Shown piece after piece: positions 1 through 64,000 of a stretch of DNA of 64,000 nt. Made by a program: the position numbers and the translations under genes. The notes beneath the pieces were generated by a model. The model saw only the letters and a program-made list of their open reading frames with translations. It was not told where the DNA came from and did not search any database. The first letter of the stretch is position 1. Each line of letters opens with the position of its first letter. This DNA is from Variovorax paradoxus (GTDB lineage: Bacteria > Pseudomonadota > Gammaproteobacteria > Burkholderiales > Burkholderiaceae_C). Location of the stretch: positions 5,415,501-5,479,500 of the forward strand of contig NZ_CP091716.1 in the NCBI RefSeq assembly GCF_022009635.1, read 5' to 3'.

Positions 1-650
1 TGGGCTTGTGGTGTTTGTTGGCTGAGGAATACACCGGTGTATCGATCATCGGAATGCGTAGCGGGATGATCGAAGTCCCCGCGCTGCTGGGTATCCGCAC
101 GCTATATCTCGAGGAAAAATTCAACCAACAGGCAGAGCGCATGGCCAAATGGATCGGCAAGGTGCCTGGGTTCCAGCGCCAAGTCATCGAGAAACCAGCA
201 GGCATCAAGCAGCAGCTCTACTGGCGCGACGAGAGCCTGAAGCGCTACCAACCCAAGCCCGTTTCCAGGCACGCCGCTATCAATAGCCGCCATCTGACCG
301 ATATGAAGATGGGCTTCAGTTTGCAGTCATTGAGAGGGATTGCCCCTCCAATAGCCCTGACACCCATGCCCGTCCTGCGAGAGCCGCTGCTAAAGCCCAC
401 AGAAGAGCCCCAGGCGCCCCTACCTACCTTTATGGCGAACCAAGATTTGCCTGCCCCCATCGATGCCGCAAACCTGAGGCTCGCAAAGACCGAGTTCGAC
501 AAGATCGTGCTTTGGGCCAAAGGTACTCCCACACCCCGGGGTGCGACCAAGAACGTGGCGCATGGATCGGTCACCAGGGTGCTCGAGATCCCGGAAGACG
601 ACGAGGAAGTGGACGAACTTGAGGCGATACCGCCATCCGACAATCTGTGA
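1..650 (+). CDS. C-terminal part of an unidentified protein (5' end outside window)
   Basis: The reading frame is open to the first base, so this is the C-terminal ~215 residues of a longer protein. The start of the visible part (IGMRSGMIEVPALLGIRTLY, then an acidic pair and basic/aromatic stretches) resembles the last Rossmann half of GT-B glycosyltransferase-like folds, where a Ser-Gly-x-x-Glu-x-x-Ala-like motif is common. That is only a weak resemblance. The second half is Pro-rich and probably disordered, and it ends in a strongly acidic tail (DDEEVDELEAIPP). A TTG at 6 is possible as a start but has no ribosome site. The function is unknown to me. Confidence 0.6.
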   Translation, partial: GLWCLLAEEYTGVSIIGMRSGMIEVPALLGIRTLYLEEKFNQQAERMAKWIGKVPGFQRQVIEKPAGIKQQLYWRDESLKRYQPKPVSRHAAINSRHLTDMKMGFSLQSLRGIAPPIALTPMPVLREPLLKPTEEPQAPLPTFMANQDLPAPIDAANLRLAKTEFDKIVLWAKGTPTPRGATKNVAHGSVTRVLEIPEDDEEVDELEAIPPSDNL

Positions 651-758
651 CCGTCGTGAGCGACGAGGCCCCTCGCCCTCGCCGCAAGAATGAGGCAAGT
701 ACGCGGCTGCCGCCCCCTTGCTAACATCCCCGCGGGCACGGGGCCCACGCCCCCGCGC

Positions 759-780
759 GAATCACCAGATCTGGTGATTC
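759..780. promoter_or_regulatory. Perfect 22-bp palindrome upstream of response regulator
   Basis: GAATCACCAGA is followed directly by its exact reverse complement TCTGGTGATTC, with no spacer. It lies 66 bp before the ATG of the NarL-type regulator at 846. A perfect dyad of this size fits a binding site for a dimeric regulator, possibly the downstream LuxR/NarL-type regulator itself. There is no T-run after it, so it does not look like a terminator. Confidence 0.55.
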
Positions 781-845
781 CCGAATCGCGCCGTCCCGGC
801 AGACTCGCCCGACACAAGTGCCGCGCGAACGCGGCAAGGAAGCAA

Positions 846-1601
846 ATGACCATGGAATCAGGCGGCCCGGCGCGCGCTTTGCAACTGGGCCCCGAGGAGG
901 GGCGCGACTCCGTGCTGCCGGCCCCCGTGCTGGTGGTGGAGGACGACGCGCTGATGCAGCGCCGCATCTTCGGCGTGCTCGCTGCGCTGGGCTATCGCGA
1001 AGACGCGCTGGTCTTCGCGCAGTCGATCGCGCAGGCGCGGGAGCGCATGGCGGCCCAGCCGCACGCGCTGGCGCTGGTGGACATCGGCCTGCCGGACGGC
1101 AGCGGGGTCTCGCTGATCGAGCAGCTGCGGGCGGACGACCCGGGCATACCGATCCTCGTCATCTCGGCCTGGAGCACGGAAGACGTCATCCTGACCGCGC
1201 TGCGCAGCGGCGCGACCGGCTATGTGCTGAAGGAGCGCGACGACCTCGAGCTGTCTCTGTCGGTGCGCAGCATATTGCGCGGCGGCGCGCCGATCGACCC
1301 GTTCATCGCGCGGCGCATCCTGGAGCTGGCGCATTCGACGCCGACCACGCTGCCCGAGGCGAATGCTTCGCCGCCCGCCGAGGAAGCCCAGCCCGAACGC
1401 AGCAGCGTGGACATCAGCCCGCGCGAGCATGAGATCCTGCAGCTGGTCGCGCAGGGCCTGACCAATCGCGAGATCGCGGAGCAACTCTTCCTGTCCCGGC
1501 ACACCGTTGAATGTCACATCAAGCACGTCTACCAGAAGCTCGCCGTCTCGACTCGCACCCGGGCGGTCTTCGAGGCGCGCTCGCGTGGCTTGTTGCCCTG
1601 A
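846..1601 (+). CDS. NarL/FixJ-family response regulator
   Basis: A 251-residue two-component regulator. The N-terminal receiver has an acidic pocket (VVEDD, about residues 31-34), phospho-acceptor Asp79 in LVDIGLPDGSG, and the conserved Lys in GYVLKERDD. The C-terminal 60 residues are a LuxR-type helix-turn-helix (SPREHEILQLVAQGLTNREI). ATG 846 is preferred because AAGGAAG lies just upstream (836-842). The frame is open further upstream but reads like non-coding sequence. It overlaps the following histidine kinase gene by 91 bp, so the two are almost certainly a cognate, translationally coupled pair. The input signal is unknown. Confidence 0.92.
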   Translation: MTMESGGPARALQLGPEEGRDSVLPAPVLVVEDDALMQRRIFGVLAALGYREDALVFAQSIAQARERMAAQPHALALVDIGLPDGSGVSLIEQLRADDPGIPILVISAWSTEDVILTALRSGATGYVLKERDDLELSLSVRSILRGGAPIDPFIARRILELAHSTPTTLPEANASPPAEEAQPERSSVDISPREHEILQLVAQGLTNREIAEQLFLSRHTVECHIKHVYQKLAVSTRTRAVFEARSRGLLP

Positions 1602-3466
1602 TCCTGCTGCTGGCGGGAAGCGGCGCCGCGTGGGGCCAGAGCTGCGCGCCGCGGGTCGATTCGGTGTCGGCATTGCGCACCGCGGCCGGCATCCAGAGCC
1701 CGGCGGCGCTGCCTGAAACCGGCTGGGAGCCGGTCAGCCTGCCGCACCACTGGGAACGCGAGTGGCCTGAGTTCGAAGGCACCGTTTGGTATCGCATCGA
1801 CTGGACGCGGACCTGCGCGGAAGACTCCGATAACGCCTCCGGAGCAGCCCCGCTGGCCGTGGCGCTGGACTACATCAACATGGCCGGCGCGGTCTTCGCC
1901 AACCAGACGCTGCTGTGGCGCGACCCGAGCCTGGTGGAGCCGCTGAGCCGCGGCTGGAACACGCCGCGCCTGCTGGTGCTGCCCGACGCGGCGCTGCGGC
2001 CGGGGCGCAATGCGCTGTTCATCCAGGTGGTGGGCGCCAGCCGCTACGACTCCGGGCTGGGCAACACGCTGGTCGCGGACATCGATACGGCAACCACGCA
2101 CCAGCAGCGCCAGAATTTCTTCTTTCGCACGCTGTCGATCGTCAACCTGGTCATCTCGGCCACGCTGGGCGTGTTCTTCCTGGCGGTGTGGCTGGTGCGC
2201 CGGAAAGACGCCGCCTACGGCTGGTACGCGCTGACCTCCGCCACCTGGGTGCTGTTCTTCAGCAACACCGTGGTGACCACGCCCTGGCCCTTCGGCACGA
2301 CGGAGGGCTGGTCGCGCTTCGTCACGGTTGCCATGACCCTGTTCTGCAGCGCGCTGTACATGTTCTTGTGGTCTTTCGGCGGGCAGCGGTTTCCCCGGCT
2401 TGCACGCGTGCTGTGGGCCGGCTGCGGCCTGGTCGCGCTGCTGTTCCTGCTGATGCCGCGCGGCTGGTATTCGACCGCGACCATGGCCGTTTTCATCGGC
2501 TATGTGCTGCTCTTCATCTCGGCCTGTCTGCAGTTCATCGTGCGGGCGGTGTTTCGCACGCGGGAGACCGAGCATCTGTTGCTGGCGGTATGCCTGGTGG
2601 GCTTCCTGATCGCCGCGATTCACGATACCTTGGGGCTGCTCGGACTGGCGAGCAACACCTCCGTCCTCACGCCGGTCACCGCGCCGCTGATCACGATCGG
2701 CATGGCGCTGATCCTGGCGAGCCGGTTCGCGCGCAGCGTGCAGCAGGCGGAGTCGTTCAACGCGGTGCTGGAAGGCCAGATCCGCATCGCCCGCGACGAC
2801 CTCGCGCGCACCCTGACGCGCGAGCACCGTCTGGAGCTCGACAACGTGCGCCTGAGCGAGCGCCTGCAGCTCGCGCACGACCTGCACGACGGCCTGGGCA
2901 GCTCGCTGGTGCGCTCGATCGCGCTGGTGGAGCAGTCGGGCAGCGCCATCGGCTCGCGGCAGTACCTGTCGATGTTCAAGTCGCTGCGCGACGACCTGCG
3001 CCAGGTGATCGACACCAGCAGCAGCGCGTCGGCCACGGTGGCCGATACGCCGCTGCTGTGGCTGGCGCCGATCCGCTACCGCTTCGGCCAGCTGTTCGAC
3101 GAGCTGGAGATCGAGAACGAATGGCGCATTCCTCCGGCATGGGCGTCGCCGCCGTCCACCAAGCAACTGCTCGGGCTGACGCGCATTCTTGAAGAAGCGC
3201 TGACCAACGTGATCAAGCACAGCCGCGCGACCCGGCTGCGCGTGTCGCTGTCGACGCAGGCCGGTGGCGAGACCCGGCTTTCGGTGGAGGACAACGGCTT
3301 GGGCTTCGACGCGGCGATGGTCTCGGAGTCGATGTTGGGCATCGGCCTGCGCAGCATGCAGGCCCGCGCCAGCCGCATCGGCGGAGAGCTGCGCATCTCT
3401 TCCTCGCGCGAGGGCAGTTGCATCGAAGCGCGCATCGGCGGCGGGAGCGCGGCGCCGGCGGTTTGA
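1511..3466 (+). CDS. 7TM-DISM-type sensor histidine kinase (HisKA_3)
   Basis: A 651-residue membrane sensor. A hydrophobic signal segment (about residues 24-42) is followed by a periplasmic beta-rich domain (about 45-200, with WYRIDW and a galactose-binding-like fold typical of 7TMR-DISM extracellular domains). Then come seven hydrophobic helices (about 205-410), a coiled linker, a HisKA_3 box with phospho-acceptor His459 in DLHDGLGSSL, and a HATPase domain (EEALTNVIKHS, DNGLGFD, GIGLRSM). ATG 1511 lies inside the preceding regulator gene and is the only good start ahead of the signal segment. It has no clear ribosome site, which fits coupling to the upstream gene. Such kinases partner NarL-type regulators; the ligand cannot be predicted. 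Confidence 0.9.
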   Translation: MSHQARLPEARRLDSHPGGLRGALAWLVALILLLAGSGAAWGQSCAPRVDSVSALRTAAGIQSPAALPETGWEPVSLPHHWEREWPEFEGTVWYRIDWTRTCAEDSDNASGAAPLAVALDYINMAGAVFANQTLLWRDPSLVEPLSRGWNTPRLLVLPDAALRPGRNALFIQVVGASRYDSGLGNTLVADIDTATTHQQRQNFFFRTLSIVNLVISATLGVFFLAVWLVRRKDAAYGWYALTSATWVLFFSNTVVTTPWPFGTTEGWSRFVTVAMTLFCSALYMFLWSFGGQRFPRLARVLWAGCGLVALLFLLMPRGWYSTATMAVFIGYVLLFISACLQFIVRAVFRTRETEHLLLAVCLVGFLIAAIHDTLGLLGLASNTSVLTPVTAPLITIGMALILASRFARSVQQAESFNAVLEGQIRIARDDLARTLTREHRLELDNVRLSERLQLAHDLHDGLGSSLVRSIALVEQSGSAIGSRQYLSMFKSLRDDLRQVIDTSSSASATVADTPLLWLAPIRYRFGQLFDELEIENEWRIPPAWASPPSTKQLLGLTRILEEALTNVIKHSRATRLRVSLSTQAGGETRLSVEDNGLGFDAAMVSESMLGIGLRSMQARASRIGGELRISSSREGSCIEARIGGGSAAPAV

Positions 3467-3540
3467 AGGGCCGGGCGCGGCGGCCCATTTTTCTACCAGA
3501 TCGCTGCCGATCATCGGGGCTTCCAATTTCCGGCCCCACC

Positions 3541-3813
3541 ATGTCACAGCCTCCCAAAGCCACCTACTTCGACGACCTGCATGCCCCGCAGGTGTTCGCG
3601 GACGAAGTCTCGGGCTACTGGGTCAACGCGGGCTGCGTCCACATCACCCTGGATGCCAGCCGCGTCGACCACAGTTCTGACCGTTGTTCCGTCAACCGCG
3701 CCGCGGTGCTGCGGCTCACCCTGCCGATTCCCATCGCGCAGGTGCTGGCCGTGAGCCTCTACGACTTCCTGAAGCAGCGCGGGCTCGCCCCGGCACCGAG
3801 CAACGGGCACTGA
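3541..3813 (+). CDS. Small conserved-looking protein of unknown function (DUF3467-like?)
   Basis: A 90-residue soluble protein starting MSQPPKATYFDD. The pattern (Pro-x-Val-Phe-Ala-Asp near residue 20, alternating beta strands, then a helix AQVLAVSLYDFLKQRG) loosely resembles DUF3467 proteins; this is by eye only. The ATG at 3541 is chosen because the frame upstream reads as the shadow of the kinase gene. No strong ribosome site is visible. It lies 74 bp after the kinase gene on the same strand and may be cotranscribed. Confidence 0.6.
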   Translation: MSQPPKATYFDDLHAPQVFADEVSGYWVNAGCVHITLDASRVDHSSDRCSVNRAAVLRLTLPIPIAQVLAVSLYDFLKQRGLAPAPSNGH

Positions 3814-3873
3814 CGCAAGAACCGCGACGGCCGTGGGGCCGGCGTCCCAGATTTCTCCGAGATCGATCGTGAA

Positions 3874-3892
3874 GATGAGAGCCATTCTTATC
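3874..3892. promoter_or_regulatory. Candidate Fur box before TonB-dependent receptor
   Basis: GATGAGAGCCATTCTTATC is an imperfect inverted repeat (GATgAGA...TCTtATC). By my count it matches the 19-bp Fur consensus at 11 positions. It lies 18 bp upstream of the receptor start, a plausible place for iron repression. This is a by-eye match only. Confidence 0.45.
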
Positions 3893-3909
3893 TACACAGT
3901 GAGTCACCG

Positions 3910-6105
3910 TTGAACCCGAGACGCCAGAACGCCGCCGACGCCAACCCTTCCGCCATTTCCTTCCGGCGCGCCGCCTTCGGCCCGCATGCCCGCGCCACCC
4001 TGCTGGTGCTGTGGGCCGCCACCCAGGGTGGCCGGGCCCTTGCACAGGACGCACAACAGGCCAACCCTGCCCGTGACAGCGCGGCGCTGCCCACGGTGAC
4101 CGTCACCGCCGACGCGCAGCAGGACGACACGCCCCAGCACCTGAACGCCAAGGCCGGCGCCGGCGCTCTGGGCACCCGCTCGCAGCTGGAGACGCCCTTC
4201 TCGACCACCGTGGTGCGCAGCGAGGACATTGCCGAGCGCCAGGTGTCCAAGCTCGGCGACGTTTTCGCGCTCGACGCTTCGGTCTCCGACAACAGCGGCG
4301 CGTACAGCAGCTGGGCCACCTACATCTCGGTGCGCGGCCTGCCGCTGGACTGGCAGAACGGCTACCGCATCAACGGCCAGCCTTTCCTGAGCTACGCCAT
4401 CACCCTGCCCTACGAGCAGTTCGAGCAGATCGATCTGCTCAAGGGCTCGTCGGGCTTCATGTACGGCTTCGGCTCGCCGGGCGGCATCGTCAACTACGTG
4501 ACCAAGAAGCCCACGGACCAGCCGGTGCGCAGCATCGACGTCGGCTACAAGACCGCGGGCGTGTGGAGCGAGCATGTCGACCTGGGCGGGCGCTTCGGCG
4601 CCGACGACCGCTTCGGCTACCGGCTCAACGCCACGCACGAAGAAGGCAAGACTTACAACGACGGCAACGTGCGCCGCAATTCGGTGTCGCTGGGCCTCGA
4701 TGCGAAGCTCACCGACAAGCTCACCTGGACCTTCGACTCGCTCTACCAGAAACGCCAGACCACGGGCCAGACGCCGTCGATCTACCTGGGCAGCTACACC
4801 GGCACGCAACTGCCCTCCACCATCGGCGCGAACAACCAGAACCTGGTGGGCGCGGGCCAGCACCTGTCCACCGACTTCAACCTCTATTCGACCGGCCTGC
4901 AGTACCAGCTCTCGCCCGACTGGACCCTGAGCACCAGCTACAGCCACAGCAGCGCCACGCGCAGCCGCAACGAGGGCATCGCCTACCTGCTGGACAGCAC
5001 CGGCAACTACGACGACTACCGCTCCGACAGCGCCGAAGGCCATCGCTTCAACCAATGGCAGGCCATGGCCACCGGCAAGCTGCGCACCGGCGACTACGAG
5101 CACCAGCTGACGCTGGGCGCCTCCTGGCAGAAGCAGGTCAACGACTACAGCAGCAACGCGGTCTACCAGCTGATCGGCACCGGCAGCATCTTCAGCCAGA
5201 ACACCAACGGCTACACCAGCGTGACCGGCTTCACGCCTTACCGCAACAGCGACATCACGCAACGCGCGCTGTTCGCGAGCGACACGCTGAAGCTGTCGGA
5301 CAGGTGGTCGGTGCTGGCCGGCCTGCGCAGCACCACCTACGAGCAGAACGGCTACGACACCACGGGCACGCAAACTTCTACATACCGCAAGAGCGGCGTC
5401 GTCACGCCCACGCTGGCGCTGATGTTCAAGCCCGCGCCGGACACCACGCTCTACGGCAGTTATGTCGAGTCGCTGGAGCCGGGCAGCACGGTGAGCAACC
5501 TCTACGCCAACGACGGCCAGCTGCTGAACCCCCTGAAGAGCCGCCAGTACGAGCTGGGCCTGAAGACCGAGCGTGAACGCTGGAGCGCCACGGCCGCGCT
5601 GTTTCGCATAGAGCGCGGCGCGGAGTACGCCAACAGCGCCAACGTTCTGGTGCAGGACGGCCTGTCGATCTACCAGGGCGTGGAGTTCGGCGCCTCCACG
5701 CGGCTGGGTTCGCAGTGGCAGGTCGGCGGCAACCTGATGCTGCTCGACGCCTCCTACCAGCGCGGCAGCAGCTACAACGGCAACCGCGTGGCAGGCGCGC
5801 CGAAGATGATCGCCACCGCGCAGGTGGGCTACGACGTGGCGCAGGTGCCGGGCCTGAAGCTGTCGGCCGACATGAAGTACACGGGCGGCACCATGCTCGA
5901 TGCGTCGAACCAGATCAGCCTGCCGGGCTACACCATCGCCAACATCGGCGCCAGCTACACCACGCGCATCGGCGGGCGCAACACCACCTTCCGCGCGGCG
6001 ATCAACAACGTCACGAACCGGCGCTACTGGGAGTTCCAGTACGACAACTACATCAAGCCCGGCGACCCGCGCACCTTCAGCCTGAGCGCCAAGCTCGATT
6101 TCTAG
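3910..6105 (+). CDS. TonB-dependent siderophore receptor
   Basis: A 731-residue outer-membrane receptor, of usual length for the FhuE/FpvA/Fiu class. A signal peptide (cleavage near GGRALAQ, about residue 45) precedes the TonB-box-like segment ALPTVTVTA. The plug domain follows (SQLETPFSTTVV, SVRGLPLDWQNGYRINGQ, LLKGSSGFMYGFGSPGGIVNYVTKKP), then about 22 beta strands ending in an aromatic C-terminus (AKLDF). The start is a TTG at 3910; in-frame alternatives are poor. A Fur-like box sits just upstream. It probably imports a ferric siderophore, but the substrate is not deducible. No anti-sigma/ECF pair or siderophore biosynthesis genes are next to it, and the plug starts directly without an FpvA-type signalling domain. 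Confidence 0.93.
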   Translation: MNPRRQNAADANPSAISFRRAAFGPHARATLLVLWAATQGGRALAQDAQQANPARDSAALPTVTVTADAQQDDTPQHLNAKAGAGALGTRSQLETPFSTTVVRSEDIAERQVSKLGDVFALDASVSDNSGAYSSWATYISVRGLPLDWQNGYRINGQPFLSYAITLPYEQFEQIDLLKGSSGFMYGFGSPGGIVNYVTKKPTDQPVRSIDVGYKTAGVWSEHVDLGGRFGADDRFGYRLNATHEEGKTYNDGNVRRNSVSLGLDAKLTDKLTWTFDSLYQKRQTTGQTPSIYLGSYTGTQLPSTIGANNQNLVGAGQHLSTDFNLYSTGLQYQLSPDWTLSTSYSHSSATRSRNEGIAYLLDSTGNYDDYRSDSAEGHRFNQWQAMATGKLRTGDYEHQLTLGASWQKQVNDYSSNAVYQLIGTGSIFSQNTNGYTSVTGFTPYRNSDITQRALFASDTLKLSDRWSVLAGLRSTTYEQNGYDTTGTQTSTYRKSGVVTPTLALMFKPAPDTTLYGSYVESLEPGSTVSNLYANDGQLLNPLKSRQYELGLKTERERWSATAALFRIERGAEYANSANVLVQDGLSIYQGVEFGASTRLGSQWQVGGNLMLLDASYQRGSSYNGNRVAGAPKMIATAQVGYDVAQVPGLKLSADMKYTGGTMLDASNQISLPGYTIANIGASYTTRIGGRNTTFRAAINNVTNRRYWEFQYDNYIKPGDPRTFSLSAKLDF

Positions 6106-6114
6106 GACCATCGC

Positions 6115-6537
6115 ATGACCACCCTCCTCCAAAGAATGGCTCTGGTAGCCGCTGCGCTGTGGATCGCCGCGGCATGCGGCGGCGCGCACGCGGCAGCGCA
6201 GGCGCGCGTGGTGTCGAGCACCTGGCTTCCCGGCGGCAAGTACGCGCTGGTCTACGAGTTCGAGGGGGCCGAGTACATGACGGTCACGGCCGACCCGCCG
6301 GGTGCGTGGATCACGGTGGCGCAGTCGGAGCCCGCGCCAACGCCAGAGCCCGTCGCACTTGCACCCGCGCCTTCGTTGCCCGCGCCGCAGGTCGCGCATG
6401 CCGAGGTGTTTCCGGAGTCGTCGAGCTACGTCGGCGGCTTCTTCATCGACCCGCTCTCCGCGGCGTTGCGCGCCACCGGCCTGGGCCTGCTGCTCAGCGG
6501 CGACTGGCCGCACGCGCCGCGCCGCTTCAACCGCTGA
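6115..6537 (+). CDS. Exported small protein, paralogue of the gene at 60771
   Basis: A 140-residue protein with an N-terminal signal peptide (hydrophobic residues 6-20, cleavage near AHAAAQA). The first mature segment, QARVVSSTW...YALVYEFEGAEYMT...PPGAWITV, matches the start of the mature protein at 60771 (QARVISATP...YNVTYEYNGQQYTT...RPGATIAV). The two are therefore paralogues. A Pro/Ala-rich linker and a short hydrophobic C-terminal part follow. It starts 9 bp after the receptor stop and is likely in the same operon. The function is unknown. Confidence 0.7.
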   Translation: MTTLLQRMALVAAALWIAAACGGAHAAAQARVVSSTWLPGGKYALVYEFEGAEYMTVTADPPGAWITVAQSEPAPTPEPVALAPAPSLPAPQVAHAEVFPESSSYVGGFFIDPLSAALRATGLGLLLSGDWPHAPRRFNR

Positions 6538-6543
6538 AGCGAG

Positions 6544-7011
6544 ATGCGAACGATGCGCCCGTCGTCCAATTTTTCTCCCGTTTTGAAGTTCAACATGCCA
6601 GTCATGAACAGCCCATGGCATCGCGATACACACGGCGCTTCGCAAGCGCTCCGGTTCAGCGGCGCGCTGCCCACGGCGGCCGCCAGCGGCCAGCCGCCAG
6701 GGCGTCCGATGCAGGCGCGATGGAGCCAGGCCCAGCCCGCGCACACCGTTCGCCGCGGCTGGCGCAAGAGCGCATGGATGCCGCGCGTGGCGGGCCTGCT
6801 GGCGTTCGGCGCGCTCGTGGTCGGCATGCTGGTGGCCGGCAGCGAAACCTGCACCGCGCAAGAGACCGACGACGCGGGAAGCTATGCCCAGTCGACCCTC
6901 GCGCCCATCATGGACCGAAGCACCGGCGCGGCGTCTTCGCACAGGCATGGCGGTGCCTGCAGGCATGCGCGCAAGGCGGCTCGTCTCGCGCATCCGAAGC
7001 CGGCGCTCTGA
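6544..7011 (+). CDS. Hypothetical protein with one membrane segment
   Basis: A 155-residue frame between the exported protein and the next response regulator, spaced 6 bp and 11 bp from them. One hydrophobic helix (VAGLLAFGALVVGMLVAG, about residues 81-98) is flanked by Arg/Lys-rich N-terminal sequence and a His/Arg-rich tail. Codon use is compatible with coding, and the tight spacing supports an operon member. No family is recognised, and starts at 6595 or 6604 are also possible. Fairly uncertain. Confidence 0.4.
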   Translation: MRTMRPSSNFSPVLKFNMPVMNSPWHRDTHGASQALRFSGALPTAAASGQPPGRPMQARWSQAQPAHTVRRGWRKSAWMPRVAGLLAFGALVVGMLVAGSETCTAQETDDAGSYAQSTLAPIMDRSTGAASSHRHGGACRHARKAARLAHPKPAL

Positions 7012-7022
7012 ACAACTCACTC

Positions 7023-7706
7023 ATGCTCCGGCCGGTGCCTTTCTTCAGCGCCTTGGTCGTGGAAGCCGACCCCGCGGTCGCGCGCCGCATGCTGCGCATC
7101 CTCGGTGCGCTCGCGCCCGGCCGGCACGCGCCGTGTGTGTCCACGCCAGAGGAAGCCCATCATCTGCTGGCGGCCTTCTCGTTCGACCTGGTGTTCGTCG
7201 ACATGCAGCTTCAACCGACCGGCGAAGGCGCACGGCTGATCACGCGCATACGCGTGGCGCAGCCTCGCAGCCAGGTCGTCGCGATCTCGCACATGGACAA
7301 CCGGGACCTGGTGCGCTCCGCCTTCGCTGCTGGCGCGACGGGCTATCTGCTCAGCGATGCGGAAGACGCAGAGATTGCCTATGCGCTGCGCGCGCTGGAG
7401 AGCGGTGGCGTGGCGCTCGATCCGCGCGTGGGGCGCCGTGTGCTGGACATGCTGGCGGTGTCGATGCGGCGCGGCACTGTTACTGCCCCTCTCGATGCGG
7501 CGGAAGCGCCGCGCCAGCTAAGGCCGCGCGAGCTGCAGTTCCTGCGCCTGATCGCCGACGGGCTGAGCAACCGGCAGATCGCCGACGCGCTGGAGGTGTC
7601 GATCCACACCGTGGAGTTCCACGCGCGCAACGCCTACCGCAAGCTCGAGGTCAAGTCCCGGACCCAGGCCATCCTCGAGGCGACGCGCCACGGTCTTCTG
7701 GGCTGA
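7023..7706 (+). CDS. NarL-type response regulator with atypical receiver
   Basis: A 227-residue protein with a receiver domain (phospho-acceptor position Asp60 in LVFVDMQLQP) and a C-terminal LuxR-type helix-turn-helix (RPRELQFLRLIADGLSNRQI...HTVEFHARNAYRKLEV). Two hallmark receiver residues differ. The acidic pair is broken (VVEAD), and the conserved Lys after beta-5 is Ser (GYLLSDAED, where the regulator at 846 has GYVLKERDD). Phosphorylation may therefore be altered or dispensable. No kinase gene is adjacent. It follows the receptor and small exported genes on the same strand, so it may act on them or be cotranscribed. ATG 7023 follows the preceding stop by 11 bp. Confidence 0.85.
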   Translation: MLRPVPFFSALVVEADPAVARRMLRILGALAPGRHAPCVSTPEEAHHLLAAFSFDLVFVDMQLQPTGEGARLITRIRVAQPRSQVVAISHMDNRDLVRSAFAAGATGYLLSDAEDAEIAYALRALESGGVALDPRVGRRVLDMLAVSMRRGTVTAPLDAAEAPRQLRPRELQFLRLIADGLSNRQIADALEVSIHTVEFHARNAYRKLEVKSRTQAILEATRHGLLG

Positions 7707-7848
7707 GGCGCTGCCGCTGCAGCGCCAGGAAGGTCAGAGACGCCAGATGCCTGGCATCCCACACGAGGAACATCGCCATCAGCACGGCGTCGCCCACGGC
7801 CAGCGCGATCAGGGTGCGCCAGTCCCACAGCCAGTCGAGGAAGGTCAT
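7651..7848 (-). CDS. Possible small membrane protein
   Basis: A 65-residue frame starting MTFLDWLWDW with a hydrophobic helix (TLIALAVGDAVLMAMFLVW) followed by a basic tail. Its 3' end overlaps the end of the convergent response-regulator gene by 56 bp. No clear ribosome site precedes ATG 7848. The amphipathic start plus single helix look like a real small membrane protein, but the evidence is thin. Confidence 0.35.
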   Translation of the reverse strand: MTFLDWLWDWRTLIALAVGDAVLMAMFLVWDARHLASLTFLALQRQRLSPEDRGASPRGWPGSGT

Positions 7849-7956
7849 GAGTCGATAGGGATGATGAATGCGAGGCCTCGAGCTTGCGGCCCGCGCATTG
7901 CCCACGGATTTCAGCGTGTTGCGGCTTCGTTGCCGCGCCGGCGTGAAGGCGAAGGC

Positions 7957-8736
7957 TCAGGCCTCGGGCGTGCGCGTGACGGCGGGCACGAACATGTAGC
8001 CCTCGTTGCGCACCGTGCGGATCAGGTCGGCGCGCGCCTCGCCGGAGGCGAGCTTGCGGCGCAGGCGGCTTATCTGCACGTCGATCGCCCGGTCGTACGA
8101 ATCGCTTTCCGCGCCCAGCGCGTACTGCACCAGCTGGTCGCGCGTGAGCACGCGGCGTGGATGTTCCACCAGCGCGCGCAGCAGGCGGAACTCGCCGTCG
8201 GACAGGTCCACGGGCTGGCCGACCGGGTCGTGCAGCAGGCGGGTTTCGAGGTCGATGCGCCAGCCCGCGAAGTAGAGCAGCGTGGCGGGTGCGTCGCCCG
8301 ACGCGGGCTGCGCGGCGGCCGCCTGCCCGGCGGAAGGCTTGGCCGCGCGCCGCAGCACGGTGCGGATGCGCGCCAGCAGCTCGCGCGGGTTGCAGGGCTT
8401 GGCCAGGTAGTCCTCCGCGCCGATCTCCAGGCCCACGATGCGGTCGATGTCGGTGCCCACGGCCGACAGCATGATGACCGGAGGCCCGCCGATGCGCTGC
8501 AGTTCGCGCAGCGCGCTCAGGCCGTCTTCGCCGGGCATCATCACGTCGAGCACGATGAGCGCGTAGTCGGCCTGCGCAAGGCGTTCGCGCATTTCCGCCG
8601 GATGGCCGGCCCCGTCGACCTGGAAGCCGTGCTTTTCCAGGAAGGACGCGACCAGGCTGCGGATGCCGGCGTCGTCGTCGACGATGAGGATGCGGGTGGA
8701 CAGGTTCACGTTACGGCGGATCGGGTAGCGGATCAT
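7957..8736 (-). CDS. OmpR-family response regulator
   Basis: A 259-residue regulator. The receiver has the acidic triad in ILIVDDD, phospho-acceptor Asp64 (LDVMMPGEDG) and the conserved Lys in DYLAKPCNPREL. A ~25-residue Ala-rich linker leads to an OmpR-type winged helix (DLSDGEFRLLRALVEHP, DRAIDVQISRLRRKL, IRTVRNEGYMFVP). It is divergent from the kinase gene at 8918, with a TGAAAT repeat array between them. ATG 8736 or GTG 8709 could be the start; neither has an obvious ribosome site. It is closest to OmpR/PhoP-type regulators that pair with EnvZ-like kinases. Confidence 0.92.
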   Translation of the reverse strand: MIRYPIRRNVNLSTRILIVDDDAGIRSLVASFLEKHGFQVDGAGHPAEMRERLAQADYALIVLDVMMPGEDGLSALRELQRIGGPPVIMLSAVGTDIDRIVGLEIGAEDYLAKPCNPRELLARIRTVLRRAAKPSAGQAAAAQPASGDAPATLLYFAGWRIDLETRLLHDPVGQPVDLSDGEFRLLRALVEHPRRVLTRDQLVQYALGAESDSYDRAIDVQISRLRRKLASGEARADLIRTVRNEGYMFVPAVTRTPEA

Positions 8737-8773
8737 AGGCCGGGCGCCACCCGGCCCCGAAGCCCTCGTGCGT

Positions 8774-8799
8774 TGAAATGAATTGAAATACGCTGAAAT
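8774..8799. promoter_or_regulatory. Three TGAAAT direct repeats at 10-bp period
   Basis: TGAAAT occurs at 8774, 8784 and 8794, exactly one helical turn apart, in the 181-bp gap between the divergent response regulator and kinase genes. Direct repeats at 10-11 bp phase are the classical target geometry of OmpR-family regulators. It is probably the autoregulatory site for this pair. Confidence 0.6.
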
Positions 8800-8917
8800 C
8801 CGGCCGCAACAAGCGCTCTCCAGACTCGCCCACTGAAAGCCGGGAGCAGAAGATGAACACGCAAATACCGAGCCTTGCCGGCGTGACATCGATTGCCGTC
8901 CGTGCCAGCATCGCCCC

Positions 8918-11194
8918 ATGAACTCCCAAGGTACCGCGCGCCGCTGGCCCGGCCCGCCGCTGGCGCTTCAGATCACCGGCCTGCTGCTCGCGTGCCTGGT
9001 GGTGGCACAGGTCGTGACGCTGGCGCTGACCGTGCTGCTGCCGCCGGAGCCGCAGCGCCAGTGGGAGCTTGGCGACATCGCCCGCGTGCTCTCGGGCCGC
9101 GCCGCCGAAGGTCGCAACGCGAGCCTGCTGCAGCGCTCGCTGCAGGCACGCGCGCCCGAGCCCAAGGGCCAGGGCTGGCTGACATCCGAACGCTCGCGCC
9201 ACGACCTGGCCCAGCTGATGGAGCGCGACGAGACCGAGGTGCGGCTCTACTTCTTCACGCCGCTGCCCTTTGCCGGCACCACCGGACAGGTGGCCGACGC
9301 GGGAACGGCGCCGCGAGCGGGCATCCGCCAGGCATCGTTCGTGCCCACCGGCGGTGGCTTCATCCGGGTACAGATGGGCGGCCCCGGGGGCGGCATGTCC
9401 AGGATGCCTTCAGGCCCGGCGGGAGGAACGGCCTTCCCCGGAGGCCTGAGCAGCCCGGGCGGCCTTGGAGGCATGGGCGGCTGGAACGGAAGCCTCGGCA
9501 CCAGCCGCGACCCGGGCACCAACCAGGGCGGATTCCCGCAACAACAACAGCAGCAGCAATCGCAGCCGCAGCAGGCACAGGTGCCGGGCAACACGAGCGG
9601 CACCACCAACGCAGTTGTCCCCGACAACGGGACGACGAGCCAGCGCCTGCTGGCTCCCACGCCCAGTACATCGTCGGGCGACCTCACCGTGGTGCCATCT
9701 CCCGGCGCCCTGGCTCCCTCCGTTTCGGCCGCGCCCAGTGCACAGGCCTCGCCGCGCATCACCACCGCCGCGCCCGACGCGGCGCCGCCCTCATCGGCAG
9801 CCTCACCGCCTGCCACGGCCAACGCCCCCGGCTTGACTGCCGCGCCCCGGCTATCGCCCTTCACGGCACCGCTTCAGGCCGCCCCGCCCGTCATTCATTC
9901 GGCGCCTTTGGTACCTACCTTTCCGCTCGCCATCGAAAGCGCACCGACTCGCAAGGCTGCGTCGACGACCACGACCGAAGCCCCCTCCACGCCTGCCGCC
10001 CGCACACCCGCCAAGCCGGCGCAGCCCGCCGCGCGCGCGCCGGCATCCGAGCCGCCCGCCACCGCCGTGGCAACACCATCGCGTGCCACCCCGGAAGCGC
10101 CGCGCCCGTCGCCCAGTGCGCCGCAAGCGCAGCCTTCCACCGAGCCCACCGCCGACGTCGAACGGCCCGCCACGCGCGGCCTCTTCGGCCTCGCGCCCGC
10201 GCCTTTCGTCGAAGGCGACTTCATCGCCGCCGTCTACACGCGCGAAGGCAGCTGGGTGGTGGTGCAGCCGGTGCCTGAATCGTTTCCGAACGCATGGCAG
10301 CGCCGCGTGCTGCTGTGGTTCCTGATTGCCGCGGCCATCGTCGCGCCCGCGGGCTGGTGGTTCTCGCGCCGCCTGGTGCGGCCGATCACCGGCTTCGCAC
10401 GCGCCGCCGACCAGCTGGGCCGCGACCCGGCCGCGCCCGTGCTGGCACTCGAAGGCCCGGCAGAAATCGGCCGCGCCGCGCAGGCATTCAACCGCATGCA
10501 GGCGCGGCTGCGCAGCTTCGTCGACGACCGCACGGTGATGATCGGCGCCATCAGCCACGACCTGCGCACGCCGCTCACGCGGCTGCGCTTTCGCATCGAG
10601 GACGTGCCCGACGATGTGCGCGCCGGCATGCTGGAAGACGTGGAAGAGATGGAGTCGATGATCGGCTCGGTGCTCGGCTTCATCCGCGATGCGTCGGTGG
10701 TCAGCGCGCGCGAGCGCATGGACTTCGCAAGCCTGGTCGAGGACGTGGTCGAGCAGGCGGTGTTCGTCGGCAAGGACGTGCTGCTTTTGCAGCGCACGGA
10801 GCATGCGCAAGTGGAGGTCGACGTGATCGGCATGCGCCGCGTGCTCGACAACCTCATCGAGAACGCCGTGAAGTACGGCAACCAGGCGCGCGTGCGCCTG
10901 TTCACCGACGGACCCGACGTGGTGGTCGAGATCAGCGATCGCGGCCCGGGCCTGCCGCCCGATGAACTGGAGCGCGTGTTCAAGCCCTTCTATCGCACGC
11001 CGCAGGCCCGCTCCTCGCGCGCGGCAGGCAGCGGCCTGGGCCTGGCCGTGTGCCGCTCGATCGCGCGTGCGCATGGCGGCGACGTGGTGCTGAAGTCGGG
11101 CTCGCACGGGCTGCTGGCGCAGGTGCGTGTGCCGTTGGCGCTGGATGCACCGCGCCGCGAAGGGCCGCTACTGGAACACAGCGCCTCATCCTGA
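8918..11194 (+). CDS. EnvZ-like sensor histidine kinase with giant low-complexity periplasmic insert
   Basis: A 758-residue kinase with a first membrane helix (about residues 15-40) and a short structured periplasmic start. Residues ~147-411 are a low-complexity insert: first Gly/Met-rich, then a poly-Gln run near 206-215, then Ala/Pro/Ser/Thr-rich sequence. After this come a structured stretch ending in VVVQPVPESF, a second membrane helix (about 465-482) and a HAMP linker. The kinase core has phospho-acceptor His547 (AISHDLRTPLTRLRF), N box DNLIENAVKYG and G boxes DRGPGLP and GSGLGLAV. EnvZ-type kinases are usually ~450 residues, so the ~265-residue insert explains the excess. It is divergent from its likely partner at 7957. 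Confidence 0.92.
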   Translation: MNSQGTARRWPGPPLALQITGLLLACLVVAQVVTLALTVLLPPEPQRQWELGDIARVLSGRAAEGRNASLLQRSLQARAPEPKGQGWLTSERSRHDLAQLMERDETEVRLYFFTPLPFAGTTGQVADAGTAPRAGIRQASFVPTGGGFIRVQMGGPGGGMSRMPSGPAGGTAFPGGLSSPGGLGGMGGWNGSLGTSRDPGTNQGGFPQQQQQQQSQPQQAQVPGNTSGTTNAVVPDNGTTSQRLLAPTPSTSSGDLTVVPSPGALAPSVSAAPSAQASPRITTAAPDAAPPSSAASPPATANAPGLTAAPRLSPFTAPLQAAPPVIHSAPLVPTFPLAIESAPTRKAASTTTTEAPSTPAARTPAKPAQPAARAPASEPPATAVATPSRATPEAPRPSPSAPQAQPSTEPTADVERPATRGLFGLAPAPFVEGDFIAAVYTREGSWVVVQPVPESFPNAWQRRVLLWFLIAAAIVAPAGWWFSRRLVRPITGFARAADQLGRDPAAPVLALEGPAEIGRAAQAFNRMQARLRSFVDDRTVMIGAISHDLRTPLTRLRFRIEDVPDDVRAGMLEDVEEMESMIGSVLGFIRDASVVSARERMDFASLVEDVVEQAVFVGKDVLLLQRTEHAQVEVDVIGMRRVLDNLIENAVKYGNQARVRLFTDGPDVVVEISDRGPGLPPDELERVFKPFYRTPQARSSRAAGSGLGLAVCRSIARAHGGDVVLKSGSHGLLAQVRVPLALDAPRREGPLLEHSASS

Positions 11195-11208
11195 TACAGC
11201 ACGAAAAA

Positions 11209-11236
11209 AAGGGAGCAGCGCTCCCTTCTTTTTCTT
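11209..11236. terminator. Bidirectional rho-independent terminator
   Basis: AAGGGAGC, loop AGC, GCTCCCTT (11209-11227) is flanked by an A-run on the left and a T-rich run on the right. It sits between the convergent kinase and porin genes and can serve both. Confidence 0.8.
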
Positions 11237-11251
11237 CGCGTGGATCGGTCC

Positions 11252-12409
11252 TCAGAATGCGTGGCGAATGCCGAAGTCGTAGCCGGTCGACGAGCGCGGC
11301 AGGCCCGTGTAAGTCACGCCGGTGCTGCCGTAGCCCGTGGTGCTGGCCGAGACCAGGCTGCCGGTGTAGTTCACGTCGTTGCGGTTGTTCACGCGCGCGA
11401 TCGTCGCGTACAGCGCGGTGCGCTTGGACAGGTTGTGCACGTAGCCCACTGCCAGCTTGCGTGCCAGCGGGTCCTCGCCCGTGACACCGGCCGCGCCTTC
11501 GTTGTAGCGCACCTGCGAGTACGACGCGCGGATCAGGCCCGCGCCCACCGGCACCGTCGCGCCGATCAGGTAGCCGTTGTAGCTGTCGTGCGTGTTCGTG
11601 AGCGCCGTGTCGAACTTGTTCTTCACGCTCGACAGTTCGCCGAACAGCTTGACCGGGCCGAAGTCGTACGAAGCGCCCAGGTTGATGGTCTGCACTTTGC
11701 GCTCCAGCGTGGTGGTGTCCACAGCGATGCTCTGGCCCACGCCCAGCGCCACGTCCAGCGGGCCGTTGGCATAGCCGAAGCGCCCGCCCACGTAGCGGCC
11801 CGCGTTGCTGCTGGTCGCGGCCGTGGTGCTGGTGGCGCTGGTGCTGGTGTTCTCGTCGAAGGCGTACTGCAGCTGGCCGTAGAAGCCGCCCAGGTTTGGC
11901 GGCAGGAAGTAGCCCACCGAGTTGCTGGCGCGCACGTAGTTGGCGTTGTTGATGGTGGTGTTGCCGCTGACGGTGCTGATCACGTTGGTGCCGGAGCCGT
12001 TGGTGCCGAACGGGTCGAACACGGTGTCGTTCCAGAAGGTGGGCGTGTAGTCGCGGCCCAGGCGCAGTTCGCCGAAGCCACCCGACAGGCTCACGGTGGA
12101 GCGGCGGCTGAAGGTGGAGATGCCGGTGGCGCCGTCGTCGTTGGTGATGGGCGCTTCGAGCCAGAAGCTCGCGGCCAGGCCGCCGCCGAGGTCTTCGGTG
12201 CCGCGGAAGCCGATGCGGCTGGAGTTGTAGCCGGAGTTACCCAGGCTGGTCTTGCTCGACTTGATCGTGGCGCCGGTGACCGGGTCGCGCGAAGTCGCCG
12301 ACTGGTAGGTGACGGCGGCGTCGACCACGCCGAACAGCGTGACGGACGATTGGGCAGAGGCCAGGCCACAGACGGCCAGGGCAGCGAATGCCGTGAGGGA
12401 TTTCTTCAT
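11252..12409 (-). CDS. Outer-membrane porin (Omp32/Gram-negative porin family)
   Basis: A 385-residue trimeric beta-barrel porin. The signal peptide MKKSLTAFAALAVCGLASA is cleaved before QSSVTLFGVVDAAVTY, the typical first strand of betaproteobacterial porins. Other signatures are SRIGFRGTEDLGGGLAASFWLE, RRSTVSLSGGFGELRLGRDYTP and the terminal Phe (YDFGIRHAF). The Ser/Thr-rich run near residue 190 (TSTSATSTTAATSS) is probably a surface loop. A GGAGA ribosome site precedes ATG 12409. The 265-bp upstream region has no recognised operator. It forms a general diffusion channel, with selectivity unknown. Confidence 0.95.
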   Translation of the reverse strand: MKKSLTAFAALAVCGLASAQSSVTLFGVVDAAVTYQSATSRDPVTGATIKSSKTSLGNSGYNSSRIGFRGTEDLGGGLAASFWLEAPITNDDGATGISTFSRRSTVSLSGGFGELRLGRDYTPTFWNDTVFDPFGTNGSGTNVISTVSGNTTINNANYVRASNSVGYFLPPNLGGFYGQLQYAFDENTSTSATSTTAATSSNAGRYVGGRFGYANGPLDVALGVGQSIAVDTTTLERKVQTINLGASYDFGPVKLFGELSSVKNKFDTALTNTHDSYNGYLIGATVPVGAGLIRASYSQVRYNEGAAGVTGEDPLARKLAVGYVHNLSKRTALYATIARVNNRNDVNYTGSLVSASTTGYGSTGVTYTGLPRSSTGYDFGIRHAF

Positions 12410-12674
12410 TCAGTTTCTCCAGTTTCAGGTCTGATGCGGCCGCTCGGTATCGACCGGCTGTACGCATGGTTTCGTTCAATTCCGGAGGAAATTGGTAGAT
12501 CGGTTCTCCTTCGCTTCGAGTGTTGTGCGCGCACGTCAAACATGCGCGAACGCAATGAGCAAAGGCTTTTGCGCGGCCCTTCAAATTTCTCCCAATTCGT
12601 TTGAAAAGATGTGCGCATGACGAAGACGGAACTCGCAGGAGTTGCGCAATCCTTGAAGTTCGAAGGAGCCTTAC

Positions 12675-13445
12675 ATGACCACTGCCTTGCATAAAGCCCC
12701 CGCCCGTCCCCTGCTCACGCTGGCCGGCCACGGGCACACCCAGACGGAAGCCGATGCGCATGCGCGCCGCTCGTTCTCCATCGACGACGCGCAGGCGAAC
12801 AACACGGCGACCATGCTCGCCATGCAGCAGCTCACCAGCGCGTTCGGCCCCGCGTTCAGCCGCATGCACGTGCGGCAGGACTTCGTCATTCCCATGTACG
12901 AAGGCAGCGCCGTGCCCACGGCCCGCTTCGACGTGACCCTGGTGTGCGAGGCCGGCGTGTACCTGTTCGAGGTGAAGGGCTGGCGCAATGCGGTGGTCTA
13001 CCGCAAGACCTCGGCGCGCGCGCTGCCGCGCTGGTTCCTGCGCCAGCACGACCACTCGCTGGCCCGCGAGGTGAAAGACCCCGCCTGGCAGTGCGGCCGC
13101 AAGACCACGCACCTGCGCAACCTGCTGCCGCCCGACCTGCGCGTGCAGTACTTCGTGCTGCTGCCCTGCGAGGGCGTCGAGCTCGAAGGCGTAATGCCCA
13201 CCGCGGTGATCACGCCTCAAGACTTGCCGTACATCGCCCGCGTGGCGCGCAACAACGGGCGCAACGACCAGGGCTATCCGCTGCTGGACGACGCCGCGAT
13301 CGACCGCACGCTGCGGCTGCTGGACGATCTGCAGGGCGACCTGACGCTGGCCGACCACATGCGCAACAGCCGCGAAAACGGCCGCGAAAAAAGCGCGCGC
13401 GTGCACGTGCGCCCCGCGCACCCCGGCGTGCTGAATCTTCAATGA
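12675..13445 (+). CDS. NERD-domain (nuclease-related) protein
   Basis: A 256-residue soluble protein. The segment ARFDVTLVCEAGVYLFEVKG carries the NERD / PD-(D/E)xK-like signature, with Asp86, Glu99 and Lys101 as candidate catalytic residues. NERD domains are predicted nucleases or nucleic-acid-processing modules, often of unknown role. The C-terminal half (FVLLPCEGVELEGVMPTAVITPQDL) fits the usual NERD strand order, and the end is Arg/Lys-rich. AAGGAGCC (12663-12670) is the ribosome site. It stops 4 bp before the orphan response regulator gene, so the two are one transcriptional unit. Confidence 0.7.
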   Translation: MTTALHKAPARPLLTLAGHGHTQTEADAHARRSFSIDDAQANNTATMLAMQQLTSAFGPAFSRMHVRQDFVIPMYEGSAVPTARFDVTLVCEAGVYLFEVKGWRNAVVYRKTSARALPRWFLRQHDHSLAREVKDPAWQCGRKTTHLRNLLPPDLRVQYFVLLPCEGVELEGVMPTAVITPQDLPYIARVARNNGRNDQGYPLLDDAAIDRTLRLLDDLQGDLTLADHMRNSRENGREKSARVHVRPAHPGVLNLQ

Positions 13446-13449
13446 CGCG

Positions 13450-14139
13450 ATGAGTCGCATCCTGTTGGTGGAGGAAGGCCGCGAGGCCGCGTCGGTGCTG
13501 CGCGAAGAACTGCACCATGCGGGCCATGAGATCGAGCATGTCGAGGACGGCGCGATTGCGCTGCACCGCATCCTGACCGAGCCGCCCGCGCTCACGCTTC
13601 TGGACGTGGCGCTGCCGCACGTGAGCGGGCTGCAGATCCTGGAGAAGGTCCGCGCGCGCAGCGACCATCCCATCATCATGCTGACGGCGCGCAGCGACGA
13701 GGCCGACCGGCTGCGCGGCTTCGAGCTGGGCGCGGACGACTACGTGTGCAAACCCTTCTCGCCGCGCGAGGTGGCGGTGCGCGTGCACGTGGTGCTGCGC
13801 CGCTATGCGCAGCGCCAGCGCGTGACGCGGCCGCAGGTGCCGATCACCTTCGGCGCGGTGCGCGGCTGCGCGATCCTCGACGGGCACTACCTGCCGCTCA
13901 CGCGCCGAGAGTCGCTGCTGCTGCGCGCGCTGTCGCAAGAGCCCGGGCGCGTGCTCACCCGCTCGAAGCTGCTGGAGGCCGCCTTTCCCGAGGCGCTGGA
14001 CGTGAACGAGCGTGTGGTCGACACGCACATCAAGAACCTGCGCAAGAAGCTCGCTACCGTCTCGGCGGCGCACGACTGGATCCGCTCGGTGTACGGCGTC
14101 GGCTTCTCATGGGAATCGCGGGCCCGGCAGGACGCCTGA
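13450..14139 (+). CDS. Orphan OmpR-family response regulator
   Basis: A 229-residue protein with a receiver (phospho-acceptor Asp52 in LLDVALPHVSG, Lys in DYVCKPFSPREV) and a C-terminal winged helix (PLTRRESLLLRALSQEPGRVL, DTHIKNLRKKL, IRSVYGVGFSW). The usual Asp-Asp acidic pocket is Glu-Glu (LLVEEGREA). No kinase gene is nearby. It starts 4 bp after the NERD gene and ends 33 bp before lptD, so it may regulate or be cotranscribed with envelope-assembly functions. The resemblance is to QseB/PhoP-size regulators. Confidence 0.88.
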   Translation: MSRILLVEEGREAASVLREELHHAGHEIEHVEDGAIALHRILTEPPALTLLDVALPHVSGLQILEKVRARSDHPIIMLTARSDEADRLRGFELGADDYVCKPFSPREVAVRVHVVLRRYAQRQRVTRPQVPITFGAVRGCAILDGHYLPLTRRESLLLRALSQEPGRVLTRSKLLEAAFPEALDVNERVVDTHIKNLRKKLATVSAAHDWIRSVYGVGFSWESRARQDA

Positions 14140-14172
14140 AGCACGCCGGCTTCCTGGAACGCTCCTTTGCTC

Positions 14173-16566
14173 ATGAAATCACGCTGGCGCGGCTGGCCGC
14201 TGCCGTCGATGGCGCTTTCGCTCATGCTCCTGCTGCACGCCCGCAGCGCCATCGCGCAGGAAACGCAGGAAAGCTGGATCGAAGCCCCCATGACGCTGCG
14301 GCGCACGCCGCAGCTGACCGAAACCATTCCGCAGGCCGAGCGCGGCATGCGCCCCAGCTTGGTGGACGGCGACCGCATTTCCGGCCGGCCCGATCTCGAG
14401 GTGGTGGTGGAAGGCGATGCGTCGCTGCGGCGCGGCGACACCCACGTCACCGCCGACCGCCTCACCTACCAGCCGCCCGGCGACCTCGCCACGGCCACCG
14501 GCAACGTGCACCTGAACCAGGGCGGCAACGTGTACGAAGGGCCCGAGCTGCACCTGAAGGTCGAGAGCTTCGAGGGCTTCTTCAACCACGTGCGCTACAC
14601 GCTGCTGGAGACCGGCGCGCACGGCGAGGCCGAGCGCATCGACTTCGTCGACCCGAACGTTTCGGTGGCGCGGCATGCCACCTACACCACCTGCCTGCGC
14701 GAGAACTACGCCGGCTGGGTGCCCGCGTGGATGCTGAGCGCGGTGACGCTGACCACCGACAACGAGACCAACCTGGCCACCGCCACCGACGCGCGGATCA
14801 GCTTCCTGGGCCTGACCACGCCTTCGCTGCCGTCGGTGAGCTTTCCGCTGAACAACGCGCGCCAGAGCGGCCTGCTGCCGCCGGTGATCGGCTTCGACAC
14901 CACCAACGGCTTCGAGTACCTGCAGCCCTACTACTGGAACATCGCGCCCAACCGCGACCTCACGCTGTACCCCGAGATCATGAGCAACCGCGGCGTGAAC
15001 CTGGGCACCGAGTTCCGCTACCTCGAGAAGGACTACAGCGGCCAGATCCGCGTCGACGAGATGCCCAGCGATAGCCTGCGCGATCGCAACCGCTGGGGCC
15101 TGTGGGCCAAGCACGACCAGAAGCTGGACCCCAAGCCCTTCGGGCTCGATTCGCTGACCACCTCGTTCAACATCAACCGCGTGAGCGACGACGACTACTG
15201 GCGCGACTTCTCGCACACGCCCACGCTGACCTCGCGCCAGCTCACCAACGAGGCCGACCTGAACTGGACCAAGGGCGACTGGAGCGGGCAGGCGCGCACG
15301 CTCTCTTACCAGACGCTGCAATACGCGGCCTCGCCGATCACGCCCTCGTACAACCGCGTGCCGCAGGTCACTGCCAACTACAACAAGTACGACTGGCATG
15401 GCCTGGACGTGTCGGGCACGCTGGACTACACGCGCTTCCAGGTCGACTCGGCCTATGCGCCCACGCTCAACGGCATCAAGCAGCCCGATGGCGAGCGCGT
15501 GGTGGGCAACCTTCAGATCAGCCGGCCGTGGGTCGCGCCGGGTGGCTTCTTCATTCCGAAGCTGCTGCTGCATACCGCCTCCTACCAGCTCGCGTCGCCA
15601 CTGGCGGACGGCCGCACCAGCATCACCAGCGTGGTGCCGACGGTGAGCCTGGACAGCGGGCTGGTGTTCGAGCGCGACACCAGCCTCTTCGGCAGCGCCT
15701 GGCGCCAGACGCTGGAGCCGCGCGCCTTCTACGTGCACACGCCCTACCGCGACCAGAGCCAGTTGCCGGTGTACGACACCGCCGCCAACGACGTGAGCTT
15801 TGCCACGCTCTATACCGAGAACGCGTTCTCGGGCAACGACCGTGTATCGGACACCAACACGCTCACCACCGGCGTGACGACGCGGCTGATCGACCCTGTG
15901 ACCGGCGCGGAGTCGGCGCGCTTCGGCATCGCGCAGCGTTTTCGCTTCAGCGACCAGAACGTGACGCTGCCCGGCGGCACGGCCGTGACGGACCGTTCGG
16001 GCGACTTCATCCTGGGCGGGCAGGTGCACTGGAATCCGAAGTGGAGCATCGACGGCCTGGCGCAGTACAACATGGACACGGGCAAGTCGACACGCGACGC
16101 GCTCACGCTGCGCTACACGCCGGCGCAGTACCACACGCTCACCGCGGCCTTCCGCTACCAGGCGGACAGCACGACGACGGCGAACGACGGCACGAAGACG
16201 GTCGACTTCAACTGGCAGTGGCCGTTGAGCGACCTGACGGGCGGGCTGATGGGTGGCAAGTCGGCGGCGGACCCGGGGCGCTGGTATGCGGTGGGCCGGC
16301 TGAGCTACAGCCTGCACGATCGCGCGCTGTCGGACAGCCTGGTGGGCGCGGAGTACAACGCCTGCTGCTGGGTGGGCCGCATCGTGCTCGAGCGGCTGGT
16401 GACAGGCCGCGCCACGCCCGACACGCGGTTGATGTTCCAGATCCAGTTCAATGGCTTCGGCAACATCGGCTCGAATCCGACGAGCACGCTGCTGCAGAAC
16501 ATCCAGGGGTATCAGCCGCTGAACCAGTCTACGCAGCAGCCTAGCCGGTTTACGAACTACGACTGA
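14173..16566 (+). CDS. lptD: LPS-assembly outer-membrane protein LptD (or LptD paralogue)
   Basis: A 797-residue outer-membrane protein: signal peptide (cleavage after SAIAQ), a periplasmic OstA/LptA-like jelly roll (about residues 70-170: VVVEGDASLRRGDTHVTADRLTY, GNVHLNQGGNVYEGPELHL) and an LptD barrel (SGLLPPVIGFDTTNGFEYLQPYYWNIAPNRD). A Cys pair lies near the C-terminus (YNACCWVGRIVLER). Only one N-terminal-domain Cys is visible (TTCLRENYAGW). E. coli LptD has two there, so disulfide wiring may differ. With LptE it inserts LPS into the outer leaflet. In most proteobacteria lptD adjoins surA/pdxA/ksgA, but none is present here, so a second copy elsewhere is possible. ATG 14173 is preferred over the TTG at 14167. 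Confidence 0.88.
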   Translation: MKSRWRGWPLPSMALSLMLLLHARSAIAQETQESWIEAPMTLRRTPQLTETIPQAERGMRPSLVDGDRISGRPDLEVVVEGDASLRRGDTHVTADRLTYQPPGDLATATGNVHLNQGGNVYEGPELHLKVESFEGFFNHVRYTLLETGAHGEAERIDFVDPNVSVARHATYTTCLRENYAGWVPAWMLSAVTLTTDNETNLATATDARISFLGLTTPSLPSVSFPLNNARQSGLLPPVIGFDTTNGFEYLQPYYWNIAPNRDLTLYPEIMSNRGVNLGTEFRYLEKDYSGQIRVDEMPSDSLRDRNRWGLWAKHDQKLDPKPFGLDSLTTSFNINRVSDDDYWRDFSHTPTLTSRQLTNEADLNWTKGDWSGQARTLSYQTLQYAASPITPSYNRVPQVTANYNKYDWHGLDVSGTLDYTRFQVDSAYAPTLNGIKQPDGERVVGNLQISRPWVAPGGFFIPKLLLHTASYQLASPLADGRTSITSVVPTVSLDSGLVFERDTSLFGSAWRQTLEPRAFYVHTPYRDQSQLPVYDTAANDVSFATLYTENAFSGNDRVSDTNTLTTGVTTRLIDPVTGAESARFGIAQRFRFSDQNVTLPGGTAVTDRSGDFILGGQVHWNPKWSIDGLAQYNMDTGKSTRDALTLRYTPAQYHTLTAAFRYQADSTTTANDGTKTVDFNWQWPLSDLTGGLMGGKSAADPGRWYAVGRLSYSLHDRALSDSLVGAEYNACCWVGRIVLERLVTGRATPDTRLMFQIQFNGFGNIGSNPTSTLLQNIQGYQPLNQSTQQPSRFTNYD

Positions 16567-16585
16567 GGGCTCTTGTCCAGGGCGC

Positions 16586-16680
16586 GTGCACAGGCCACCG
16601 GGTACTCCCCTCCGCGAATGTCCCCCGGCCTGCGGCCTCCTCCTTTATTTCGCTGCGGGGAGCACCCGGCGCCCTGCGCA
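16586..16680 (+). repeat. ~95-bp repeat with imperfect terminal inverted repeats, copy A
   Basis: It begins GTGCACAGGCCACCGGGTAC and ends in the near complement ACCCGGCGCCCTGCGCAC. The ~25-bp ends pair with about three mismatches. The same ~95 bp recurs in inverted orientation at 17279-17373 with about two differences. It is non-coding and looks like a REP/MITE-type dispersed palindromic element. Confidence 0.75.
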
Positions 16681-16850
16681 CAACGAGCGCCGTCGCTGCT
16701 TTGCTCGATTTGTTGGCGGTCGGCAGGACTTCATGCCGCGCGGATCGGCTATTTCGCGGAGTTCTTCTCTAGAGTGAATGCCCCTGTCACTCGGCACCCC
16801 ACCAAGGGGAGAAGAAAGGCGCAACACACCCACTACACAGATGTTTGAAG

Positions 16851-16948
16851 GCTGCTTGCCTCGCGGCAGGTCGTCGGTGCGAAAGCAGCGATGCAAATGC
16901 GAGGTATCAAAAGGCGACGGCCGGGGTGTTACTAGCACCCCGACCGTC
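16851..16948 (+). ncRNA. Structured leader RNA candidate upstream of the 86-residue gene
   Basis: Two helices are visible. Outer stem GCTGCTT (16851-16857) pairs with AAGCAGC (16883-16889) and encloses a small GCC/GGC hairpin (16858-16867). A strong hairpin has GACGGCCGGGGTG (16916-16928), a 7-nt loop, and CACCCCGACCGTC (16936-16948), with one mismatch. No T-run follows the hairpin, and the ribosome site and ATG 16991 come ~25-40 nt later. This looks like a cis-regulatory 5' leader or a small RNA. No known riboswitch class is recognised. Confidence 0.45.
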
Positions 16949-16990
16949 TAACCAAGTTCGTGCACTTACCTTGGAAGGAACCGCACAAAA

Positions 16991-17251
16991 ATGGCTACCA
17001 AGACTATAGCCCGGCCTCGCACGCCGGTAGCTTCCGCAGAAACCGCCCAAGACCCGGCGGATCTTCTCGAAAACACACTCTCTCAGCTTGAAGCACTCCT
17101 GTGGGTCTGCCACGGGGAAGACATCGACTGGTGCAACGGGGATGGGCCTGGGCGATTGGACAACCTGCTCTGGCTTGCGGCTGAACTTGCTCGCAAGGCT
17201 GCAGAGCAGTTTCAGCTTAGCGAGAAAGCGCGGCGCGGGGCGGCGGCTTAA
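16991..17251 (+). CDS. Small orphan protein of unknown function inside an inverted-repeat cassette
   Basis: An 86-residue, mostly helical protein: basic Pro-rich N-terminus, helix LLENTLSQLEALLWVCHGE, a short Asp/Gly turn (DIDWCNGDGPG), then helix RLDNLLWLAAELARKAAEQF. GGAAGGA (16974-16980) is a good ribosome site for ATG 16991. It is preceded by a structured leader, and the whole unit is bracketed by two inverted ~95-bp repeats. I recognise no domain. Its isolation between lptD and an amino-acid transporter operon suggests an inserted cassette. Confidence 0.6.
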   Translation: MATKTIARPRTPVASAETAQDPADLLENTLSQLEALLWVCHGEDIDWCNGDGPGRLDNLLWLAAELARKAAEQFQLSEKARRGAAA

Positions 17252-17278
17252 ACCCAAACCCCACAGCCGCTGTCATCG

Positions 17279-17373
17279 TGCACAGGGCGCCGGGTGCTCC
17301 CCGCAGCGAAATAAAGGAGGAGGCCGAAGGCCGGGGGACATTCGCGGAGGGGAGTACCCGGTGGCCTGTGCAC
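17279..17373 (-). repeat. ~95-bp repeat, copy B (inverted relative to copy A)
   Basis: The reverse complement of copy A (16586-16680) with about two substitutions. It also starts and ends with GTGCAC. Beyond the right end, sequence similar to that right of copy A continues for ~30 bp (GCGCCG...TGCTCG), so the repeat unit may be longer than the core. Confidence 0.75.
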
Positions 17374-17402
17374 ACCGGGCGCCGCTCTCATGCTCGCCGA
17401 TC

Positions 17403-17427
17403 AAAAGGCGCGCTCAAAGATCGCGCC
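17403..17427 (-). terminator. Terminator of the amino-acid ABC operon
   Basis: On the minus strand GGCGCG, a 9-nt loop and CGCGCC are followed by TTTTGA. It lies about 25 bp past the stop of the substrate-binding protein gene. Confidence 0.6.
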
Positions 17428-17450
17428 CTGAACAGCAGCCCCTCGAAAGA

Positions 17451-18293
17451 TCAAGGCAGCAGTTCGAACTTCAGGTCCGCCAGCGGCGTGACCTTTTCTT
17501 CGCGCACCATCTTGTATTCGGTGTTCGGGCCCAGCCACTTGGCCCAGATGCGGTCGAGCTCGCCCGACTTCTCCAGCGCGTAGAGCGCGCCGTTCACCTT
17601 GGCCAGCAGCGCGGGCTCGTCCTTCTTCATGCCGATGCCCACGGGCTGCAGCACCATCGGGTCGGCGATCATCTTCAGCGCCACGCCGCCGGTCTTCGAC
17701 TGGTTGACCAGCTTGGTGATGGTCATGGTGTTGGCCACCATGCCGACCGACTTGTTCTGCTGCACCGCCATGAAGGCCGAGCCCGTGTCCTGGAAGGTGA
17801 CGGGCTCGGAGCCGTTCATCTTGATCGACATTTCCGAGGTGGAGCCCTTGGTCGAGCTCAGGCGCTTGCCCTTGAAGTCGGCCTTGGTCGTGCCGGGATC
17901 GGAGGCCTTCACGGCCAGCATTTCCTTGGCCACGTAGTACGGGTCGCTGAACTGGATCTGCTCGCCGCGGCTCTTGGTGTAGGCCAGGTTGGCGATGGTC
18001 ACGTCGACGCGGCCGAGCTTGACTTCGGGCACACGCGCCTCCACAGACAGCGGCGTGATCTTGGCGACCAAGCCCAGCTCCTTGGCCACGGCATTGCACA
18101 GGTCCACGTCGTGGCCCACCATCTCGCGCGTCTTCGGGTCGGGCGCGGCGAACGGAGGCACGTCGGCGAAGGTGCCGCAGCGCAGCTCCTTGCGCTGGCT
18201 GATGTCGCTCCACTGGTCGGCGTGCGCCAGCAGGGACGCTGCGCCCAGACAAGCGCCGATGGTGGCGAGGCGGAAGACGGTCTTGTTCGACAT
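17451..18293 (-). CDS. Polar amino-acid ABC transporter, periplasmic binding protein
   Basis: A 280-residue SBP_bac_3-family protein with a signal peptide (cleavage after LLAHA). Conserved segments are LRCGTFADVPPFAAPDPKT, VGHDVDLCNAVAKEL, VDVTIANLAYTKSRGEQIQFSDPYY and GTTKADFKGKRLS. It is nearest in type to glutamate/aspartate or glutamine receptors. AGGAG lies just before ATG 18293. It is the last gene of an SDR-permease-permease-ATPase-receptor operon whose promoter carries the composite LysR operator at 21509-21549. The true ligand may be a glutamate-like compound (see findings). Confidence 0.92.
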   Translation of the reverse strand: MSNKTVFRLATIGACLGAASLLAHADQWSDISQRKELRCGTFADVPPFAAPDPKTREMVGHDVDLCNAVAKELGLVAKITPLSVEARVPEVKLGRVDVTIANLAYTKSRGEQIQFSDPYYVAKEMLAVKASDPGTTKADFKGKRLSSTKGSTSEMSIKMNGSEPVTFQDTGSAFMAVQQNKSVGMVANTMTITKLVNQSKTGGVALKMIADPMVLQPVGIGMKKDEPALLAKVNGALYALEKSGELDRIWAKWLGPNTEYKMVREEKVTPLADLKFELLP

Positions 18294-18357
18294 GAAGAAC
18301 TCCTGGAGGGATTGCGAAGAGCGAAGAAGTGAACGAACGAACGAACGGCGGCTGGAA

Positions 18358-19145
<788 letters not shown>

Positions 19146-19149
<4 letters not shown>

Positions 19150-19925
19150 GGCAGGGTCGCCACCGTGGGTGCCGGGGTGGCGGGAGAGGTGGGCAGCGAC
19201 GCGCCCTCCTCGGCCGGCTTCACCGGCGTGGCGCCGAGCCGCTTGTGGGCGATGCGCCGCTCCAGCCACTGCGCCAGCTGCGTGAGGCTGAAGCACACGA
19301 CGTAGTACGTCAGCGCCAGGATGAAGAACACCTGGAACGGCTTGGTCAGCAGCTGGTTGTTGATCTGGTTGGCCGCGAAGGTGAGTTCCTGCACGTTGAT
19401 CACGTAGCCCAGCGTGGTCTCCTTGATGGTGGAGATGAACTGGCTCAGCATGCTGGGCAGCATGTTGTAGAGCGCCTGCGGCAGGATCACGAACCACATG
19501 GTGCCCAGGTGGCTGTGGCCGAGCGCGCGCGCCGCCTCGCTCTGCCCCTTGGGCAGCGAGAGGATGCCGGCGCGCACCACCTCCGACAGGTAGGCGCCTT
19601 CGTAGATCACCAGCGTGCACAGCATGGTGGTGAAGCCCGACACCTCGCGCCCGATGAGGATCGGCACGAGAAAGTAGACCCACAGAATCACCATGAGCAG
19701 CGGCACGCCGCGCACCACGTACACCAGCACGGTGGCGGGCCAGCGCAGCAGCCGCCAGGGCGACAACCGTGCCAGCGCCAGCAGCACCGACAGCGGAAAG
19801 GCCAGCACGATGCCCAGCACCGACAGGATCAGGGTGGCGACGATGCCGCCGAGCGGGCCGCTCGGGTACTGGCCGACCAGCAGCAGCAACCAGTTGTCGC
19901 GAAGAATTTCGTAGACGCTGTACAT
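19146..19925 (-). CDS. Polar amino-acid ABC transporter permease (GltK/GlnP type)
   Basis: A 259-residue inner-membrane permease of the HisM/GltK class with about five membrane helices. The EAA-loop motif contacting the ATPase reads [43 protein letters not shown] matches the family. The ~30-residue C-terminal tail rich in Ala/Pro/Thr is unusual for the family and probably cytoplasmic and disordered. It lies between the ATPase gene and the other permease gene. Confidence 0.93.
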
Positions 19926-19946
19926 CGTGATGTCTCGGCTATTTTT

Positions 19947-20648
19947 TTATCTTGCACCGACGATGCGGTAGCGCCGCGACAACCATCCGCCCACGGCCAT
20001 GATGAGCAGCGAGCACACCAGGTACAGCACCGTGGCCACGCTGTAGGCCTCGAAGGTGCGAAAGCTCTGGCTCTCGATTTCCTTCACCGCGTGCGTGAGC
20101 TCGGCCACGCCGATGGCCATGGCCAAACTGCTGTTCTTGAAGAGCGACACGCTGTGGTTCACCAGCGCCGGCACCGCGTTGCGGATGGCCTGCGGCAGCA
20201 TCACGAAGCGCATGGAGCCGATGTAGCCGTGGCCCAGCGCGCGCGCGGCCTCGGCCTGCCCGGCGGGAATGGCGCGCAGGCCGGAGCGCATGTCTTCGCT
20301 GAAGTAGGCGGCCTGGCACAGGCCCAGCGCGACGATCGACAGCAGCGTCTCCGCGTTGTGCGCCGACAGCCAGCGCTGCAGCGCGTCGGGCAGCACGCTG
20401 AAGATGCCGAAGTACCAGAACATGAGCTGCACCAGCGTGGGCACATTGCGGTGGTAGGAGACATAGCCGGCCACCACGCGCTCGGCGATGCGGTTCGGCG
20501 TGAGCCGCACCACCAGCAGCAGCACGGCCATGGCCATGGCCAGCAGCCACGAGCCCGCCGCGATCTTCAGCGTCTCCTGCAGACCGTGCAGCAGCATGTC
20601 GCCGAACTCCGGTTTCAGCAGGATCGCCAGCAGGTCGAAGTCCTTCAT
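19947..20648 (-). CDS. Polar amino-acid ABC transporter permease (GltJ type)
   Basis: A 233-residue permease with typical features: YVSYHRNVPTLVQLMFWYFG and the EAA loop [24 protein letters not shown]. It forms a heterodimeric channel with the product of the gene 21 bp downstream. It is preceded by the SDR gene with a 40-bp gap in the same operon. Confidence 0.93.
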   Translation of the reverse strand: MKDFDLLAILLKPEFGDMLLHGLQETLKIAAGSWLLAMAMAVLLLVVRLTPNRIAERVVAGYVSYHRNVPTLVQLMFWYFGIFSVLPDALQRWLSAHNAETLLSIVALGLCQAAYFSEDMRSGLRAIPAGQAEAARALGHGYIGSMRFVMLPQAIRNAVPALVNHSVSLFKNSSLAMAIGVAELTHAVKEIESQSFRTFEAYSVATVLYLVCSLLIMAVGGWLSRRYRIVGAR

Positions 20649-20688
20649 GCGCTGTTCCTTTGTTGCGTGACGTGCATCGGCCCGGGGC

Positions 20689-21441
20689 TCAGTCGCGCGG
20701 CGTTTCCGGCCGCGTGGTCGACAGGCCGCCCGGCACTTGCAGCGTGGGCGTGATTTCCATGTGGCCCACGTTCACCGCGATGGGCGCGGCAATGGCGAAG
20801 GCGATGGCGTTGGCGATGTCTTCGGCCTGCGGCAGTTCGTAGCCTTCGACGAAGCGCTTGTAGGTTTCCTCGGAGTCGCCGTGCACGTGCGCGAAGATGT
20901 CGGTGGCCACGCGCCCCGGGCAGATCTCGGTGACGCGCACGCGCTTGCCGAAGCAGTCGATGCGCAGCTGGCGCGACAGCATGCTCACCGCCGCCTTGGT
21001 CGCGTGGTAGGTGCTGTTGCCGCCGAAGTTGTAGGCGGCCGCAATGGAGCTGATGTTGACCACGTGGCCGCGGTCGCGCGCCGCCATGCCGGGCACCACG
21101 AGCCGGCACAGGTGCAGCACCGCGCGCAGGTTGACGTCCACCAGCAGGTCGATGCCTTCGGCGTCGGCCTTGAGGATGGAGCCGGGGCGGTCCACGCCGG
21201 CGTTGTTGACCAGCACGTCGAACTCCACTTCCTGCGCGAGGCGGGTGATGCCCGCGAGGTCGCTCACGTCGATGGCGTGCGCGATGCAGCCGGTGCGCGC
21301 GGCCAGGTCGGCCAGCTTGTCGGCGCTGCGCGCCAGTGCGTGGACCTTCAGGCCTTCCTTGCTGAGGCGTTCGACGACGGCGGCGCCGATGCCCGATGAG
21401 GCTCCAGTCACCAGCGCGGTCTTGTAGTCGGAAAAAGGCAT
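20689..21441 (-). CDS. Short-chain dehydrogenase/reductase (SDR), first gene of transporter operon
   Basis: A 250-residue classical SDR: NAD(P) motif TGASSGIGAAV, NNAG (VLVNNAGVDRPG), catalytic Ser in NISSIAAAYNFGG and Tyr-x-x-x-Lys in STYHATKAAV. It resembles serine/3-hydroxy-acid dehydrogenases of the YdfG group, which suggests an NADP-dependent beta-hydroxy-acid or beta-hydroxy-amino-acid substrate. It is first in an operon with an amino-acid importer, behind one of the three composite LysR-type promoters. It may therefore oxidise the imported compound or its breakdown product. Confidence 0.88.
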   Translation of the reverse strand: MPFSDYKTALVTGASSGIGAAVVERLSKEGLKVHALARSADKLADLAARTGCIAHAIDVSDLAGITRLAQEVEFDVLVNNAGVDRPGSILKADAEGIDLLVDVNLRAVLHLCRLVVPGMAARDRGHVVNISSIAAAYNFGGNSTYHATKAAVSMLSRQLRIDCFGKRVRVTEICPGRVATDIFAHVHGDSEETYKRFVEGYELPQAEDIANAIAFAIAAPIAVNVGHMEITPTLQVPGGLSTTRPETPRD

Positions 21442-21485
21442 CTCGAGTTCTTTCGTAAAGGGGCAGATGACTGCCTTGGAATTCA

Positions 21486-21549
21486 CTGTAGCCAGCGCCT
21501 GTTCGCTGCGCCAAGACGGATTGACTGTGGAGCGATAAGCCCCCCTTAT
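21486..21549 (-). promoter_or_regulatory. Composite LysR-type promoter 1 (SDR / ABC operon)
   Basis: Reading along the minus strand, the operator ATA-N9-TAT (21549-21535, ATAAGGGGGGCTTAT) comes first. Then CAATCCGTCTTGG (21523-21511) contains a TTGGCG -35-like element (21514-21509), and a 17-bp spacer leads to CTACAG (21491-21486) as -10. The same layout with the same distances precedes the genes at 26363 and 27560. ATA-N9-TAT is the known consensus of the LysR family member Nac. Confidence 0.7.
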
Positions 21550-21607
21550 GTCGCCCGCGATCTGTGCATATGGGTAAGGGTTAGCACCATGTTCGTGCCC
21601 CGATGCA

Positions 21608-22372
21608 TCAGTTCGATTGCCTGGAGATGGGCACGATGCGCCCCGCCTGCTCGACCACGCCACGCACGGCGCGGGCCAGCTCGACGGCGCCGGGCGTGTC
21701 GCCGTGCAGCAGGATCGAATGCACGCGCATCGGGATCTTCTTGCCGGTGCTGCTGGTGACGGTGCCGTCCTCCAGAAGCTGGCGCACGCGCGCCAGCACC
21801 GCCTCGCGCTCGTGGATCACGGCGCCGGGCAGCTTGCGAGGCACGAGCAGGCCGTCGTCGCCGCAGGCGCGGTCGGCCAGGAAGGTGGTGCGCACGCGCA
21901 GGCCGCAGCGCTCGGCGGCGCCTTCGATGGCGCGGCTGGCGGAGGTGCTGACGGTGAGCGAGGGGTCGAAGTCGGCCACGGCGCGCACCAGCGGCTCGGC
22001 CAGCGCGGCGTCGGCCGCGGCCATGTTGCCGAGCGCGCCGTGGAAGCTCATGTGCGTCATGCGGTGGCCTGCCGTGCGCGCCATGCCGGCGAGCGCGCTG
22101 AGCTGGTAGAGCACGTAAGAGACCAGTTCTTTTGTCTCGATCTGCATCTGCCGGCGGCCGAAGCCCATCAGGTCGGGAAAGCCCACGTGCGCGCCGACAT
22201 CGACGCCGCGCTGGCGCGCCATGCGAACGGTGCGGTCCATGATGACCGGATCGCCGGCGTGGAAGCCGCAGGCGACATTGGCGGAAGAGACGATGTCGAG
22301 CAGGGCTTCGTCCTCGCCCATGCGCCAGGGGCCGAAGCCTTCACCGAGGTCTGCGTTCAGGTCGATGTCCAT
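21608..22372 (-). CDS. pxpA: 5-oxoprolinase subunit A / LamB-YcsF family lactam-utilisation protein
   Basis: A 254-residue protein with the LamB/YcsF hallmarks: MDIDLNADLGEGFGPW, SSANVACGFHAGDP, VGAHVGFPDLMGFGRR, and SILLHGDTPGAVE near the end. In E. coli PxpA works with PxpB and PxpC to open 5-oxoproline (pyroglutamate) to glutamate using ATP. Here it is the last gene of an operon that also carries biotin carboxylase and carrier genes, so the substrate may differ. AAGGA precedes ATG 22372. Confidence 0.9.
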   Translation of the reverse strand: MDIDLNADLGEGFGPWRMGEDEALLDIVSSANVACGFHAGDPVIMDRTVRMARQRGVDVGAHVGFPDLMGFGRRQMQIETKELVSYVLYQLSALAGMARTAGHRMTHMSFHGALGNMAAADAALAEPLVRAVADFDPSLTVSTSASRAIEGAAERCGLRVRTTFLADRACGDDGLLVPRKLPGAVIHEREAVLARVRQLLEDGTVTSSTGKKIPMRVHSILLHGDTPGAVELARAVRGVVEQAGRIVPISRQSN

Positions 22373-22400
22373 GGGAGGTCCTTCTCTTTCTCTCTTCGGG

Positions 22401-22799
22401 TCAGAGGGGGTGCAGGTCGATGAGTACCGTGCCGTAACCGACGGCAGCACCGTTTGCCACGTGGATGGCATCGACGATGCCTGTCTGGGGTGCGGTCACA
22501 GGCAGCAGGAGCGGGCCGATGTTCAGGAGCCCGATGACCTGGCCGGGGTTCACGCGCTGGCCCACGCTCGCAAGGGCGGCTGGGGCGGACGGGTGGCTGT
22601 GCAGGTAGGTGCCGACAGAAGGAGCCTTGACTTGCACGCTCTCTGTTTCTTCTGTTTCTTCTTCGGGCAGTTCGACGATGTTGTCGCCTTGCCTGCCCAG
22701 GCGCAGGGTGCCGGTTGGTGTGCGCAGCTCGAGCAGGCCGATGTCGGTGTTCGCCAACCAGGCGGCTAGTTCTGGTGCACGCAGTGCTGTGTCCTGCAT
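22401..22799 (-). CDS. Degenerate biotin-carrier-like protein lacking the biotinyl lysine
   Basis: A 132-residue protein. The C-terminal ~80 residues align with the AccB biotinyl domain (VKAPSVGTYLHSHPSAPAAL, VGQRVNPGQVIGLLNIG, TGIVDAIHVANGAAVGYGTVLI). Where carriers have Glu-Ala-Met-Lys-Met, this has Asn-Ile-Gly-Pro-Leu, so the biotin attachment Lys is missing. It cannot be a biotin carrier and may be a structural or regulatory subunit. It lies between the pxpC and pxpA genes in the operon, which also encodes a normal carrier at 25920. Confidence 0.8.
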   Translation of the reverse strand: MQDTALRAPELAAWLANTDIGLLELRTPTGTLRLGRQGDNIVELPEEETEETESVQVKAPSVGTYLHSHPSAPAALASVGQRVNPGQVIGLLNIGPLLLPVTAPQTGIVDAIHVANGAAVGYGTVLIDLHPL

Positions 22800-22917
22800 T
22801 TTTCAGGCCTTCGCTTTTTCTTTGTGGTCTTGTTCGGGGCGGTGCACAGGCCGCGCGACTGGCTTGCGACGGATCAACGAGCGCTCCGATCGAAGGTCAC
22901 GCTTCGAACAAGAGAAC

Positions 22918-23901
22918 TCAAACACGAGGCGCCCCCCGATGAAGGGCCACCACACGCGCCACCTTGTCGAGCCACGCACGCACTTCGTCGAGCGCGTCCA
23001 GGGCTTCGTCCCATGTGGTCTCGATGAAGCGCATGCGGCTGCCGATGGGGGCCTGGCCGAGGCGCCACATGTCGGCCTCGATCACGGTGCCGAATTTGGG
23101 GTAACCACCGGAGGGCTGGGCGTCGCGCATCTGGATGATGGGCTGGCCGCTGTGAGGCACCTGGATGACGCCGGGCACGATGCCGTGGGAGCGCAGTTCC
23201 ATCGGTGCGATGGGCCGCAGCGCCTCGCCGTCGAGCCTGTAGCCGTAGCGGTCGCTTTGCGGCGTGATCTTCCATTCGCCGGACCAGAAGGCATCGCGCG
23301 ACGCCGGTTCGAAGGCCATGTATTCAGCCGCGGGCAGCACGCGCACGGCCGCCACGCCGTCGCGCGCCAGCGGCAGCGCGAGCGCGGGCGGCACCAGGCC
23401 GAAACCGGTGCGGCTGGCAGTACCGGCGCCGGCGGCGCGCAGCACGTCGCCGCGCTGCAATGCGCGCCCTTCATGGCCGCCGAATGCACCGCGCAGCTGG
23501 GTGCTGCGCGAGCCCAGCACCTCGGGCACGTCGATGCCGCCGGCCACGCAGAGCATGGCGCGGCTGCCGCGCTGCGCGCCGCCTTGCGGCAGGCCGAGCG
23601 TGAGCACCTGGCCGGCGCGCGCCTGGTGCACCCACCAGGGCATGAGCGGCTGCTCGTCGAGCCTGGCGGCGCAGTCGGCGCCGGTGAGCGCGAAGGCGCA
23701 GTCTTCGCCGAAGCGCACCTTGAACGGGAACACCGGCACCTCGATGGCGGCTGCGCCCAGCGCATTGCCCAGCAGCAGGTTGCCGGCGGCCAGCGCCAGG
23801 TTGTCCATGGCGCCCGAGGTGCCCACGCCCCAGCGCAGGCTGCCGGTGCGGCCCAGGTCCTGCACGGTGGCCAGGGCGGCGGACGAAAGGATTTCGATCA
23901 T
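22918..23901 (-). CDS. pxpC: 5-oxoprolinase subunit C / carboxyltransferase-like (KipA, AHS2)
   Basis: A 327-residue AHS2/KipA-family protein: [66 protein letters not shown] and SHGIVPGVIQVPHSGQPI. Homologous to half of the carboxyltransferase domain of urea carboxylase and to E. coli PxpC. ATG 23901 overlaps the stop of pxpB (ATGA), indicating coupled synthesis of the two halves. With PxpB it makes the active site that carboxylates or phosphorylates the amide. Confidence 0.9.
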   Translation of the reverse strand: MIEILSSAALATVQDLGRTGSLRWGVGTSGAMDNLALAAGNLLLGNALGAAAIEVPVFPFKVRFGEDCAFALTGADCAARLDEQPLMPWWVHQARAGQVLTLGLPQGGAQRGSRAMLCVAGGIDVPEVLGSRSTQLRGAFGGHEGRALQRGDVLRAAGAGTASRTGFGLVPPALALPLARDGVAAVRVLPAAEYMAFEPASRDAFWSGEWKITPQSDRYGYRLDGEALRPIAPMELRSHGIVPGVIQVPHSGQPIIQMRDAQPSGGYPKFGTVIEADMWRLGQAPIGSRMRFIETTWDEALDALDEVRAWLDKVARVVALHRGAPRV

Positions 23902-24557
23902 CGGACGATGCCCTCCACGCGGAAGCGGATCATGTCGCCCGGCTGCAGCATCGCAGGCGGGTCTTGCGCGGGGTCGAAGAACACCATCGACGTGCTGCCG
24001 ATGGTGTTCCAGCCGCTGGGGCCGGCCGACGCCGACACGCCGGTCTGCGCGCCACCGATCGACACCGCGCCGCCGGGAATGCGCAGCACCGGCACCTTGC
24101 GGCGCGGCGTGGCGATGCGCGCGTCCATCCCGCCCAGGTAGCAGTAGCCGGGATGGCTGCCCAGCGCGTACACAGGATAGAGCGGCGCGGAGTGCAGCTC
24201 GACGATGGCGTCGATGCTCAGGCCGGTGTGCGCCACCACGTCGGCCATGTGCGGGCCGCCCTCGCCGCCGTACACCACCGGCAGCTCGACCACGCGGCCT
24301 TCGCGCTTCAGGGCAGTGGCAGCGCTCCAGGCCTCGCACAGGCGGGTGCGCAGCGCGTCGAGCTGGCGCGGCGCGCGCGTGAAGGTGAGCATGAGGTTGT
24401 TCATGCCGGGCACGGCCTCGCGCACTTCGGGCCAGGTTTCGGCCTCGTGCGCGAGCGCCCAGATGCGCTGCTGCGACGGCAGGCTCATGTCGCCGGGCGC
24501 CTCGAAGAGCAGCGCGGTGGTGCCCAGGAGGCTGGTGGATGGTGCCTGCGTGCTCAT
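23898..24557 (-). CDS. pxpB: 5-oxoprolinase subunit B / carboxyltransferase-like (KipI, AHS1)
   Basis: A 219-residue AHS1/KipI-family protein: [61 protein letters not shown] and [20 protein letters not shown]. The partner of PxpC. The order biotin carboxylase, AHS1, AHS2 mirrors the domain order in urea carboxylase. The start overlaps the biotin-carboxylase stop by 4 bp. Confidence 0.9.
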
Positions 24558-25906
24558 GCCGCGCTCCTTTGCTGCAGCCAGCGTTCGAGATGGTGGATGT
24601 CGACGCCGCCGGCTGCGAAACCTTCGTCCTGCAGCAGCGCGCGGTGCAGCGGCACGTTGGTGGCGATGCCGTCCACGCGCGTCTCGGCCAGTGCCAGGCG
24701 CATGCGTTCCAGCGCGTCGGCACGCGTGCTTCCATGAACGATGAGCTTGGCGATCATCGAGTCGTAGTAAGGCGGCACGCGGTAGCCGGCGCCGGCATGC
24801 GAATCGACGCGCACGCCGAAGCCGCCGGGCACCTGCCAGCCGGTGATGCGCCCCGGCGCGGGCGCGAAGGTGTCGGGGTTCTCGGCGTTGATGCGGCACT
24901 CGACGGCATGCCCCTGGCAGCGCACGTCGGCCTGCGCGATCGTCAGGCGCTCGCCGCGCGCCATGCGCAACTGCTGCTGCACGATGTCGATGCCGGTGGT
25001 CATCTCGGTCACCGGGTGCTCCACCTGCAGGCGCGTGTTCATCTCGATGAAGTAGAAGGCGCCCTTCTCGTACAGGAACTCGAAGGTGCCCACGCCGCAG
25101 TAGCCGATCTGCCGGCACGCGGCGGCGCAGCGCTCGCCTACCTCGGCCATCAGCGCGTCGTCGATGCCGGGCGCGGGCGCTTCTTCGATCACCTTCTGGT
25201 GGCGGCGCTGCAATGAGCAGTCGCGGCTGCCCAGCCACACGGCGTTGCCGTGGCTGTCGGCCAGCACCTGGATCTCTACATGGCGCGGATGCAGCAGGAA
25301 CTTCTCGATGTAGACCTCGGGGTTGCCGAAGGCCTGGCGCGCTTCCTCGCGCGTGAGGGCCATGGCGTCGAGCAGCGCGGCTTCTTCGTGCACCACGCGC
25401 ATGCCGCGCCCGCCGCCGCCGCCCGCAGCCTTCACGATGACCGGGTAGCCGATGTCGCGCGCCAGCGCCAGCACGGCGGCGGGGTCGTCGGGCAGCGGCT
25501 CGTCGGGGCCGGGCACGCAGGGCACGCCGGCCTTGCGCATTGCGCGCTTGGCCGAGACCTTGTCGCCCATGGTGCCGATGCAGGCGGCGCTGGGGCCCAC
25601 GAACGCCAGGCCGGCCTCTTCGCAGCGGGCGGCGAAGCCCGCGTTCTCGGAAAGGAAGCCGTAGCCGGGATGGATCGCCTGCGCGCCGCTCACTTCGGCG
25701 GCGAACAGGATGGCGGACTGGTTCAGGTAGCTCAGGCCTGGCGCGGCCGGCCCGATGCACAGCGCCTGGTCGGCCTGCGCCACGTACACGGCGTCGCGGT
25801 CGGCCTCGGAGTGCACGGCCACGGTGCGCAGGCCCAGGCCACGGCAGGCGCGCTGGATGCGCAGTGCGATTTCGCCGCGGTTGGCGATGAGCACGGTGTC
25901 GAACAT
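24554..25906 (-). CDS. Biotin carboxylase (AccC-type) of a pxp-linked operon
   Basis: A 450-residue ATP-grasp biotin carboxylase: [36 protein letters not shown], Gly-rich ATP loop [50 protein letters not shown]. It carboxylates biotin on a carrier with bicarbonate and ATP. Genes for an acetyl-CoA-type carboxyltransferase (accA/accD) are not adjacent. The neighbouring genes encode AHS1/AHS2 proteins instead, so the carboxyl acceptor is more likely an amide, lactam or urea-like compound than acetyl-CoA. This is probably not the housekeeping AccC. Confidence 0.92.
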
Positions 25907-25919
25907 CGCGTGTGCCTCC

Positions 25920-26363
25920 TCAATCGAAGCGGAACAGGGGCTGGCCCGCTTCCACTTCCTGGCCCGATTGCACGAGCACCTGCCGCAGCGTGCCGGCACG
26001 CTCCGCGCGGACCTCGTTGAACATCTTCATGGCCTCGATCACGCACAGCAGCTGGCCGGCTTCCACGGCCTGGCCCGGCTGCACGAAGGGCGGCTCGCCC
26101 GGTGCCGACTGAAGATGCGCCACGCCGTGCAGCGGCGCGAGGCATTCGCCGCTGTCGGCGGGCACGGCCGACGCCTGCGCTTCGTGTGCCCTTGATGGCG
26201 CCTTGCGCGCGGCGGACGGCTTTCGCGCGGCGGCTGTGGGCACACCGGCCAGCGCCGACAGCTTCACCAGCCGCAGCGTGCTGCCGTTCTCGCTGAACTC
26301 CAGCTCCGCCAGGTCCGATGCGGCCAGGGCGTCGATGAGTGTCTTGATCTGTTCCTGCTTCAT
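25920..26363 (-). CDS. Biotin carboxyl carrier protein (AccB-type)
   Basis: A 147-residue carrier. The N-terminal helix pair ([33 protein letters not shown]) is followed by an Ala-rich linker and a biotinyl domain with the canonical Lys in [15 protein letters not shown]. It is the first gene of the pxp operon, behind composite promoter 2. The longer frame to 26414 would start upstream of the predicted transcription start (~26411), which supports ATG 26363. Confidence 0.9.
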
Positions 26364-26417
26364 GCCGAAGGCTGTGGTGGCCGACGCGCTCCGCGAGCAC
26401 GTGACGGCATGCATGAA

Positions 26418-26481
26418 AGGTAACGGGCCGCGGGCACAAAGCCCAAGACGGATTGGCTGTGCCGGGATAAGGCCGGCTTAT
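26418..26481 (-). promoter_or_regulatory. Composite LysR-type promoter 2 (biotin carrier / pxp operon)
   Basis: Minus-strand order: operator ATAAGCCGGCCTTAT (26481-26467, an exact ATAAG/CTTAT dyad, ATA-N9-TAT), then CAATCCGTCTTGG (26455-26443). The -35 is TTGGGC (26446-26441), followed by 17 bp and -10 TTACCT (26423-26418). The distance from operator edge to CCAAGA edge is 24 bp, as in the other two copies. The operator overlaps the stop codon of the lysR gene. Confidence 0.72.
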
Positions 26482-27416
26482 GACAGTGCGGAGAGCTCCG
26501 GCTCGGGCGTCGACGCCACGGTGCCCGCGAGGTCCACCACCAGCTCGAGCAGGATGTCCTTCACCGCCTGCGCGGGCTCCGAGAGCGGCAGGTGGTCGGA
26601 CTGGCACAGCGCCAGCGGCGCCTCGATGACCGGGTCGACGATGGGGAATTGCCAGGCGCCGCAGGTCGCGACCACTTCGCGCGCCATCGACGCCGGCAGG
26701 ATGGTGGCGCCCAGCCCGTCGGCAATGGCCGCCGTGAGGGTGAAGGCCGATTCGATCTCCGCCACCACGCGCGGCACCATGCCCGCGCGCACGAAGGCGG
26801 CGTCGACCAGCTTGCGCACCACGTTGTAGGGGCGCGGCAGGAAGAGTTCGATGTCGCGCAGGTCGGCCAGCTTCACCGGCTGCGAAGGCGCCGGCATCGA
26901 CGCCGGGCCGACCAGGAACAGCGGCTCCTTGAGCAGCGGCAGGAACGTGAGTCCGTGGATGGCCTTGTCGCCGTACAGCACGGCCAGGTCCATGCGGCCG
27001 TTCATGATGAGCTCGCTGAGCGTGGTGCCGTAGTTCTCGTTCAGGTAGAGCAGGATGCCCGGATGCCGCGCGCGCACGGTGCGCAGCAGCGGCAGCGACA
27101 GCGCCGAGGCGGCCGTGCCGGGCGCAAGCCCCACCGACACCTGGCCAGAGAGGCCTTCGCCGGCGGCTTCCATGTCGACGCGGGCCTGCTCGCACTGGCG
27201 CAGGATGATCTGCGCATGGCGGTAGAGCACCTTGCCGGCCTCGGTGGGCGTCACGCCGCGCTTGGTGCGCACGAGCAATTGCTGGCGCACCTCGCCCTCG
27301 AGCGTGGCCAGTTGCTGGCTCAGCGCAGGTTGGGCAATGAAAAGAACCTCGGCCGCCTGCGTCAGGCTGCCGATGTCCACGATCTTCACGAAATATTTGA
27401 GGCGTCGCAGGTTCAC
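26478..27416 (-). CDS. LysR-family regulator, Nac-like
   Basis: A 312-residue LysR-type regulator. The N-terminal winged helix (MNLRRLKYFVKIVDIGSLTQ, AEVLFIAQPALSQQLATLE) is very close in style to the Nac/Cbl branch. The effector-binding domain follows (GQVSVGLAPGTAASALSLPLL, LYLNENYGTTLSELIMNGRMDLAVLYG). GTG 27416 is taken as the start because conserved sequence begins there and a GGACAAGG sequence precedes it; the frame stays open to an ATG at 27482. Three ATA-N9-TAT sites flank its own gene and two operons nearby, so it is the probable regulator of the whole cluster. Confidence 0.9.
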   Translation of the reverse strand: MNLRRLKYFVKIVDIGSLTQAAEVLFIAQPALSQQLATLEGEVRQQLLVRTKRGVTPTEAGKVLYRHAQIILRQCEQARVDMEAAGEGLSGQVSVGLAPGTAASALSLPLLRTVRARHPGILLYLNENYGTTLSELIMNGRMDLAVLYGDKAIHGLTFLPLLKEPLFLVGPASMPAPSQPVKLADLRDIELFLPRPYNVVRKLVDAAFVRAGMVPRVVAEIESAFTLTAAIADGLGATILPASMAREVVATCGAWQFPIVDPVIEAPLALCQSDHLPLSEPAQAVKDILLELVVDLAGTVASTPEPELSALS

Positions 27417-27487
27417 GCCTTGTCCCCAAGCAAAAGCCAAGCCTAGCATCGCGTTTGCGTGGCGGATATGAGGGCTCACCATGAGTC

Positions 27488-27551
27488 ATAAGCTGCGCCT
27501 ATACGACCAGTGCAATCTCGTCTTGGCCTCGCGGGAGCGATGTGCGTACCG
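27488..27551 (+). promoter_or_regulatory. Composite LysR-type promoter 3 (aminotransferase / aldolase operon)
   Basis: ATAAGCTGCGCCTAT (27488-27502; ATA-N9-TAT), then CAATCTCGTCTTGG (27513-27526). The -35 is TTGGCC (27523-27528), followed by 17 bp and GTACCG (27546-27551). The predicted start of transcription (~27558) falls at the ATG at 27560, suggesting a leaderless mRNA. The operator is also 72 bp upstream of the divergent lysR start, allowing autoregulation. Confidence 0.68.
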
Positions 27552-27559
27552 TTCGGTCC

Positions 27560-28774
27560 ATGCAAGCCACTACCTCCCGCATTGCCGCCCGCGTGCGGCG
27601 CATCAAGCCCTCGCCCAGCACCTCGGCCGCCGACCGCGCCAACGAACTGCGCAGGCAGGGCAAGTCGATCGTGAACCTCGTGGTCGGCGAGCCCGACTTC
27701 GACACGCCCGCGCACATCCGCCAGGCCGCGGCCGCGGCCATCGAGCGCGGCGCCACCCGCTACACGCTGATGGCGGGCACCGTGGAGCTGCGCGAAGCCA
27801 TCGTCGCCAAGCTGGAGCGCGAGAACGGCCTGCGCTACGCGATGAACGAGATCATCGCCACCAGCGGCGCCAAGAGCGCGATCTACAACGCCTTCGCGAT
27901 CACGCTGGAGCCGGGCGACGAGGTGATCATTCCCGCGCCCTACTGGGTGTCGTACCCCGACATGGTGCTGGCCTGCGAAGGCACGCCCGTCACCGTGGCC
28001 TGCCCCGAGTCGCAGGGCTTCAAGCTGGCGCCCGCGCAACTGGAGGCCGCCATCACGCCGCGCACGCGCTGGCTGCTGCTCAATTCGCCAAGCAACCCGA
28101 CCGGCGCGAGCTACACGGCGCAGGAATACCGCGCGCTGGCCGAAGTGCTGGAACGCCATCCGCACGTGATGGTGATGACCGACGAGATCTACGAGCACAT
28201 CCGCTTCGACGGCGAGACCACGCCGCACATCCTGGTGCAGGCGCCTTCGCTGCGCGACCGCACGCTGATCGTGAACGGCGTCTCCAAGACCTATGCGATG
28301 ACCGGCTGGCGCATCGGCTACGCGGCCGGGCCCGTGGACCTGATCAAGGCGCTGGACACTTTGCTGTCGCAGTCCACCGGCAACTGCTGCTCGGTGAGCC
28401 AGGCCGCCGCCGCCGCCGCGCTGAACGGCGACCAGAGCTTCGTGGCCGAGAGCGTGGCCGTCTACCGGCAGCGCCGCGACCGCACGCTGGCGCTGGTCAA
28501 CGAGATTCCCGGCCTGAGCTGCGCCACGCCGCCCGGTGCCTTCTACCTCTACATCAACTGCGGCGGCCTCATCGGCAAGACCACGCCCGAGGGCAAGCGC
28601 CTGGACGAAGACGGCGACGTAGTGATGTACCTGCTCGAAAGCGAAGGCGTGGCCGTGGTCGCGGGCACCGCGTACGGGCTGTCGCCCTACTTCCGCCTTT
28701 CGATTGCCACGTCGATCGAGACGCTGGAAGAAGGCTGCAAGCGCATGGCGCGCGCCGTGGCCGCGCTGCGCTGA
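27560..28774 (+). CDS. PLP-dependent aminotransferase, class I (aspartate-aminotransferase fold)
   Basis: A 404-residue fold-type I aminotransferase: VVGEPDFDTPAHIRQAA, TRYTLMAGTVELREAI, NSPSNPTGASYTAQEY, DEIYEHIRFDG, PLP Lys in NGVSKTYAMTGWRIGY, and substrate Arg near SPYFRLSIATS. It would interconvert an amino acid and its 2-oxo acid. A GTG at 27542 with GGGAG upstream could extend it by six residues, but the shared promoter geometry places transcription initiation at ~27558, which favours ATG 27560. It is followed by the RraA-like aldolase gene, so the oxo acid formed is probably an aldol substrate. Confidence 0.9.
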   Translation: MQATTSRIAARVRRIKPSPSTSAADRANELRRQGKSIVNLVVGEPDFDTPAHIRQAAAAAIERGATRYTLMAGTVELREAIVAKLERENGLRYAMNEIIATSGAKSAIYNAFAITLEPGDEVIIPAPYWVSYPDMVLACEGTPVTVACPESQGFKLAPAQLEAAITPRTRWLLLNSPSNPTGASYTAQEYRALAEVLERHPHVMVMTDEIYEHIRFDGETTPHILVQAPSLRDRTLIVNGVSKTYAMTGWRIGYAAGPVDLIKALDTLLSQSTGNCCSVSQAAAAAALNGDQSFVAESVAVYRQRRDRTLALVNEIPGLSCATPPGAFYLYINCGGLIGKTTPEGKRLDEDGDVVMYLLESEGVAVVAGTAYGLSPYFRLSIATSIETLEEGCKRMARAVAALR

Positions 28775-28800
28775 AGATTTCAAGACGAGGACGATTCCCC

Positions 28801-29472
28801 ATGCCCTACAAAGCCATCCGCAAGAACCCGTCGGCACCGCAAGTGGCGCCGGCCATACTCGCCGCGCTGCAAGACATTCCGGTGGCCGCGCTCAGCGACA
28901 ACCTGCACCGCAACATCGGCAGCGTCGGCCTGCAGCCCTATCACCGCCCCGGCCGCAAGACGATGGCGGGCACGGCCGTCACCGTGAAGACGCGCGGCGG
29001 CGACAACCTCACACCCATGCGCGCCTTCGAGTTCTGCCGGCCCGGCGACGTGCTGGTGATCGACGCGGGCGGCGACGTGACCAACGCGGTCATCGGCGGC
29101 ATCCTGTCGTTCTACACCGCGACCATCGGCACCGCGGGCCTGGTGCTCGACGGCGCGATCCGCGACGTGGCCGAGATCCGCGAGCGCGACTACCCGGTGT
29201 ATGCGCGCGGCGTGAACCACCGCGGCCCCTACAAGGACGGCCCCGGCGAGATCAACGTGCCGGTATCGGTCGGCGGCATGGTCGTGAACCCGGGCGACAT
29301 CGTGGTGGGCGACCAGGACGGTTTGCTGGCCTTCTCGCCCGACGAGGCCGAGTTGCTGATCGAGAAGGCGCGCGCGCACCTGGAAACCGAAGCGCGCACG
29401 ATTCAAGCGATGAAGGAAGGCCGCTGGGACCGCTCCTTCCTCGACGCGCTCGAGGCACGCTGCGCGAATTGA
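28801..29472 (+). CDS. RraA-like class II aldolase (4-hydroxy-4-methyl-2-oxoglutarate aldolase type)
   Basis: A 223-residue RraA-family protein: ALSDNLHRNIGSVGLQPY, AGTAVTVKTRGGDNLTP, the metal/substrate motif GLVLDGAIRDVAEIRER, and INVPVSVGGMVVNPGDIVVGD. Family members include HMG/CHA aldolases that cleave 4-hydroxy-4-substituted-2-oxo-diacids to pyruvate, and the RNase E inhibitor RraA. The Asp-x-x-x-Arg-Asp motif typical of the aldolases and the aminotransferase partner favour the catabolic role. It lies 26 bp downstream of the aminotransferase gene with GAGGA before ATG 28801. Confidence 0.82.
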   Translation: MPYKAIRKNPSAPQVAPAILAALQDIPVAALSDNLHRNIGSVGLQPYHRPGRKTMAGTAVTVKTRGGDNLTPMRAFEFCRPGDVLVIDAGGDVTNAVIGGILSFYTATIGTAGLVLDGAIRDVAEIRERDYPVYARGVNHRGPYKDGPGEINVPVSVGGMVVNPGDIVVGDQDGLLAFSPDEAELLIEKARAHLETEARTIQAMKEGRWDRSFLDALEARCAN

Positions 29473-29481
29473 ATCCGGGCG

Positions 29482-30408
29482 TCAGGCGCCTTCGCTGACC
29501 AGCGCCCACAGCGCCTCGGCCACCGGCGCCATCTGCGCCTGCTGGCGGTACAGGCGTATGTCCACCGGCACGCGCCAGCCGCCCGCGCCGGCATCGACCA
29601 GCGCGCCGCCGCGCAGGTCGTCGGCCACCAGGCTCATCGGCAGCCACGCGAGGCCGCGGCCTTCGAGCGCCATGGTGCGCAGCAGCGCCGCATGGTGGGC
29701 GGTGAAGACGATCGAAAGCGACGCGGCGAAGTCCTTGCCGAACTCGCTGTCCTGCAGCGACCGCATGATCCGCCCCAGCCCCGAGGCCTCGCTGTATGCG
29801 AGCACTGAAGGCGACTGGCCGGCACCCAACACGTGCAGCGGCGCGGCGCCCGCATCAGGCGCGCTCACGGGCACCAACACGTCTTCGCTCAACCGCTGCA
29901 CGGGGTATTGCCCCTCGTCGAGCCGGCCCGGCGCGCCCGCATGGCCGTGGCACAGCACGAACTGCACGCGTCGCTGCAGCATCAGGTCTTCGCAGGCGTA
30001 GGAGCTGTCCGAAACGGTCTGGATCGGGCCCATGCTCAGGCGCGACTCCACGCTGCCCAGCCAGCGCGGAAAGAAGGTCAGCGACAGCACGTGCGTGGCG
30101 GCGAAGCTCAGGCTGGCGGCGTCGAGGTCGTGCGCGGCGCGGGCCTTGATGCGCGCGGCTTCCAGGCCGGCCAGCACCTCCTGCAGCAGCGGCTGGAAGC
30201 GCTTGCCCGCCGCCGTGAGCGCCGTGGGGTGCGCGCTGCGGTCGAACAGGTCGACCCCCACCCACTCTTCCAGCGAGCGGATGTGCCGGCTGAACGCCGG
30301 CTGCGCGATGGAGCGCGCCTGCGCGGCACGCGAGAAATTGCCGGTCTCGGCCAGGGCCAGGAAGTCTTCCAGCCATTCCAGGTCGAGCGGTCGGTTGCCA
30401 GGGCCCAT
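29482..30408 (-). CDS. LysR-family regulator of the D-tartrate cluster
   Basis: A 308-residue LysR-type regulator: DNA-binding domain LDLEWLEDFLALAETGNFSR, AQPAFSRHIRSLEEWVGVDL, and an effector domain (SLSFAATHVLSLTFFPRWL, LSEDVLVPVSAP). It is divergent from the DapA-like gene at 30517. The intergenic region carries an AATA/TATT spaced dyad (about 30422-30455) that could be its site. It probably controls the DapA-like / Bug receptor / SDR / dehydratase operon. It is a different branch from the Nac-like regulator at 26478. Confidence 0.88.
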   Translation of the reverse strand: MGPGNRPLDLEWLEDFLALAETGNFSRAAQARSIAQPAFSRHIRSLEEWVGVDLFDRSAHPTALTAAGKRFQPLLQEVLAGLEAARIKARAAHDLDAASLSFAATHVLSLTFFPRWLGSVESRLSMGPIQTVSDSSYACEDLMLQRRVQFVLCHGHAGAPGRLDEGQYPVQRLSEDVLVPVSAPDAGAAPLHVLGAGQSPSVLAYSEASGLGRIMRSLQDSEFGKDFAASLSIVFTAHHAALLRTMALEGRGLAWLPMSLVADDLRGGALVDAGAGGWRVPVDIRLYRQQAQMAPVAEALWALVSEGA

Positions 30409-30516
30409 GCGCAGCGCGATTGAATAGTTGTATGCGATTCGAGTATTGGACGGCGCCCGCCCCGCCGGCAAAAGATGCACCCATTCCTGCACCTTGAACC
30501 ACAACGGAGACACAGC

Positions 30517-31455
30517 ATGCCTTCCATCGCGAATTATCGCGGGATCATTCCCGCCATTTCCTGCCCCTTCACGGCCGACCACCGCATCGACGAACCGGCG
30601 CTGCGCAAGCTGGCCTCCTGGCTGGCCGGCCATGACGGCGTGGTGGCGATCATGACCAACGGCCACACCGGTGAAGTGTTCTCGCTCACGCCGTCGGAGC
30701 GCGCAGAGGTGACGCGCATCGTGGCCGACGAGCTGCGCGGCCGCATGCCGGTGATCTCGTCGATCGTGTGCGAGGGCCTGGCAGAGACCGCCGAACACGC
30801 CCGCGCCGCCCAGGTCGCCGGCGCGGTGGCGCTGGACGTGATGCCGCCGCACCACTGGCTGCGCTTCGGCTTCACGCCCGGCCATGCGCTGCAGTACTTC
30901 GAGGCCATCCACCGCGCCGCGCCGGAGCTGGACCTGGTCTGCCACGTGTACCCGGCATGGACGCGCGCCTCGTACTCGTCGCAACTGCTGGCCGAGCTGG
31001 CCCGCCTGCCCTACCTGCAGGCCTTCAAGGTGGGCCAGCGCGACATGAACAAGTACGCCCGCGACATCCAGGCGATCCGCGAGGCCGATGCATCCAAGGC
31101 CATCCTGACCTGCCACGACGAGTACCTGCTGGCCTCGATGGTTCAGGGCGTGGACGGCGCGCTGGTCGGCTTCGCGACCTTCATTCCGCAACTGATCATC
31201 GACCTGTGGAACGCGGTGAAGGCTGGCGACCTGAAGAAGGCGATGGCGGTGCAGGCGCTCATCACGCCGCTGAAGGACGCGGTGTACGGCGGCGGCGAAC
31301 CCACCGGCGAGGCGCATGCGCGCATGAAGGGCGGCATGTACCTGGCCGGCGTGCTGGAGAACGCCACGGTGCGCCCGCCGACGGAAGCGCCGAACGCGCG
31401 CGAGATGGATGCGCTGCGCGCCGCCGTCGAACAGGCCGGGCTGTCGAAGCGCTGA
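30517..31455 (+). CDS. Dihydrodipicolinate synthase (DapA)/N-acetylneuraminate lyase family enzyme
   Basis: A 312-residue class I aldolase-fold protein: start PSIANYRGIIPAISCPFTAD, TNGHTGEVFSLTPSER, HVYPAW with the catalytic Tyr, and Schiff-base Lys in AFKVGQRDMNKY. The family makes or cleaves pyruvate-containing adducts, or dehydrates/decarboxylates sugar acids. Lysine synthesis is unlikely given the catabolic neighbours. ACGGAGA precedes ATG 30517. It is the first gene of the operon divergent from the LysR gene. The exact substrate is unknown, but a hydroxy-dicarboxylate breakdown product fits. Confidence 0.85.
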   Translation: MPSIANYRGIIPAISCPFTADHRIDEPALRKLASWLAGHDGVVAIMTNGHTGEVFSLTPSERAEVTRIVADELRGRMPVISSIVCEGLAETAEHARAAQVAGAVALDVMPPHHWLRFGFTPGHALQYFEAIHRAAPELDLVCHVYPAWTRASYSSQLLAELARLPYLQAFKVGQRDMNKYARDIQAIREADASKAILTCHDEYLLASMVQGVDGALVGFATFIPQLIIDLWNAVKAGDLKKAMAVQALITPLKDAVYGGGEPTGEAHARMKGGMYLAGVLENATVRPPTEAPNAREMDALRAAVEQAGLSKR

Positions 31456-31513
31456 GCCCGAGGGGCCGCCACGCGCGAGCCCCGGTCGAAAAGAACACAA
31501 GGAGACAAGAGAC

Positions 31514-32485
31514 ATGCAACGCAAGCACTTCCTGCGCGCCACGCTGGCCGCCCTCGCGTTGGCCGCGGCATCGACCGCCGGCTTCGCGCAGACCTGGCCC
31601 AGCCGCCCGGTGCGCATGGTGATCCCGTTCCCGCCGGGCGGCACGCTCGACACCATCGGCCGCCTGCTGGCGCAGAAGCTCGGCGAGCAGACGGGCCAGA
31701 CCTTCATCGTGGAGAACCGCGCCGGCGGCAACGGCATCATCGGCGCCGACGTGGTGTCGAAGGCGCCGGCCGACGGCTACACGCTGCTGTTCAACGCCTC
31801 GACCTTCACCACCGCGCCGATGACGATGAAGTCGGTGCCCTACGACGTGGTGAAGGACTTCACTCCGGTGGCGCTGGTGGCCAAGGCGCCGCTGTCGGTG
31901 GCCGTCAACAAGAACCTGCCGGTGACCGACGTGAAGTCGCTCATCGCATATGCCAAGGCGCACCCCGGCAAGATGACTTTCGCGGTGGGCTCCATCGGCT
32001 CGGCGGGCCATCTGTCGACCGAGCTGCTCAAGCGCGCGGGCGGCGGGCTCGACTACCTGATCGTGCCGTACAAGGGCACGGCACCTGCGTTCCAGGACCT
32101 GATCGGCGGGCAGATCGATGGCTTCATCGACCCCATCCTCGGCTCCCTCCAGTATCACAAGAGCGGCATGGTGAAGGTGATTGCCGTGACCTCGGCCACG
32201 CGCGCCTCGAGCCTGCCGAACGTGCCCACAGTGGGCGAGAGCATTCCGGGCTACGAGTTCTACAGCTGGTACGGCCTGTGGGGCCCGGCGAAGCTGCCGC
32301 CCGCCATCACGCAGCGGCTGAATGCCGAAGTCAACAAGGCGCTGGGCACCGACATGCGCGAGACGCTGGGCGCGCAGGGCCTGCTGCTCACGCCGGGCAG
32401 CGTCGACGAGTTCGCGAAGTTCCAGTCGGAAGACATGGCGCGGTCGAAGAAGATCATCGTCGAGGGCAACATCCATGTCGAATGA
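31514..32485 (+). CDS. Tripartite tricarboxylate transporter receptor (Bug/TctC family)
   Basis: A 323-residue periplasmic receptor: signal peptide cleaved after GFAQ, then WPSRPVRMVIPFPPGGTLDT, ENRAGGNGIIGADVV, FAVGSIGSAGHLSTELLK and LPNVPTVGESIPGYEF. Bug receptors bind carboxylates for TctAB-type pumps; no tctA or tctB is next to it, as is common in Burkholderiales. The Asp/Gly-rich binding loops fit a dicarboxylate ligand such as tartrate. AAGGAGACA precedes ATG 31514. Confidence 0.93.
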   Translation: MQRKHFLRATLAALALAAASTAGFAQTWPSRPVRMVIPFPPGGTLDTIGRLLAQKLGEQTGQTFIVENRAGGNGIIGADVVSKAPADGYTLLFNASTFTTAPMTMKSVPYDVVKDFTPVALVAKAPLSVAVNKNLPVTDVKSLIAYAKAHPGKMTFAVGSIGSAGHLSTELLKRAGGGLDYLIVPYKGTAPAFQDLIGGQIDGFIDPILGSLQYHKSGMVKVIAVTSATRASSLPNVPTVGESIPGYEFYSWYGLWGPAKLPPAITQRLNAEVNKALGTDMRETLGAQGLLLTPGSVDEFAKFQSEDMARSKKIIVEGNIHVE

Positions 32486-33185
32486 AGCCGCGACAGCGCC
32501 GCATGCGGTGGTGACGGGCAGCAGCGGCGGCATCGGCCGGGCCATTGCGTCGCAGCTGCTCGAAGCGGGCTGGCGCGTGAGCGGCATCGACCTCGCGGCG
32601 CCGACGCTGTCTTCCCACGCCGGCTTCACCCACACGGCGGTGGACCTTTGCAACGCCGATGCCATCGCGCGCGCCGCGGCCACCCTGCAGGATGCCGATG
32701 CGCTGGTGCATGCGGCCGGCGTGCTGCGCGTCGGCCCGCTGGGCGCGCTCGACCACGCGGGCGGCGAACTCATGTGGCGGCTGCACGTGGATGCGGCCGC
32801 GCGGCTGGCCGATGCGCTCGTGCCCGCGATGGCCGCGCGCGGCCAGGGCCGCGTGGTGTTCGTCGGCAGCCGCGTCGCGCAGGGCCTGCCAGGCCGCGGC
32901 CAATACGCCGCGACCAAGGCCGCGCTCATCGCGCTCGCGCGAAGCTGGGCGGCGGAGGTGGCGCCGCAGGGCGTGACCGTCAACGTGGTGTCGCCCGGCG
33001 CGACGCAGACCTCGATGCTGCAAGACCCCGCACGCGCGGGCAGCGCGCCGCGCATGCCGCCCATCGGCCGGCTGATACGGCCGGAGGAGATCGCGGCGCT
33101 CGTGGGTTTTCTTCTTTCGCCGCAGGCGGCGGCCATCACGGGGCAGGACCTTGCCATCTGCGGCGGCTCGTCGCTGCACCGCTGA
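32475..33185 (+). CDS. Short-chain dehydrogenase/reductase
   Basis: A 236-residue SDR: VVTGSSGGIGRAIASQLLE, HAAGVL (NNAG position), catalytic Ser in VFVGSRVAQ, Tyr-x-x-x-Lys in QYAATKAALIALA, and VNVVSPGATQTSML. It overlaps the receptor gene by 11 bp, so it is cotranslated. It probably oxidises a hydroxy acid in the same pathway. Confidence 0.88.
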   Translation: MSNEAATAPHAVVTGSSGGIGRAIASQLLEAGWRVSGIDLAAPTLSSHAGFTHTAVDLCNADAIARAAATLQDADALVHAAGVLRVGPLGALDHAGGELMWRLHVDAAARLADALVPAMAARGQGRVVFVGSRVAQGLPGRGQYAATKAALIALARSWAAEVAPQGVTVNVVSPGATQTSMLQDPARAGSAPRMPPIGRLIRPEEIAALVGFLLSPQAAAITGQDLAICGGSSLHR

Positions 33186-33222
33186 ATCTTTTTCTCTTTC
33201 TTTCTCACCCCGGAACCCGACC

Positions 33223-34389
33223 ATGAAAATCGTCAACATCCTCGAATCCACCCGCCCCATCAAGTCGGACATCCGCAACGCCTACATCGACTTCTCGAAG
33301 ATGACCCTGAGCCTGGTGGCCGTGGTCACCGACGTGATCCGCGACGGCAAGCCGGTCATCGGCTATGGCTTCAATTCGAACGGCCGCTACGGCCAGGGCG
33401 GGCTGATCCGCGAACGCTTCCTGCCGCGCCTGCTGGAGGCCGAGCCCGCGTCGCTGCTCGACGAGACCGGCGAGAACCTCGACCCGCACAAGATCTGGGC
33501 GCGCATGATGATCAACGAGAAGCCCGGCGGCCACGGCGAGCGCTCGGTGGCGGTGGGCACCATCGACATGGCCGTGTGGGACGCCACCGCCAAGATCGCG
33601 GGCAAGCCCCTCTACCAGCTGCTGGCCGAACGCTACGGCACCGGCACGCCGAACCCGCGCGTGTTCGTCTACGCGGCGGGCGGCTACTACTACCCCGGCA
33701 AGGGCGTCGAAGGCCTGCAGCGCGAGATGACCAGCTACCTGGAGCGCGGCTATTCGGTGGTGAAGATGAAGATCGGCGGCGCCTCGCTGGCCGAAGACTG
33801 CGAACGCATCGAGTCGGTGCTGAAGATCCTCGGCCCCGGTCAGCAACTGGCGGTGGACGCCAACGGCCGCTTCGACCTGAAGACCGCCGTCGACTACGGC
33901 CGCGCCCTCTCGCAATACCCGCTCTTCTGGTACGAGGAAGCCGGCGACCCGCTGGACTACGAACTCCAGGCCAAGCTCGGCGAGGTGTACGCCGGCCCCA
34001 TGGCCACGGGCGAGAACCTGTTCTCGATGCAGGACGCGCGCAACCTCATCCGCCACGGCGGCATGCGGCCCGACCGCGACTGGCTGCAGTTCGACTGCGC
34101 GCTGAGCTACGGCCTTGTGGAGTACCTGCGCACGCTCGACATGCTGAAGGAAAACGGCTGGTCGCCCTCGCGCTGCATTCCGCACGGCGGCCACCAGATG
34201 TCGCTGGCCATCGCGGCGGGCCTGGGCCTGGGCGGCAACGAGAGCTATCCCGACCTGTTCCAGCCCTATGGCGGTTTCCCCGATGGCGTGAAGGTCGACA
34301 ACGGCTATGTCACGCTGCCGCCGCTGCCGGGCATCGGCTTCGAAGGCAAGGCCGATCTGATCGCGGAAATGCGGGCGCTGGCCGCATAG
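33223..34389 (+). CDS. tarD: D(-)-tartrate dehydratase (enolase superfamily)
   Basis: A 388-residue enolase-superfamily protein that I recognise as very similar along its whole length to Bradyrhizobium D-tartrate dehydratase. Visible: IRNAYIDFSKMTLSLVAVV, GYGFNSNGRYGQGGLIRERF, base Lys in VVKMKIGGA, metal ligands Asp in AVDANGRFD, Glu in FWYEEAGDP and Glu in MATGENLFS, and acid His in CIPHGGHQMS. It dehydrates D-tartrate to oxaloacetate with Mg2+. It is the last gene of the operon, 37 bp after the SDR gene. Confidence 0.9.
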   Translation: MKIVNILESTRPIKSDIRNAYIDFSKMTLSLVAVVTDVIRDGKPVIGYGFNSNGRYGQGGLIRERFLPRLLEAEPASLLDETGENLDPHKIWARMMINEKPGGHGERSVAVGTIDMAVWDATAKIAGKPLYQLLAERYGTGTPNPRVFVYAAGGYYYPGKGVEGLQREMTSYLERGYSVVKMKIGGASLAEDCERIESVLKILGPGQQLAVDANGRFDLKTAVDYGRALSQYPLFWYEEAGDPLDYELQAKLGEVYAGPMATGENLFSMQDARNLIRHGGMRPDRDWLQFDCALSYGLVEYLRTLDMLKENGWSPSRCIPHGGHQMSLAIAAGLGLGGNESYPDLFQPYGGFPDGVKVDNGYVTLPPLPGIGFEGKADLIAEMRALAA

Positions 34390-34526
34390 GCCCCGCAGGC
34401 GCAAGGGCGCCGGATTTGCGCGATATGCTGTGAGGCCCTGCCGCCCGCTCGTTCGGTCGGCCAGCCATCGAGATACATCGCAAAAATCCAAGGACTTGTT
34501 TCGAAAGCAACAAGTTGCAAGCCCCT

Positions 34527-35312
34527 ATGAAGATAGCTACGTGGAACGTCAACTCCCTCACCGCGCGCCTGCAGCACGTGCTCGACTGGCTCATCGCCAA
34601 CCCGGTCGACGTGCTGTGCCTGCAGGAACTGAAGATGACCGACGACAAGTTCCCGCTCGAGGTGCTCAAGTCGGCCGGCTATGAAGCGGCGGTGTTCGGC
34701 CAGAAAACCTACAACGGCGTCGCCATCCTGAGCCTCTCGCCAATGCGCGACGTGGTGAAGAACATCGGCGGCTTCACCGACGACCAGTCGCGCGTGATCG
34801 CGGCCACGGTGGACACGCCCTCGGGTCCGCTGCGCGTGGTCAACGGCTACTTCGTGAACGGCCAGGCGCCGGGCAGCGACAAGTTCGAATACAAGATGAA
34901 GTGGCTCGATGCGCTGCGCGACTGGCTGCGCCAGGAGATGGCGGCCAACCCGAACCTCGTGCTCTTGGGCGACTTCAACATCACGCCGGAAGACCGCGAC
35001 AGCTTCGACCCGGTGGGCCTGAAGGAAACCATCCACCACACGACCGAGGAGCGCAACCATTTCAAGGCGCTGCTCGACCTGGGCCTGACGGACAGCTTCC
35101 GCATGTTCGAGCAGCCCGAGAAGAGCTTCTCGTGGTGGGACTACCGCATGCTGGGCTACCAGAAAAACCGCGGCCTGCGCATCGACCACATCCTGGTAAG
35201 CGAACCGCTGGTGCCGCGCGTCAAAGGCTGCGTGGTCGACCGCGTGCCGCGCAAATGGGAAAAGCCGAGCGACCATGCGCCCGTGGTGCTGGACCTCGAC
35301 CAGGGCGCCTGA
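34527..35312 (+). CDS. xthA: Exodeoxyribonuclease III
   Basis: A 261-residue exonuclease/AP endonuclease of the EEP fold: MKIATWNVNSLTARL, CLQELKMTDDKFP (metal Glu), GDFNITPEDRD, RNHFKALLDLGLTDSFR, and RIDHILVS...PSDHAPVVLDL with the catalytic Asp-His. It removes abasic sites and 3' blocking groups in base-excision repair. ATG 34527 gives the exact conserved N-terminus. The 137-bp gap before it has no notable signal. Confidence 0.95.
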   Translation: MKIATWNVNSLTARLQHVLDWLIANPVDVLCLQELKMTDDKFPLEVLKSAGYEAAVFGQKTYNGVAILSLSPMRDVVKNIGGFTDDQSRVIAATVDTPSGPLRVVNGYFVNGQAPGSDKFEYKMKWLDALRDWLRQEMAANPNLVLLGDFNITPEDRDSFDPVGLKETIHHTTEERNHFKALLDLGLTDSFRMFEQPEKSFSWWDYRMLGYQKNRGLRIDHILVSEPLVPRVKGCVVDRVPRKWEKPSDHAPVVLDLDQGA

Positions 35313-35316
35313 TCCG

Positions 35317-35868
35317 ATGAACGCACGCGCGGGAATCGAAGCAGGCGTGGCGGGCCGCGCCTGCCGCTTTTTGGCCATCGCTGCGGCGGCCTTCGCGCTG
35401 GCGTCGTGCTCGCTGTTCAAGCCGGCCGACAAGGCCGAGGAAGGTGACAAGGGCACCGCGACGGCGCCCGCCGAAGAGCCCGCGCCCGGCAGCCGCGACG
35501 TGCCCACGGTGCGGCTCATCACCGCGCAGACGCCCGCCGTGCGGGCCTACCGCAAGATCGGCGCGCAGCACATCTACAAGGCTTACGCCAATCGCATCTA
35601 CAAGGGAAAGATCCCGCCGCTGGTCTATGCCGTGGTGGTGGTCGAGACCGACATCGATGCGAGCGGCAAGGTGGTCAACGTGACCTTCAGCCGCACGCCG
35701 AGCCATGCGCCGGAAGTGGCGCCGATGATCGCGGAGCTGATCAAGGCGACGTCGCCGCTGCCCAACCCGGGCAAGCTGGGCGGCCACACCTATGTCGACA
35801 CCTGGCTCTGGGACAAGAGCGGCAAGTTCCAGATCGATTCGCTGACGCTCGGCCAGCGCAGCAGATAA
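35317..35868 (+). CDS. Lipoprotein with TonB-C-like domain
   Basis: A 183-residue protein with a lipoprotein signal peptide; lipobox LASC at about residues 27-30. An Ala/Glu/Pro-rich linker leads to a C-terminal domain (YAVVVVETDIDASGKVVNVTFSR, APMIAELIKATSPLPNPGKL) resembling the TonB/energy-transducer C-terminal fold. It probably sits in the outer or inner membrane facing the periplasm. The start is 4 bp after xthA. The precise role is unknown. Confidence 0.72.
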   Translation: MNARAGIEAGVAGRACRFLAIAAAAFALASCSLFKPADKAEEGDKGTATAPAEEPAPGSRDVPTVRLITAQTPAVRAYRKIGAQHIYKAYANRIYKGKIPPLVYAVVVVETDIDASGKVVNVTFSRTPSHAPEVAPMIAELIKATSPLPNPGKLGGHTYVDTWLWDKSGKFQIDSLTLGQRSR

Positions 35869-35893
35869 GCAGCCAGCGAACCGCGGGCCAAGA

Positions 35894-35915
35894 AAAAGGC
35901 CCGTGAGGGCCTTTT
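35894..35915. terminator. Bidirectional terminator between lipoprotein and ntrC genes
   Basis: AAAAGGCCC, loop GTGA, GGGCCTTTT. T-runs exist in both orientations, so it can end transcripts of the lipoprotein gene (plus) and ntrC (minus). Confidence 0.85.
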
Positions 35916-37450
35916 CATTCGATGCCGAGTTCCTGGATCTTCCGGGTGATGGTGTTGCGCCCGATGCCCAGCTTCTGAGCGGCCTCGATGCGCCGTCCGC
36001 GCGTGTTGGCCAGCGCGGTGAGGATGAGCCTGGACTCGAAGCGGCGCGAGAGCACGTCCCACACGTCGGTGCGGCCGGCGGCCAGCAGGGCCTGTGCCTC
36101 GACCTCGAGGCCGCTTTCCCAACTGCTGACCAGCGCCGAGCTTTCGGCGGCTTCGGAGTGAACGGGGGCGACGGCGGGAGCGTCGCCAGTGGTCACCGAC
36201 AGCGGCGGCGCGAGCGGGCTTGCGGTCGCCACGGCGTTGGGCGCTGCTTCCGCTGAGTGAACCTCGGCGGCTGCCGTGCCCACAGCCATCACTTCCGGCG
36301 GCAGGTCCTTCGCCTCGATCAACTGGGCCGGCGCCATCACCGTCAGCCAGTGGCAGATGTTCTCGAGCTGACGCACGTTGCCAGGGAAGCTGAACGCGGC
36401 GAGCTTGGTCAGCGCCGCGTCGGAAATGCGCTTGGGCTCCACGCCGAGCTGGCGCGCGCTCATCTGCAGGAAGTGACGCGTGAGCGCGGGCACGTCTTCG
36501 CCGCGTTCGCGCAGCGCCGGCAGGCGCAGGCGGATCACGTTGAGGCGGTGGAACAAGTCTTCGCGGAAGCCGCCGAGCTTGACGCGCTGCTCCAGGTCCT
36601 GGTGGGTCGCCGCGATGACGCGCACGTTGGCCTTGACCGAGTTGTGGCCGCCCACGCGGTAGAAATGACCGTCGCTCAGCACGCGCAGCAGCCGCGTCTG
36701 CAGGTCGAAGGGCATGTCGCCGATTTCGTCGAGGAACAGCGTGCCGCCCTCGGCCTGCTCGAAGCGGCCGCGGCGCATGGTCTGCGCGCCGGTGAAGGCG
36801 CCGCGCTCATGGCCGAAGAGTTCGCTCTCGAGCAGGTCCTTGGGAATGGCGGCGGTGTTGATGGCCACGAAGGGACCGTTGGCGCGCGGCGAGTGCTTGT
36901 GCAGCGCGCGCGCCACCAGTTCCTTGCCCGAACCCGATTCGCCGGTGATGAGCACCGTGACGTTGCTCTGCGACAGCCGGCCGATGGCGCGGAACACGTC
37001 CTGCATGGCGGGTGCCTGGCCGAGCATCTCGGGCGCGGCGACCATGCGTTCCTCGGCCACTTCCTCGCGCTGGCTTTCGTCGACGGCGCGGCGGATGAGT
37101 TCGACCGCGCGAGGCAGGTCGAAGGGCTTGGGCAGGTATTCGAAGGCGCCGCCCTGGAAGGCCGAGACGGCGCTGTCGAGGTCGGAGAACGCCGTCATGA
37201 TGATGACGGGCAGGCCCGGGTGCTTGGCCTTGATCTTGTCGAGCAGGTCGAGCCCGGAGCCGCCGGGCATGCGGATGTCGCTCACCAGGACCTGGGGGCC
37301 CTGCTGTTCGTCGTCGGCGGCCTGCTCGAGTGCCGCGAGCACCTCGCGCGTGTTGGTGAAACTGCGCGTGGGCAGGTCTTCGCGCAGCAGAGCCTTCTCG
37401 AGCACGAAGCGAATCGATTGGTCGTCATCAACTATCCAGATCGGCTTCAT
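35915..37450 (-). CDS. ntrC: Nitrogen regulator NtrC (sigma-54 activator)
   Basis: A 511-residue protein: receiver with Asp54-type acceptor ([12 protein letters not shown]) and Lys in [12 protein letters not shown]+ domain with Walker A GESGSGKE, sigma-54 contact loop GAFTGAQ and Walker [14 protein letters not shown]; an Ala/Pro-rich linker; and a Fis-type helix-turn-helix at the end ([19 protein letters not shown]). It activates nitrogen-limitation genes such as glnA, whose promoter at 40700 carries matching sites. It lies 27 bp downstream of ntrB. Confidence 0.96.
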
Positions 37451-37477
37451 GCATCTCCTCTGTTGCCGGTGGCTGCG

Positions 37478-38557
37478 CTAGGGCAGCGGTATCAATATCT
37501 TGAAATCGGTTCGGCCCGGGACGCTGTCGCACTCGATCACGCCGTGATGCTGTTGCACAAAAGTTTGTGCGAGCGTCAATCCCAGCCCTGTCCCGCCTTC
37601 CCTGCCCGATACGAGCGGATAGAAGATGCGGTCCTTGATCGTGTCCGGCACACCCGGTCCATTGTCGATGACATGCAATTCCAGTGCCAGTCGATACCAC
37701 TGCTTGTTGAAGATCACCTGGCGGGCCACGCGGGTCTTGAAAGTGATCTGCGCATCGCCCGCCGCGCGGCGCTCCGCCAGGGCCTGCGCGGCGTTGTGGA
37801 CGATGTTGAGCGTGGCCTGGATGAGCTGCTCGCGGTCGCCGCGGAATTCGGGAATGGAGACGTCGAAGTCGCGCTCGATGTGCAGGTCGCGCGGGAACTC
37901 CGCGAGGATGACGGAGCGCACGCGCTCGCACACCTCGTGGATGTTGACGTCGCCCACCACGTGCGGGCGGCGGTGCGGCGCCAGCAGGCGGTCGACCAGC
38001 GTCTGCAGCCGGTCGGCCTCGTGGATGATGACTTGGGTGTATTCGATGAGGTCGCGCGACTCGACCTCCATCTGCAGCAGCTGCGCCGCGCCGCGGATGC
38101 CGCCCAGCGGGTTCTTGATCTCGTGCGCGAGGTTGCGGATGAGTTCCTTGTTGGCCTGCGCCTGGTCGATCAGGCGCTCTTCGCGGTCCTGCCGCACCTG
38201 CTGCTCGAGCGGCGACATCTCGATGATGAGTTCGCCCTTCTTCTCGCCCTGCGCCAGCGTGACCTGAACGGGCATGAGCTCGTGGTTGACGCGGCGCAAA
38301 AAGGCTTCGTAGCGCAGCGTGGCGAAGTCGTTGCTGCTCGCGCCGTCGATGGCGGTGCGCAGCACCTGCGGCTCATGAAAGCACGCGCCGAACTGCGAGC
38401 CTTCGAGCGTGCGGCGCGATGTGCCGAGTGCGTCTTCGAGGCCTGCGTTGGCGAACAGCACGGAGCCGTTGCTGTTGACCACCGCGATGAGGGTGGACAG
38501 CAGGTCGAAGGACTGGAAGCGCGGATTGGCGCCGGTCGCCTTCTTCCCGAATGCCAT
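37478..38557 (-). CDS. ntrB: Nitrogen-regulation histidine kinase NtrB
   Basis: A 359-residue soluble kinase: N-terminal PAS domain (LSTLIAVVNSNGSVLFANAG), dimerisation/phosphotransfer His in NLAHEIKNPLGGIRGAAQLL, N box NIVHNAAQALAE, G boxes DNGPGVPD and GREGGTGLGLTLAQ. It phosphorylates NtrC under nitrogen limitation and is a target of PII. No membrane segment, as expected. Confidence 0.96.
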   Translation of the reverse strand: MAFGKKATGANPRFQSFDLLSTLIAVVNSNGSVLFANAGLEDALGTSRRTLEGSQFGACFHEPQVLRTAIDGASSNDFATLRYEAFLRRVNHELMPVQVTLAQGEKKGELIIEMSPLEQQVRQDREERLIDQAQANKELIRNLAHEIKNPLGGIRGAAQLLQMEVESRDLIEYTQVIIHEADRLQTLVDRLLAPHRRPHVVGDVNIHEVCERVRSVILAEFPRDLHIERDFDVSIPEFRGDREQLIQATLNIVHNAAQALAERRAAGDAQITFKTRVARQVIFNKQWYRLALELHVIDNGPGVPDTIKDRIFYPLVSGREGGTGLGLTLAQTFVQQHHGVIECDSVPGRTDFKILIPLP

Positions 38558-38585
38558 AGAGGTTCTTGCTTGCTCTTGCTACTGG

Positions 38586-39095
38586 TTATTGCTGCCGGGG
38601 CGGCAGCCGGTTGATTTCGCGGCGGATGCCTGCGATGTCGCTCTCGTTGCGCGCGATCTCGGCCTTCATGTCGGCCACGCGGTCGAGGTACTTCTGGTAG
38701 TTGCGGCCTTCGCTGCCCTGCTTCTCGGGCTCGCCGTTGTTGTAGTCCTTCAGCAGCTCGGCCTGGCGGGCCTCGGCCTTCTTGAGCTCCGATTCGAGCA
38801 CCGAGCGGGCCTCGCCGTCGCGGGCGCGCTGGTCGACGCCTTCGACGCGCGGGCTGCCGGCCGGCGCGCGCGCCGCCGAGGAAGAGCCCGACGACGATGC
38901 CGACCCGCCGCCCGAAGCCTTGGTGCCCTGCACGACGGTGACGTTGCCGCCTTCGAGCACCTTGCAGCCCTTTTGCTGGGCGATGGTCGCGTTGTTGGTG
39001 TATTCGTTGCCGCAGCGCCAGACGCGTTCCTGCGCAACCGCCGGCAACGCGATCAGGAGTGAACCGGCCAGGAAAAAGAGGGAAGCTGTCTTCAT
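38586..39095 (-). CDS. Exported DUF4124-like protein with coiled coil
   Basis: A 169-residue protein: signal peptide (LLIALPAVAQ), then a DUF4124-like start (RVWRCGNEYTNN...GCKVLEGG, two Cys likely disulfide-bonded), a Ser/Gly linker, and a charged helical/coiled-coil part (RSVLESELKKAEARQAELLK, YLDRVADMKAEIARNESDI). Homologues are often found between ntrB and glnA in this family of bacteria, to my recollection. Periplasmic; function unknown. Confidence 0.78.
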   Translation of the reverse strand: MKTASLFFLAGSLLIALPAVAQERVWRCGNEYTNNATIAQQKGCKVLEGGNVTVVQGTKASGGGSASSSGSSSAARAPAGSPRVEGVDQRARDGEARSVLESELKKAEARQAELLKDYNNGEPEKQGSEGRNYQKYLDRVADMKAEIARNESDIAGIRREINRLPPRQQ

Positions 39096-39174
39096 GTGTA
39101 TCGGTGGAGGCGCGACAAAGGCGCATTTTCATGCAATTCGACGCCCCCGGAGCCCTGATGTTCCGCCCCAAGGA

Positions 39175-39200
39175 AAAAGGACGGCCGAGGCCGTCCTTTT
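39175..39200. terminator. Terminator downstream of glnA
   Basis: A near-perfect 12-bp stem, AAAAGGACGGCC / GGCCGTCCTTTT, with flanking A/T runs in both directions. It lies 36 bp past the glnA stop. Confidence 0.85.
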
Positions 39201-39235
39201 GACTTACATGCCTGTCAGGGCTGTTTTCTCGTCGA

Positions 39236-40651
39236 TCAGAGCGAGTAGTACATGTCGAACTCGACGGGGTGCGTCGCCATGCGGAAGCGCGTGACTTCCT
39301 GCATCTTCAGTTCGATGTACGCATCGATGTACGCGTCGGTGAACACGCCGCCCTTGGTCAGGAACGCACGGTCCTTGTCCAGGTATTCCAGGGCCTGGTC
39401 GAGGCTGTGGCAGACGGTGGGGATCAGCGCGTCTTCTTCCGGCGGCAGGTGGTACAGGTCCTTGCTGGCGGCTTCGCCCGGATGGATCTTGTTTTCCACG
39501 CCGTCCAGGCCGGCCATCAGCAGCGCGGCGAAGCCCAGGTACGGGTTCATCAGCGGATCGGGGAAGCGCGCTTCGACGCGGCGGCCCTTCGGGTTGGCCA
39601 CGAACGGGATGCGGATCGAGGCCGAGCGGTTCTTGGCCGAGTAGGCCAGCTTCACCGGGGCTTCGAAGCCGGGCACCAGGCGCTTGTAGCTGTTGGTGCC
39701 GGGGTTCGTGATGGCGTTCAGGGCACGGGCGTGCTTGATGATGCCGCCGATGTAGTGCAGCGCGAAGTCCGACAGGCCTGCATAGCCGTCGCCGGCGAAC
39801 AGGTTCTTGCCGTCCTTCCAGACCGACTGGTGCACGTGCATGCCGGAGCCGTTGTCGCCGACGATGGGCTTGGGCATGAAGGTGGCGGTCTTGCCGTAGG
39901 CGTGGGCCACGTTGTGGATCACGTACTTCTGCAGTTGGACCCAGTCGGCGCGCTGGACCAGCGTGCTGAACTTGGTGCCGAGTTCCATCTGGCCGGCGTT
40001 GGCCACTTCATGGTGATGCACTTCGACCGGGATGCCGAGCGATTCGAGCACCAGGCACATTTCCGAGCGCATGTCCTGAAAGCTGTCGACCGGGGGAACC
40101 GGGAAGTAGCCGCCCTTGACCGCGGGACGGTGGCCGGTGTTGCCGTGCTCGTATTCCTTGTCGGTGTTCCACGAGGCTTCTTCGGATTCGATCTTCACGA
40201 AGCAGCCCGACATGTCGTTCTTCCAGCGAACGCCGTCGAACACGAAGAATTCGGGTTCCGGACCGAAGAAGGCGGTGTCGCCCAGGCCCGAGGCCTTCAT
40301 GTAGGCTTCCGCGCGCTTGGCGAGCGAACGCGGGTCGCGCTCGTAGGCCTTGCCGTCTGCCGGGTCGATCACGTCGCAGGTCAGGATCAGCGTCGTTTCT
40401 TCGAAGAAGGGGTCGATGTTGGCGGTGTTCGGGTCGGGCATGAGCTGCATGTCCGAGGCTTCGATTCCCTTCCAACCAGCGATGGACGAGCCGTCGAACG
40501 CGTGGCCCGAGGTGAATTTGTCTTCATCGAAGTGCGACACAGGCACGGTCACGTGCTGCTCTTTGCCCCGGGTATCGGTGAAGCGGAAGTCGACGAACTT
40601 GACCTCGTTTTCCTTGACGAGCTTGAGTACATCGGCGACGGTCTTTGCCAT
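39236..40651 (-). CDS. glnA: Glutamine synthetase type I
   Basis: A 471-residue GSI-beta enzyme: [57 protein letters not shown]/metal region [29 protein letters not shown], and an adenylylation loop with Tyr in [10 protein letters not shown]. It condenses glutamate and ammonia. It is expressed from a sigma-54 promoter at 40700-40714 with NtrC sites upstream. The ribosome site AGGAG is before ATG 40651. Confidence 0.98.
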
Positions 40652-40699
40652 CAGTTTCTCCTGAGTTGGATGGTGGTTAGGAATACAGGGACGAGGGAT

Positions 40700-40714
40700 G
40701 CAGTTTCTGTGCCA
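40700..40714 (-). promoter_or_regulatory. Sigma-54 promoter of glnA
   Basis: On the minus strand TGGCACAGAAACTGC: the -24 TGGCAC is exact, and the -12 element is CTGC in place of TTGC, keeping the essential GG and GC with correct spacing. It lies 49 bp upstream of the glnA start. Confidence 0.75.
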
Positions 40715-40773
40715 TTGTCACCTCACTGGATGAGGCCTTGTTCACCAAAGCGAACCACAAATGGCCCAAGAAA

Positions 40774-40817
40774 TTCACCAAATTGGTGCCAATCGAATTA
40801 ACGCACCAATTCGGGGC
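40774..40817. promoter_or_regulatory. NtrC-binding sites upstream of glnA
   Basis: A strong dyad CACCA-AAT-TGGTG (40776-40788) matches the NtrC consensus core. A weaker GCACC-N5-GGGGC lies at 40803-40817, centred ~28 bp away, and a further CACCA half-site is at 40743-40747. This arrangement is typical of NtrC enhancers ~90-120 bp from a sigma-54 start. The distal site overlaps the 3' end of the next gene. Confidence 0.72.
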
Positions 40818-41598
40818 CAAGCTGGGCATCAAAGGTGTGCAGGCCCTCGATAAGCTGGGCATAGGCGGCGTCGAGCCGGCCGGGATCGCCCTTGACGCCA
40901 AGCTCGATGTGGCGCCCGTACTGGGGGTGATCGACGCTGGGCAGGCTGAACACCTTGATGCCGGCGTGCGTGTCTTCGATGGCCTGCATCAGCGGTGTCA
41001 GGGTGGCTTCCATGGCACCGAAAACGATCACCGACTTCTCGGCGACGGCATTGCGGGTGAACAGGTCGGCATAGCGGCCGTCGAGCACGGATTCGATCAT
41101 CGGCCAGGCCATGACCGGGAAGCCGGGCACGAAATGCACGTCGCCGACGCTGAAGCCGGGGATCTTGTTGTACGGGTTGAGGATGAGCGCGGCGCCCTGC
41201 GGGAACACGCCCATGTTGAGCCGGTGCACGTTGTCGGCGCGGTCGGGCTCGTAGGGCAGGCCCTGCTCGCGCGCGGTGTCCTGCATGCGCTCGCGGATCA
41301 GCAGCTCGGCTTGGGGGTGCAGCGCCAGCGGCACGCGCAGGGCCTTGGCGGCGCACTGGCGGGTGTGGTCGTCCGGCGTGGCGCCGATGCCGCCGGTCGA
41401 GAAGACGATGTCGCCCGAAGCGAAGGCCCGCTCGAGCGCGGCGGTGATGCGCGCGGGCTCGTCGCCCACGTACTCGGCCCAGCTGAGCTGCAGGCCGCGC
41501 GCGGCAAGCAGCTCGATGACCTTGGCCATGTGCTTGTCGGCCCGCTTGCCGGAGAGGATCTCGTCGCCGACGACGATGAGACCGAATGCGCGTGTCAT
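40798..41598 (-). CDS. CinA/MoCF-type molybdopterin-binding domain protein
   Basis: A 266-residue protein with the MoCF_biosynth/CinA N-terminal fold: GLIVVGDEILSGKRADKHM, FSTGGIGATPDDHTRQCAAK, LNPYNKIPGFSVGDVHFVPG. It lacks the C-terminal deamidase domain of full CinA and resembles the YfaY/CinA-like stand-alone pyrophosphatases. ATG 41598 overlaps the stop of the upstream membrane-protein gene (ATGA). Confidence 0.85.
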   Translation of the reverse strand: MTRAFGLIVVGDEILSGKRADKHMAKVIELLAARGLQLSWAEYVGDEPARITAALERAFASGDIVFSTGGIGATPDDHTRQCAAKALRVPLALHPQAELLIRERMQDTAREQGLPYEPDRADNVHRLNMGVFPQGAALILNPYNKIPGFSVGDVHFVPGFPVMAWPMIESVLDGRYADLFTRNAVAEKSVIVFGAMEATLTPLMQAIEDTHAGIKVFSLPSVDHPQYGRHIELGVKGDPGRLDAAYAQLIEGLHTFDAQLGPELVR

Positions 41599-42485
41599 GG
41601 TGAACCCCATTGAGAAAGAGCGGCCTTGTTGGCTTCCGCGACCTCGAGGGCCGGGGTTCCGCCGACGCCCGATGCCGCCGCGGCCACCGCGCGCTGGGCG
41701 CGCAGCTGCGCGAGCGCGTCGAGGCAGTAGTGCGCGAACCAGAGCGCCGAAAAGGCAAAGACCAGTGTGTAGATCCAGATGGCGATCGGCACCAGCACGA
41801 AGAAAGCGGCGGCGAACAGCAGGCCCGAGGCCCAGACGATGCTCGGCGCCGCGCCCAGGTAGCCGCACAGCACGCCGACGCACAGCAAGGGCAGCCGGTG
41901 CGTGCGCAGCAGGGTGGCGCGCTCCTCGGGGCTGGCGTGCTCGGCCAGCGCGTCGAAGCTCATCACGCGGTAGGTGAGCCAGCCCCAGATGAGGGGCGGC
42001 AAGATCAGCACGAGCGGAGGAATGAGCCACAGCGGCATCGACACCACCAGCGCGACCAGCGCCAGGATGGTGACGCCGAGCGAGCGGGCCACGCTGCCGA
42101 AGAAAGAAGCGCCCTTCTTCTGCTCCAGCGAGGGAAAGCGGCGATCGCCCACCAGCCGGGTGAGCGCCGGGGCCATGAAGCCGGCCACGATGAGCAGCGA
42201 AAGCACCACGATCAGCGGCGTGGCGGCGAACACCACGACCAGCGGCGCCAGCATGGCAGTGACATCACCCGAGAAAAGCCGGCCGATCCAGGCCCAGAAG
42301 CTGGCCAGCAGCGGCCACGCATCGAGCGCGCCGCGCGTCCAGGCCACGGCCGCTTCCCAGTAGAAATACCCGAGCCCCGCGGCGAGCAGCACCATCAGCC
42401 CCAGGGGCAGCAGCGACAGCACGATCACGCGCGGCAGCAGGCAATACGCGACCGCGCGCCAGAAGGAGTCGAGGAGCAGGCGCAT
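41595..42485 (-). CDS. EI24/CysZ-family membrane protein
   Basis: A 296-residue integral membrane protein with about five to six hydrophobic segments. The EI24/CysZ pattern is visible (LLLDSFWRAVAYCLLPRVIVL near the start, PLLCVGVLCGYLGAAPSIVW later). CysZ relatives transport sulfate, but this branch in Burkholderiales is functionally uncharacterised. It overlaps the following CinA-like gene by 4 bp. Confidence 0.8.
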   Translation of the reverse strand: MRLLLDSFWRAVAYCLLPRVIVLSLLPLGLMVLLAAGLGYFYWEAAVAWTRGALDAWPLLASFWAWIGRLFSGDVTAMLAPLVVVFAATPLIVVLSLLIVAGFMAPALTRLVGDRRFPSLEQKKGASFFGSVARSLGVTILALVALVVSMPLWLIPPLVLILPPLIWGWLTYRVMSFDALAEHASPEERATLLRTHRLPLLCVGVLCGYLGAAPSIVWASGLLFAAAFFVLVPIAIWIYTLVFAFSALWFAHYCLDALAQLRAQRAVAAAASGVGGTPALEVAEANKAALSQWGSP

Positions 42486-42535
42486 GAGGCAGCGAGGATA
42501 ACGCCTCGGACGACGCCGTCAGGGGCCGGTGACCC

Positions 42536-43510
42536 TCAACCGCGCCCGACCATTCGCTTCAGGCCGAGCCACTGCTGCGCCCAGAAACCGCGGCCGTAGT
42601 CGCGCACGCGGCCGTCGGCGCCGGGCTCCACCTGGTCGCGGATGCCGGTGGGGTCGTAGCGGTTCTCGAAGTTGGCGGTGCCGAACATCATGTCCCACCA
42701 CGGCAGCAGCACGCCGAAGTTGTGGCCGCCGAGCGTGCTCTTGCCGTTCGATTCGTGACCCAGCCCGATGCTGTGGTGCAGCCGGTGAAAGCGCGGGCTG
42801 ATCCACAGCCGCTCGCCGATGGCGCCGAAGCTCAGCCGCAGGTTGGCGTGCTGCAGGCTCTCGCTGAGCTGGGTGAAGGCCACGAAGGCGATGAACTGGC
42901 CCGGCGCCACGCCGATCAGCTGCGCCACGATGACGATGAGCGTGTCGTGGACGATGTCGTCGAGCAGGTGGTTGCGGTCGTCGCTCCACATCGTCATCTG
43001 GCGCTGCGAGTGGTGCAGCGAATGCAGGCCCCACCACCAGTTCAGCTGGTGCTGGCCGCGGTGGATCCAGTAGCCGACGAAGTCGAGCACCACGAGGTAG
43101 ATCGCAAAGGCGATCACCGGCACGTCGGTCACGCCCGGCCAGACCTCGTCGAGGTGGAAGGTGCCCCACCCCGCCGTGCGCAGGCTGCCCATGGCGTCGT
43201 CGAAGAAGGGCTGCAGCGTGAAGAAGATGGCCAGCCGGAACAGGCCGAGCCGGTGGATCAGCGTGTAGAGCACGTCGATGCGGATGGCATGGCGGTCGAC
43301 CACGGGCTCCACCGAACGCCAGCGCTGCAGCGGCCCGATGATGGCGATCAGCACCAGCACCTGGATGACGCCGACCAGCAGCCAGCCGGTGGCGTCGAAG
43401 GCGTCCTCCGTCCAGCCGCCGAGGCCGACGGCGAACACCAGCGGCTGCACCACGGCCTCGAAGAACCAGCCTTGGAGGGAGGAAAAAGCGTCAGTCAGCC
43501 AATCGATCAC
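42536..43510 (-). CDS. Sterol-desaturase / fatty-acid-hydroxylase family membrane oxygenase
   Basis: A 324-residue membrane di-iron enzyme with about four to five hydrophobic helices and the His clusters of the superfamily: WIHRGQHQLNWWWGLHSLHH and FHRLHHSIGLGHES. It hydroxylates or desaturates a lipid substrate with O2. In bacteria such enzymes act on hopanoids, carotenoids or ornithine/fatty lipids; nothing nearby identifies the substrate. The gene is followed by polysaccharide-deacetylase and propeller genes on the same strand in a possible envelope-linked run. Confidence 0.88.
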   Translation of the reverse strand: MIDWLTDAFSSLQGWFFEAVVQPLVFAVGLGGWTEDAFDATGWLLVGVIQVLVLIAIIGPLQRWRSVEPVVDRHAIRIDVLYTLIHRLGLFRLAIFFTLQPFFDDAMGSLRTAGWGTFHLDEVWPGVTDVPVIAFAIYLVVLDFVGYWIHRGQHQLNWWWGLHSLHHSQRQMTMWSDDRNHLLDDIVHDTLIVIVAQLIGVAPGQFIAFVAFTQLSESLQHANLRLSFGAIGERLWISPRFHRLHHSIGLGHESNGKSTLGGHNFGVLLPWWDMMFGTANFENRYDPTGIRDQVEPGADGRVRDYGRGFWAQQWLGLKRMVGRG

Positions 43511-43519
43511 GGCACGAAC

Positions 43520-44338
43520 TCAGGGGTGGGATGCGATCCAGGCGCGGTAGTCCGGGTGCTGGCGCAGCGTTTGGAAACAGAAGCCCTTGGCCTTGAGGCC
43601 GACGATCAGCGGCTCGAGGTTGGCCGGCGCCCACGGGTCCTTGCGCGACCAGATGCCCAGGTGCGCGAGCAGGATGTCGCCGGCGCGGATGGTGTCGAGC
43701 GCCTGCGTGAGCAGCTTCGCGTTGCTGAATTTCTCGCTCGGCAGTTCGTCGCCGAGGAAGCCGGCGGGCGCCCAGCCGACGTACTTGTAGCCGCAGCTCT
43801 CGGCGGCCGCCAGCAGCGCGGGCGAGGTCTTGCCGCCCGGCGCGCGGTACAGCGGCAGCGGCTTCTTGCCGGTGATGGCCGCCAGCCGGTCGGACGACTT
43901 GCGGATGTTGGCGCAGTACTGGGCCGCGCTCCAGGTCGATTCCTTGCCGTCCTGCGGGCCGGCCGAGGGCCGGATGCGAAAGCTCGGCGGCGTGGTGCCC
44001 TTGACGTCGGCGCGCCAGTAGGCGTGGTCGTAGGTGTGGGAGCCGAATTCGTTGCCTTCGGCCGCCCTTGCCTTCCACCAGGGCGCCCAGTGGTCGTCGA
44101 GGCTGTCGCCGTCGGTCTGGGTACGCTCGGCGGCGGCGAAGAAGGTGACGCGCACGTTCTGCCGCTTGAGCACGTCGGCCACCAGCGGGGCGATGCCCAT
44201 GTGGCCGGTGTCGAAGGTCAGGTAGACGGGCTTTTCGCAGGTGGCCGCCTGCTGCTGGGCCCAGGCGCCCGGCACCACCGTGCCGCAGGCCAGCGCCAGC
44301 AGCACGGCCGCGCTGGCGCGCCTACGTGCGTTTGCCAT
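43520..44338 (-). CDS. Exported polysaccharide deacetylase (NodB/CE4 family)
   Basis: A 272-residue protein with a signal peptide (AVLLALACGTVVPGAWAQ). The NodB domain shows YLTFDTGHMGIAPLVADVL (the catalytic Asp-Asp pair is here Asp-Thr), GSHTYDHAYW (metal His-x-x-x-His), LYRAPGGKTSPALL and DILLAHLGIW. The Asp to Thr change at the second acidic position may affect metal chemistry. It removes acetyl groups from a wall or exopolysaccharide. The start at 44338 overlaps the 3' end of the upstream propeller gene. Confidence 0.85.
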   Translation of the reverse strand: MANARRRASAAVLLALACGTVVPGAWAQQQAATCEKPVYLTFDTGHMGIAPLVADVLKRQNVRVTFFAAAERTQTDGDSLDDHWAPWWKARAAEGNEFGSHTYDHAYWRADVKGTTPPSFRIRPSAGPQDGKESTWSAAQYCANIRKSSDRLAAITGKKPLPLYRAPGGKTSPALLAAAESCGYKYVGWAPAGFLGDELPSEKFSNAKLLTQALDTIRAGDILLAHLGIWSRKDPWAPANLEPLIVGLKAKGFCFQTLRQHPDYRAWIASHP

Positions 44339-45326
44339 GGTCCAGCGTCCAGACGCCATGCGGGGAACGGCCCACATTGACCTGCCGCACGACCTTCTGG
44401 GCCACGAGGTCGACCACGGTGAGCTTCTTGGCCCAGCGCGAGGTCACGTACAGCGTCTTGCCGTCGGCCGACACGTCCATGCAGTCGGGCCCGCCGGGCA
44501 CGGCATAGCTGGCGACGACCTTGAGCGTCGTCAGGTCGATGCGGCTGATGGTGTTGGCCACGCGGTTGCTCACGAACACGGTCTTGCCGTCGCCGGCCGA
44601 GCGGAAGGCGTGGGCGCCCTTGCCGGTGGGGATCTTGCCGACCAGCTTGGGCTGCGCGCCCTCCACGTCGAACACCTGCACGCCGTCGCCACCGGTCAGG
44701 CCCACGAGCAGCGTCTTGTCGTTGTGGGTGCCGAAGATGTCGGCGGGCATCGGGCCGGTGGCGGTGCGCCACTTGACGGTCTGCGAAGGCAGGTCGACCG
44801 CGATCATCTCGTCGCTGTCCTGCATCGTCACGTAGGCGATGGTGCTGGTGTTGTCGATCCAGATGTGGCTGGGCGTCTTGCCGGTGGCGATGCGCTTGGC
44901 CAGCTTCAGGTCCTTGCCGTCCCAGCGGTAGACGTCGACGTGGTTCAGGCGGTTGCCCGCCGTGACGAACCACTTCATGTCGCGCGAGAACTGCAGCTGG
45001 TACGGATCGATGATGCCGTAGACCACGCGCTGCACCTCGGCCGTGCGGGGGTTCAGGAAGGTCAGCGAATCGCCCGCCGAATTGGCCACGATGACCGACT
45101 TCTCGTCGGGCGTCATGTAGATGTGGTGCGGCTCCTTGCCGGTGGTGATGCGCTGCTTTTCGCTCCAGTCGACCGGATTGATCACGCTGACGCTGGCGTC
45201 CAGCGAGTTGAGCACGAAGATCGGAGGGGGCTCTGCCGCAGCGGCGGCGGTGTTTACCGCCAGGGCCGTCATGCAGGAAAACAGGAAGGCCGCGATGCGG
45301 CCGTTCGGGCGGGCTGGAAGTCGCAA
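44322..45326 (-). CDS. YVTN-type beta-propeller exported protein
   Basis: About 334 residues. A signal peptide leads into repeated propeller blades of the 40-residue YVTN/YncE type (PIFVLNSLDASVSVINPVDW, PHHIYMTPDEKSVIVANSAG, TIAYVTMQDSDEMIAVDLPS, GKTLYVTSRWAKKLTVVDL). It starts at TTG 45326 because that includes the basic n-region (RLPARPNGR) before the hydrophobic core; the ATG at 45272 would cut the signal peptide. Periplasmic; ligand unknown. Confidence 0.8.
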   Translation of the reverse strand: MRLPARPNGRIAAFLFSCMTALAVNTAAAAAEPPPIFVLNSLDASVSVINPVDWSEKQRITTGKEPHHIYMTPDEKSVIVANSAGDSLTFLNPRTAEVQRVVYGIIDPYQLQFSRDMKWFVTAGNRLNHVDVYRWDGKDLKLAKRIATGKTPSHIWIDNTSTIAYVTMQDSDEMIAVDLPSQTVKWRTATGPMPADIFGTHNDKTLLVGLTGGDGVQVFDVEGAQPKLVGKIPTGKGAHAFRSAGDGKTVFVSNRVANTISRIDLTTLKVVASYAVPGGPDCMDVSADGKTLYVTSRWAKKLTVVDLVAQKVVRQVNVGRSPHGVWTLDHGKRT

Positions 45327-45420
45327 GGGAAGGTTCCGAGAGAGAGCTGGCGATCTTAACGGCCGAGCATTAAGACTGGCTGACCGGAACGCCCGTCTTT
45401 CTCCCTGCCAGCTTGGCCCG

Positions 45421-46170
45421 TTACTTCGAAAGTTTGCCGGGCTTGGCCGGCGCGCGCAGCGCCGCGACCTCTTCGGCCGTGAGCCAGCGCCACTGCCCCG
45501 GTGCCAGGTCTTCGGGCAGCGCGAGATCGCCGATGCGCGAGCGGTGCAGCCCCTCGACCCGGTTGCCGACCGCGGCCAGCATGCGCTTGACTTGGTGGTA
45601 CTTGCCCTCGGTGAGCGTGAGCCGCAGGTGCAGCGGGCTGTCGGACTCGCAGGCGGCCGCGCGCACGGGCTTCGGATCGTCGTCGAGCACCACGCCGGCA
45701 AGCAGTTTGGCGATCTGCGCCTCGTCCACCGGGTGCTTGGCCGTCACCTCGTAGACCTTGGGCACGTGGTGCTTGGGCGAGCCCATCTTGTGGATGAACT
45801 GGCCGTCGTCGGTCAAAAGCAGCAGGCCAGTGGTGTCCTGGTCGAGCCGGCCGATGGCCTGCACGCCCTGCACCGCCCCCTTGTTGGGCCGCAGGCGCAG
45901 CGGCGACGGCAGCAGCGTGTAGATGCTCGGGTAGGTCGAGGGCTTCTGCGAGCACTCTGTGCCGGCCGGCTTGTGCAGCATCAGGTAGGCCTTCTCGTGG
46001 TACGCCCACGGCGTGCCCTGGACCGTGTAGAGCAGGCCGTCGGGGTCGAGGTCGGCGAAGGGGTCGGTCACGGCCTGGCCCGCGATGGTCACGTGGCCTT
46101 GCTGGACCAGGCCCGCGCACACGCGGCGCGTGCCGAAGCCCTGGGTGTAGAGGATGTCTTGCAGGTGCAT
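45421..46170 (-). CDS. rsuA: RsuA-family 16S rRNA pseudouridine synthase
   Basis: A 249-residue protein with an N-terminal S4-like RNA-binding part (LQDILYTQGFGTRRVCAGLVQ) and an RluB/RsuA catalytic domain: catalytic Asp in AIGRLDQDTTGLLLLTDDGQF, then VYEVTAKHPVD and TEGKYHQVKRMLAAVGNRVEGLHR. It probably makes pseudouridine 516 in 16S rRNA. ATG 46170 gives the conserved N-terminus; the 12-residue upstream extension reads as non-coding. Confidence 0.88.
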   Translation of the reverse strand: MHLQDILYTQGFGTRRVCAGLVQQGHVTIAGQAVTDPFADLDPDGLLYTVQGTPWAYHEKAYLMLHKPAGTECSQKPSTYPSIYTLLPSPLRLRPNKGAVQGVQAIGRLDQDTTGLLLLTDDGQFIHKMGSPKHHVPKVYEVTAKHPVDEAQIAKLLAGVVLDDDPKPVRAAACESDSPLHLRLTLTEGKYHQVKRMLAAVGNRVEGLHRSRIGDLALPEDLAPGQWRWLTAEEVAALRAPAKPGKLSK

Positions 46171-46181
46171 GAAAAATGAAA

Positions 46182-46215
46182 AAAGCGGCCGTGCCGACAA
46201 GGGCACGACCGCCTT
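46182..46215. terminator. Terminator between ggt and rsuA genes
   Basis: AAAGCGGCCGTGCC pairs with GGCACGACCGCCTT with one mismatch. It is A-rich upstream, so on the minus strand a T-run follows. It lies 17 bp past the ggt stop. Confidence 0.75.
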
Positions 46216-46231
46216 CTAGTTTGCCGCAGTC

Positions 46232-47968
46232 TCAGTAGCCCGCTGCCAGGCCGGTGTTGCGGCGCGGATCGTTGGCGCCGTAGAAGCGGTTGTTGCCGAC
46301 CGGCTTGCCGCCCAGCGACGGCGCGCCGACGATGATGGCCGCGAGGTGGTTGGCCGGCTGCGGCACGCCCAGGTTGTGGCCCATGTCGGTCAGGATCTTG
46401 CGCGTGTCGGGGCTCAGCGCGTAGGTTTCGACGTTGGTGACGTCAGGCAGCCACTGCTGGTGGAAGCGCGGCGCATCCACTGCTTCCTGCACGTTCATGC
46501 CGTAGTCGATGGCGTTGATCATGGTCAGCATCACCGCGGTGATGATGCGGCTGCCGCCCGGCGTGCCGACCACCATCACGGGCTTGCCGTCCTTGGACAC
46601 GATGGTCGGGCTCATCGAGCTCAGCGGGCGCTTGCCCGGCTCGATCTTGTTGGCCTCGCCCTGCACCAGGCCGTAAAGGTTTGGCACGCCCACCTTCGAG
46701 GTGAAGTCGTCCATCTCGTCGTTCAGCAGCACGCCGGTCTTGGCCGCGGTGATCTTGGCGCCGAACCAGTCGTTCAGCGTGTAGGTCACCGAGACCGCAT
46801 TGCCCCACTTGTCGGCGATCGAGTAGTGGGTGGTGTTGCTGCCTTCGTGCGGCGCGACGCCGGGCTTGATGTCCTTCGAGACGCCGGCCTTCTTCGGGTC
46901 GATGACCGCGCGGATCTTCTCGGCGTAGCCCTTGTCGAGCAGGCGGTCGAGCGGGTTCTTCACGAAGTCCGGGTCGCCCAGGTAGCTGTTGCGGTCCACG
47001 TAGGCGTGGCGCATGGCTTCGATCTGGTAGTGCACGGCCTGCGCCGAGTGGTAGCCCAGGTCCTTGAGCGGATAGCCCTCGAGGATGTTGAGCATTTCGC
47101 AGATGATCACGCCGCCAGAACTGGGCGGGGGCGCCGACACGACGCGGTAGCCGCGGTAGTCGCACTCCACCGGCGCGAGCTCGCGCGTCTTGTACTGGTC
47201 GAGGTCGGCCTGCGTGATCAGGCCCTTGCCGCCCTGGCTGGACGCCACGATGGCATTGCCGACCCAGCCCTTGTAGAAGCCGTCGGTGCCCTTGGCGCTG
47301 ATCTCGCGCAGGGTCTTGGCCAGGTCCTTCTGCACCAGCTTGTCGCCCACCTTGTAGGGCTCGCCCTTGTTCAGGAAGATGGCGGCCGAGGCCGGGTCTT
47401 CCTTGAAGTCGGCCGTGGCGGTGCCGAGCAGGTCGATGTCGCCCTGCTCCAGCGCGAAGCCCCTGTCGGCCAGCTGGATCGACGGGGCGAGCAGCTCGCC
47501 ACGCTTCATGGTGCCGTACTTCTCGCGTGCGTACTCCATGCCCGAGACGCTGCCCGGCACGCCCACGGCGAGGTGGCCCTTGGTGCTCAGGCCCTTGATG
47601 ACGTTGCCGTCCTTGTCGAGGTACATGTTGGCCGTGGCGGCCAGCGGCGCCTTCTCGCGGAAGTCGAGGAAAGTCTTGCGGCCGTCGGCCAGCTGGATGG
47701 TCATGAAACCGCCGCCGCCGAGGTTTCCCGCTGCGGGGTACACCACCGCCAGTGCGTAGCCCACGGCCACCGCCGCGTCGACGGCATTGCCGCCGCGCTT
47801 GAGCACATCGACGCCGACCTTGCTGGCCAGGTGCTGCGCACTCACGACCATGCCGTTCTCGGCCGCGACGGGCGCCACCGATGCGGCATTCGATGCGCCG
47901 GCAGCCGCCAGTGCGAGCACCGCCGTGACGGCGGCGCGCAGCCTTGGGGTCCAGTGGATCTGTTGCAT
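46232..47968 (-). CDS. ggt: Gamma-glutamyltransferase
   Basis: A 578-residue N-terminal-nucleophile hydrolase: signal peptide; large-subunit features GGNAVDAAVAVGYALAVVYP and NLGGGGFMTIQLADGRKTF; autoprocessing site/nucleophile Thr in HEGSNTTHYSIADKWGNAVS; and small-subunit GKRPLSSMSPTIV and GTPGGSRII. It hydrolyses or transfers gamma-glutamyl groups from glutathione in the periplasm. It could supply glutamyl compounds or pyroglutamate precursors to the lactam cluster, though no shared operator was found before it. Confidence 0.95.
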   Translation of the reverse strand: MQQIHWTPRLRAAVTAVLALAAAGASNAASVAPVAAENGMVVSAQHLASKVGVDVLKRGGNAVDAAVAVGYALAVVYPAAGNLGGGGFMTIQLADGRKTFLDFREKAPLAATANMYLDKDGNVIKGLSTKGHLAVGVPGSVSGMEYAREKYGTMKRGELLAPSIQLADRGFALEQGDIDLLGTATADFKEDPASAAIFLNKGEPYKVGDKLVQKDLAKTLREISAKGTDGFYKGWVGNAIVASSQGGKGLITQADLDQYKTRELAPVECDYRGYRVVSAPPPSSGGVIICEMLNILEGYPLKDLGYHSAQAVHYQIEAMRHAYVDRNSYLGDPDFVKNPLDRLLDKGYAEKIRAVIDPKKAGVSKDIKPGVAPHEGSNTTHYSIADKWGNAVSVTYTLNDWFGAKITAAKTGVLLNDEMDDFTSKVGVPNLYGLVQGEANKIEPGKRPLSSMSPTIVSKDGKPVMVVGTPGGSRIITAVMLTMINAIDYGMNVQEAVDAPRFHQQWLPDVTNVETYALSPDTRKILTDMGHNLGVPQPANHLAAIIVGAPSLGGKPVGNNRFYGANDPRRNTGLAAGY

Positions 47969-48020
47969 GTGAGAGTCTCCTTTGTAGGCGTGGTGTTGAA
48001 GGAAAACGGAGGTGTCCGGG

Positions 48021-49622
48021 TCAGCTCGTGAGCAGCGCCTTGCGCCGCAACGTGTCGAGCGCGAGCGCGACCTGCTGGCGCGCGAACGCCCTGACCGCGG
48101 ACGGATCGGTCAGCGGCTTGTCGTTCTGGACGAAGCGAAGGCGGTCGCTGCGCACCTCGGCCTCGAGATGCTCGGCGAGCGCGTCGTGCGAGTTCGTGCC
48201 GTCGAGCAGCGGCAGCAGGCTGCGTTCGAGCAGCGTGAGCACCACGGGCTCATGCCACTGGTTGCAGGCATTGGCGTTCGCGCCTGCCGCCGGCGCCAGG
48301 CCGGGCGCGCTTCGCACGGCGGGCAATGCCCTCGGCAGGCCGGACACCGACGCCGCGGCGGGCACCGGCGTGCGGCGAAAGCGCAGCGCACCGAGGATCA
48401 GCAGTTCCTCGAGCATCGACATGACCGCATGGTCGACCGCGGCGGGCGGCTGGCCGACGAGCCGGGCTACGCCCGCAATCAAGGCATCCACGGGCATCGA
48501 TGCCGGATAGGCCGCCTCGAGCAGCCGTGCCACTGCCTTGTGAACGGGCAGCCGCAGCGTGACGGTCAGGCCGCGGATCGCGTTGCAAGGCTGCTCGCGG
48601 GCATCGAGCGTGAATTCGCCGCCGCCTTGGGCGGCGAACAGGCCGGCGACCTCGAGGGCACGGATGCGCGCGGGGTCCAGCCGGTAGCGGATGTCCCCGG
48701 CACGCGCCTGCCCCACCAGCAGGGTCTGCCTGAACGTGCGGTTGACCAGGAAATCGAGGTACTGCTCCATCAGCACCTGGCTGCCGCCGCATTCGCGCAG
48801 CAGCGGCTCGCGCACCTTCTCGCCGTAGTTCTGCACGAACATGGTCGAGGGCTCGGCGTCGCACAGGTAGGCCAGCCCGCGGGCCTCGGCCCGTGCGACG
48901 AATTCCTTGAAGTAGCACGGTGCGTTGCAGGGCTCCAGGAACTCGTGCAGCAGGTAGGAGCTGTTGGCGCTGCGCACGATCGGCATCGTTTCTTCGAGCG
49001 TCTTCTTGAGCACGCTGTCGGCTCGGGCCGATTCTTCGAGGAATTCGAGCATGCCGCGTGCATAGGCGAGCTTTTCGTCGGGCGTGTCGCGCGGGCCGCC
49101 GCGCAGGATCATGGCATCGCGCACGATCTCGCGGGCCTTCCAGCCGGGGTACACGTTGTAGCTGACGTAGGCCACGCCATTGGGCGCCAGGTTCTCGGCG
49201 CAGATGCGCAGGATCGCGTCCTGCACCGGGCCCGGCACCCAGCTGTAGACGCCGTGGCAGACGATGTAGTCGAACTGGCCGAACGAGGCGTCGATTTCCG
49301 CGATGTCGAAGGCCTTGAGCTCGATGTTCGACAGCCCCGCCTGCGCGATGGCCGCCGCGCCCTGCGCCACCTGCACGGAAGACAGGTCGAGGCCGACCGC
49401 ACGCGCGCCCGGATGGCGCGCAGCAAAAGGAATCAGGTTGCCGCCGGCGGCGCAGCCGAGTTCGAGCACGCGGGCTTCAGCGGGCGCAGGGGTGTCGAGC
49501 CCGAACAGGAACGCCAGCGCTTCCAGGTGCTCCATGGCCGACTGGGGGAACGGGTGCGATTCGTAGGGCACCGCGTCGTAATAGCGGGTCAGCGTGGAGG
49601 TCAGGGAATCCGGCACGAGCAT
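48021..49622 (-). CDS. PKMT-type SAM-dependent methyltransferase
   Basis: A 533-residue protein. The N-terminal class I methyltransferase domain has YYDAVPYESHPFPQSAMEHL, a SAM motif VLELGCAAGGNLIPFAARHP, VGLDLSSVQVAQGAAAI and FDYIVCHGVYSWVP. A middle methyltransferase-regulatory domain (PF10119-like; LLHEFLEPCNAPCYFKEF, LAYLCDAEPSTMF) and a C-terminal winged-helix-like region follow. This architecture is that of bacterial protein-lysine methyltransferases known from Rickettsia outer-membrane protein methylation. The target here is unknown. ATG 49622 is the conserved start. Confidence 0.83.
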   Translation of the reverse strand: MLVPDSLTSTLTRYYDAVPYESHPFPQSAMEHLEALAFLFGLDTPAPAEARVLELGCAAGGNLIPFAARHPGARAVGLDLSSVQVAQGAAAIAQAGLSNIELKAFDIAEIDASFGQFDYIVCHGVYSWVPGPVQDAILRICAENLAPNGVAYVSYNVYPGWKAREIVRDAMILRGGPRDTPDEKLAYARGMLEFLEESARADSVLKKTLEETMPIVRSANSSYLLHEFLEPCNAPCYFKEFVARAEARGLAYLCDAEPSTMFVQNYGEKVREPLLRECGGSQVLMEQYLDFLVNRTFRQTLLVGQARAGDIRYRLDPARIRALEVAGLFAAQGGGEFTLDAREQPCNAIRGLTVTLRLPVHKAVARLLEAAYPASMPVDALIAGVARLVGQPPAAVDHAVMSMLEELLILGALRFRRTPVPAAASVSGLPRALPAVRSAPGLAPAAGANANACNQWHEPVVLTLLERSLLPLLDGTNSHDALAEHLEAEVRSDRLRFVQNDKPLTDPSAVRAFARQQVALALDTLRRKALLTS

Positions 49623-49676
49623 TCTTGTGATGTAGCAGCGGCCGACGACTATAGCCCCGGGCACAGGCAAAAAAAA

Positions 49677-49694
49677 CCCAGCCGGAGGGCTGGG
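49677..49694 (-). terminator. Minus-strand terminator upstream of the methyltransferase gene
   Basis: On the minus strand CCCAGCC, loop CTCC, GGCTGGG are followed by TTTTTTTT. It would end a transcript coming from the right, but no minus-strand gene lies within 700 bp, which raises the possibility of a small RNA (see findings). Confidence 0.75.
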
Positions 49695-49827
49695 CGTGAA
49701 AAAGCCTATCTGCTGGCAATGCATCAAGGCCCCCGCGCAGGTTGACCGGCGGGGGACGGTTTACCCGTCAAGGAGAAAGTGGGGACCGGCGCATGCAGGC
49801 GGCGATCTGGAGAGTGGTGGGCACGTT

Positions 49828-49872
49828 TTGCACGCTCGCAGTTTACTGTATATTTGTACAGCACTTCAACAA
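49828..49872. promoter_or_regulatory. LexA box with overlapping divergent promoters
   Basis: CTGT-N8-ACAG is perfect at 49846-49861 (CTGTATATTTGTACAG). Plus strand: -35 TTGCAC (49828-49833) and a -10 within 49849-49856. Minus strand: -35 TTGTTG (49872-49867), 16 bp, -10 TACAGT (49850-49845). LexA bound here would block both. Confidence 0.75.
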
Positions 49873-49883
49873 GGATGCCGACC

Positions 49884-50159
49884 ATGCCAGAGCCCGAAGC
49901 AAGCACCGCCCCTTCCAACCACGCCCTCACCGAGGCACTGGCATGGATCTCCAAGTTCGCGCATGCGTGGAAAGCCATCGAGCCGGCACCGGGAAGCCTC
50001 AGCATCGACGGCTTCATCATCTGGGGACCGGTGCTCTATGAAAAGCACAAGGGCGAAGACCCGGTGCAACTGGCGCGGCAGTTGTTCGGCCGCTCCGGGG
50101 ACTATTCCAGATACCTCTATCCCGGTCGCAACATGGGCTCAGGCGTCGCCGGGTCTTAG
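49884..50159 (+). CDS. SOS-controlled small protein of unknown function
   Basis: A 91-residue soluble protein: MPEPEASTAPSNHALTEALA, a helix WISKFAHAWKAIEPA, then SLSIDGFIIWGPVLYEKHKG and a C-terminal QLARQLFGRSGDYSRYLYPG. AAGGA at 49871-49875 is the ribosome site for ATG 49884 (ATG 49875 is the alternative). A perfect LexA box lies 23 bp upstream. No domain is recognised. It is not like SulA, UmuD, ImuA or a known toxin. Confidence 0.7.
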   Translation: MPEPEASTAPSNHALTEALAWISKFAHAWKAIEPAPGSLSIDGFIIWGPVLYEKHKGEDPVQLARQLFGRSGDYSRYLYPGRNMGSGVAGS

Positions 50160-50168
50160 AATGACCCG

Positions 50169-50372
50169 ATGAATTGGCGCACACTGCTTCCGCTTGCCTT
50201 GGTCCTCGCCGGCTGCTCGACACCCCCCAACGAGGTCATGCAGGTGCGCCCCGGCGTGCTGCGTGCCATGACCTATGTCCAGGCATCGGACTACTGCGAC
50301 GTCAAGGGACAGTCGCCACGCTGGCTGGGCAAGGCCCCTGCTGAACAGGGCGTTCTGTTCGAGTGCAACTGA
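50169..50372 (+). CDS. Small lipoprotein
   Basis: A 67-residue protein with lipobox LAGC (about residues 13-16) and short conserved-looking mature sequence TPPNEVMQVRPGVLRAMTYV...YCDVKGQSPRWLGKAP ending in Cys-Asn. The mature part has two Cys that could pair. It follows the SOS-linked gene by 9 bp and may share its promoter. Envelope-located; unknown role. Confidence 0.65.
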   Translation: MNWRTLLPLALVLAGCSTPPNEVMQVRPGVLRAMTYVQASDYCDVKGQSPRWLGKAPAEQGVLFECN

Positions 50373-50405
50373 GGGCTTTCGCCGATCGGTTCCGCGCCAT
50401 CTGGT

Positions 50406-50525
50406 TCATTCGCCGAACCAGAACATCAGCCAGCCCCCGATCGCGGCAAGCATCGCGGTAAGGGCTGCAATATCGAACTGGCGAGCGAACGCCAGCGAAC
50501 GCAAACGACGAGTGCTGTTCGACAT
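50406..50525 (-). CDS. Small single-span membrane protein
   Basis: A 39-residue frame with an Arg-rich N-terminus (MSNSTRRLRSLAFARQ), then a hydrophobic helix (IAALTAMLAAIGGWLMFWFG). The positive-inside pattern and a GAGGACC sequence 9-15 bp upstream support it. It is short and unsupported by homology. Confidence 0.45.
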   Translation of the reverse strand: MSNSTRRLRSLAFARQFDIAALTAMLAAIGGWLMFWFGE

Positions 50526-50652
50526 TCATCAAGGTCCTCGTTTCACGGACACTCCCCTCGCAAGAGATTGCGCCATGGGGAGCCGTCCGTCAATCCGAAG
50601 ATAGTTTGCGCTCGTGCGAAGAATGGCCCGGGTATTCCCAGGGGTCGGCGCT

Positions 50653-51093
50653 TCAGTCGGCCTGCAGGCGCTCCGCTACCTCATGCCTGCCGAACTCGCG
50701 CACGGAGGCCAGGCGCTCCAACTGAGCCGCCCGCGGCCGTGCCTTGCCTTGCTCCCAGTGGTAGATCGTCTGGCCCGACACCCCGACGAGCTTGCCGTAT
50801 GAGGCAGCAGACAGCCCCAGCTTGCTGCGATGCGACGCCAGGCGGCTTGGGCTGAAGCGCCGCTTGGGGCCCGCTTCGGCAGTCTCTTCTGCATCGCGAA
50901 CCGCGGCGCGCCGGCCGGAACCATTGGCAACGTTGCGCAGTTCCTTTTCCAAGGCACTCACCTGGCGACGCAAGGCAGCGATCGATGCCCTGTGGTGGAG
51001 GGAGGCCTTCTTCAGCGTCTCGATCTCCGCTCGAACCTCTTTGCGGGCCACGCGCGAGATTTCGGCTTTAAGGATGGATGCAATGTTTGGCAT
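50653..51093 (-). CDS. XRE-type helix-turn-helix protein with coiled-coil N-terminus
   Basis: A 146-residue protein with an N-terminal charged coiled coil (residues ~5-65: ISRVARKEVRAEIETLKKAS, IAALRRQVSALEKELRN), then a basic linker and an XRE/Cro-type helix-turn-helix (RLASHRSKLGLSAASYGKLV, VSGQTIYHWEQGKARP). Probably a DNA-binding regulator acting as an oligomer. ATG 51093 is taken as the start; the longer frame reads as non-coding. Confidence 0.75.
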   Translation of the reverse strand: MPNIASILKAEISRVARKEVRAEIETLKKASLHHRASIAALRRQVSALEKELRNVANGSGRRAAVRDAEETAEAGPKRRFSPSRLASHRSKLGLSAASYGKLVGVSGQTIYHWEQGKARPRAAQLERLASVREFGRHEVAERLQAD

Positions 51094-51136
51094 AGCGCGA
51101 TTGTGCCTAGCTCGAGTACATGATGAAGAACAGACG

Positions 51137-51580
51137 CTAACCCAGGTCCGAACGCTTGCAATCGAAGACCACGTTCGACTCGACACCCCGCAGTGCAGGC
51201 ACCTTGCCAGCAAAGCTCACGTTGGCGGCAATCAAACGCCACTCACCGGCCTTGAACAGCTTGAAGAGATGCGTGACTTCGGCCCCGACAGCCGGACTGG
51301 CGTTGAAGACATAGACAGGCTCGCCGGATTGGGTCTCGTCCATGTTCAGGAGCTCGGCCCTCATCTTGCCCATGGTCTCCGTGTCTTTTGTCCTTGAGCG
51401 CACGATGTCCATGTTGACGGTGCGAGAGTGCTCGTCGATGGCGATCCTGCGGATCCAGTGGGCAGGCGCGGAAGCCGAGGAAGGGGTTGGAACGCATGTG
51501 ATGGTTCCCGCTGCGCATGCGCCTGCGGCGGTGAGCAAAAGCGCCTGAAAGGCGAGCCGGCCAGGTTTGAGGGTCATCAT
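51137..51580 (-). CDS. Exported protein of unknown function
   Basis: A 147-residue protein with a signal peptide (FQALLLTAAGACAAG). The mature part is beta-rich (RRIAIDEHSRTVNMDIVRS, EPVYVFNASPAVGAEVTHLF, WRLIAANVSFAGKV, VVFDCKRSDLG) with two Cys. The pattern resembles small periplasmic surface/adhesin-E-like proteins, by eye only. It lies 43 bp upstream of the XRE gene on the same strand. Confidence 0.6.
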   Translation of the reverse strand: MMTLKPGRLAFQALLLTAAGACAAGTITCVPTPSSASAPAHWIRRIAIDEHSRTVNMDIVRSRTKDTETMGKMRAELLNMDETQSGEPVYVFNASPAVGAEVTHLFKLFKAGEWRLIAANVSFAGKVPALRGVESNVVFDCKRSDLG

Positions 51581-51658
51581 CCTTGTTCGGCCTGCATCAA
51601 GAGACCGCGAGTTGGCATCGGGCCGACTCTACCTCTGCCGCGGCACGCACGAGGCACT

Positions 51659-51931
51659 TCAGGCATCGCTTCTGCCGTTGCCACCCCGCTTCGCGGCCCA
51701 TTCGATGGCCATGGCTTTCGCACGCTCGAGCGCTTCGGGCACGCTGCTCCCTGCGGTCGGGTCGATCTTGAGCATGCGGATGTCATTGCTCGGCGGAGCC
51801 CTGTAGCGGAGCACGGCCTGGAAAGACCCGGAAGGAAGTTTTTCCGCACTGCACAGGAAGCTCCACCCCGCATGCGGAAATTCAACCATTTCATCCATGG
51901 CAACCACCGCGAGCGAAGGCTTGCCGGCCAT
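51659..51931 (-). CDS. Small hypothetical protein
   Basis: A 90-residue soluble protein: MAGKPSLAVVAMDEMVEFPH, WSFLCSAEKLPSGSFQAVLRY, then a helix ALERAKAMAIEWAAKRGGN. Composition and strand/helix pattern look coding. No family recognised. It is next to the exported protein in a patch of small unknown genes. Confidence 0.55.
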   Translation of the reverse strand: MAGKPSLAVVAMDEMVEFPHAGWSFLCSAEKLPSGSFQAVLRYRAPPSNDIRMLKIDPTAGSSVPEALERAKAMAIEWAAKRGGNGRSDA

Positions 51932-52077
51932 GGGGCGCGTTGTCGAAGTTCTTGGCGCGTTGCATTCTGATCCCCTTGTCTTTGGTCAAGCCAAGCTACA
52001 GCGCGCACCATACCGTGCGATGTAGGAGACAGCCGCCGCAAGCGCAGGCATGTGGCTCGCTCTCGCCACAATGAAAA

Positions 52078-52098
52078 ATGCCCCGCTGGGCGGGGCAT
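52078..52098 (-). terminator. Terminator of the HU gene
   Basis: A 9-bp stem ATGCCCCGC / GCGGGGCAT with a 3-nt loop and T-rich sequence on the minus strand, about 87 bp past the HU stop. Confidence 0.75.
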
Positions 52099-52184
52099 CT
52101 CGGTTCAGGCACCCGGCAGACCGTCTGCACAGACTGCCGGAGCCTTGTTCTGCAAAGCGACGGGAAACCGCCGCAGTGCGTCAC

Positions 52185-52595
52185 TTACTTCTTCTTGGCG
52201 GCCACGGCCTTCTTGGCGGGAGCGGCAGCCTTCTTGGCGACTGGCTTTGCAGCAGGCTTGGCGGCCTTTGCAGCCGGCTTGGCAGCCACGGCCTTGTTGT
52301 CGGCCTTGCGCTTGGCGGCCTTCGGGTCCACGGCGGCCTTGAAGGCGGCGCCCGGCACGAACTTCGGCACCTTCTGTGCGGCGATCTTGATCTTGGTGCC
52401 GGCGCTGGGGTTGAAGCCCGAACGTGCGGCGCGCGCCACTTGCTTGAAAGTGCCGAAGCCGACGATCTGCACGGCGTCATCCTTCTTCACGGCAGCAACG
52501 ATCGTGCTGGTGATGGTCTCGAGGACGCGCGCGGCTTCCGCCTTGCTGAGGTTGTGGGCGGTAGCGATTTTTTCGACGAGTTCGATGCGGTTCAA
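52185..52595 (-). CDS. HU-family DNA-binding protein with histone H1-like tail
   Basis: A 136-residue protein. An HU core (NRIELVEKIATAHNLSKAEA, VQIVGFGTFKQVARAARSGF, NPSAGTKIKIAAQKVPKFVP) is followed by a ~45-residue Ala/Lys/Pro-rich tail (KPAAKAAKPAAKPVAKKAA) like eukaryotic H1. It starts with TTG 52595, because TAGGAA lies just upstream and family members begin MNRIELVEKIA. Nucleoid protein; the tail is typical of betaproteobacterial HU variants. Confidence 0.9.
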   Translation of the reverse strand: MNRIELVEKIATAHNLSKAEAARVLETITSTIVAAVKKDDAVQIVGFGTFKQVARAARSGFNPSAGTKIKIAAQKVPKFVPGAAFKAAVDPKAAKRKADNKAVAAKPAAKAAKPAAKPVAKKAAAPAKKAVAAKKK

Positions 52596-52749
52596 CTGAG
52601 TTCCTAGTAAGTTAATTTCGCCATGTTGCCTATGGCGGCGCAGCAACGAATACAAGCTGCAAGCGGGGCGGAGTTTATTCGACTGCGAGAGGGCCTATGT
52701 AAAGCAGCCACATAAAGTGGTGTCCAAGGGTCTGCCTCAGAGGGAACGA

Positions 52750-52772
52750 GCCCTCGGTTTCGAGGGTTTTTT
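52750..52772 (+). terminator. Orphan plus-strand terminator
   Basis: GCCCTCG, loop GTTT, CGAGGG, then TTTTTT. No plus-strand gene precedes it. A promoter-like pair TTTATT-16-TATGTA lies at 52674-52701, so a ~65-nt transcript is possible. Confidence 0.6.
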
Positions 52773-52984
52773 CCTCGACAGCGCGCTATCGATGCCGCCA
52801 TGGGACCTGCGAGATCGATGCCCAGTTAAGACTCGCGTCAAAGTTTGGATGAAGGCCAACATGCGTCGCATGCTGATGCGATCGAATCGTGCTGCTAGAG
52901 CACCGATTGCTTGCCGGGAAATTAAGGGAAGACCGAGCTGCTGATCACGGAGACCAACCGAGTGCGGGTTCCGAAAAGACAAAA

Positions 52985-53012
52985 GGGTTAGCAGACTCTC
53001 ATCTGCTAACCC
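52985..53012 (-). terminator. Terminator of the tRNA operon
   Basis: A perfect 11-bp stem GGGTTAGCAGA / TCTGCTAACCC with a 6-nt loop; A-run upstream on plus gives a T-run on minus. It lies 11 bp past the end of tRNA-Asp. Confidence 0.85.
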
Positions 53013-53022
53013 TCGTCGGAAC

Positions 53023-53099
53023 TGGCGGAGTGGACGGGACTCGAACCCGCGACCCCCGGCGTGACAGGCCGGTATTCTAACCAACTGAACTACCACTCC
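53023..53099 (-). tRNA. tRNA-Asp (GTC)
   Basis: A 77-nt cloverleaf with acceptor GGAGTGG, anticodon GTC in CCTGTCACG, T-arm GGGTTCGAGTCCC and encoded CCA end. Confidence 0.97.
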
Positions 53100-53169
53100 T
53101 GGTAGACAACGTTCACTCGTTTTACCGAGCCAAGTGTTGCCACTTGTGCCTGCTTCACTTGCGTGAAAC

Positions 53170-53245
53170 TGGCGACCCTACGGGGATTCGAACCCCGGTA
53201 GCCACCGTGAAAGGGTGGTGTCCTAGGCCTCTAGACGATAGGGTC
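53170..53245 (-). tRNA. tRNA-Glu (TTC)
   Basis: A 76-nt cloverleaf with acceptor GACCCTA, anticodon TTC in CCTTTCACG, T-arm GGGTTCGAATCCC and encoded CCA. It sits two genes from glutamyl-tRNA synthetase. Confidence 0.97.
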
Positions 53246-53302
53246 AAAACCTTAGGAACCGTGCTGCGATCAGCACTTATCTTCAACTCTCTCGACACTT
53301 AA

Positions 53303-53378
<76 letters not shown>

Positions 53379-53413
53379 GTGTGGGTGTCGAGCCTCGAAT
53401 TATAGCCCGTTTT

Positions 53414-54802
53414 TCAGGCCTTTCTCAATCTTTCGATAACTTTTTCTTTGGAAAAAATCTCTAGGACTGAATCGAGGGACGGTGTCTGCGATGTTCCCAT
53501 CACAAGCACACGTACTGGCATCGCTAACACTGGCATTTTCATGCTGTGTGCTGCGAGCACTTCCTTGATCATAGCTGAGATTGAGGCCTTATCCCAGGTC
53601 GCAGTTATCAATTTTTCTGCGAGTGTTGCGATTGCGGGTTTAACGGCCTCCGTGATGTGCTGTGCACGGTCCTCTTCCGTCACCGAAATGTCGGCGTAGA
53701 ACGCAGCAGCCCAGTTGGCAAGCGCTACCGTGGTGTCGCAACGATCCTTGAAGAGCGCGCAGATCGCGGGCAGGCGTTCGTCTGCAACGATGCCCTTCTT
53801 CTGCAGCTGCGCGGCGACGAGCGGAGCAAGCTCTTCACCGCTCCTGGCCTTGATGTATTGAGCATTCACCCAGGCGAGCTTGGCGGCATCCCACTGCGCG
53901 GGACTCTTCGACAGATGCGAACCGTCGAACCAACTCACCATCTGCTCGCGCGTGAAGAGCTCGTCGTCGCCATGGCTCCAGCCGAGGCGCGCGAGGTAGT
54001 TGAGCATCGCTTCGGGCAGGTAGCCGTTCTCTTCGTAGGCAGTGACGCTCACCGCGCCGCGGCGCTTGGAAAGCTTCTGTCCATCGTCGCCAAGAATCAC
54101 CGGCACATGGCCGAACTGGGGCAACGGTGCTCCGAGCGCACGGAAGATGTTGATCTGCCACGGCGTGTTGTTGATGTGCTCGTCACCGCGGAACACGTGC
54201 GTGATGTTCATGTCCCAGTCGTCGACCACCACCGCGAAGTTGTAGGTGGGTACGCCATCGGGCCGCAGGATGATGAGGTCGTCGATCTCGCGGTTGTTGA
54301 TGGTGATCTCGCCCTTGACGAGGTCGTTCCACGTCACGTCGCCTTCGGGCGGGTTGCAGAAGCGCACCACGGGCGGCACGCCTTCGGGCACGGGCGGCAG
54401 CACCTTGCCCGGCTCAGGACGCCAGCGACGGTCGTACAGCGTCTTCTCGCCGCGCGCGCGCTGTGCCTCGCGCATTTCATCGAGCTCGGCGGGCGTGCAG
54501 TAGCAGTGGTAGGCCGTACCGGCCGCAAGCATCTGCGCGATCACTTCGCGATACCGCTCCAGGCGCTGCATCTGGTAGATCGGGCCTTCGTCGTATTCGA
54601 GGCCGAGCCAGTGCATCGACGCGAGGATCTGGTCGGTCGAGTCCTGCGTGGAACGGGCCACGTCGGTGTCCTCGATGCGCAGCACGAATTCGCCGCCGTA
54701 GTGGCGTGCGTAAGCCCAGGAATAGAGCGCGGTGCGGGCCGTTCCCAGGTGAAGAAAACCCGTGGGGGACGGTGCGATGCGGGTGCGTACTTTGCCGGTC
54801 AT
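53414..54802 (-). CDS. gltX: Glutamyl-tRNA synthetase
   Basis: A 462-residue class I synthetase: HIGH-type motif in [56 protein letters not shown]-type motif [13 protein letters not shown], and a C-terminal anticodon-binding helical domain. It charges tRNA-Glu. The tRNA-Ala/Glu/Asp genes lie immediately downstream on the same strand, only 36 bp past its stop, so readthrough cotranscription is possible. Confidence 0.97.
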
Positions 54803-54806
54803 TTCG

Positions 54807-56030
54807 TTATCGTGGATTCAGGGTGCTCAGGCCGCGCAAAAGATCGGCCTTGATGTCTTCGGCGTGCTCCAGGCCGACCGCAAGGCGGATCAGCCCCTGG
54901 CCGATGCCCGCTGCCTGGCGCTGCGCCTCGGTCAGGCGTCCGTGCGAGGTGGTACCGGGATGGGTGATGATGGTCTTCACGTCGCCGAGGTTGGTGGCAA
55001 CGCTCACCACGCGCGTGCTGTTGATGACGTGGAACGCGTTGGCGCGCGCGGTCTCGGGCGTGTCGCCGACCACGTCGAACGACACCACCGCCCCGCCCTG
55101 CCCCGACTGCTGCTGCATGGCCAGTTCGTGCTGCGCATGCGAGGCCAGTCCCGGGTAATACACGCGCGCGATGCCCGGCTGCTTCTCGAGCCACTGCGCG
55201 ATGTCCAGCGCGTTGGCGCAATGCGCCTTCATGCGCACGCCCAGCGTTTCGATGCCCTTGAGCACGACCCACGCATTGAACGGCGCCAGAGCCATGCCGG
55301 CGGTGCGCACGATGGGCCCGAACACGTCGACGATGAGCTTCGAAGGACCGCAGATCGCGCCCGCCATCACCCGGCCCTGGCCGTCGAGGTGCTTGGTGCC
55401 CGAGTGGATGACGAGGTCGGCGCCCAGCGCAGCCGGACGCTGCAGGATCGGCGTGCAGAAGCAGTTGTCGACCGCCAGAAGCGCGCCCGCGGCATGCGCC
55501 ACGTCGGCCAGCGCGCGGATGTCGCAGACCTCGGTCAGCGGATTGGTCGGCGTTTCGGCGAACAGCAGCTTGGTGTTGGACTTGACTGCCGCACGCCATT
55601 CGGCCACATCGGTCTGCGAAACGAAGGTGGTCTCGACGCCGAACTTGGCGAACTCCTTGCCGAACAGGTTCAGTGTGGAGCCGAACACCGAGCGCGAGCA
55701 GATCACGTGGTCGCCGGCCTTCAGCAGGCCCATGCACATCATGAGGATCGCCCCCATGCCGGTCGATGCGCCGATTGCGGCCTCGGTGCCTTCGAGCGCC
55801 GCGATGCGCTGCTCGAAACTGGTCACGGTCGGGTTCGAGGTGCGCGAATAGGTGAAGCCCGGCTCGGTGCCCGCGAAGCGGCGCATCGAGGTTTCGGCGT
55901 CGGGCTGCACGAAGCCGCTGGTCAGGAACAGCGCGTCGGAATGCTCGCCGTACTGGCTCGGCGCAAGGCCTGTGCGCAGCGCGAGCGTTTCGGGATGCAG
56001 GCCGGGCGGCAGGGGTCTTTCGTCAGTCAC
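54807..56030 (-). CDS. metZ: O-succinylhomoserine sulfhydrylase
   Basis: A 407-residue Cys/Met-metabolism PLP enzyme: [56 protein letters not shown] Lys in [20 protein letters not shown] and [20 protein letters not shown]. It makes homocysteine directly from O-succinylhomoserine and sulfide. The purF-metZ order (11-bp gap) is common in proteobacteria. Confidence 0.95.
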
Positions 56031-56041
56031 TTCGTCGACTC

Positions 56042-57544
<1,503 letters not shown>

Positions 57545-57556
57545 GAACGATTCCTC

Positions 57557-58042
57557 TCAGGGCAGGTAGCTTGCCAACTTTTCAGGCAGCGAGGGTTTGA
57601 GGCCCTGCAATGCCGCATCGAGAACAATGGCGCTGCGCGATTCGTGCCACCAGGCACTGTCGCTCAACACCAGCAAATGAACAACGACCGCCAGCACGAG
57701 CAGGGCCACCGCCCCCCGTGCCGCACCGAACGCTGCTCCCAAAATACGGTCCACCGGCCGCAGGCCCACGACCGTGATCAGCTTGCGCGTGAGCGAGGCC
57801 ACCAGGCCCACGCCGAACGCCACCGCCACGAACACCAGCACGAAGGCCAGCGGATAGCGCCAGGCGGCCTGCGGGTCTCCGAACGGCAGCCATGCCGCCA
57901 CGCCTGAAGCCAGCCACTGGGCGGCGATGAATGCGGCCACCCAGCCGATCAGCGATATCACCTCGAACACCAGCCCGCGCATCAGGCCGAGCAGCATCGA
58001 CACACCGATGAGCGCAACGGCGATCCAGTCGAGCAAGGCCAC
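57557..58042 (-). CDS. cvpA: CvpA family inner-membrane protein
   Basis: A 161-residue protein with four hydrophobic segments and the CvpA pattern MALLDWIAVALIGVSMLLGL, GLVFEVISLIGWVAAFIAAQ, VGLRPVDRILGAAFGAARGAV. The typical purF neighbour, implicated in colicin V export and envelope stress. Confidence 0.92.
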   Translation of the reverse strand: MALLDWIAVALIGVSMLLGLMRGLVFEVISLIGWVAAFIAAQWLASGVAAWLPFGDPQAAWRYPLAFVLVFVAVAFGVGLVASLTRKLITVVGLRPVDRILGAAFGAARGAVALLVLAVVVHLLVLSDSAWWHESRSAIVLDAALQGLKPSLPEKLASYLP

Positions 58043-58060
58043 GGCAGCTGGCGAAGGTTC

Positions 58061-58942
58061 TTACAACGTGAGGATCGCGGCCGACAAAGACAAGCCCTTG
58101 ACCTTCTCGGCGGCGCGGTCGGCCTCGGCACGCGAGCTGAAGGGACCGACACGCACACGCGTGCGTTCGCCGTCGGCCGTCTTCGCGACGTGCACATAGG
58201 TCTTGAGACCGGCCCGCTCGAGCTTCTGGCGCACTTCGCGCGCCTTGTCGGCATCGGCGAACGCACCGACCTGCACCACGAAGCGGCCAGCGGCCTCGTC
58301 GGCCGCGGCGGGCTTGGGCGTGGCGGCAGCGGCGGCCGTGATGGGCTTGCCTTCGAGCAGCGCGCGGGCACGGGCGCCGTCGTCGACGGCCGCGGCGGGC
58401 TTGGGCTTGACCTCGGGCTTGGGTTCCGGCTTCGGCTTGGGCTCGGGTTTGGGTTCCGGCTTGTGCTCTGGCTTCGGTTCGGGTTTGGGCTCCGGCTTGG
58501 GTTCGGGCTTGCGTTCCGGAACCACGGCGGGCGGCGGTGTGCTGGCGGCCGGCTTGCCGGGATCGATCTCGGTGCCGTCGGCGGTCTCGGTGATCATGCC
58601 GCCGGCCGACGAAGCCGAGGCGACGCGCGACGAGCCCGAGCCGCTGTCGGGTGCTGCCGGAGCGGTGCTCACGGCCGGCGCCGGCGTGGCGGGCACGGGC
58701 AGCGGCTTGACCTTGTTGCGATCGGGAATCTCGATGGGAATGTCGACCGACACCGGGCGGGGCTGCGTGTCGAACAGCAGCGGAAAGCCGATGACGCCAA
58801 GCAGCACCAGCACGGCCGCGCCGAGCAACCGGTGGCGCGCGCGCCGACGCATGGTTTCGACACTTTCCGCCGGCGCGGCGGCGGGGGCGCTGCGTCCTTC
58901 GTTGCCTTGCGGGCCGCGCGTGCGGAACTTGAAAAACGCCAT
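58061..58942 (-). CDS. SPOR-domain membrane protein (DedD/FtsN-like)
   Basis: A 293-residue protein: cytoplasmic N-terminus, one membrane helix (LLGAAVLVLLGVIGFPLLF, about residues 38-56), a long periplasmic linker with Glu-Pro-Lys-Pro repeats (about 141-181) and a C-terminal SPOR domain (GRFVVQVGAFADADKAREVR, LERAGLKTYVHVAKTADGE, RVRVGPFSSRAEADRAAEKV). SPOR domains bind denuded septal peptidoglycan. Position between folC and cvpA matches dedD. Confidence 0.9.
   Translation of the reverse strand: MAFFKFRTRGPQGNEGRSAPAAAPAESVETMRRRARHRLLGAAVLVLLGVIGFPLLFDTQPRPVSVDIPIEIPDRNKVKPLPVPATPAPAVSTAPAAPDSGSGSSRVASASSAGGMITETADGTEIDPGKPAASTPPPAVVPERKPEPKPEPKPEPKPEHKPEPKPEPKPKPEPKPEVKPKPAAAVDDGARARALLEGKPITAAAAATPKPAAADEAAGRFVVQVGAFADADKAREVRQKLERAGLKTYVHVAKTADGERTRVRVGPFSSRAEADRAAEKVKGLSLSAAILTL
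58400..58520. repeat. In-gene tandem repeat encoding (Glu-Pro-Lys-Pro)n
   Basis: Imperfect 6/12-bp tandem units (GGCTTGGGTTCGGG-like on the plus strand) encode the rigid periplasmic Glu-Pro-Lys-Pro linker of the SPOR protein. Repeats of this kind can vary in copy number between strains. Confidence 0.8.
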
Positions 58943-59014
58943 GAAGTTCGATCCCTGAAGGAGTGCAGCGAGGTGGTGCCCGGTGGTGCCGAGGGTGTGT
59001 GGACAGCCCGGCGA

Positions 59015-60310
59015 TCAGCCGCCTGGCAGCAGGTGTTTGGCTTGCAGCCGGGGGGTGCCGTTTTCGAGCACGCCACCCACGGTGAAGAACGATCCGAAGA
59101 CGACGATTCTATCAGCGGGCCCTGCCTGCTCGATGGCTGCGCGCAACGCCTCCATCGGGCCTGCGTGCACGCTGCCCGAGGCGTCGGTACGGGTGTTCTG
59201 GGCCTGCCAGCTGGCCAGCAGGTCGGCCGCCTTGGCGGCGCGCGACGTGGGCAGGTCGGTGAAGTACCAGCGGTCGATCAGCGGGCCGATGCGCGCGAGG
59301 ATCGGCGCCAGGTCCTTGTCGGCCATGACACCGAACACGCCGTGCGTGGTGGGATAGAAGCCCATCGCGTCGAGGTTCTCGGCCAGCGCGGCGACGGCGT
59401 GGGCGTTGTGCGCCACGTCGAGCACCAGCGCGGGCTCGCCCGGCACGATCTGGAAGCGGCCCGGCAGCTCGACCATGGCCAGCCCGTTGCGTACCGCCTG
59501 CGCGGTGATCGGCAGTTGCGGCCGCAGCGCTTCCAGTGCCGCGAGCACGCCCGCCGCGTTGATGAGCTGGTTGGCGCCGCGCAGCGCCGGATAGGCCAGC
59601 CCGCTGTAGCGCCGGCCGCGGCCCGACCAGCCCCACTGCTGCTTGTCGCCGGACACGTTGAAGTCGGTGCCGAAGCGCCAGAGATCGGCGCCGATGGCGT
59701 TGGCGTGGTCGATCACGCTCTGCGGCGGCATCGGGTCGCTCACGACGACCGGCTTGCCCGCGCGCATGATGCCGGCCTTCTCGAAGCCGATGCTTTCGCG
59801 GTCGGGGCCGAGGTACTCCATGTGGTCGAGGTCGATGCTGGTGATGACCGCGCAGTCGGTGTCGATGATGTTGACCGCGTCGAGCCGGCCGCCCAGGCCG
59901 ACCTCGAGGATCGCCACGTCGGGCTTTTCCTCGATCATGCAGTGCAGGATGCCGAGCGTGGTGAACTCGAAGTAGGTCAGCGGCATGTCGCCGCGCGCCT
60001 TCTCCACCACTTCGAAGCTTGCTATCAGTTTCGAAGCATCGACCGCCTCGCCCTTGAGCCGCAGCCGCTCTTCGAAGCGCACCAGGTGCGGCGAGGTGAA
60101 GACCGCCGTGCGATAGCCCGCATGGGTGAGGATCGACTCGAGCATCGCGCAGGTCGATCCCTTGCCGTTGGTGCCCGCCACGGTGATGACCGGGCAGCCG
60201 AAGCGCAGGCCGAGGCGCTGCGCCATCTCTTTGGCGCGCTCGAGCCCGAGCTCGATGTTCTTGGGATGGAGTTGCTCGGCGCGAGCGAGCCAGTCGTTAA
60301 GGGTTTCCAT
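59015..60310 (-). CDS. folC: Bifunctional folylpolyglutamate synthase / dihydrofolate synthase
   Basis: A 431-residue Mur-ligase-fold enzyme: P-loop VITVAGTNGKGSTCAMLESI, FTSPHLVRFEERLRLKGEAV, EVGLGGRLDAVNIIDTDCAV and LDVAHNAHAVAALAENL. It adds glutamate to dihydropteroate and folates. Located 72 bp upstream of the SPOR gene in the conserved run. Confidence 0.95.
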   Translation of the reverse strand: METLNDWLARAEQLHPKNIELGLERAKEMAQRLGLRFGCPVITVAGTNGKGSTCAMLESILTHAGYRTAVFTSPHLVRFEERLRLKGEAVDASKLIASFEVVEKARGDMPLTYFEFTTLGILHCMIEEKPDVAILEVGLGGRLDAVNIIDTDCAVITSIDLDHMEYLGPDRESIGFEKAGIMRAGKPVVVSDPMPPQSVIDHANAIGADLWRFGTDFNVSGDKQQWGWSGRGRRYSGLAYPALRGANQLINAAGVLAALEALRPQLPITAQAVRNGLAMVELPGRFQIVPGEPALVLDVAHNAHAVAALAENLDAMGFYPTTHGVFGVMADKDLAPILARIGPLIDRWYFTDLPTSRAAKAADLLASWQAQNTRTDASGSVHAGPMEALRAAIEQAGPADRIVVFGSFFTVGGVLENGTPRLQAKHLLPGG

Positions 60311-60358
60311 TGAGGCCGGGATTGTCGCCGACCCACGGGCCGGGGCATCATCGCGGCC

Positions 60359-60715
60359 ATGACAACCCTATACGGCATTCCGAACTGCGACACCGTCAAG
60401 CGCGCCCGCGCCTGGCTCGACGAACATGGCGTGACCTACGCCTTCCACGATTTCAAGAAACAGGGCGTGCCCGAGGCCGAGCTCGACCAGTGGCTGAAGA
60501 AGCCGGGCTGGGAGGCCCTGGTCAACCGCAAGGGCACCACCTGGCGCAAGCTGGACGAGGCCACGCGCGAAGGCGTGACCGACGCCGCCACCGCCCGCCC
60601 CGTGCTGCTGGCCAACCCCAGTCTCATCAAGCGTCCGGTGGTCGACTGGGGCCCCAAGAACCCCGTCACCACGGGCTTCGACGCCGATGCATGGGCCGCT
60701 GTGAAGGCCGTGTAA
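60359..60715 (+). CDS. ArsC/Spx/YffB-family thioredoxin-fold protein
   Basis: A 118-residue protein with a thioredoxin fold: MTTLYGIPNCDTVKRARAWL (single active-site Cys), FHDFKKQGVPEAELDQWLKK, TTWRKLDE, LIKRPVVDWG. It is of the YffB type, lacking the additional arsenate-reductase cysteines, so probably a glutathione-dependent reductase-like protein and not a true ArsC. Confidence 0.9.
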   Translation: MTTLYGIPNCDTVKRARAWLDEHGVTYAFHDFKKQGVPEAELDQWLKKPGWEALVNRKGTTWRKLDEATREGVTDAATARPVLLANPSLIKRPVVDWGPKNPVTTGFDADAWAAVKAV

Positions 60716-60770
60716 ATGCCGGAACCCGCCTCGTCAGGGGGCGTCCAACCGCCATCTGCAGGAGAGACTT

Positions 60771-61349
60771 ATGAACAGACACGTTTTTCGCACCCTTGCC
60801 GGCCTCTCGATGGCCGGTGCGCTGGCGGCTGGCACGGGCCTCGTGCACGCCCAGCAGCAGCAAAGCCAGGTCGTCCAGGCGCGGGTGATTTCCGCCACGC
60901 CGATCCGCGAAACGACTGGTAGCGATGTCAGCTACAACGTTACCTACGAATACAACGGCCAGCAGTACACCACCCGCATGAGCACCCGGCCCGGCGCGAC
61001 CATCGCGGTCCAGGCATCCGCCTACGGCGTGACTTCGCCAGTGGCACCTCAGGGCCAGGTCCAGACCTACCCGGTGGAGGCCAGCGGCAGCGGCGGCTCC
61101 CCCTGGGACAACGTCGTGCCCGAGCCCGGCGTGGTGGTCGGCGCGGGCAATCCGGCGCCCGTGTATGTGCAGCCGGCGCCCGTCTACGTGCAACCGGCGC
61201 CGGTGTACGTCGATCCCTTCTATGGCTACGGTTATCCCTATGCCTATCCGCCGGTCGGCATCTCGCTGAACCTGGGCTATTCGCGCGGCTGGGGCGGCGG
61301 CTACTACCGCGGCGGCTGGGGCGGTTTCCGCGGCGGCTGGCACCGCTGA
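60771..61349 (+). CDS. Exported repeat-tail protein, paralogue of the gene at 6115
   Basis: A 192-residue protein with a signal peptide (GALAAGTGLVHAQ). The first mature module (VVQARVISATPI...YNVTYEYNGQQYTTRMSTRP) matches the protein at 6115. A Pro/Val/Tyr tandem (PAPVYVQPAPVYVQPAPVYV) and a Gly/Trp/Tyr/Arg-rich tail follow, suggesting an envelope-associated flexible protein. AGGAGAGAC precedes ATG 60771. Function unknown. Confidence 0.75.
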   Translation: MNRHVFRTLAGLSMAGALAAGTGLVHAQQQQSQVVQARVISATPIRETTGSDVSYNVTYEYNGQQYTTRMSTRPGATIAVQASAYGVTSPVAPQGQVQTYPVEASGSGGSPWDNVVPEPGVVVGAGNPAPVYVQPAPVYVQPAPVYVDPFYGYGYPYAYPPVGISLNLGYSRGWGGGYYRGGWGGFRGGWHR

Positions 61350-61462
61350 GCGGGCGGGGCTCGTCGAGCCCCTAAAATCGAGGACTTTCCAACCCTTGAC
61401 GGGTGCGCCGCTGGTGCGGTGCGTCCTCGATTCGCCGACCGCTCCCGCGCCGGCGCCACCCA

Positions 61463-63143
<1,681 letters not shown>

Positions 63144-63184
63144 TAGCCTCTTGCCTCCTCGCTGAGGGGGCAGACAGAAACGAC

Positions 63185-63208
63185 AACGGGCCCTTCGGGG
63201 CCCGTTTT
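63185..63208. terminator. Terminator downstream of argG
   Basis: AACGGGCCC, UUCG tetraloop, GGGCCCGTT then TT. It sits between the convergent argG and glycine-rich-tail genes; the A/T flanks allow either direction. Confidence 0.85.
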
Positions 63209-63225
63209 CATTGGCGCGCAGGTTT

Positions 63226-63993
63226 TCAGTCCCCGCCACCACCTCCACCGCAGCCGCCGCCACAGCCACCACCGCCGTCGGACGAGCCGCCGCCATCGCT
63301 GGAGCCACCATCGCCGCTGCCGCCGCTCGATTCACTGCCGCCGAAGCCACCGGCATCGCCCGAGCTGCCGCCATCCGACGAGGACGACTCCCCGAAGCTC
63401 GTACCGCACTGAGCGTCGGAGCCGATGTACCGCTCGACCGCGCGGCAGTCGGGCACGTAGTGGAAGCCGCCGTCGATGGCGAACTTGATGTCCAGCGCAA
63501 ACAGCAGCGGCAGCCGTGCCGGCTTGCGCGGATCGATGCTCTCTTCCTTGCAGGCCCAGTACCAGGTGCGGCGCAGGCCATCGTTGCGCCTTGCGTCGCG
63601 GCCCAGTATTTCGGCCGGGCTGTGATGCAGCATGCCGCCGAACGCCGCCTTGCACCAGTTCTGGTAGCCCTGCGTGTGCAGGATGAACTCGTGCCAGGCC
63701 GTATCGACCACCTTCGAGGGCATGGCCACGAACTTGCGGTCGCTGCGAAGATGCGCCATGAAGAACTGGCGCAGGCCGCGCAACACCAGTTCGGCGTCGC
63801 GCCGGCTGAGCTGCGGATGCGCCTCGCACAGCTTGCCGACAAGAAAAGGCGGCAGCCGCGCTTCGCGGATGAACTGGCGCCGCAGGCTGGCTTCGAGAAA
63901 CTTGAGCACCGCCGAGAACAACAGCGCCAGCACGACCACCGCCACCACCGAGCCCCACCGGCGCGAGCCCAGGAACATCGCGAGCAACGCCAC
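63226..63993 (-). CDS. Unknown membrane-anchored protein with Gly/Ser/Cys-rich tail (start near window edge)
   Basis: At least 255 residues: an N-terminal hydrophobic helix (SVVAVVVLALLFSAVLKFLE), a helical domain with MPSKVVDTAWHEFILHTQGY and WCKAAFGGMLHHSP resembling the GRDP/DUF1399-like conserved Trp-His motif, and a ~60-residue C-terminal Gly/Ser/Asp tail ending in alternating Cys-Gly-Gly-Gly. GTG 63993 or ATG 63978 may be the start, but the frame stays open to the window end, so it could be longer. Function unknown. Confidence 0.7.
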   Translation of the reverse strand: MALLAMFLGSRRWGSVVAVVVLALLFSAVLKFLEASLRRQFIREARLPPFLVGKLCEAHPQLSRRDAELVLRGLRQFFMAHLRSDRKFVAMPSKVVDTAWHEFILHTQGYQNWCKAAFGGMLHHSPAEILGRDARRNDGLRRTWYWACKEESIDPRKPARLPLLFALDIKFAIDGGFHYVPDCRAVERYIGSDAQCGTSFGESSSSDGGSSGDAGGFGGSESSGGSGDGGSSDGGGSSDGGGGCGGGCGGGGGGD

Positions 63994-64000
63994 CAGCGGC

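Follow-up and report, generated by a model that had tools for sequence, protein, structure and literature searches.

A NAC-family LysR-type protein as probable local regulator of three operons that share one composite promoter in Variovorax paradoxus

The window, which is the whole 64-kb stretch of the genome of the soil bacterium Variovorax paradoxus analyzed here, contains three operons and a gene for a LysR-type regulator. An earlier note on this DNA had described an SDR/ABC operon, a biotin carrier/pxp operon and an aminotransferase/aldolase operon served by one composite promoter. This is borne out, as each operon has a copy of the same composite promoter, unusually well conserved, pointing into it. 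The genes are listed below; those of operon 2 were assigned by family search and the transporter genes from their translations.

17451..20648, (-) strand: ABC transporter of operon 1, with two permeases, an ATPase and a binding protein
20689..21441, (-) strand: SDR-family oxidoreductase, first gene of operon 1
21608..26363, (-) strand: operon 2 as a whole
21608-22372, (-) strand: PxpA
22401-22799, (-) strand: second carrier-like protein
22918-23901, (-) strand: PxpC
23898-24557, (-) strand: PxpB
24554-25906, (-) strand: biotin carboxylase
25920-26363, (-) strand: biotin carrier
26478..27416, (-) strand: LysR-type regulator of the NAC family, 312 aa from GTG 27416, identified by NCBIfam model and alignment to E. 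coli Nac
27560..28774, (+) strand: aminotransferase (NCBIfam PRK06107, aspartate transaminase; 736 bits, cut-off 617), operon 3
28801..29472, (+) strand: RraA-family aldolase-like protein (PRK06201; 297.5 bits, cut-off 231), operon 3

The SDR matched 219 SDR-type families; for the single models listed, its scores fell short of the curated cut-offs. A cluster homologous to the operon 1 transporter carries the annotation amino acid ABC transporter.

The LysR gene lies between the biotin carrier/pxp and aminotransferase operons, as the earlier note had placed it, and its product belongs to the Nac family. Searched with 26478-27413, leaving off the first codon, it scored 493.9 bits against the NCBIfam NAC model NF008410 (curated cut-off 309). 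Identity to E. coli Nac is 53.8% (155/288 residues), rising to 55 of 63 aligned residues in the N-terminal part. The most likely start is GTG 27416 and not 27482, because it coincides with the start of E. coli Nac.

The promoters consist of an operator, a CGTCTTGG element and a -10 region in a fixed arrangement.

21535..21549, (-) strand: operator 1, ATAAGGGGGGCTTAT, SDR/ABC operon; promoter PWM score 66.5
21511..21518, (-) strand: CGTCTTGG element 1, likely a second regulator contact and the -35 (TTGG) in one
21485..21490, (-) strand: predicted -10 TACAGT of the SDR/ABC promoter
26467..26481, (-) strand: operator 2, ATAAGCCGGCCTTAT, biotin carrier/pxp operon; PWM score 69.5
26443..26450, (-) strand: CGTCTTGG element 2 with the -35
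26417..26422, (-) strand: predicted -10 TACCTT of operon 2
27488..27502, (+) strand: operator 3, ATAAGCTGCGCCTAT, aminotransferase/aldolase operon; PWM score 58.0
27519..27526, (+) strand: CGTCTTGG element 3 with the -35
27547..27552, (+) strand: predicted -10 TACCGT of operon 3

ATA-N9-TAT occurs at exactly the three operator positions claimed for it and nowhere else in the window (0.30 copies expected; one of 100 shuffled sequences reached three). The consensus is better given as ATAAG-N5-CYTAT. Operator 3 is flanked by lysR on the (-) strand and the aminotransferase gene on the (+) strand, and is also upstream of the divergent lysR. The lysR stop codon TAA (26478-26480) falls within operator 2.

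CGTCTTGG is CCAAGACG read along transcription, and at all three sites it lies 16 bp inward of the operator, toward an operon. The only copies of CCAAGACG in the window are at 21511-21518 (+), 26443-26450 (+) and 27519-27526 (-), and the claimed 24-bp distance between its outer edge and the operator's near edge holds at every one. CCAAGACG alone is not enriched in the window, where 2.79 copies are expected; it is the fixed spacing from the operator, not its frequency, that matters. The earlier note had further reported a TTGG -35 and an nTAC -10 as separate features. TTGG is present, but it forms the final four bases of CGTCTTGG, so that two reported features are one element. TAnnnT, at a distance of 18 bp from TTGGnn, is the better reading of the -10, given that the T, the A and the last T are the conserved columns in relatives. 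The predicted start that follows puts the operator center near -64 and not, as the note had it, near -63. The operator includes T-N11-A, and a CAnAG-N9-CTTGG stretch overlaps the -35, which by sequence is the recognition/activation layout of LysR-type regulators.

We scanned the 7.95-Mb genome for composite sites, counting operators that carry CGTCTTGG, and found 0-mismatch composites only at the three window sites. With up to 3 mismatches there were 4 matches (three with 0, one with 2), and the backwards-read control also gave 4. A pattern loosened to KG in its final two bases, with no more than 1 mismatch allowed, gave 4 matches in the genome and 0 in the control. The fourth composite, with 1 mismatch on this relaxed pattern, precedes the transhydrogenase gene pntA elsewhere in the genome, and from its sequence pntA is likely a fourth target of the regulator. 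The PWM scored the window promoters at 69.5, 66.5 and 58.0, with the next best at -4.3 and the best of 100 random 64-kb sequences at -1.8. Two mis-specified patterns served as unplanned negative controls: a wrong spacer (N17) gave 104 genome matches versus 101 for its control, and a misplaced CAATC gave 0.

Conservation was assessed in 80 loci selected by their LysR protein, the top-ranking 80 among 480 relatives, counting a site when it had at most 3 mismatches and lay at most 260 bp upstream of the matched gene. A site preceded the aminotransferase gene in 79 of the 79 loci holding that gene, the SDR gene in 73 of 74 and accB in 75 of 80. In four of the five accB exceptions the site instead precedes an RraA gene located upstream of accB; in L108 a search for an accB site with up to 3 mismatches found none. 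The three promoters are kept in beta-, alpha- and gammaproteobacterial relatives. Columns outside the site selection are conserved too, at 1.00-1.28 bits in the spacer and 1.06-1.61 bits in TAnnnT versus 0.23-0.40 bits upstream (13 to 48 dereplicated sequences per class). In Pseudomonas the CGTCTTGG element of the aminotransferase site is partly lost (CATCTTAT or CGTCTTAT), and a Rahnella plasmid has two sites with 2 and 3 mismatches, one of which reaches the PWM threshold.

The composite also precedes moved or duplicated members of the gene set in relatives. Of 60 loci, 15 show a separate composite for RraA, and aminotransferase paralogs carry one as well. A few composite-like matches lie before genes that do not belong to the set: one resembling a porin gene in L124 (2 mismatches) and one resembling a transporter gene in L104 (3 mismatches). 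Some Variovorax have a Nac-family paralog in a second cluster, where the ring-opening enzyme is of another kind, the hydantoinase type; these Variovorax proteins scored under the cut-offs of caprolactamase models. Clusters of the hydantoinase/caprolactamase type, with an SDR, an aldolase-like protein and an aminotransferase of the same type as here, also contain the genes annotated as nac in one Rhizobium johnstonii and one Agrobacterium plasmid.

The earlier note had proposed testing whether motif and lysR co-occur in related genomes. Among 101 genomes of the genus, 49 have regulator and motif, 50 neither, 1 the motif only and 1 the regulator only, with 0 control hits (Fisher p 1.3e-26). Across the family (n=200) 4 genomes are regulator-positive, all of them carrying three sites within the cluster, and 1 more is motif-positive on a contig that starts inside a lysR 3' end. 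The order survey (n=399; one regulator-positive genome, one chance motif in G694, 5 control hits) and the class survey (n=369; one regulator-positive genome) are nearly uninformative, because the regulator is rare there. The cluster is either present as a whole or absent: PxpB of at least 73% identity was listed only in regulator-bearing genomes. Block inheritance of the entire cluster could by itself account for the co-occurrence, and in part it does.

Taken together, the composite promoter is very probably the docking site of the LysR protein whose gene separates two of these operons. What can be read directly from the genomes is that the promoter is shared and conserved, that it co-occurs with the regulator, and to which family the regulator belongs. 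We infer that the LysR protein binds, that it activates and does not repress, and how its dimers are arranged, as well as the substrate and any inducer. The protein would most likely sit on each promoter as two dimers, one on the palindrome ATAAG-N5-CYTAT centered near -64 as the recognition site, the other on the weaker CAnAG-N9-CTTGG overlapping the -35 as the activation site. There it would aid RNA polymerase, the promoter being a weak one of the sigma-70 type (TTGGnn-N18-TAnnnT). It would turn on uptake by the ABC transporter, ring opening by PxpABC with the biotin carboxylase and carrier, and transamination and aldol-type cleavage of a lactam or amino-acid-like compound. Aldolase chemistry had suggested a 4-hydroxy-4-substituted glutamate, or the lactam of one, as the substrate; the literature matches listed gave this no support, and it is not claimed.

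We regard it as highly probable that this NAC-family protein regulates the three operons locally, through a two-dimer composite, and so switches on lactam or amino-acid-like catabolism. This agrees with the Nac-like regulon of the earlier note, whose proposed control of all three operons is supported at the sequence level. The protein looks like a local regulator rather than a demonstrated nitrogen regulator, and seems to be the local switch of a breakdown pathway. No Nac-type regulon for pxp clusters was among the literature matches listed, a coverage mostly without subscription papers.

Alternatively, the regulator could be a true enterobacterial-type NAC, global and under NtrC/sigma-54, with the three operons only its nearest targets. 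The NCBIfam equivalog score far over the cut-off, the N-terminal domain near-identical to that of E. coli Nac and the distant pntA site would fit this, and global targets whose sites look different could escape the narrow composite pattern; yet only one further composite (at most 1 mismatch) was found in 7.95 Mb. The evidence upstream of lysR is divided. A GG-N10-GC element resembling a sigma-54 -24/-12 promoter (8-10 of 12, where E. coli nac as positive control scores 11 of 12) begins about 28 bases ahead of the lysR start codon in 27 of 28 Variovorax loci (L061-L088), and is also present in L088, a split match. However, it would put the transcription start at about the start codon, and only 6 of 52 other loci (L089-L140) score at least 8 at that place. 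We consider a global NAC unlikely.

Less probable still, and in our view very unlikely, is that the promoters arose by copying inside the cluster, are maintained by a different constraint and are used by another regulator, such as the LysR-type protein encoded around 29482-30500. Block inheritance confounds the co-occurrence, and the pntA site resembles out-of-cluster sites in G280 and G282, as copying would give. Against this, among the listed loci L089-L119, where the composite is present, the neighboring LysR was matched only in L103, a weak control because its query ended early at a stop. Nac-family paralogs also share clusters with the motif in the three hydantoinase-type loci examined. 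As for chance or compositional coincidence, CCAAGACG alone is as frequent as expected and the backwards control at 3 mismatches equals the genome count, but the fixed spacing and the cross-class conservation speak against it, and the KG-relaxed scan with its empty control, the genus co-occurrence and the PWM null rule it out; its probability is close to nil.

A wider reading, which we put forward tentatively and hold to be possible rather than probable, is that NAC-labelled proteins outside the enterobacteria are widespread local regulators of a catabolic module with two ring openers, and that textbook NAC is one of them that moved out of its cluster and came to be part of the NtrC cascade by recruitment. 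The module in that reading comprises ring opening, aminotransferase, aldolase, SDR and ABC uptake, the ring openers being PxpABC with biotin carboxylase or the hydantoinase/caprolactamase type. In a tree with Rahnella, the Rahnella protein joined enteric Nac, a grouping flagged as a meeting of long branches. Without Rahnella, enteric Nac was still nested among the cluster regulators, and an arrangement outside them was not rejected (p-AU 0.143). Enteric NAC may descend from this local regulator family. If the local-regulator model is right, genes annotated NAC in Variovorax, Burkholderia, Rhizobium and relatives would gain a defined, testable regulon; in those genera the name NAC implies a global role in nitrogen control, perhaps wrongly. 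The origin of enteric NAC would become testable too. The cluster would also offer an unusually clean natural promoter set for learning how recognition and activation sites are read by a LysR activator, and a way into the regulation of the PxpABC-plus-biotin-carboxylase pathway.

Enterobacterial NAC, the nitrogen assimilation control protein, binds ATA-N9-TAT, activates for example hutU from near -64 at a sigma-70 promoter, is not known to need a small-molecule co-effector, and has a global regulon of many unlinked genes; the nac gene itself is transcribed from a sigma-54/NtrC promoter. By sequence the Variovorax protein resembles it (E. coli b1988) in the NCBIfam equivalog, in a nearly identical N-terminal domain and in ATA-N9-TAT at all three promoters, and also in a site center near -64 of a sigma-70 promoter, here placed from the predicted -10 and start. 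Unlike enterobacterial NAC, it is encoded inside its target cluster, has few composite sites genome-wide and has a conserved CGTCTTGG element after the operator. The E. coli nac and codB regions yielded no composite, and neither did the surroundings of Citrobacter nac, save one 4-mismatch match 6 kb away from the latter.

As in classical LysR-type activators, the regulator gene is divergent from a target (lysR/aminotransferase). BhbR1 of Pigmentiphaga kullae controls 3-bromo-4-hydroxybenzoate catabolism; its recognition site has the form ATA-N9-TAT, a site usually centered near -65, and the activation site, which is weaker, covers the -35 (PMC12016517). ATA-N9-TAT by itself is therefore not diagnostic of Nac. 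Our promoters share by sequence the T-N11-A recognition site and the activation-type stretch over the -35; unlike those of BhbR1, they follow one strict composite in three operons, seen also at relocated genes.

In Corynebacterium glutamicum, uptake and ring opening by the PxpABC 5-oxoprolinase are under one regulator, PxpR (PMC13274462), and the words LysR and carboxylase are absent from the main text of that report. The family search identified the same PxpA, PxpB and PxpC subunits here, where in contrast they are joined by a biotin carboxylase, two carrier-like proteins, an aminotransferase, an aldolase-like protein and an SDR. The hydantoinase/caprolactamase (CapAB)-type clusters share with the PxpABC cluster a Nac-family regulator, the aminotransferase type, an SDR and an aldolase-like protein, and differ from it in having another ring-opening enzyme and an ABC transporter of the branched-chain type.

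The ATA-N9-TAT operators, the CCAAGACG elements and the 24-bp offset between them, described in the earlier note for the SDR/ABC (operator 1), biotin carrier/pxp (operator 2) and aminotransferase/aldolase (operator 3) operons, were confirmed at their exact positions. In transcriptional orientation, the promoters each consist of ATAAG-N5-CYTAT, 16 bp, CGTCTTGG and a -10 element. The TTGG previously read as a separate -35 is the final bases of CGTCTTGG, and so the same element. Alignment of relatives places the -10 at TAnnnT, 18 bp from TTGGnn. With the transcription start placed 7 bp past this -10, the predicted operator centre shifts slightly, from the proposed -63 to near -64. The lysR stop codon TAA (26478-26480) lies inside operator 2 of the next operon; several relatives have operator 2 clear of the matched gene. 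In the window genome and in one related Variovorax locus (L065), the aminotransferase gene has neither a leader nor a Shine-Dalgarno stretch (27547-27560), and its ATG is 1-2 bases or less from the predicted transcription start. In most relatives viewed (every second locus) the start codon lies ~20-37 bases downstream, in many behind an AGGA-type stretch. The aminotransferase mRNA of the window genome is possibly leaderless.

The composite of operator and CGTCTTGG (39 bp) is rare in its own genome. With up to 3 mismatches it occurs four times in 7.95 Mb (the three window sites with 0 mismatches and one site with 2), as often as a control pattern read backwards, likewise 4. When the final two bases were loosened to KG and 1 mismatch was allowed, there were 4 genome matches versus 0 for the control. 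We also built a weight matrix (PWM) on 143 promoter copies, dereplicated and taken from relatives, excluding the window but including close Variovorax relatives. The window sites scored 69.5, 66.5 and 58.0, the next-best window position -4.3, and random 64-kb sequences matched in first-order composition (100 of them) reached at most -1.8. The remaining genomic site is:

G000:C1:1311797-1311835, fourth composite, 1 mismatch to the loosened pattern, PWM 38.6, -10 TACCTT

The gene that it precedes resembles NAD(P) transhydrogenase subunit alpha (NF006942, 393.2 bits, cut-off 383), and this site is likely to be a further promoter target of the regulator. Transhydrogenase genes also lie near the nac gene in Burkholderia pyrrocinia, which makes a functional link plausible.

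Conservation was assessed in the best 80 of 480 related loci, all of which contain the regulator by construction. They include Variovorax, Polaromonas, Rhodoferax, Ralstonia, Cupriavidus, Paraburkholderia and Pseudomonas, together with bins named Acetobacteraceae and Hyphomicrobiales. A composite with at most 3 mismatches, no more than 260 bp ahead of the matched gene, precedes the aminotransferase in 79/79 loci holding it, SDR in 73 of 74, and accB, the first biotin carrier gene, in 75/80. Four of the five accB exceptions (L107, L109, L112, L116) carry the composite before an RraA gene located between lysR and accB; L108 does not follow this pattern. The sole SDR match without a composite, in L112, is 32% identical and distant from the cluster genes. 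Conservation of the operator and CGTCTTGG columns is biased by site selection. Among unselected columns, values of 1.00-1.28 bits in the spacer and 1.06-1.61 bits in TAnnnT lie far above those of the upstream (0.23-0.40 bits) and downstream (0.11-0.34 bits) flanks. At the Pseudomonas aminotransferase site, CGTCTTGG is partly lost. In the pxp operon, the second biotin-carrier-like protein (22401-22799) is without the biotin-accepting MK motif, which is missing from this protein in 69/70 relatives and present in accB of 79/80. In a Rahnella plasmid cluster the sole annotated carrier is the motif-less kind, with no biotin carboxylase annotated in the stretch.

The motif tracks genes, not position alone. 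A separate composite precedes RraA in 15 of 60 loci, among them Limnohabitans and Variovorax OV329, and also Paraburkholderia, Burkholderia and Trinickia, where it stands kilobases away from lysR. Aminotransferase paralogs also have a composite, with 3 mismatches in Polaromonas and 2 in L098, and weaker ones (3-4 mismatches) stand before L-idonate 5-dehydrogenase-like genes of B. pyrrocinia and of two Paraburkholderia loci. Extra composite-like sites in relatives (L080:4340, L130:4146, L185:17229, L186:2389) stand before sugar-acid genes: gluconate 5-dehydrogenase-like SDR, L-idonate 5-dehydrogenase-like, 2-hydroxyacid reductase and gluconokinase-like kinase, names read off translations except for the reductase. 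Nine genomes of the genus encode a further NAC-family protein (59-67% identity). At the three of these loci that were examined, its gene belongs to a separate cluster that combines hydantoinase/caprolactamase-type enzymes with an SDR, an aminotransferase of the same type and an ABC transporter of another kind; this cluster also contains a composite with 1 mismatch. Sites were also found on plasmids beyond the training set, where 8 regions were studied out of 162 records with a match.

Plasmid loci with sites at PWM threshold 14
Bradyrhizobium: 3 sites, 43.7-55.2
Burkholderia pyrrocinia: 4 sites, 35.3-63.0
Two Rhizobium loci, pxp kind: 1 site each, 30.9 and 32.4
Rhizobium johnstonii, hydantoinase kind: weaker site, 17.4
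Agrobacterium, hydantoinase kind: weaker sites, 22.2 and 14.8
Rahnella: 1 site, 21.3

The Citrobacter nac region, where nac adjoins cbl as in E. coli, contained no site at this threshold.

The co-occurrence of motif and regulator, which the earlier note proposed to test, was borne out in the genus. Among 101 genomes, 50 have the regulator (E 1e-80 or better) and 50 the composite, 49 having both and 50 neither (Fisher p 1.3e-26); the backwards control gave 0. The exceptions are G273 (58% complete, homologue only 56% identical) and G262 (88% complete, a single atypical site). In 200 family genomes, four are regulator-positive with 3 sites each, the window's genome having a fourth. One more is motif-positive (G104, 76% complete, with a contig starting within an apparent lysR 3' end), and there was 1 control match. 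The order survey (399 genomes) gave 1 regulator-positive genome, 1 chance motif and 5 control matches. Among the matches listed, PxpB of at least 73% identity occurs only in regulator-positive genomes; regulator-negative genomes have more distant PxpB, near 42-51% at most. This indicates block inheritance of the cluster, so co-occurrence by itself is weak proof of recognition.

On sequence grounds, the LysR protein is a member of the NAC family. Its 312 residues from GTG 27416 (residues 2-312 served as search query) score 493.9 bits against the NCBIfam NAC equivalog model (cut-off 309). E. coli Nac is 53.8% identical over 288 residues, with 55/63 aligned N-terminal residues the same. The next-closest LysR proteins of the genome show 37-40% identity, and at E 1e-80 it holds only one such regulator. 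ATA-N9-TAT alone does not identify NAC, because PMC12016517 describes this form for another LysR protein, BhbR1.

From the promoter anatomy, a LysR tetramer would occupy the strong palindrome near -64 together with CAnAG-N9-CTTGG, a weaker stretch that overlaps the -35, and may bring polymerase to a weak sigma-70 promoter. Since operator 3 is also upstream of the divergent lysR, autoregulation is likely. A sigma-54-like element that would start transcription about the start codon precedes lysR in 27/28 Variovorax loci (L061-L088) but in only 6 of the 52 remaining loci; E. coli nac served as the positive control. A tree of 32 proteins nests enteric Nac within the cluster regulators (88/88 support). 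The alternative with Nac outside is not rejected (p-AU 0.143), and so the idea that the global regulator arose from a local one is a lead only. The regulator and its promoters fit the classical LysR activator arrangement. Enteric NAC has a global regulon and is under NtrC control, and the present analysis showed neither feature for the regulator described here.
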